A stretch of 19,612 nucleotides of DNA from NCBI GenBank assembly GCA_004298605.1, contig SCPW01000358.1:1-19612 (forward strand), in the 5' to 3' direction. The translations under genes were made by a program, and so were the position numbers. This stretch comes from Gallionella sp. (GTDB lineage Bacteria > Pseudomonadota > Gammaproteobacteria > Burkholderiales > Gallionellaceae). Shown here in pieces: positions 1 to 19,612 of this stretch. The notes below the pieces were generated by a model. It saw nothing but the letters and a program-made list of their open reading frames with translations, did not search any database and was not told the origin of the DNA. How positions within the stretch are numbered: position 1 is the first letter of the stretch; each line of letters begins with the position of its first letter.

Positions 1-786
1 GCCGCCTTCGCCGCGCACCCCTTCGGTAATCAGCACCCCCGCGCCATACACGCCGGTGGGGTGGAACTGGAAAAACTCCATGTCCTCCAGCGGAATCCCG
101 GCGCGCGCTGCCATCCCCAGCCCGTCGCCGGTGTTGATGTAGGCGTTGGTGCTGGATTGGAAAATCCGCCCCGCACCGCCGGTGGCGAACAGCGTGGCGC
201 GCGCCTGAAAAATCATCACCTCGCCGGTTTCGATTTCCATCGCGGTCACGCCCAGCACATCGCCGTCTGAATCGCGGATCAGGTCGAGCGCCATCCACTC
301 GACGAAGAAATGTGTGTTGGCTTTCACGTTCTGCTGGTACAGCGTGTGCAGCAAGGCGTGGCCGGTGCGGTCGGCCGCCGCGCAGGCGCGCTGCACCGGG
401 TTCTTGCCGTAATCCTGCATGTGCCCGCCGAACGGGCGCTGGTAAATCTTGCCGCTGTCGAGCCGGTCGAACGGCATCCCGAAATGCTCCAGCTCGTACA
501 CCACTTCCGGCGCGGCGCGGCACATGAATTCGATCGCATCCTGGTCACCCAGGTAATCCGAGCCTTTCACCGTGTCGTACATATGCCAGTGCCAGTTGTC
601 CTCGTTGAGGTTGCCCAGCGAGGCGGCGATCCCGCCCTGCGCCGCAACGGTGTGCGAACGGGTCGGAAACACCTTGGACAGCACCGCCACTTTCAAACCG
701 GCCTGCGCCAACTGCAACGCCGCGCGCATCCCGGAACCGCCCGCGCCGACCACCACCACATCAAACGTTCGTTTTGCCACCGCCAT
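1..786 (-). CDS. sdhA: Succinate dehydrogenase flavoprotein subunit, N-terminal part
   Basis: Catalytic FAD subunit of respiratory complex II, oxidising succinate to fumarate at the cytoplasmic face of the inner membrane. The reverse strand reads in frame from ATG at 786 to the window edge and gives 262 residues, somewhat under half of a usual SdhA of about 590. Visible are the dinucleotide-binding motif [10 protein letters not shown] (residues 11-20), the [10 protein letters not shown] motif whose His45 is the covalent FAD attachment site in the family, and MGGHMQD-like substrate-side sequence further on (read as [12 protein letters not shown]). The start codon shares one base with the sdhD stop (TAATG), so translation is probably coupled. 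The rest of sdhA and presumably sdhB lie outside the window. Identification is secure. Confidence 0.97.
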
Positions 787-1133
787 TACATTCCCCACAA
801 AATTTGCACTGCCCAGATGCCATACAGCAGCAATGCCAGAATCACCAGCACATGAAGCACCAGCCGCACACTGGCCGACTTAACGTAGTCCATCACGATG
901 TCGCGCACACCGATCCAGGCGTGATAAAAAAAGCACATCAGGAACAGCAAGGTAAACGTGCGCACCGTCTGGCTGGAAAACAAACCCGTCCAGACATCGT
1001 AATTCAGGCGCGGCTGCAACAGCAGATAGCCGACCATGACCGCGACATACAGCACCATCACCACCGCGCTGATGCGCTGGATCAACCAATCGCGCAAACC
1101 GTAATGCGCGCCGACCACCACGCGGTTCACCAT
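786..1133 (-). CDS. sdhD: Succinate dehydrogenase membrane anchor subunit SdhD
   Basis: Small membrane subunit of complex II that, with SdhC, holds heme b and the quinone site. The 115-residue product has three hydrophobic segments (about residues 20-40, 58-78, 90-112). The segment [17 protein letters not shown] carries the conserved heme-ligand His (about residue 71) and the Asp-Tyr pair near the quinone pocket. The ATG at 1133 lies inside the end of sdhC (7-base overlap), with GGGAG as ribosome binding site about 9 bases upstream, and the stop overlaps the sdhA start by one base. Length and position between sdhC and sdhA fit the family well. Confidence 0.95.
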
Positions 1134-1501
1134 AGCTTCACTCCCAGAAAAACGGTCAGCGCCAGGCTCACCGCCAGCACCACCTTGCTGCTGTTGCGCG
1201 CCTGCGCCAGATTGCGCACATAGTGCAGATCAATCGCCAGAAAGCGCAGCCCCGCGCAAATGTGGTGCAGCGCCGCCCACAGCAAACCCAGCAACGCCAG
1301 CTTGACCAGCGGGTGGGACAGCACGGTCTGCAACTGCGTAAACGTCTCGATGGAACGCAGACTGTATTGCAGCATCAGCAACAGCAGCGGCAGCGCCAGA
1401 AACACCAGCAGGCCGCTGATGCGGTGCAGGATGGATACGATACCGGGGAGCGGCAATTTGATTTTGAGCAGGGCGAGGTGTTTGGGGCGGTTTTTATTCA
1501 T
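1127..1501 (-). CDS. sdhC: Succinate dehydrogenase cytochrome b556 subunit SdhC
   Basis: First gene of the sdhCDA(B) operon; encodes the cytochrome b anchor subunit of complex II. Signature sequences are [12 protein letters not shown] (first membrane helix, quinone-site Ser and Arg) and [13 protein letters not shown], in which the second His is the expected heme b ligand. Three hydrophobic helices are apparent. I chose ATG 1501, giving 124 residues; a TTG two codons upstream (1507) is possible but has no better ribosome binding site. The ribosome site is weak (AGAG about 9 bases upstream), and a REPIN-like repeat begins only 11 bases beyond the start codon, so the operon promoter must lie within or beyond that repeat. 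Confidence 0.95.
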
Positions 1502-1512
1502 TCGCAATCTCT

Positions 1513-1584
1513 GTAGGGGCGCGATTCATCGCGCCCTTTGTCCGATATATGGATAAATCAGGGCGCGATGAATCGCGCCCCTAC
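1513..1584. repeat. REPIN-like inverted pair of GTAG-headed palindromes
   Basis: Two 24-base units, 1513-1536 and 1561-1584, are perfect inverse complements, separated by 24 bases. Each unit starts with the tetranucleotide GTAG on its outer edge and is itself a palindrome (GGGCGCGAT/ATCGCGCCC around two bases). A GTAG head plus palindrome, paired in inverse orientation, is the architecture of REPINs, which are mobilised in trans by RAYT (TnpA-REP) transposases. The element occupies almost half of the 164-bp gap between divergent sdhC and mdh. No RAYT gene is in the window. Confidence 0.8.
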
Positions 1585-1607
1585 GGCCATAATCCTACAC
1601 CTTTTGC

Positions 1608-1637
1608 CCGACAAAAAAACGGTGAATTGATTATGAT
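1608..1637 (+). promoter_or_regulatory. Possible sigma70 promoter for mdh
   Basis: CCGACA (1608-1613, four of six matches to the -35 consensus) and TATGAT (1632-1637) are separated by 18 bases, giving a start of transcription near 1644 and a short leader before the mdh ribosome binding site AAGGAGA at 1654-1660. The -35 match is weak, so this is tentative. Confidence 0.3.
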
Positions 1638-1665
1638 GCACGTCATCCCACCCAAGGAGAATTCC

Positions 1666-2652
1666 ATGAAAGCACCCGTCCGAATCACCGTCACCGGCGC
1701 CGCCGGGCAAATCGGCTACGCCACCCTGTTCCGCATCGCCAATGGCGACATGCTGGGGCGCGAGCAACCGATCATTTTGCAGTTGCTGGACTTGCCGCAG
1801 GCGCAGCAAATGTTGCGCGGCGTGATGATGGAACTGGAAGATTGCGCCTTCCCGCTGCTGCAACAAGTCATCATCACCGACGACCCAAAAGTCGCGTTCA
1901 AGGATACCGAGATCGCCCTGTTAATCGGCGCGCGCCCGCGCGGCAAAGGCATGGAACGCAAAGACTTGATCGAAGCCAACGGCGCGATTTTTTCCGCGCA
2001 GGGCAAGCTGCTCAACGACTACGCGGCGCGCCACGTCAAAGTGCTGGTGGTGGGCAACCCGGCCAACACCAACGCGCTGATCGCGATGAAAAACGCCCCC
2101 GACCTCGACCCGCGCAACTTCAGCGCGATGATGCGCCTCGACCACAACCGCGCCATCGCCCAAGTCGCGCAAAAACTGTTCCAGCCGATCCGCGACATCA
2201 AGAAAATGGTCGTGTGGGGCAACCACTCCGGCACGCAATACCCCGACCTCGACCACGCCGAAATCCGTGGCCGGATGGTGCGCGATATTTTGCCGGACCA
2301 AAACTGGGTGGAAAACGAATTCATCCCTACCGTGCAAAAACGCGGCGCCGCCGTCATCGAAGCGCGCGGCCTGTCCAGCGCCGCCAGCGCGGCCAATGCC
2401 GCCGTGTCGCACATCCACGACTGGATGCTCAGTTCGCACCACAACGATTGGGTGACGATGAGCGTGCCGTCCGACGGCAGCTACGGCATTCCGGAGGGCG
2501 TGATTTATGGCTTTCCCGTCACGTGCAGGCACGGCCATTTCCACATCGTGCAGGGGCTGCCGGTCAGCGAGCTGGGGCGCAGGCATATGGAAGATAGCTA
2601 CCGCGAACTGGTCGAGGAACGCGATCATGTGAAGCACCTGTTGGGGCAATAA
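1666..2652 (+). CDS. mdh: Malate dehydrogenase (NAD-dependent)
   Basis: Cytoplasmic TCA-cycle enzyme converting malate and NAD+ to oxaloacetate and NADH; next step but one after the divergently encoded succinate dehydrogenase. The product is 328 residues, the usual length of the bacterial type related to cytosolic MDH. Visible are the NAD-binding motif TGAAGQIGY near the N-terminus, the mobile-loop segment [15 protein letters not shown] with substrate-binding arginines, [17 protein letters not shown], and [11 protein letters not shown] containing the catalytic His. The start ATG 1666 has an excellent ribosome binding site (AAGGAGA, 5 bases away); the frame stays open upstream to 1549, but that stretch runs through the repeat and has no such site. 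Confidence 0.97.
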
Positions 2653-2698
2653 CGCAAAAACCAGTATCCCGACACTGCGGGAAGGACACCCGGAAATA

Positions 2699-3454
2699 AT
2701 GACTACGCCCATCGACATTTCCGAACAATCCGGCGTGCGCTACCTGCACTTCGGTTCATCGTGGGTGCAAGGCGCGATGCGCATTGCCCGCCCGTGGTCG
2801 CTGGAACTGGAATACACCCGCGAGATGATGGCCGGTTTGATGCTCCGCGATAACGCGCACTGGCCGCGAAAAGTTTTGCTGATCGGTCTGGGCGCGGCCT
2901 CGTTGACCAAATTTCTGTACCGCCACCGCCCGCTGGCACACCTCACGATAGTAGAAATCGAACCCGATGTGATCGCCGCCGCGCGGCAATTTTTCAAGCT
3001 TCCGGAAGACGCGAAGCGCATCAATATGGTTGTCGGCGACGGCGCGGAATACGTGCTCGATAGCAACAAGAAATTCGATTTGATTCTCGTGGATGGCTTC
3101 GACCAACAGGCGCGCGCCGGCGCTCTGGATACCCTGCCGTTTTATCGGGCGTGCCGCGCCCGTTTGGGCGATAGCGGCGTGCTGGCAGCCAATCTGCTCG
3201 GGCGCAGCCGCGGTTTCAAGAATAGTCTGGCGCGCATCCGCGAGGCATTCGAAGACCGCGCGCTGGTATTCCCTTCGTGCGAAAGCGGCAATGCCATCGC
3301 CTTCGCGGCGGCGGGCGATCCCGTTGAAATATCTTTCGATGACCTGAAAGAAAATGCCCTGGTATTGAAAGAGGAAACGGGCCTGAATTTATTGCCTGCG
3401 CTGGCACGGCTCGCGCAGGCCAAAACCTGCCCGAACGATACGCTGATCCTGTAG
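2699..3454 (+). CDS. Spermidine-synthase-fold protein (PABS/methyltransferase-like)
   Basis: A 251-residue Rossmann-fold protein of the spermidine/spermine synthase superfamily. The co-substrate motif is LLIGLGAASLTKFL (residues 60-73), followed by the acidic strand end TIVEIEPDV (83-91), GDGAEYVLD (113-121) and DLILVDGFDQQ (127-137). In true spermidine synthases the last motif is typically VDSxDP with a catalytic Asp; here it reads VDGFDQ, so aminopropyl transfer is not assured and the substrate is unknown. It starts 46 bases after mdh, with GAAGGA about 12 bases upstream, and may be cotranscribed with it. The stop codon TAG is part of the GTAG head of a palindrome at 3451. Fold assignment is firm, function is not. 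Confidence 0.8.
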   Translation: MTTPIDISEQSGVRYLHFGSSWVQGAMRIARPWSLELEYTREMMAGLMLRDNAHWPRKVLLIGLGAASLTKFLYRHRPLAHLTIVEIEPDVIAAARQFFKLPEDAKRINMVVGDGAEYVLDSNKKFDLILVDGFDQQARAGALDTLPFYRACRARLGDSGVLAANLLGRSRGFKNSLARIREAFEDRALVFPSCESGNAIAFAAAGDPVEISFDDLKENALVLKEETGLNLLPALARLAQAKTCPNDTLIL

Positions 3455-3485
3455 GCTGCCGGCAGCCAGCCGGGCTAAAACCCGG
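3451..3485. repeat. GTAG-headed palindrome followed by a second hairpin
   Basis: GTAG (3451-3454) runs into the perfect palindrome GGCTGCCGGCAGCC (3454-3467), like a single REP unit. It is followed by CCGGG-ctaaaa-CCCGG (3470-3485), a 5-bp stem. It overlaps the stop codon of the upstream gene. The hairpins may end transcription, but no clear T-run follows. Confidence 0.45.
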
Positions 3486-3575
3486 TTGCGTGTTATTCGG
3501 GAAATGGGGATGCCCGCGCGGATTAACGGTACGATGGGAATGCAGTAATTCTTTAACTCAAGTAAAGGAGCTACC

Positions 3576-4142
3576 ATGGGCACGCTGATTTTTATGGGTA
3601 TCGCCGCCGTCCTGCTGATCTACGGCATCAGCCTGTACAACCACCTGGTCAACGTCAAACATGCGGTCTCCAAGGCGTGGGCGAACATCGATGTGTTGCT
3701 CAAGCAGCGCCACGACGAGTTGCCCAAGCTGGTCGAAGTGTGCAAGCAGTACAAGCAGTTCGAGCGGGAGACGCTGCAAAGCGTCGTCGCCGCGCGCTCG
3801 CAGGTGCAATCCGCGCGCGAACATCAGGACATCCCCGCGCTGGGCCAGGCGGAAGGCATGCTGCGCGCCGGGTTGGGCAGCATTTTTGCGGTGGCGGAAG
3901 CTTACCCGGAACTGAAAGCCAACGAGAATTTCATGCAACTGCAAACCCGCATCACCTCGCTGGAGAACGGCATCGCAGACCGCCGCGAGCTGTACAACGA
4001 ATCGGTGAACATCAACAACGTGCAGATCGAAGTATTCCCCGCCAGCATCATTGCCAAGACGTTCAACTTCGGCGAAAAGCCGCTGCTGGAATTTTCCACC
4101 GCCGAGAAGGCGGACGTGGACGTGAAGCAACTGTTCGGCTGA
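3576..4142 (+). CDS. lemA: LemA family protein
   Basis: A 188-residue LemA protein: one N-terminal membrane helix (about residues 3-20), then an all-helical soluble domain. Typical family features are NHLVNVKHAVSKAWANIDV, KQRHDELPKLVEVCKQY, the segment AVAEAYPELKANENFMQLQ and the later ENGIADRRELYNESVN. LemA proteins are membrane-anchored and of unclear function, often encoded with a protease or GIDE-type membrane protein; that is the case here. The ribosome binding site AAAGGAG lies about 6 bases before ATG 3576. The next gene starts 5 bases after the stop, so the two form an operon. Confidence 0.95.
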   Translation: MGTLIFMGIAAVLLIYGISLYNHLVNVKHAVSKAWANIDVLLKQRHDELPKLVEVCKQYKQFERETLQSVVAARSQVQSAREHQDIPALGQAEGMLRAGLGSIFAVAEAYPELKANENFMQLQTRITSLENGIADRRELYNESVNINNVQIEVFPASIIAKTFNFGEKPLLEFSTAEKADVDVKQLFG

Positions 4143-4147
4143 CGGGC

Positions 4148-5050
4148 ATGCTGGTCTCGCTGCGCCGCGAATACGCGCAACTGGTCACTTCCGGCGCGCA
4201 ATTGCTGTTGCTGTTCGCCGCGTTCCAAATGGAGTCGCGCGAGGGTTGGCTGATATGCCTTTCAATCATGGCCGCCACCAGCATCCCGGCCTGGCTGTCG
4301 GCGCTGAAACGGCTGCGCGCGATACGCGACACGCCCACTTCAAAAATCGCATCCGCCGCGCAAGGCTATGTGGAACTGTCCGGCTACGGCCAGCCGTTTT
4401 GCGAGCCTCTCCTGCTGGGAAAGCTCAGCCGGCTTCCCTGCCTGTGGTACCGCTATGAAATCGAACGGCGGAACTCGGAAAAAGATTGGAAAACAGAGGA
4501 GAGCGGCGAGAGCGGCGATTCTTTCGTGCTGCGCGACGATACCGGCGAATGCGTGGTCGACCCGGAACAGGCCGAGATCAGCACCCGCCACCGCGACCGG
4601 TGGCAACAAGGCGATTACCGCTACACCGAGTGGAAATTGCTCGAGCGTGACAGCCTCTACGTCATCGGGCAATTCCGCACGCAAGGCGGCAGCAACCTGG
4701 AATTCGACACCCGCGCGGAACTCAACGCATTGCTGGCCGAATGGAAGAAAAACATGCCCGCGCTGCATGCGCGCTTCGACCTGGACAACAACGGCGAGCT
4801 GGATATGGGCGAGTGGATGCTGGCGCGCCAGGCCGCCAGGCGCGAAGTGGCAAAGAACCTGCGCGAAGCCCGGGCGCAGCCGGATATCCACATCATCGGC
4901 CAACCGCGCGACGGCAAATTATTCCTGATCAGCAACCTCACGCCGGACAAATTGTCGCGCCGCTACCTGTTCTGGACCTGGGCGCATCTGGTAATTTTTT
5001 TCGGCGCGCTGGCTGGAATCGGCTGGCTGCTGCGAAGCGGCGATTTCTGA
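4148..5050 (+). CDS. GIDE-domain membrane protein with an EF-hand
   Basis: A 300-residue membrane protein just downstream of lemA. Two hydrophobic stretches lie near the N-terminus (about 15-27 and 34-52) and one at the C-terminus (about 274-295). The middle, about 70-180, matches the GIDE domain known from mitochondrial E3 ligase MUL1/GIDE and its prokaryotic relatives: GYVELSGYGQPF, LWYRYEIERR, SFVLRDDTGECVVDPEQA and YRYTEWKLLERDSLYVIGQF. No RING domain is present, so it is not a ubiquitin ligase. Residues 211-222 (DLDNNGELDMGE) form a complete canonical EF-hand loop (D211, D213, N215, E217, D219, E222), predicting calcium binding. Start ATG 4148 follows the lemA stop by 5 bases; the frame is open further upstream but only inside lemA. 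Confidence 0.85.
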   Translation: MLVSLRREYAQLVTSGAQLLLLFAAFQMESREGWLICLSIMAATSIPAWLSALKRLRAIRDTPTSKIASAAQGYVELSGYGQPFCEPLLLGKLSRLPCLWYRYEIERRNSEKDWKTEESGESGDSFVLRDDTGECVVDPEQAEISTRHRDRWQQGDYRYTEWKLLERDSLYVIGQFRTQGGSNLEFDTRAELNALLAEWKKNMPALHARFDLDNNGELDMGEWMLARQAARREVAKNLREARAQPDIHIIGQPRDGKLFLISNLTPDKLSRRYLFWTWAHLVIFFGALAGIGWLLRSGDF

Positions 5051-5060
5051 TTTTCCTGCG

Positions 5061-5073
5061 CGCGCTATGCGCG
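5061..5073. terminator. Weak hairpin between two convergent genes
   Basis: CGCGC-TAT-GCGCG (5061-5073) sits where the GIDE-domain gene (ending 5050) and the GH13 gene (ending 5065 on the other strand) meet. A 5-bp GC stem without a proper T-run on either side is a poor intrinsic terminator, so this is only a candidate. Confidence 0.2.
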
Positions 5074-6417
5074 GTTAAATTTCAGGATAGCTCCGCTATA
5101 AGGCTGCAACCCGAAGTGGTTTTGGCGCCCTTCTTTGACATCTGCATATCCGGCCAGCAGCATCGCATCTTGAACTGCCGGGCAGGGAATCTGTTTCTGG
5201 CGGGGGCCGCAGTTGATTGCGACCATTATCATCGAATCTCCTTTCGAATAGCGATAGGTCAAAACATGCCCCTCCAGAAGTGCTATCGCGCGGGGCTCCG
5301 AGGTGAATAATTCAATGTTGTCATTCCGGATATGGATAAGTTTTTTTACCCATGCGGCCATATCTTCCCCGGCTTCCCACGCCATGGGTTCACGAAAGTA
5401 ACGATCCCTTTCGTATCGGCCTGCAGGAAAATTTTCTGTCTGCGATTGCCCCCGTTCGCTGCCGTAATAGATGATGGGAGGATAGGGCAAGCTGAGTTGC
5501 AGAAGATAACCCAGCGCCAGCGCGTTCCGGTTTTTGCGCGAGATAAAACCGGCTCTTTCCATGTCGTGGTTATCCAGGAAGGTCGGCAGTAAATAACCAT
5601 TTTTACGCGACGCCTGTTGCGACCGGATCAGGTGCGTGATCGCATCGGTCGCGGGCTGCCCGGGCTGTGCCAGAAATTGCCGCAGCGCCAGGCTCAGCGG
5701 AATGTTCAATTCGCCATGCAGGTAACGGGAGAGGGTTCCGATTTCCCCCGATTCGTGCCAGTTCTCGCCCAGCAAAAACACCTGCGGGTGGCGCGCGCGC
5801 AAAAAGCCGGTCAACTGTTCCCAGAATGCTGCCGAAGGGCGTTTCGCATGGTCGAACCGTATGCCGTCAAAGCCAAATCTCAGCCAGTGGTCGAGCATGT
5901 TTTTCAGGAACTCGATTACATCGGGAAATTCCAGGTTCAGTTCCGGCAAATTACGGTCGCCGTAAAATCCTTTAAACCCGCCCGCCCGGTCGTAATGGAA
6001 CCAGCCCCGGAAGGGTGAGCACGCATTGTCGAGCGCCTGCCGGGCAGGGTCGGCGCCGATATGGCAATGGGTGAACGGCAGATCCAGCACCACGCGCATG
6101 TCGCGTTGGTGGGCGGCATCAATCAACTGTTCGAGTTGTTGCGGGCTGCCGAAACACGGGTCGATTTTCAGAAAGTCGGTAGTCCAGTAGCCGTGATATT
6201 TGCTGCCTTTAAAAAATGGCGTCAGCAGCAGGGCGCCGATGCCCAAGCCATGCAGGTAATCCAGGGATTGAATAACGCCATCCAGATTACCGCCCATCCG
6301 GTGGCGCAATTCCTGTGGGTAATGTGGCCCTTTGGAGTATTGGAAGCAATTTTTACCGGTGGCAAAACGGTCGATCACGATGTGATAAAAAGTCGATCGG
6401 CTCGCCCAGTGCAACAT
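5065..6417 (-). CDS. GH13 alpha-amylase-family glycoside hydrolase
   Basis: Predicted to hydrolyse (or transfer) alpha-glucosidic bonds in maltodextrins or related glucans. From ATG 6417 the product is 450 residues with no signal peptide, so probably cytoplasmic. Using that numbering, GH13 region I reads VVLDLPFTHCH (about 109-119), region II GFDGIRFDHAKR with nucleophile Asp189, region III FLLGENW with acid/base Glu218, and region IV FLDNHD ending at Asp285. The start FYHIVIDRF and GGNLDGVIQSLDYLHGLGI resemble cyclomaltodextrinases/neopullulanases without their N-terminal domain. Region I has Thr where most members have Asn (DxxxNH), which may alter calcium binding. An in-frame ATG at 6465 would add 16 residues overlapping the kinase gene; I prefer 6417, one base after the kinase stop (TAACATG). 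Last gene of the long operon. Confidence 0.85.
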   Translation of the reverse strand: MLHWASRSTFYHIVIDRFATGKNCFQYSKGPHYPQELRHRMGGNLDGVIQSLDYLHGLGIGALLLTPFFKGSKYHGYWTTDFLKIDPCFGSPQQLEQLIDAAHQRDMRVVLDLPFTHCHIGADPARQALDNACSPFRGWFHYDRAGGFKGFYGDRNLPELNLEFPDVIEFLKNMLDHWLRFGFDGIRFDHAKRPSAAFWEQLTGFLRARHPQVFLLGENWHESGEIGTLSRYLHGELNIPLSLALRQFLAQPGQPATDAITHLIRSQQASRKNGYLLPTFLDNHDMERAGFISRKNRNALALGYLLQLSLPYPPIIYYGSERGQSQTENFPAGRYERDRYFREPMAWEAGEDMAAWVKKLIHIRNDNIELFTSEPRAIALLEGHVLTYRYSKGDSMIMVAINCGPRQKQIPCPAVQDAMLLAGYADVKEGRQNHFGLQPYSGAILKFNRA

Positions 6418-6418
6418 G

Positions 6419-7522
6419 TTATGGCGCCGTGCCCCGGCAAATGGATAACGCCAGTTCGCCGCCATGGCGCCGCAACCATTGCAGGCACAGGATGTCTTCC
6501 TTTACGAACCCCAGGCGGGGATCGACGCCGCCATGTGCAAGCCTCAGTTTACGGTGGATGGCAGCAAGGTATCCCAGGCGCATGAACGGGATCAGCAGTT
6601 CCTGCCAGCCGTCGGGCATGGCCGCCTGCGACCGGATAGACGACAACAACACGGTCGCACTGCGTGCCACTTCACCGGGAAGTTTACGGTAATCGACACA
6701 AAATGTGGCGCACAGCCAGGCCGTATCCTGCAACGGAAAGCCATCGCTTATCGAATCGAAGTCGAAGATTATGCTGACGCTGTCGTCATGGGCAAAACCG
6801 AAATTGGATGGGGACAATTCCTGGTGGATCAGGCAGCGGCTCCAGCACTCGATGCGCCGCTTGTGCTGGTCGAGGCCTTCGCGCAAATCTGCGACCTCCT
6901 GTTCCAGAAACGCCAGGTTGAGATTGAGCATGGCACTGGCGGCGCATCCGCCGGCGCGCGATTTAATAAATGCGTTGAACGCGCTGAATGTAAAGTCTTC
7001 CGCCAGTTGCAACCGCCCATCCGCAGCCCGCGATAACCGGTGGTGCGCTGGCGGCAATGCGGCGGGATTGATGGCGGGCAGTGCCTGTTGCAACTGCCCA
7101 TAACGTTTACCCACCTGAACGAGCTGTTGCCCGCTGCCGCGATACCGTTGCGCCTCCACCCACCGGTAGCAGGTAAGCAGGGCGCCGTCATCCCACAACA
7201 CCCCCCATGGCTGGCATCGGGCATGGCCGGGTTCGGCAGTGGGCGCCAATAACCGGGGAACAAAGGGAAACGCGGGATCGTGGTACAGGTAATCCAGAAT
7301 GGTTTTTTCTGCCAGCTTGCCCGCGATGCCGCCGCTGCCCGGCTTCGACAGTTTAACCGCCATCTGGTCATAAGGAGCCGGGGCGCGGCACTTCAGGCGA
7401 TAAACGCGGTTGTTGCCGTCGTGTACCTGTTCGATCTGCCCCACTTCATCGAGCGGGTAGGCGCTTATCAGGGATCGCCGCAGCTTGCCTTCCAGTGCGG
7501 CATCCCGCAAATGGCCCGCCAT
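6419..7522 (-). CDS. APH-fold phosphotransferase-like protein with altered catalytic loop
   Basis: A 367-residue protein of the aminoglycoside phosphotransferase/choline kinase-like fold. Numbering from ATG 7522: a lysine in MAVKLSKPG (K57) fits the nucleotide-binding Lys, LIHQELSPSNFGF (232-244) is the catalytic loop, and IFDFDSISDGFPLQD (about 252-266) is the metal-binding DxD segment. The catalytic loop normally reads HxDxxxxN; here it is H233-Q-E235-L-S-P-S-N240, with Glu for Asp, so activity is uncertain. The downstream GH13 gene starts one base after its stop, suggesting coupling; a sugar or glucan-derived substrate is plausible (compare maltokinases) but unproven. A TTG at 7549 would extend it by 9 residues; neither start has a strong ribosome binding site. 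Confidence 0.7.
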   Translation of the reverse strand: MAGHLRDAALEGKLRRSLISAYPLDEVGQIEQVHDGNNRVYRLKCRAPAPYDQMAVKLSKPGSGGIAGKLAEKTILDYLYHDPAFPFVPRLLAPTAEPGHARCQPWGVLWDDGALLTCYRWVEAQRYRGSGQQLVQVGKRYGQLQQALPAINPAALPPAHHRLSRAADGRLQLAEDFTFSAFNAFIKSRAGGCAASAMLNLNLAFLEQEVADLREGLDQHKRRIECWSRCLIHQELSPSNFGFAHDDSVSIIFDFDSISDGFPLQDTAWLCATFCVDYRKLPGEVARSATVLLSSIRSQAAMPDGWQELLIPFMRLGYLAAIHRKLRLAHGGVDPRLGFVKEDILCLQWLRRHGGELALSICRGTAP

Positions 7523-7579
7523 TATGAAACCGGTGATTCTTTCCGCCAACAGCCTGCCGGGCTTGAGGGAAATCGCGTT

Positions 7580-8185
7580 TCAGCAACAATTATGCACACT
7601 GGAATTGCAACAGCTTTCGCCGTAAACATCACAACAGGAATGGCACCCGCAATCATGGTAGGTGTTGTGCTGATGATGGTGGCCGCAACAGTGCTGCGTC
7701 TGGCCGTGGTGCCCGCAACCCTGCGGGTGCTGGGGGTACTGGGGGCAGGGATAAGACGACCGGTAGCCGCCGGTGAACCCTTGCACCAGTTGGTTGCTGC
7801 CAGCCAATGCCGCGTTGATTGTATCGATACCCAGGCGCAGCATATTGCCGAGGCTGTCAAATAACCCGCTACCGGTGAACCTTGCGGGCATCGCGCCATA
7901 ACCCGGCATGGGCGGCATCATCTCCTGCGGCGGCATCATCCCTTGCAGTGGTGGCATGATATTTGGCATCGGTGTGCCGAACGGCGGCATATTGAAGCCC
8001 ATATTGGCGCCCGGAGCTGCCATAAAGGGCTTGTTGCCCGCACTTGTTGCCGGATTATTGGGCTTGCCGGGAAAAGGCGAAGCACCGCTATCTTTCGCCG
8101 GGTTTGCCTTCGGCTTGGCGCTGGCGCCAGATGTTGCCGTTGCCGCCCTGGCGGCGGGTTTCTTTTTTTGGGGTTGGGTAGCCAT
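7580..8185 (-). CDS. Unknown tripartite protein: basic tail, Met/Pro-rich middle, Cys/His-rich end
   Basis: Not recognised. The 201 residues fall into distinct zones: a Lys/Ala/Pro tail (1-50, with QKKKPAARAATA, like histone H1-type or PhaF-type basic tails); a Met/Pro-rich stretch (about 55-101, repeated MPP); one amphipathic helix (about 107-137, FDSLGNMLRLGIDTINAAL); and a C-terminal zone (147-201) with 12 Cys and 11 His, ending in CC. No signal peptide or membrane helix. ATG 8185 has GAGG about 9 bases upstream; an upstream ATG at 8227 overlaps the preceding gene and lacks such a site. The C-terminal zone could bind metal or cross-link by disulfides. Third gene from the operon end, before the kinase. 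Confidence 0.75.
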   Translation of the reverse strand: MATQPQKKKPAARAATATSGASAKPKANPAKDSGASPFPGKPNNPATSAGNKPFMAAPGANMGFNMPPFGTPMPNIMPPLQGMMPPQEMMPPMPGYGAMPARFTGSGLFDSLGNMLRLGIDTINAALAGSNQLVQGFTGGYRSSYPCPQYPQHPQGCGHHGQTQHCCGHHHQHNTYHDCGCHSCCDVYGESCCNSSVHNCC

Positions 8186-8220
8186 TGGGTTTGCCTCGTA
8201 GTTTGTGGTAAACGTGTCTG

Positions 8221-8904
8221 TCAGCAACTGATAATTTCACACCACCTGACCCGTGTGATGGCGTTAATGGATAACACCACCAGGTGGGCGCCCGGCTGGG
8301 TGGAAATAATGCATTCCTTCACATGGTAGCCGTCATCGGTAAACATCTTGCCCCAGGCCATCATGGTGGCTTTGCTGTCTATCACCAATACACCGGCTAA
8401 CGCTGTTAACGGGACCAGCGGGTTCATCTGCATGTATTCGATGGAAAGATGTACGCAGCAACCGCCGCCGATCACGGTGTCTTTCATACCGATGGCGGCC
8501 TTGTTGGCGGCGACCGCCTGACGCAGATAACTGGCGCCCCGCATCGGGAGGTGCGCGTCGATTGCCGCCTTCTCGTCCATGTCCGCTGCGGTTGCTTCAG
8601 GCGGGGAAATCAAATCCATCAACGCAAACGCTTTTGCTCTCGCGGGATCATCCGATGCCGCCGTGTTGTGGGCGCCCTTGCCAATCTTCCCGGGGGTAAT
8701 TCCTCCGCCGGCAGCGTTCGGTCCCACCAGCAATTCCTTCTCGATTTTCCGGCAACTGCGGTGACAAGTGCATTGTGCGGCGGGATGGCAGCAGGAAGCG
8801 CAGAAGCCGTGGGCATGTGGCGCATGGACGCCCTGCGGCGCGAAATGCGGGTGCATGGCCTGCGCCGGTTGCATCATCGGCCCGGTCGGGTATTTTGGGT
8901 ACAT
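8221..8904 (-). CDS. Unknown Cys-rich protein, paralogue of the next upstream gene
   Basis: Not recognised. 227 residues, no signal peptide. The N-terminus (1-34) is Pro/His/Met-rich; residues 35-51 form a Cys cluster C35-x2-C38-C39-x5-C45-x-C47-x3-C51 suited to a metal knuckle; a linker and a helical stretch follow (about 87-140). Residues 143-227 form a domain shared with the protein encoded at 8927-9379, with HLSIEYM, a Trp, DDGYHVKE, PGAHLVVL and the terminal RVRWCEIISC. The first four Cys positions plus C47 match the paralogue residue for residue. Start ATG 8904 has AGGAGA about 8 bases upstream, and the gap to the upstream gene is 22 bases. Confidence 0.8.
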   Translation of the reverse strand: MYPKYPTGPMMQPAQAMHPHFAPQGVHAPHAHGFCASCCHPAAQCTCHRSCRKIEKELLVGPNAAGGGITPGKIGKGAHNTAASDDPARAKAFALMDLISPPEATAADMDEKAAIDAHLPMRGASYLRQAVAANKAAIGMKDTVIGGGCCVHLSIEYMQMNPLVPLTALAGVLVIDSKATMMAWGKMFTDDGYHVKECIISTQPGAHLVVLSINAITRVRWCEIISC

Positions 8905-8926
8905 GGTTTGTTCTCCTGGCTATAGA

Positions 8927-9379
8927 TCAACAACAAACGGCTTCGCACCATCTCAACCGCGCGGTGCAATCCGCAACTACAAGCTTGATAACAGCGCCGG
9001 GCGACACGGTGGCGAAGTTTTCCTTGATCTGGTAATCGTCCGGTATGGAGGCGATGTTCCATGTGGCTGTCGCCCCGTTTTCCGTGATGGTCACGTTCAG
9101 GGTTGGCGCCGCGTCTGTTTTCAGGTACTCAAGCGACAGGGACGCATTTTCCAGGCCGCCGACAAAAGCGTTTTTTGTCGTGGTGGTGGCATCCGCCACT
9201 ATTTCCTGGGGTAGTTTCATATACGACGATGGCTGCGCGCACTGGCACCATTGCGCCGGCTGGCAGCAACTGCCGCAAACCATGGGCTGATATGGCATCG
9301 TGTAATATTGCCATTGATGGGGGTATCCGTAGTGGCCGTAACAGCATGGGGTGTACGCATTAGGGTGAATATGACTCAT
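8927..9379 (-). CDS. Unknown Cys-rich protein, shorter paralogue
   Basis: Not recognised. 150 residues. The N-terminus (1-34) is rich in Tyr, His, Gln and Pro with an early CC pair; residues 35-47 hold C35-x2-C38-C39-x5-C45-x-C47, identical in spacing and position to the 227-residue paralogue downstream. Residues about 79-150 are the shared domain: SLSLEYL, ATWNI, DDYQIKE, SPGAVIKLVV and the end RLRWCEAVCC. This copy lacks the central linker of the longer paralogue. Composition recalls coat or cross-linked structural proteins, but that is inference. A strong ribosome binding site (AGGAG, 8 bases) precedes ATG 9379. No signal peptide or membrane helix. Confidence 0.8.
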   Translation of the reverse strand: MSHIHPNAYTPCCYGHYGYPHQWQYYTMPYQPMVCGSCCQPAQWCQCAQPSSYMKLPQEIVADATTTTKNAFVGGLENASLSLEYLKTDAAPTLNVTITENGATATWNIASIPDDYQIKENFATVSPGAVIKLVVADCTARLRWCEAVCC

Positions 9380-9443
9380 GGCCTCTCTCCTGACGATAAA
9401 TGGGTTGTCCGCAATTGATTGATCTGTGAATCGTTTGGTCCGT

Positions 9444-9638
9444 TCAGCCAGGCGTTTCCCTGGCGCTTTCCGCTTCTTCGGGTTCTTCGCTGGTCATGTC
9501 CCTGATGGCTTCCACGCCGGAGTTGAGAAATGTGCCGACCACACCGGTAATTTTGTTGACCACCTGACCATCGAGAATTTCAGTGGTGGTTTTATTGATT
9601 ACCCTGTTTATAAGACCCAAGACTTTGACAGCCATCAT
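9444..9638 (-). CDS. Small unknown helical protein
   Basis: Not recognised. 64 residues from ATG 9638, or 63 from the next ATG at 9635; AAGGAGA lies just upstream of both, and spacing slightly favours the second. Residues 3-48 are hydrophobic/amphipathic helix material (KVLGLINRVINK and NKITGVVGTFLNSGVEAI), followed by a strongly acidic tail (EEPEEAESARE). There is no Cys or His, unlike its neighbours. It lies 12 bases after the upstream gene and is therefore cotranscribed. The amphipathic helix plus charged tail would suit a small scaffold or surface protein of a particle or inclusion, which is a guess. Confidence 0.7.
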   Translation of the reverse strand: MMAVKVLGLINRVINKTTTEILDGQVVNKITGVVGTFLNSGVEAIRDMTSEEPEEAESARETPG

Positions 9639-9650
9639 GTCTCTCCTTGA

Positions 9651-10430
9651 CTATACCGGCGTTCCCCGGCCCGGGGCCGGTTGGCCGGGATCGGATACCG
9701 ACAGGACAACGGGTATCCGGTACACCCCCTGTTCTGACAACACTAACCAGCCGCGGTAATTATCCGCCGGCGCCGCAGCGGGAATTGTACCCTTGAGCAC
9801 AAATTTCTCGAAATCTGCCGGGGCGATGGCAATTTCGTTCGGCGTTACGGAAAACGTGCCCGCATCCAGCACGGCCTGCCGTGCCTCGCCCACAAAGCCC
9901 TCTATGCCGATGCGGATCATTTTATCCGCAGTTAACGAATCGTTGTTGATAGAGAATGGTAACGCCGCTTCAGCGCCCGGAAACAGCGGCAGGCGGTTAA
10001 ACAGGTAGTAGCCCGGCGCGGCTCCGCCGTTCTGCGCCGTATCGCCGGGCGATTGCGCCGGTGATGTTCCCGTTTGCCCGTGATGTTGCGGATTTTCCGG
10101 AGCCTGGCGGTTATCGGCATAACCTTGGCCTGCGGCATGATTGCCCATTGCCGGGTTCAACATGTTGGCGTTGCCGATTTTGTCGAGCACCTGGCCTTTA
10201 AGGATGGAGCCCAGCCGCGCGACAACATCGAATCCGATGCCAATGCCCGCTTCCGCCAGATCCAGGCCCTTATTCACCACTTCTTCGAAATGGGCGCGAT
10301 TGTGCAGCAATTCATCACCGCTTTTTCCGGTTGATGCATCTGCCGTGCCGCGTTCATTTCCGGGCGCCTGTTTATTGTCCGGCGCAGCCGCGCTGATCCT
10401 GATGGCGCGCAAGGTGGCGGTTTTTTCCAT
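9651..10430 (-). CDS. Unknown protein with helical segment and C-terminal beta domain
   Basis: Not recognised. 259 residues from ATG 10430, whose A is the last base of the upstream stop (TAATG), so translation is coupled; the open frame to 10448 is inside the upstream gene. Layout: a short start, a polar linker (15-42), an amphipathic helix (about 46-78, FEEVVNKGLDLAEAGIGIGF), a long low-complexity Gln/Gly/Pro linker (95-138), and a C-terminal beta-rich domain (140-247). That domain has the pattern TFSVTPNEIAIAPADFEKF, then VLKGTIP, then NYRGWLV, which looks like an Ig-like sandwich. No Cys, no signal peptide. Gene follows the 89-residue Cys/His protein, whose helix resembles this one. Confidence 0.75.
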   Translation of the reverse strand: MEKTATLRAIRISAAAPDNKQAPGNERGTADASTGKSGDELLHNRAHFEEVVNKGLDLAEAGIGIGFDVVARLGSILKGQVLDKIGNANMLNPAMGNHAAGQGYADNRQAPENPQHHGQTGTSPAQSPGDTAQNGGAAPGYYLFNRLPLFPGAEAALPFSINNDSLTADKMIRIGIEGFVGEARQAVLDAGTFSVTPNEIAIAPADFEKFVLKGTIPAAAPADNYRGWLVLSEQGVYRIPVVLSVSDPGQPAPGRGTPV

Positions 10431-10699
10431 TATTGGCAGCATCCGCAACAGTGATAGGTTTCAGGGACGCAATGCCGGTGATAAACATGATGGGGGCAAC
10501 CGCAGCCGCAATCGCCGTGCTGCGGGCAACAGTCATGATGCTGGGGGTGTTCGCTGTGCCACACGCTGCCTTCCACGATAGTCCGCACAACGCGCGCGCC
10601 GCCATACAGCACCGAAGTCGCCAGGTTGATCGCGCCGCCAAATACATCCGTGAGGCCGGAGTGGCCGGGCTGCCCGCAGCCATAGGGGTAATGGTGCAT
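10430..10699 (-). CDS. Small unknown protein with extreme Cys/His tail
   Basis: Not recognised. 89 residues containing 11 Cys and 13 His, about a quarter of the chain. After HHYPYGCGQPGHS comes a single amphipathic or weakly hydrophobic helix (about 15-45, DVFGGAINLATSVLYGGARV), then the tail (47-89) with clusters such as HHDCCPQHGDCGCGCPHH and a terminal CCGCCQ. The tail resembles that of the 201-residue protein at 7580-8185. Metal (Zn, Cu, Ni) binding or disulfide cross-linking is plausible; the helix is too short and glycine-rich to be a confident membrane anchor. GGAG about 8 bases upstream of ATG 10699 lies within the end of the preceding gene, 2 bases away. Confidence 0.75.
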   Translation of the reverse strand: MHHYPYGCGQPGHSGLTDVFGGAINLATSVLYGGARVVRTIVEGSVWHSEHPQHHDCCPQHGDCGCGCPHHVYHRHCVPETYHCCGCCQ

Positions 10700-10701
10700 T
10701 G

Positions 10702-11472
10702 TTATTCTCCACTCATGATGCGATTTTCAGAAAAATTATCCGCTGCAGGACGGTTGGGAACCTGGAACGCGGCTCTGGGGATGCCGAAGGATAACGAGGC
10801 CATGGATGGATCAGCCGCCAAACCGGCAGCGAAAATGCTGGCCGGCATTCCGGCGCCCGCCCCGGGGTGGGGCGCCGCGTGTTCCGGAGGCTGACGGTAA
10901 TGGCCTGCCGCATGTCCGGGTTGCGTGCAGCACGGGCTTTGCACATTTTCACTGCAATGCGATGGTATGGCCGGATTGCCCGCAACGCTGGGCGCCGGAT
11001 AACTTTTATTATCGGCGCGTGCCTGCTCGCGGCGGGCGCGCTCCCTGGGAATGATGGAAGTCTGGCCGTTCAATTGCAGGCGCGCGACTTCGATACCCAG
11101 CAGGCGCGCATGCAGGGTATAGCTCGACGGAATGCAGAAATCTTGGTGGATACCCACCGAAATGGGCGGCAGGGTTTTGATATTGATGCCGACTTCGGGC
11201 AGCTTTTGCAAACTCACATTCACCATCGGCAAGTTGGTGACATTGAATTTGGCGATTTGCAATGGCTCGATATTCTTGACTTCGCTGACATGCAAGGCCT
11301 CGATCGTCAGCGGATCGATATGATTGACTTCCTTCAGATGGACCGCGACAGGCTCGATATTTTTGACTTTATCGATGCTTTTTATCGTGAGTGCCGAATC
11401 GGCATTCAGCGTCAGCTTCGAGTCTGATCTCAACCTGAGAACCGAGCCATCGACTACATTGATGTCGCCCAT
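10702..11472 (-). CDS. Unknown solenoid-like repeat protein with low-complexity C-terminus
   Basis: Not recognised as a characterised family. 256 residues. Residues 1-32 are alternating hydrophobic/polar (beta). Residues 36-80 contain repeats starting VKNIEP, VNHIDP and VKNIEP (13, 16 and 16 residues); residues 81-110 are three exact 10-residue units, LPMVNVSLQK, LPEVGINIKT and LPPISVGIHQ, of the form L-P-x-[VI]-x-[VI]-x-[LI]-x-x. Such regular alternation suggests a beta-solenoid or stacked strands. Residues 111-145 form a compact conserved-looking segment, and 146-256 are Pro/Ala/Gly/His-rich with one CC pair (181-182). No signal peptide. ATG 11472 is preceded by AAGGGGG at about 9 bases; the gap to the upstream gene is 24 bases. 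Confidence 0.8.
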   Translation of the reverse strand: MGDINVVDGSVLRLRSDSKLTLNADSALTIKSIDKVKNIEPVAVHLKEVNHIDPLTIEALHVSEVKNIEPLQIAKFNVTNLPMVNVSLQKLPEVGINIKTLPPISVGIHQDFCIPSSYTLHARLLGIEVARLQLNGQTSIIPRERARREQARADNKSYPAPSVAGNPAIPSHCSENVQSPCCTQPGHAAGHYRQPPEHAAPHPGAGAGMPASIFAAGLAADPSMASLSFGIPRAAFQVPNRPAADNFSENRIMSGE

Positions 11473-11496
11473 CGCAATACCCCCTTGCGTTCCTGT

Positions 11497-12207
11497 TTAA
11501 GGAACAATTCCCGGCCAGGAATAATTCAATAAAATAATCCGCGCCGTGGCCTTGACGCTGTTATCGAGCGTCAGATGCGCTTGAACCGTGGCGAATGCCG
11601 GTGAAAAACCACTGTTCGGCGCCGTATAAAAACCGTTGCTGTCGATCGCTCCGACCCCTGTTGCTGTCCACGTGACGCCGGTCAACGGCGTGCTGCTGAT
11701 AATGGTGCTGAATTGTTGGTGCTTGTTGCTGGGGTCGATGTATTGATTATGCACGCTCGCGCCGTCCTGGTAGTAAAGGTAGGCGACCTGCGGATAGATT
11801 TCAAGCTTCGCCACGGGTTCCGGCTCCGGCCCGTGCCCCACCAGGGTGACTTTGGCGTAAGCGCGCCGGGTAGGGTCGGCTTTGGCCGTGGCGATGATTA
11901 TATCGGTGTGCCCGTGCGGGACGCCGATTTTTGGCGGCGCGATATACAACCCCGATGGGTCGATGGTACCTTTCCCGGGGCCTCCGCTGATGTCGGTGAC
12001 CTGCCAGGTAACGCTGTTGCTTGGTGCGTTATACACCGTGGCTTCGAAACGCACCTGTGTGTTGATGGCGTCGGCGTAGCGTTCGTCGGCAAAATAGACT
12101 TCCGCGCTGGCGGGCTGTACTTCAACTTCAATCTGGTGGCGGCAAGTCACCTGATGGTGCATCACCGGATGGCAGCAATGTTTTCTTGCGTAAGCAGGCC
12201 AGTTCAT
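11497..12207 (-). CDS. Unknown protein with two Ig-like domains
   Basis: 236 residues. The first 24 are Cys/His-rich (KHCCHPVMHHQVTC), not a signal peptide. Then come two tandem Ig-like (BIG-type) domains, about 25-123 and 133-227. Each has an early strand with Val-x-Pro or Tyr-Pro, a VTWxx core (66-70; 178-182) and the hallmark Gly-x-Ile-Asp-x-[SN]-Gly-[LF]-Tyr-x-Ala-Pro (80-91; 186-197). Such domains are common in bacterial surface proteins that bind or space other domains; here there is no export signal, so an intracellular structural role or unusual export must be considered. The start overlaps the upstream stop by 4 bases (ATGA), indicating translational coupling. Confidence 0.8.
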   Translation of the reverse strand: MNWPAYARKHCCHPVMHHQVTCRHQIEVEVQPASAEVYFADERYADAINTQVRFEATVYNAPSNSVTWQVTDISGGPGKGTIDPSGLYIAPPKIGVPHGHTDIIIATAKADPTRRAYAKVTLVGHGPEPEPVAKLEIYPQVAYLYYQDGASVHNQYIDPSNKHQQFSTIISSTPLTGVTWTATGVGAIDSNGFYTAPNSGFSPAFATVQAHLTLDNSVKATARIILLNYSWPGIVP

Positions 12208-12656
12208 GGCTCATTTTCCGCCGTCAGTTTACCCCCGCATGTCGGCGTTTTACAGTGGCCATCGTCTTCTTCATCCAGGTCGCGGTCCGACAGGTTGAAC
12301 TGGCCCGAAACTCTGCCTTCCAGTTTCATCTCCGTCGAGCACTCGACTTTCGAATGCACTTTGGCCTTGATGCCTTCAGAGCCAATGACGCCTTTCAAAT
12401 CCAGCCCGGCTTTGTTCACATTGACCTGGAAACGGTCCAGGCTGAGGGGAAAGCCGCCAATAGAAGCAATGACCGGCTTCCGTTTCAAAAAAGGGATCGC
12501 CAGGCGGATGGGTATCTCGCCAACGTATCCCTTGAACGGCCCGAGTTCGCCGTGAAAGCTGCCATGGAGTGAGGTTTCAAAATCCAGAGGATTGATCGTC
12601 GTGTCCAGGCTGATGGAAGGGCAGCTTTGCATGCGACCGAACGCCCTGAATTTCAT
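12204..12656 (-). CDS. Unknown beta-rich protein
   Basis: Not recognised. 150 residues with many alternating hydrophobic/polar segments, e.g. LSLDRFQVNVNKAGLDLKGV and STEMKLEGRVSGQFNLS, indicating mostly beta structure. The C-terminus is acidic (DRDLDEEDDG) and ends with a short Cys pair (HCKTPTCGG). No signal peptide or membrane helix. GAGGAG lies just before ATG 12656, which overlaps the preceding stop by 4 bases, and its own stop overlaps the next gene by 4 bases. The first three genes of the operon are thus tightly coupled and probably made in fixed ratio. Confidence 0.75.
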   Translation of the reverse strand: MKFRAFGRMQSCPSISLDTTINPLDFETSLHGSFHGELGPFKGYVGEIPIRLAIPFLKRKPVIASIGGFPLSLDRFQVNVNKAGLDLKGVIGSEGIKAKVHSKVECSTEMKLEGRVSGQFNLSDRDLDEEDDGHCKTPTCGGKLTAENEP

Positions 12657-12862
12657 GGCTGCTCCTCAAAACCGGATTGCGTTGGAGATTCCTGGTCTTC
12701 CGGATACATGCGGTCGGCAAGGTCGCTGCACATGGCGTCAATCTCCCGGTTGAGCAGGTCGAAACCTTTGAGCGCGTGACGTATCTCCTCGCAACTCTCG
12801 CCGCTGATTTCCAGCATGACCAGCGGGCCCAGCCTGATTCTCAGGTTCATCCTAGCCGACAT
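12653..12862 (-). CDS. Small unknown protein, first gene of the operon
   Basis: Not recognised. 69 residues: a short beta-like start (MNLRIRLGPLVMLEISG), then a helix of about 30 residues (SCEEIRHALKGFDLLNREID) and an acidic, disordered end. ATG 12862 has GGAGA about 9 bases upstream; an internal ATG at 12850 is less well placed. It is the promoter-proximal gene of the twelve-gene operon, about 110 bases after the predicted transcription start, and overlaps the next gene by 4 bases. Confidence 0.65.
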   Translation of the reverse strand: MSARMNLRIRLGPLVMLEISGESCEEIRHALKGFDLLNREIDAMCSDLADRMYPEDQESPTQSGFEEQP

Positions 12863-12910
12863 AATGCGGTTCTCCGTAAAAGCACTGAGCCAGTACTCAG
12901 GGCAATCAAT

Positions 12911-12938
12911 GCGCCATCAGGAATGCCGCCTGGTGCGC
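12911..12938 (-). other. Hairpin in the operon leader RNA
   Basis: In the minus-strand transcript, GCGCACCAGG pairs with CCTGATGGCGC across a 7-base loop, with one bulge and one G-U pair. It lies about 50 bases upstream of the first start codon. No T-run follows, so it is not an obvious terminator; it may stabilise the mRNA or take part in regulation. Confidence 0.4.
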
Positions 12939-12979
12939 TTGTGGCAAGCCTGCTTTCCAACAGGGATGCCCAGCGCAAA

Positions 12980-13009
12980 TTTATACTCCAGTGGCCTGAT
13001 GTATGTCAA
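12980..13009 (-). promoter_or_regulatory. Sigma70 promoter of the unknown operon
   Basis: Read on the minus strand, TTGACA (13009-13004, perfect -35) is followed after 18 bases by TATAAA (12985-12980, five of six). Transcription would start near 12973, leaving a leader of about 110 nt before ATG 12862. It is the best-matching promoter in the window and suggests substantial vegetative expression. Confidence 0.65.
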
Positions 13010-13212
13010 TGAATTGCTCATTGCCCGATCCCGCGCATCGGGTATTGTCGGCAAATTGCCATGCAATACTCCGTGCGGCAACTGGCATCTCAGCCGCACC
13101 TTGACGTTATATGGCGACTCGGGCGAACATGGGCACGGTAATTCCCGTTTCAAACAGATCGACCGGTATCCCGCACATACCCGCATCCATAACCCGATAA
13201 TGAGGCAGTGAC

Positions 13213-14697
13213 ATGGTTCGCATTAAACAATCCACTGATTGCGATGTACTCATCGCGGGGGCAGGGCCAGCGGGTGCGGTGGCGGCATTTTATCTGGCCG
13301 GCTCGGGGTACAAAGTGTGTGTGCTGGATAAGGACCGGTTTCCCCGCGACAAGGTATGCGGGGATTTTGTCGGGCCTGTAGGGCTGGTTGAATTGTTGCG
13401 CCTCGGCGTTACACGGCAGCCCGCATACCAGCAGAGCAACAAAATTTTCAGCGCATCCTGCTATCTTGATGGCGGGCAACTGGTTTCGGCGCCCATACCG
13501 CCTATTGATGGCTTGCCGCCGTTTGGGCGGGTGATACCCCGCATGCAACTGGACCAATGGATTCTGGAGGCCGCGCAAGGCGCGGGCGCGACGATACTGG
13601 AAGGTTATCGCGTCAAGGATGTGATGCTGCATGATGATGCCGTTATGGTCGTTGCGGAATATGGCAAACAAACATCGCGCTTGCGCGCGCGCCTGCTGAT
13701 TGGCGCCGACGGCAGCAATTCCATCGTGGCGCGCGCGCTGCGCGGCCACGCACCCGCCGACCATGATCGTATTGTTGCGATTCGCGCTTATTACGAAAAC
13801 GTCGCGGGCCCGCACGATCAGGCTGACTTATATTTCAGCGGCGACAGCTTCCCGGGTTATTGCTGGTTGTTTCCAACCGGCGGGGGTGGTGCGAACGTGG
13901 GGGTCGGTGTGGCATCGCAAACAATGCCGAAGACCAAGTTCGCGTTAAAGTCGCTGTTGCAACAACTGATTGAGCAGGATCATGCTTTGGGCAGAAGGCT
14001 GCGTCATGCCAGGATCGTAACCAAAGTCGGAGGTTGGCCGCTAACGACCTATAACCACCGCTTGCCCATCGTGTGGGATCGCGTGATGCTGGCGGGGGAT
14101 GCGGCCGGATTGATTAATCCGCTGAATGGGGAAGGCATCCAGTACGCCTTGCTCAGTGGGCGCTGGGCCGCCCATTATGCGGTCCAGGGCTTGTGCCATG
14201 ACACTTTGGCCCAATCCCATCTCATGCCTTATGCGCGGACAGTGGAAAGCGAACTGCGATACGACATGTCCATTTCCAACATGATTGTGCAATTGATCCG
14301 TAACCGCAGTTTGAACCCCTTGTGGTTGCGCGCCTTGCAGGTCATCGGCACGGCCGCGCGCGAACAGCCAGGCTACGCCGCTGTCGCGGGAGGCGTTCTG
14401 GCCGGGTTGATTCCTGCCAATAATTTGCTCGGGCAGAAAATCATCTGGGGCTCAATCAAACAGGCGGCGATATCACTGGGCGGCGAGGCGCTTATCCGTT
14501 CGATTTATGATCCGGCAGGTTCCATGCGTGATGGGTTTGATGTGAGCAAGGCAGGCGTAAAAATGGCGTTTGACACCATGCGCAATCCGCTGGATTCGTT
14601 GAAATGGGGAATGGGGGTAACGGGAAGTGCCGCGGAACTGACGAAACAGGTTTATCGGGATGCCGCTGGGAGAGTGACCGCGAAGCGTAGCGTTTGA
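13213..14697 (+). CDS. FAD-dependent oxidoreductase, geranylgeranyl reductase family
   Basis: A 494-residue flavoprotein. The N-terminal FAD motif is DVLIAGAGPAGAVAAFYLAG (11-30), with the acidic strand end VCVLDKDRFPRDKVCGDF (35-52) in which the Lys-Val-Cys-Gly segment is typical of geranylgeranyl-reductase-like enzymes. Later come IGADGSNSIVARAL (about 163-176) and VMLAGDAAGLINPLNGEGIQ (about 290-309), the second FAD-binding motif. The C-terminal 150 residues are mostly helical with hydrophobic stretches, possibly membrane-associated. Relatives reduce isoprenoid double bonds or oxidise/halogenate other substrates; the substrate here is unknown. GAGG is placed just before ATG 13213. It is divergent from the unknown operon and may share its regulation. 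Confidence 0.85.
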   Translation: MVRIKQSTDCDVLIAGAGPAGAVAAFYLAGSGYKVCVLDKDRFPRDKVCGDFVGPVGLVELLRLGVTRQPAYQQSNKIFSASCYLDGGQLVSAPIPPIDGLPPFGRVIPRMQLDQWILEAAQGAGATILEGYRVKDVMLHDDAVMVVAEYGKQTSRLRARLLIGADGSNSIVARALRGHAPADHDRIVAIRAYYENVAGPHDQADLYFSGDSFPGYCWLFPTGGGGANVGVGVASQTMPKTKFALKSLLQQLIEQDHALGRRLRHARIVTKVGGWPLTTYNHRLPIVWDRVMLAGDAAGLINPLNGEGIQYALLSGRWAAHYAVQGLCHDTLAQSHLMPYARTVESELRYDMSISNMIVQLIRNRSLNPLWLRALQVIGTAAREQPGYAAVAGGVLAGLIPANNLLGQKIIWGSIKQAAISLGGEALIRSIYDPAGSMRDGFDVSKAGVKMAFDTMRNPLDSLKWGMGVTGSAAELTKQVYRDAAGRVTAKRSV

Positions 14698-14738
14698 AAT
14701 CATTTCCAGCTTGTTGGCACCATGGTTTTATCTTTTAG

Positions 14739-14881
14739 TCTTACTGTGTCACAAAGCGATCAAGGGATGCAGTGCAAGGCAAAATCGGGCGAAAAAGCGG
14801 AGTTTACATACAGTAAATGAGCATTTCGAGCCCGATTTTAACGCCGCAATGCGCCCTTCAGCGTTTTGTGACACAGTAAGA
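14739..14881. mobile_element. MITE-like 143-bp palindromic element with TTAG flanks
   Basis: The outer 17 bases (14739-14755 and 14865-14881) are perfect inverted repeats (TCTTACTGTGTCACAAA). Further matching arms lie inside: AAAATCGGGC (14781-14790) with GCCCGATTTT (14830-14839), and TTTAC (14803-14807) with GTAAA (14813-14817) around a 5-base centre. The tetranucleotide TTAG stands directly on both sides (14735-14738, 14882-14885), as expected of a target-site duplication. No coding capacity. It lies between the convergent flavoprotein and ZIP genes and could also act as a bidirectional terminator. Confidence 0.7.
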
Positions 14882-14908
14882 TTAGAAAACCAACTCCCTT
14901 ATGGCTTG

Positions 14909-15667
14909 TTAAACATGCACGATAAGACCCACCGCATAAATGGTAGCCACGCCGGCCCCAATCAGCAGGACTTGCTGTATGGTGTCGCGCAGTTGGGTGC
15001 GCTTGTGCAGGCCCGGGATCAGGTCGGCCACCGCGACATAAATCATGCTTGCCGCAGCCAGCGCCAGCAACGTGGGCACAATGCTTTGTGCGGATTGCAA
15101 GGCAAAATAGGCCAACATACCGCCCACCAGCGTCGCCAGGCTGGATAGCAGATTGACGCGCAAGGCCTGTGCTTTACTGTAACCGGAATGCAGCAAAATC
15201 ATGAAATCGCCGACTTCCTGCGGGATTTCATGCACGATGATGGCCAGTGCGGTGACGATACCCAGATGCACATCAGTCAAGAACGCGGCGGCGATGATGA
15301 TGCCGTCGACAAAATTATGAAAAGTGTCGCCGACCATAATCATGGCGCCGCTGCGCCCGCTGGTATTGTGCTCATGCGCCTCGCAGTGGTCGTGGTGGCA
15401 ATGCCGCCACAGCAATAATTTTTCCAGCGTAAAAAACAGCAGGATGCCGACCAGCACGGTGCCGCTCACCGATGCCGCGTTGCCGCTCAGCTCTATCGCC
15501 TCGGGCAGAATATTGAGGAATACCGCACCGAGCAACGCCCCGATAGCGTAGCTGACCAGCGCGCTGATCCAGCGCATGTGGGCGCTCAACGCGAACAGGG
15601 CGGCGCACAACACGCTCAGCACGCCACCGACAAGACTGGCCGCGATGATCCACAACAAAACGGACAT
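14909..15667 (-). CDS. ZIP family divalent metal transporter
   Basis: A 252-residue inner-membrane protein with about eight hydrophobic helices, of the ZIP (ZupT/SLC39-like) family that imports zinc, iron or related divalent cations. The paired metal-site helices carry GDTFHNFVDGIIIAAAF (113-129) and IIVHEIPQEVGDF (143-155). Between helices 3 and 4 lies a His-rich cytoplasmic loop (RHCHHDHCEAHEH, 88-100), usual for metal capture or regulation. Expressed from an extended -10 promoter just upstream; no clear ribosome binding site precedes ATG 15667. Substrate cannot be told from sequence. Function may be unrelated to the Cys/His-rich proteins of the neighbouring operon, from which it is separated. 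Confidence 0.92.
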   Translation of the reverse strand: MSVLLWIIAASLVGGVLSVLCAALFALSAHMRWISALVSYAIGALLGAVFLNILPEAIELSGNAASVSGTVLVGILLFFTLEKLLLWRHCHHDHCEAHEHNTSGRSGAMIMVGDTFHNFVDGIIIAAAFLTDVHLGIVTALAIIVHEIPQEVGDFMILLHSGYSKAQALRVNLLSSLATLVGGMLAYFALQSAQSIVPTLLALAAASMIYVAVADLIPGLHKRTQLRDTIQQVLLIGAGVATIYAVGLIVHV

Positions 15668-15696
15668 GGGGTTGATTCGGGGAATTAAGGGCGCGG

Positions 15697-15702
15697 ATTA
15701 TA
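15697..15702 (-). promoter_or_regulatory. Extended -10 promoter of the ZIP gene
   Basis: On the minus strand the sequence TGGTATAAT gives a perfect -10 hexamer (15702-15697) with an upstream TGn extension. No -35 match is evident at 17 or 18 bases. Transcription would start near 15690, about 23 bases before ATG 15667. Confidence 0.5.
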
Positions 15703-15767
15703 CCAAAGGCTGGCAATCCGTTATTTGCTATCGAGCTTTACCCAAGCCGGACGAGCCGGGACCAAAT

Positions 15768-15835
15768 GTAGGCCGGGCATGGCCCGACCGCTTCGACAGG
15801 ATCAGGGCAGGCATGGTGGGCATGGCCCACCCTAC
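15768..15835. repeat. Second REPIN-like inverted pair
   Basis: A GTAGG-headed palindrome (15768-15788; stem CGGGC-ATG-GCCCG) faces an inverse CTAC-ended palindrome (15815-15835; stem GGTGGGC-ATG-GCCCACC) over 26 bases. The heads and layout equal those of the repeat at 1513-1584, but the palindrome sequence differs, and the two halves here are similar rather than identical. It lies between the divergent ZIP and yceH genes. Confidence 0.65.
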
Positions 15836-15884
15836 GGTTGCTGCGTGATAGCATTCATACCCCGTTTGATCAGACCGAAAATTT

Positions 15885-16583
15885 ATGTCCAACCTGCCAG
15901 TTTTATCCCCATTCGAAGCGCGCGTACTGGGCGTGCTGATCGAAAAAGAAAAAACCGTACCGGATTCTTATCCGCTCTCGGTGAATACGCTGATGCTGGG
16001 CTGCAATCAAAAAACGGCGCGCGATCCGGTGATGGCAGTAACAGAAAACGAAGTGCAACTGGCTGTCGATAGCCTCAAAAATTACGCGCTGATTATCGAA
16101 TCGAGCGGCGGACGAGTCATGCGCTACGCCCACAACGCGCGCCGCGTGTTCAAACTGCCCGAGCAATCTGTCGCACTGCTGGCGGTATTGGTGCTGCGCG
16201 GCCCGCAGACGGCGGGCGAGTTGCGTATCAATTGTGACCGGCTGCACCCGTTTGCCGACATTTCTTCGGTGGACGCTTTTCTGGAAGAGCTGGCCGCCGC
16301 CGAAACCCCCTGGGTAGTCAGGCTCACAAAATTACCCGGCTCGCGCGAACACCGCTGGGCGCATCTGCTGTGCGGCGCAGTGGATGAAGAAGCCTTCAAA
16401 GTTGCGGCGAGCAGCGCACCGGGCAGCGTTGACCTCGGCGAAGCGGCCGCGCTGAAAGCCAATGTCGCACGGCTGAATGATGAAGTTGCCGCCCTGCGCG
16501 CCATGGTTGAAAAAATTCAGTTTGAGTTGGGGTTGCAAAAACCCGTATTGATGCCGGGTTGTCCGGCAACCCGCGCAGGGTGA
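15885..16583 (+). CDS. yceH: YceH family protein (DUF480)
   Basis: A 232-residue YceH/UPF0502 protein: two winged-helix domains, then a C-terminal coiled coil. Family features are LSPFEARVLGVLIEKEKTVPDSYPLSVNTL near the start, the segment GCNQKTARDPVM, VRLTKLPGSREHRWAHLLCG at about 145-164, and a heptad-like helix (about 185-215). Function is unknown, possibly DNA-binding by fold. The ribosome site before ATG 15885 is weak. The final codons and stop lie inside one arm of an 18-bp inverted repeat, so the C-terminal tail PATRAG is encoded by repeat sequence and may vary between strains. Confidence 0.93.
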   Translation: MSNLPVLSPFEARVLGVLIEKEKTVPDSYPLSVNTLMLGCNQKTARDPVMAVTENEVQLAVDSLKNYALIIESSGGRVMRYAHNARRVFKLPEQSVALLAVLVLRGPQTAGELRINCDRLHPFADISSVDAFLEELAAAETPWVVRLTKLPGSREHRWAHLLCGAVDEEAFKVAASSAPGSVDLGEAAALKANVARLNDEVAALRAMVEKIQFELGLQKPVLMPGCPATRAG

Positions 16584-16634
16584 GTGAAGAGCGACATAAT
16601 GATGGGTTACGCTATGCTTCACTCACCCTGCGCG
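16572..16634. repeat. 18-bp perfect inverted repeat over the yceH stop
   Basis: CGCGCAGGGTGAGTGAAG (16572-16589) recurs as its inverse complement at 16617-16634 with a 27-base loop. The left arm contains the yceH stop codon (16581-16583), and the right arm ends 23 bases before the next start codon. No T-run follows, so it is more like a REP-type element than a classic terminator. Confidence 0.6.
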
Positions 16635-16657
16635 CGCTGCGGGTTTATGGGTTTTCC

Positions 16658-17650
16658 ATGAAATTTTCCGCCTATCGCATCTTCGAACGAGGTGGCCAAT
16701 CAGCCGGGCATTTCGTCGATCTGTCGCTGGATGATCTCGATCCCGGCGAGGTCGTCATTCGGGCGCATTACTCCAGTGTGAATTACAAGGACGCGCTCGC
16801 GGCGACGGGTGCCGGGAAAGTCATACGCCGTTTCCCCTGCGTGGGCGGGGTGGATGTGGCGGGTGTGGTGGAAAGTTCATCGGATGCGCGTTTCAAAGCC
16901 GGCGATGCGGTGCTGGTGACGGGCTATGGCATGGGGGTGGATCACGATGGCGGGTTTGCCGAATATGTGCGGGTTCCCGCCGACTGGGTGGTGCCGCTGC
17001 CGCAGGGCTTGACGCTGTTCGAGGCGATGGCGATCGGCACGGCGGGCTTTGCCGCCGCGCTGTCCATCCATCGCCTGGAACAGAATGAATTGCGCCCGGA
17101 AAACGGCAAGGTGATCGTGACGGGCGCGACCGGCGGGGTGGCGAGTCTCGCGATCCAGATGCTGGCGCAGCTTGGCTGCCACGTGGTGGCGCTGACCGGA
17201 AAAGAAGCGGAATACGATTATCTGAAATCGCTCGGCGCGGCTGAAATTTTATCGCGCAAAGAATTGGTGATGGGCACGCGCCCGCTGGAAAAAGCGCAGT
17301 GGGCGGGCGCGCTGGATGCGGTGGGCGGCGAGACGCTGGCGTGGCTGACGCGCACCATGCAGCAGAATGGCGTAATCGCCAGCTTCGGCAACGCGGGCGG
17401 CATCGAACTGCACACCACGGTGATGCCTTTCATCCTGCGCGGCGTGCGCCTGATCGGCGTCGATTCCGCCGCCACGGCCATGCCGTTGCGCCGCGAAATC
17501 TGGCGACGGCTGGCAAGCGGCCTGCGCCCGAAGTTGCTGGCGCAGGTGGCGCATACCGTGCCGTTCGCCGAGTTGCCACAGGTGTTCCCGCAATTGCTGC
17601 AAGGCAAGCTGCGCGGTCGCGCGGTGGTGGGGATAAAATCGCCGGGTTAG
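16658..17650 (+). CDS. acuI: YhdH/AcuI-type quinone oxidoreductase (acrylyl-CoA reductase-like)
   Basis: A 330-residue medium-chain dehydrogenase/reductase without zinc-binding cysteines, of the YhdH/AcuI group whose studied members reduce acryloyl-CoA to propionyl-CoA with NADPH. Visible are the group signature SSVNYKDALAATGAGKVIR (about residues 46-64), GGVDVAGVV, the loop VTGYGMGVDHDGGFAEYVRV, and the cofactor motif VIVTGATGGVASLAIQML (152-169). ATG 16658 gives the family's usual length; the open frame upstream lies in yceH and the inverted repeat. The 3' end carries the -10 box region of the downstream tRNA just beyond its stop. Confidence 0.9.
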   Translation: MKFSAYRIFERGGQSAGHFVDLSLDDLDPGEVVIRAHYSSVNYKDALAATGAGKVIRRFPCVGGVDVAGVVESSSDARFKAGDAVLVTGYGMGVDHDGGFAEYVRVPADWVVPLPQGLTLFEAMAIGTAGFAAALSIHRLEQNELRPENGKVIVTGATGGVASLAIQMLAQLGCHVVALTGKEAEYDYLKSLGAAEILSRKELVMGTRPLEKAQWAGALDAVGGETLAWLTRTMQQNGVIASFGNAGGIELHTTVMPFILRGVRLIGVDSAATAMPLRREIWRRLASGLRPKLLAQVAHTVPFAELPQVFPQLLQGKLRGRAVVGIKSPG

Positions 17651-17653
17651 TGC

Positions 17654-17659
17654 TATAAT
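17654..17659 (+). promoter_or_regulatory. Extended -10 promoter for tRNA-Leu
   Basis: TGCTATAAT places a perfect -10 hexamer with TGn extension 3 bases after the acuI stop. No good -35 is seen. Transcription would begin near 17666, about 25 bases before the mature tRNA, and may continue into tig. Confidence 0.6.
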
Positions 17660-17690
17660 CCGCCCAAAATGCTGGAAGCAATGATACAGC

Positions 17691-17775
17691 GCGAAAGTGG
17701 CGGAATTGGTAGACGCACTGGATTTAGGTTCCAGCGCCTTACGGCGTGAGAGTTCGAGTCTCTCCTTTCGCACCA
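17691..17775 (+). tRNA. tRNA-Leu (anticodon UAG)
   Basis: The acceptor stem GCGAAAG (17691-17697) pairs with CTTTCGC (17765-17771), followed by discriminator A and an encoded CCA. The anticodon stem CTGGA/TCCAG encloses the loop TTTAGGT, giving anticodon TAG. The long variable arm (GCGCCTTACGGCGT) and the sequence TTCGAGT in the T arm are as expected of a class II leucine tRNA. It reads CUA and probably other CUN codons. Confidence 0.96.
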
Positions 17776-17810
17776 GCACCCGATTCAACCTCAACTCAAG
17801 GAAATACAGT

Positions 17811-19109
17811 ATGTCCAGCGTAGAAACCGTAAGCGCGTTAGAACGTCGCCTTAACGCATCTATCCCCCAGCAGGCCATTCGCGGCGAGGTGTTATCCCGC
17901 CTGAAGAATATCGGGCGCACCGCAAAAATTGCCGGTTTCCGCCCGGGCAAAATCCCTGCCAGGATTCTCGAACAGCACTACGGCGCGCAGGCCCATCAGG
18001 AAGCATTGGGCGATGCGCTGCAACGCTCGTTTGCCGAGGCCGCGCAAACCAACAACCTGAGGGTGGCGGGTTACCCGAAATTTGAAGTCAAGACCAGCGA
18101 TATGAATGCCGATCAGGTCGAATACAGCGCAACTTTCGAGGTGTATCCGGAAGTGGCGATCGATGACCTGTCCGGCGAGACGATAGAACGCCCGGTCTAT
18201 GAACTGACGCAGGCCGATGTGGCTAACACGATTGCGACATTGCGCAAGCAACGCGCCACGTTCGAGCGGGTGAGCCGCGACGCACAGGCCGAAGACCAGG
18301 TGCATATCGACTTTACCGGCAGGCTGGACGGTGAGGTTTTTCAGGGCGGCGAAGCCAAAAACTATGCGTTCGTGTTGGGTGTGGACCGCATGTTGCCGGA
18401 GTTTGAAGCGGCCATCATCGGCATGAAGGCCGGTGAGACCAAATCGTTCGACATGACTTTTCCGGACGATTACCACGGCAAGGATGTGGCGGGTAAACAG
18501 GTGACTTTCACCATTGCGCTGCATAGTGTCGAAGCCCCCAAATTGCCGGAAGTGGATGCCAAATTTGCCGAGTCTGTCGGCATCGCGGGCGGCGATGTCA
18601 GCAACCTGGAGGGTGAAATCCGCGTTAATTTGCAACGTGAGGTGGCGCGCCGCCTGAGAGCGCGCAACAAGGAAGCGGCAATGGAAGTCTTGCTGAAAGC
18701 CGCCAGATTTGATCTGCCAAAAACCCTGGTGGAGTGGGAAATGCAGAACCTGATGCGGCAAACCGCCCAGGATATGGAGGCGCGCGGGATAAAGATGAAG
18801 GATGTGCCGCTGTCGCCGGAATTGTTTGCCGAGCGCGCCGCAAAACGCGTCAAGCTTGGCCTGATCCTTTCGGATCTGACGCAGAAGCACGGTTTGAGGG
18901 CCAAGCCCGAGCAGGTGCGCGCTTTGGTGGAGGACAATGCGCAAAGCTACGACCAGCCCGAGGAGGTGGTGCATTGGTATTACGCGGATTCTTCCCGCCT
19001 TCAAGAGATCGAAAACCTGGTTATGGAAGAAAACGTTGCAGCTTGGGTGATGGGGCAGGTGAAGACGGCGGACAAGAACGTCACCTTTAACGAATTGATG
19101 GGGAACTGA
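17811..19109 (+). CDS. tig: Trigger factor, ribosome-associated chaperone
   Basis: A 432-residue trigger factor, which binds ribosomal protein L23 at the peptide exit tunnel and assists folding of new chains. The ribosome-binding signature is [21 protein letters not shown] (about residues 38-58). The FKBP-type prolyl isomerase domain lies at about 155-245 ([20 protein letters not shown], later [20 protein letters not shown]), followed by the helical substrate-binding arms. ATG 17811 has AAGGAA at 17798-17803, 7 bases away; the open frame continues upstream only through the tRNA. clpP follows after 4 bases, the usual tig-clpP order. Confidence 0.97.
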
Positions 19110-19113
19110 CGTG

Positions 19114-19612
19114 ATGCATTATCACGAAAAACTTTTGTCCCCGCACCGGCAGGAGCCGCAGAGCATCGGCCTGATCCCCATGGTCGTGGAAACCAGCGGG
19201 CGCGGCGAGCGGGCATATGACATTTATTCGCGCCTGCTCAAGGAGCGTGTGGTGTTCCTGGTCGGCGAAGTCAACGACCATAGCGCGAACCTGATTGTGG
19301 CGCAGATGCTGTTCCTGGAATCGGAAAATCCGGACAAGGACATTCACTTCTACATCAACTCGCCGGGCGGTTCCGTCACCGCCGGCATGGCGATTTATGA
19401 CACCATGCAGTTCATCAAGCCCGACATTAGCACGCTGTGCGTCGGCCAGGCCGCCAGCATGGGCGCGTTCTTGCTGACGGCGGGCGAGAAGGGCAAGCGC
19501 TTCTGCCTGCCCAATTCGCGCGTGATGATCCACCAGCCGCTGGGCGGTTTCCGTGGCCAGGCATCGGATATCGAGATCCACGCGCGCGAGATACTGTACT
19601 TGAAGCAGAGGC
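19114..19612 (+). CDS. clpP: ATP-dependent Clp protease proteolytic subunit, partial
   Basis: Serine peptidase that forms the double-heptamer core of ClpXP/ClpAP. The window holds the first 166 codons of about 200-210; the gene runs off the right edge. Typical features are [20 protein letters not shown] (21-40), [20 protein letters not shown] (79-98), the nucleophile Ser115 in GQAASMGAF and the catalytic His140 in [10 protein letters not shown]; the Asp of the triad is outside the window. Either ATG 19114 or the GTG one codon earlier (19111) could be the start; GGGGA upstream suits both. Forms one unit with tig. Confidence 0.96.

Follow-up and report, generated by a model that had tools for sequence, protein, structure and literature searches.

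In the endospore appendages of Bacillus (S-ENA and L-ENA, with Ena1B), the cysteines that bond jelly-roll subunits to one another sit in the connector at the N-terminus and close to the C-terminus. Firmicutes spore coats contain Cys-rich coat proteins together with an APH-fold kinase of the CotS type. Phasins coat polyester granules and are not known to carry Cys/His tails or jelly rolls. A further point of comparison is AbpX, a subunit of archaeal bundling pili. Here we describe ten consecutive minus-strand genes, named A to J (7580-12862, about 5.3 kb), in a window of 19,612 nucleotides (the whole stretch of DNA analysed) from a Gallionella sp. MAG. We found no description of such a cassette in the PMC papers searched. 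We consider it possible, if short of probable, that the ten genes travel horizontally as one cassette and that their products assemble by themselves, in the cytoplasm, into a single multi-protein structure.

Layout of the locus

The ORFs of the window place twelve minus-strand genes and a facing flavoprotein gene at the coordinates given by an earlier, sequence-only reading of this DNA, and the overlaps and short gaps that it described are borne out by the measured spacing. A/B and B/C overlap by 4 bases each, and between C and J neighbouring genes are separated by 2 to 64 bases. The ORF of F opens at 10448, and its ATG at 10430 would give a 1-base overlap with the stop of E. Beyond J, the longest ORFs of an APH-fold kinase-like gene and a GH13 hydrolase gene overlap by 47 bases; an alternative, later ATG of GH13 at 6417 would bring this to about one base. 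Judged by gene spacing, the locus may be a single transcription unit. Promoter-like sites number 6, close to the 6.7 expected by chance, and terminator-like sites are in excess (23 against 12.8 in shuffles), many of them inside genes; the sole Rfam match at gathering scores is a tRNA.

Conservation and distribution of the ten genes

Four genomes were read closely: the window's own, a Nitrospinota MAG, a Calditrichaeota MAG (two contigs) and a Gammaproteobacteria MAG. All ten families are present in each of them, in an identical or rotated gene order, and the core genes are thus conserved as a set, the point on which the sequence-only reading had staked its case. Every core ORF (10/10) has relatives in other phyla, showing that these are more than chance ORFs. 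The cassette is nevertheless rare: six out of seven genome searches matched the centre genome only, and the block is absent from six same-genus sites with at least 12 kb visible. Because the set is rare and missing at same-genus sites, this distribution fits horizontal transfer.

The core proteins had been described as unplaceable in characterised families, and indeed none of A to J had a match in Pfam, NCBIfam or PADLOC that passed the cut-off; except for the match of C to an Ig-domain family (see below), none of the window's ten could be assigned to a separate known family. The PADLOC models of anti-phage defence matched none of the ten at E≤1, and no above-cut-off Pfam row was found for shell families of bacterial microcompartments, gas vesicles or encapsulins. 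Sequence profile searches of the PDB returned no rows for B and D, chance rows only for H and C, and for I nothing beyond chance Cys-rich rows (cGAS among them). Across the core proteins the maximum of 19-residue hydropathy windows is no higher than 1.47, and by sequence they are without a transmembrane-like segment.

Families of the core proteins

All ten genes lie on the minus strand. A (12653-12862; 69 aa) has a conserved RLGPLV...DAMC.DLA.R.YPE pattern, is 54-66% identical to its orthologues in loci L006, L007 and L008, and has no above-cut-off Pfam match. B (12204-12656; 150 aa), beta-rich by sequence, is 37-52% identical to its counterparts in L006-L008 and has 32 relatives at E≤0.001, the window's own counted; its AF2 model is poor (pLDDT 37.7). 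C (11497-12207; 236 aa; 46-61% identity to L006-L008) probably has two Ig/Big-like domains, preceded by an N-terminus with a conserved H...C.HQ pattern. Residues 171-212 match a PHROG Ig-domain family (E 2.5e-5), which is the one match found for the Ig-like domains of the sequence-only reading. D (10702-11472; 256 aa) shows, by eye, repeated short beta-like motifs (I.P..V...V) followed by a conserved stretch and a variable tail; it is 44-53% identical to L006-L008 and has 271 relatives at E≤0.001, own counted.

E (10430-10699; 89 aa) consists of an amphipathic segment and a Cys/His-rich tail, with 11 Cys and 13 His in all. It is 31-56% identical to L006-L008, and its tails differ strongly among genomes, the E of L007 having only 5 Cys and 5 His. 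F (9651-10430) has a conserved hydrophobic N-terminal segment and a C-terminal beta domain, with 37-42% identity to L006 and L008 and 31% to L045. The profile of its C-terminal domain gives a weak PDB match to AbpX (E 0.014-0.017), yet this lies above any accepted threshold, and F has no signal-like segment by hydropathy or composition. G (9444-9638; 64 aa; 34-56% identity to L006 and L008, 33% to L045) is helix-like and marginally amphipathic. J (7580-8185), of about 201 aa from its ATG in an ORF that opens at 8227, runs from a Lys/Pro-rich start through a Pro/Met/Gln linker and an amphipathic segment to a Cys/His-rich tail, and contains 12 Cys; its relatives are found in L006 (E 7e-11), L008 (E 5e-8) and L045 (E 8e-4).

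We compared the amphipathicity of hand-picked segments with 1000 shuffles each. The observed value was reached by 9/1000 shuffles for A, 5/1000 for E and 10/1000 for J, against 59/1000 for G (marginal) and 251/1000 for F (no excess). Amphipathic helices in all of E, F, G and J are therefore not supported: of these four, E and J stand out from their shuffles, as does A, whose segment is amphipathic yet not hydrophobic, while G is marginal and F drops out. With short amphipathic segments and no transmembrane segment, E and J resemble phasins, but the phasin family models of Pfam and NCBIfam gave no row for E, F, G or J. The Cys/His-rich segments that had been pointed out hold by composition in E, H, I and J.

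H and I are paralogues (28% identity, E 3e-10). H (8927-9379; 150 aa, 11 Cys) has a Cys-rich N-terminus and a domain ending in ARLRWCE..CC, and is 41-43% identical to L006 and L008 and 39% to L045. I (8221-8904; 227 aa) joins a Cys/His-rich N-terminus to a jelly-roll domain (IGGGCCVHL...RVRWCE..SC) and has 186 relatives at E≤0.001, own counted. It contains 11 Cys; the family alignment shows conserved Cys spacing, with conserved Cys both in the N-terminal part and near the C-terminus, and the CC-x-P motif singled out by the sequence-only reading recurs in this family. The AF2 model of I (mean pLDDT 76) has eight strands; I is predicted to be a jelly roll with Cys-rich extensions, and H likewise by homology.

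Neighbouring enzymes

The family labels given to the three adjacent enzymes were confirmed by Pfam or NCBIfam models; their standing as parts of the unit, counted in loci only, fared unevenly. The APH-fold kinase-like gene (6419-7549, minus strand; PF01636, E 3.7e-11) has no match in loci L006-L008 or L045 and so adjoins the cassette in one genome out of four. HxD is the usual motif of APH-fold kinases, in place of which the window's protein has HQE (by eye). The locus is like a Firmicutes spore coat in its small Cys-rich proteins without apparent export signal and, in the window, in the adjoining APH-fold gene; it differs in having no coat-protein family match and in the presence of APH beside only one of the four cassettes. 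The GH13 hydrolase gene (5065-6465, minus strand, with a second ATG at 6417; PF00128, E 7.2e-44) adjoins the cassette in two of the four genomes, with a 30% relative in L007. In the window, GH13 and APH are in our view accessory, lineage-specific add-ons.

The flavoprotein of the geranylgeranyl-reductase (GGR) family (13213-14697, plus strand), divergent from the operon, largely kept its place, accompanying the cassette in three of four genomes. The window's protein meets TIGR02032 with 224.3 bits (cut-off 158.8), and its best PDB relative is 3oz2 (E 1.5e-25). Relatives of about 31% identity sit between F and G in L006 and L045, where the flavoproteins score 172.7, 175.8 and 196 bits against TIGR02032, all above the cut-off; around the cassette of L008 there is no GGR gene. 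A polyprenyl-synthase-like gene of 310 aa is present in the loci of two genomes (L006 and L007), its Asp-rich stretches being conserved between the two sequences. It gave no Pfam row at E≤10, and all nine of its PDB profile rows are solanesyl-PP synthases (E 0.017-0.36); G201 and G000 gave no match to it. A gene for a ZIP-family metal transporter comes after the GGR gene in the window; its membership in the cassette was considered and discarded as unsupported.

Alternative explanations

An endospore-appendage-like fibre, in which the jelly rolls of H and I polymerise through Cys-bearing N-terminal connectors into disulfide-linked pili, with A to G and J as anchor and tip, is in our view unlikely. 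Such a fibre would be made without export signals and exposed at lysis or in a resting stage. The conserved Cys of family I in its N-terminal part and near its C-terminus might bond between subunits. The model of I matches Ena1B no better than TNF-type jelly rolls, so that appendage subunits and other jelly rolls tie; in Foldseek, carbohydrate-binding modules come first and Ena2A takes 39th place. Unlike ENA subunits, H and I lack a sequence match to PF13157: no row appeared for the window's proteins at E≤1, for those of L006 at E≤10 or for those of L045 at E≤0.01 (the search of the window's own genome was silent, as was its control). The predicted jelly-roll genes here also sit within a ten-gene cassette, and their hosts are Nitrospinota, Calditrichaeota and proteobacteria. 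We hold as less likely still a metal-binding or storage particle, a cytoplasmic sink in which Cys/His tails bind Zn, Cu or Fe. The richness of E in Cys and His and of J, H and I in Cys would suit it, as would the conserved Cys spacing of family I and the ZIP gene of the window, which was not seen beside GIDE in same-genus loci. However, no ZIP gene was found by eye among the ORFs of L006-L008, the tails of E are strongly divergent between genomes, and simple metal binding has no need of jelly-roll and Ig-like families.

We rate it as highly improbable that the genes are left over from a phage tail, tailocin, capsid or injection apparatus, in which D would be the fibre shaft, C a decoration, and H and I the tip or shell domains. 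In BFVD, I matches generic jelly rolls that resemble tail-fibre domains, and C, the only core protein with PHROG rows below E 0.1, adds to its Ig-domain match the end of a major-head-protein family (E 0.017) and a row of unknown function (E 0.04). Against this, eight of the nine other core proteins have no PHROG row at E≤1 and G has only one at E 0.29; no relatives of B, D and I were found in viral contigs, nor of B and D in phage or plasmid records. That the genes are chance neighbours or mis-binned DNA, and not a unit of this genome, is hardly credible. The MAG is a fragmented assembly of 462 contigs (86% complete) and its relatives are without the genes, but the left flank carried by this contig, SpeE-LemA-GIDE, shares 67-90% identity with same-genus genomes, and all ten genes are found together in other genomes.

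Proposed structure and its significance

In our best reading, the proteins assemble by themselves into a coat or fibre in the cytoplasm, cross-linked through Cys and His; it may sit on a hydrophobic core, which would sometimes hold isoprenoid. H and I would be the repeating subunits of a lattice or fibre, and the Cys/His-rich segments of E, H, I and J, with the start of C, would cross-link neighbours, either by zinc-type sites while still inside the reducing cytoplasm or by disulfides once released. E and J, and perhaps G, may use their amphipathic segments to dock the structure on a membrane or a hydrophobic core, and A, B, C, D and F would serve as adaptors, spacers or layers. We deduce both the cross-linking and the binding to a core solely from composition. 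Where a lineage has the polyprenyl-synthase-like gene as well as the GGR flavoprotein, a reduced isoprenoid lipid may be part of the core or membrane; this cannot be general, since L008 is without GGR and G201 and G000 are without a match to the 310-aa gene. The failure of the F segment in the shuffle test and the marginal result for G reduce our confidence in the coat or fibre. The gene set is demonstrated, and the assembly is what we infer from it: a coat or particle in the cytoplasm, a structure known here from its genes. We are doubtful of the fullest form of this proposal, an undescribed prokaryotic organelle or surface structure whose Cys/His-cross-linked lattice of jelly-roll and Ig-like proteins would lie on an amphipathically bound core, possibly with isoprenoid, encoded by a ten-gene kit moving between phyla.

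Ten families, nine of them without a usable match in the curated libraries scanned, are kept together across distant phyla though rare, and this rare yet conserved set offers a parts list for an unknown cell structure. At its size, the cassette is small enough to be expressed whole, and its product could be tested in a single experiment. The D homologues bear names that include, among the matches listed, Nitrospira sp. T9 and Nitrospirales, so that it may be practicable to look for the structure in enrichment cultures.

Organization and families of the cassette genes

The ten consecutive minus-strand core genes that we call the cassette, A (12653-12862), B (12204-12656), C (11497-12207), D (10702-11472), E (10430-10699), F (9651-10430/10448, two possible starts), G (9444-9638), H (8927-9379), I (8221-8904), and J (7580-8185/8227, two possible starts), overlap by 4 bases at A/B and B/C, have intergenic gaps of 2-64 bases from C to J, and share one base at E/F when the 10430 ATG is taken as the start of F. 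By eye, several start codons have upstream GGAG-like stretches. On the same strand, an APH-fold kinase-like gene (APH, 6419-7549) lies 3' of J and is followed by a glycoside hydrolase gene (GH13, 5065-6465); a geranylgeranyl-reductase-family flavoprotein gene (GGR, 13213-14697, plus strand) faces them. This layout had been proposed in a sequence-only reading and was borne out. The window corresponds to contig C434 in an assembly of 2.3 Mb (462 contigs, completeness 86%, contamination 4%). Elsewhere in the window, a tRNA-Leu gene (17691-17775) runs into the 5' end of a gene of confirmed trigger-factor family when the latter is taken as its longest ORF (17697-19109); the true start of the trigger-factor gene probably lies further downstream.

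Clear families were found for three of thirteen genes (twelve plus the flavoprotein): APH (PF01636), GH13 (PF00128), and GGR (TIGR02032; 224 bits, cut-off 158.8). Scanning all ten A-J proteins gave no above-cut-off row in Pfam or NCBIfam, and no row in PADLOC. C matched a PHROG Ig-domain family (E 2.5e-5), in agreement with two Big-like repeats seen by eye, and weakly a phage major-head-protein PHROG family (E 0.017). By eye, GH13 retains its three acidic catalytic residues, and APH reads HQELSPSN, with HQE in the position of the usual HxD motif; APH is possibly a divergent or inactive kinase.

Recurrence of the ten genes in distant genomes

At E<=0.001 the protein collection holds 32 relatives of B, 186 of I, and 271 of D, the window's own counted, with 120 each for I and D among the matches listed. 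Searched once against the species-genome collection, the B profile hit three loci, in Nitrospinota (L006), Calditrichaeota (L007), and Gammaproteobacteria (L008) MAGs. BLASTP found the complete A-J set in both L006 and L008; in L007 it found A-E, and the contig ends after E (the weakest match of the set: 31% identity, E 5e-4). A profile search located H and I on a second Calditrichaeota contig, L045, which on reading contains F-GGR-G-H-I-J. Because L045 supplies the genes missing from L007, all ten families are present in four of four genomes, which upholds the earlier suggestion of an unrecognised conserved set. A to J run uninterrupted in the window; the order is H-I-J-A-B-C-D-E-F-G in L008, the closest to the window for A to G (42-66% identity, BLASTP).

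As an independent line of evidence, among the matches listed for B, D, and I, contigs of identical exact size recurred between lists: for B and D, in 6 of the 10 B clusters whose longest contig reaches 4.5 kb (null mean 0.04, maximum 2), with 3 for B and I (0.03, maximum 1) and 9 for D and I (0.17, maximum 2). We infer that equal size denotes the same contig.

B was found in one of 199 relatives searched, the window's own genome. Around the three other cassette genomes, its profile matched the centre genome alone each time (1/148, 1/194, and 1/146 relatives). The D profile likewise matched just the centre genome among 398 genomes of the phylum and among 192 relatives of G200, in searches where many genomes had only part of their first-look candidates scored. 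C was found in two of 101 relatives, its own genome and G083; the latter match, an 864-aa open frame (locus L003, contig C36) in which two or more repeats are related to C's first domain (44% identity), was rejected as an orthologue. No relatives were found in viral contigs (B, D, and I tried) or in phage and plasmid records (B and D tried).

SpeE-LemA-GIDE, the left flank, is retained at seven same-genus loci (67-90% identity), all lacking GH13, APH, A-J, GGR, and ZIP beside GIDE in the sequence visible past it (at least 12 kb at six, 536 bases at L036); the comparison rests on GIDE-matching relatives, 15 of the 22 searched being uninformative for want of a GIDE match. Since this flank is kept without the block, it is native; among the genomes compared, only the window genome has the block, a pattern that would fit horizontal transfer. 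The ZIP-family metal transporter gene (14909-15667) adjoins the block.

Accessory genes beside the cassette

GGR-family genes accompany the cassette in three of four genomes (the window, L006 twice, and L045), all copies exceeding the TIGR02032 cut-off. The window GGR is only ~31% identical to the L006 and L045 copies, so independent recruitment is possible. GH13 adjoins the cassette in the window and L007, and APH in the window only. The order is 310aa-200aa-A-B-C-D-E-F-GGR-GGR-G-H-I-J in L006, and 310aa-200aa-A-B-C-D-E, then F-GGR-G-H-I-J, on the Calditrichaeota contigs. The 310-aa gene upstream of A (L006:8169-9098; L007:7531-8460; 44% identity, conserved Asp-rich stretches) had no Pfam match and none in genomes G000 or G201; its profile drew weak PDB rows, exclusively solanesyl-diphosphate synthases, and it probably belongs to a divergent polyprenyl-synthase family. 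Between it and A, a ~200-aa gene (L006:9130-9735; L007:8456-9055; 35% identity) carries a CxxC pair and matched no family above cut-off. The region upstream of the cassette in the Gammaproteobacteria MAG (L008:3235-7482) encodes a protein with a caspase domain (PF00656) and also a subtilase (PF00082).

What the cassette may build

We agree with the sequence-only reading that the set looks structural. The leading, still tentative, reading is that the A-J products would assemble in the cytoplasm into a cross-linked coat or fibre, which may sit on a hydrophobic core. Its main rival is a fibre resembling Ena, the Bacillus endospore-appendage subunit. Comparing the amphipathicity of hand-picked segments with 1000 shuffles slightly lowered our confidence in the coat or fibre, which had already stood short of even, and raised the Ena-like fibre a little and a metal-related rival less still. 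The same control took a little from the case for an undescribed organelle or surface structure, which we now consider rather unlikely.

Beyond the earlier reading, the conserved unit, as judged from sequence, is the ten genes A-J, distributed patchily across phyla, with a GGR-family flavoprotein as its commonest partner and a Cys-bearing jelly roll as its likely lattice subunit.
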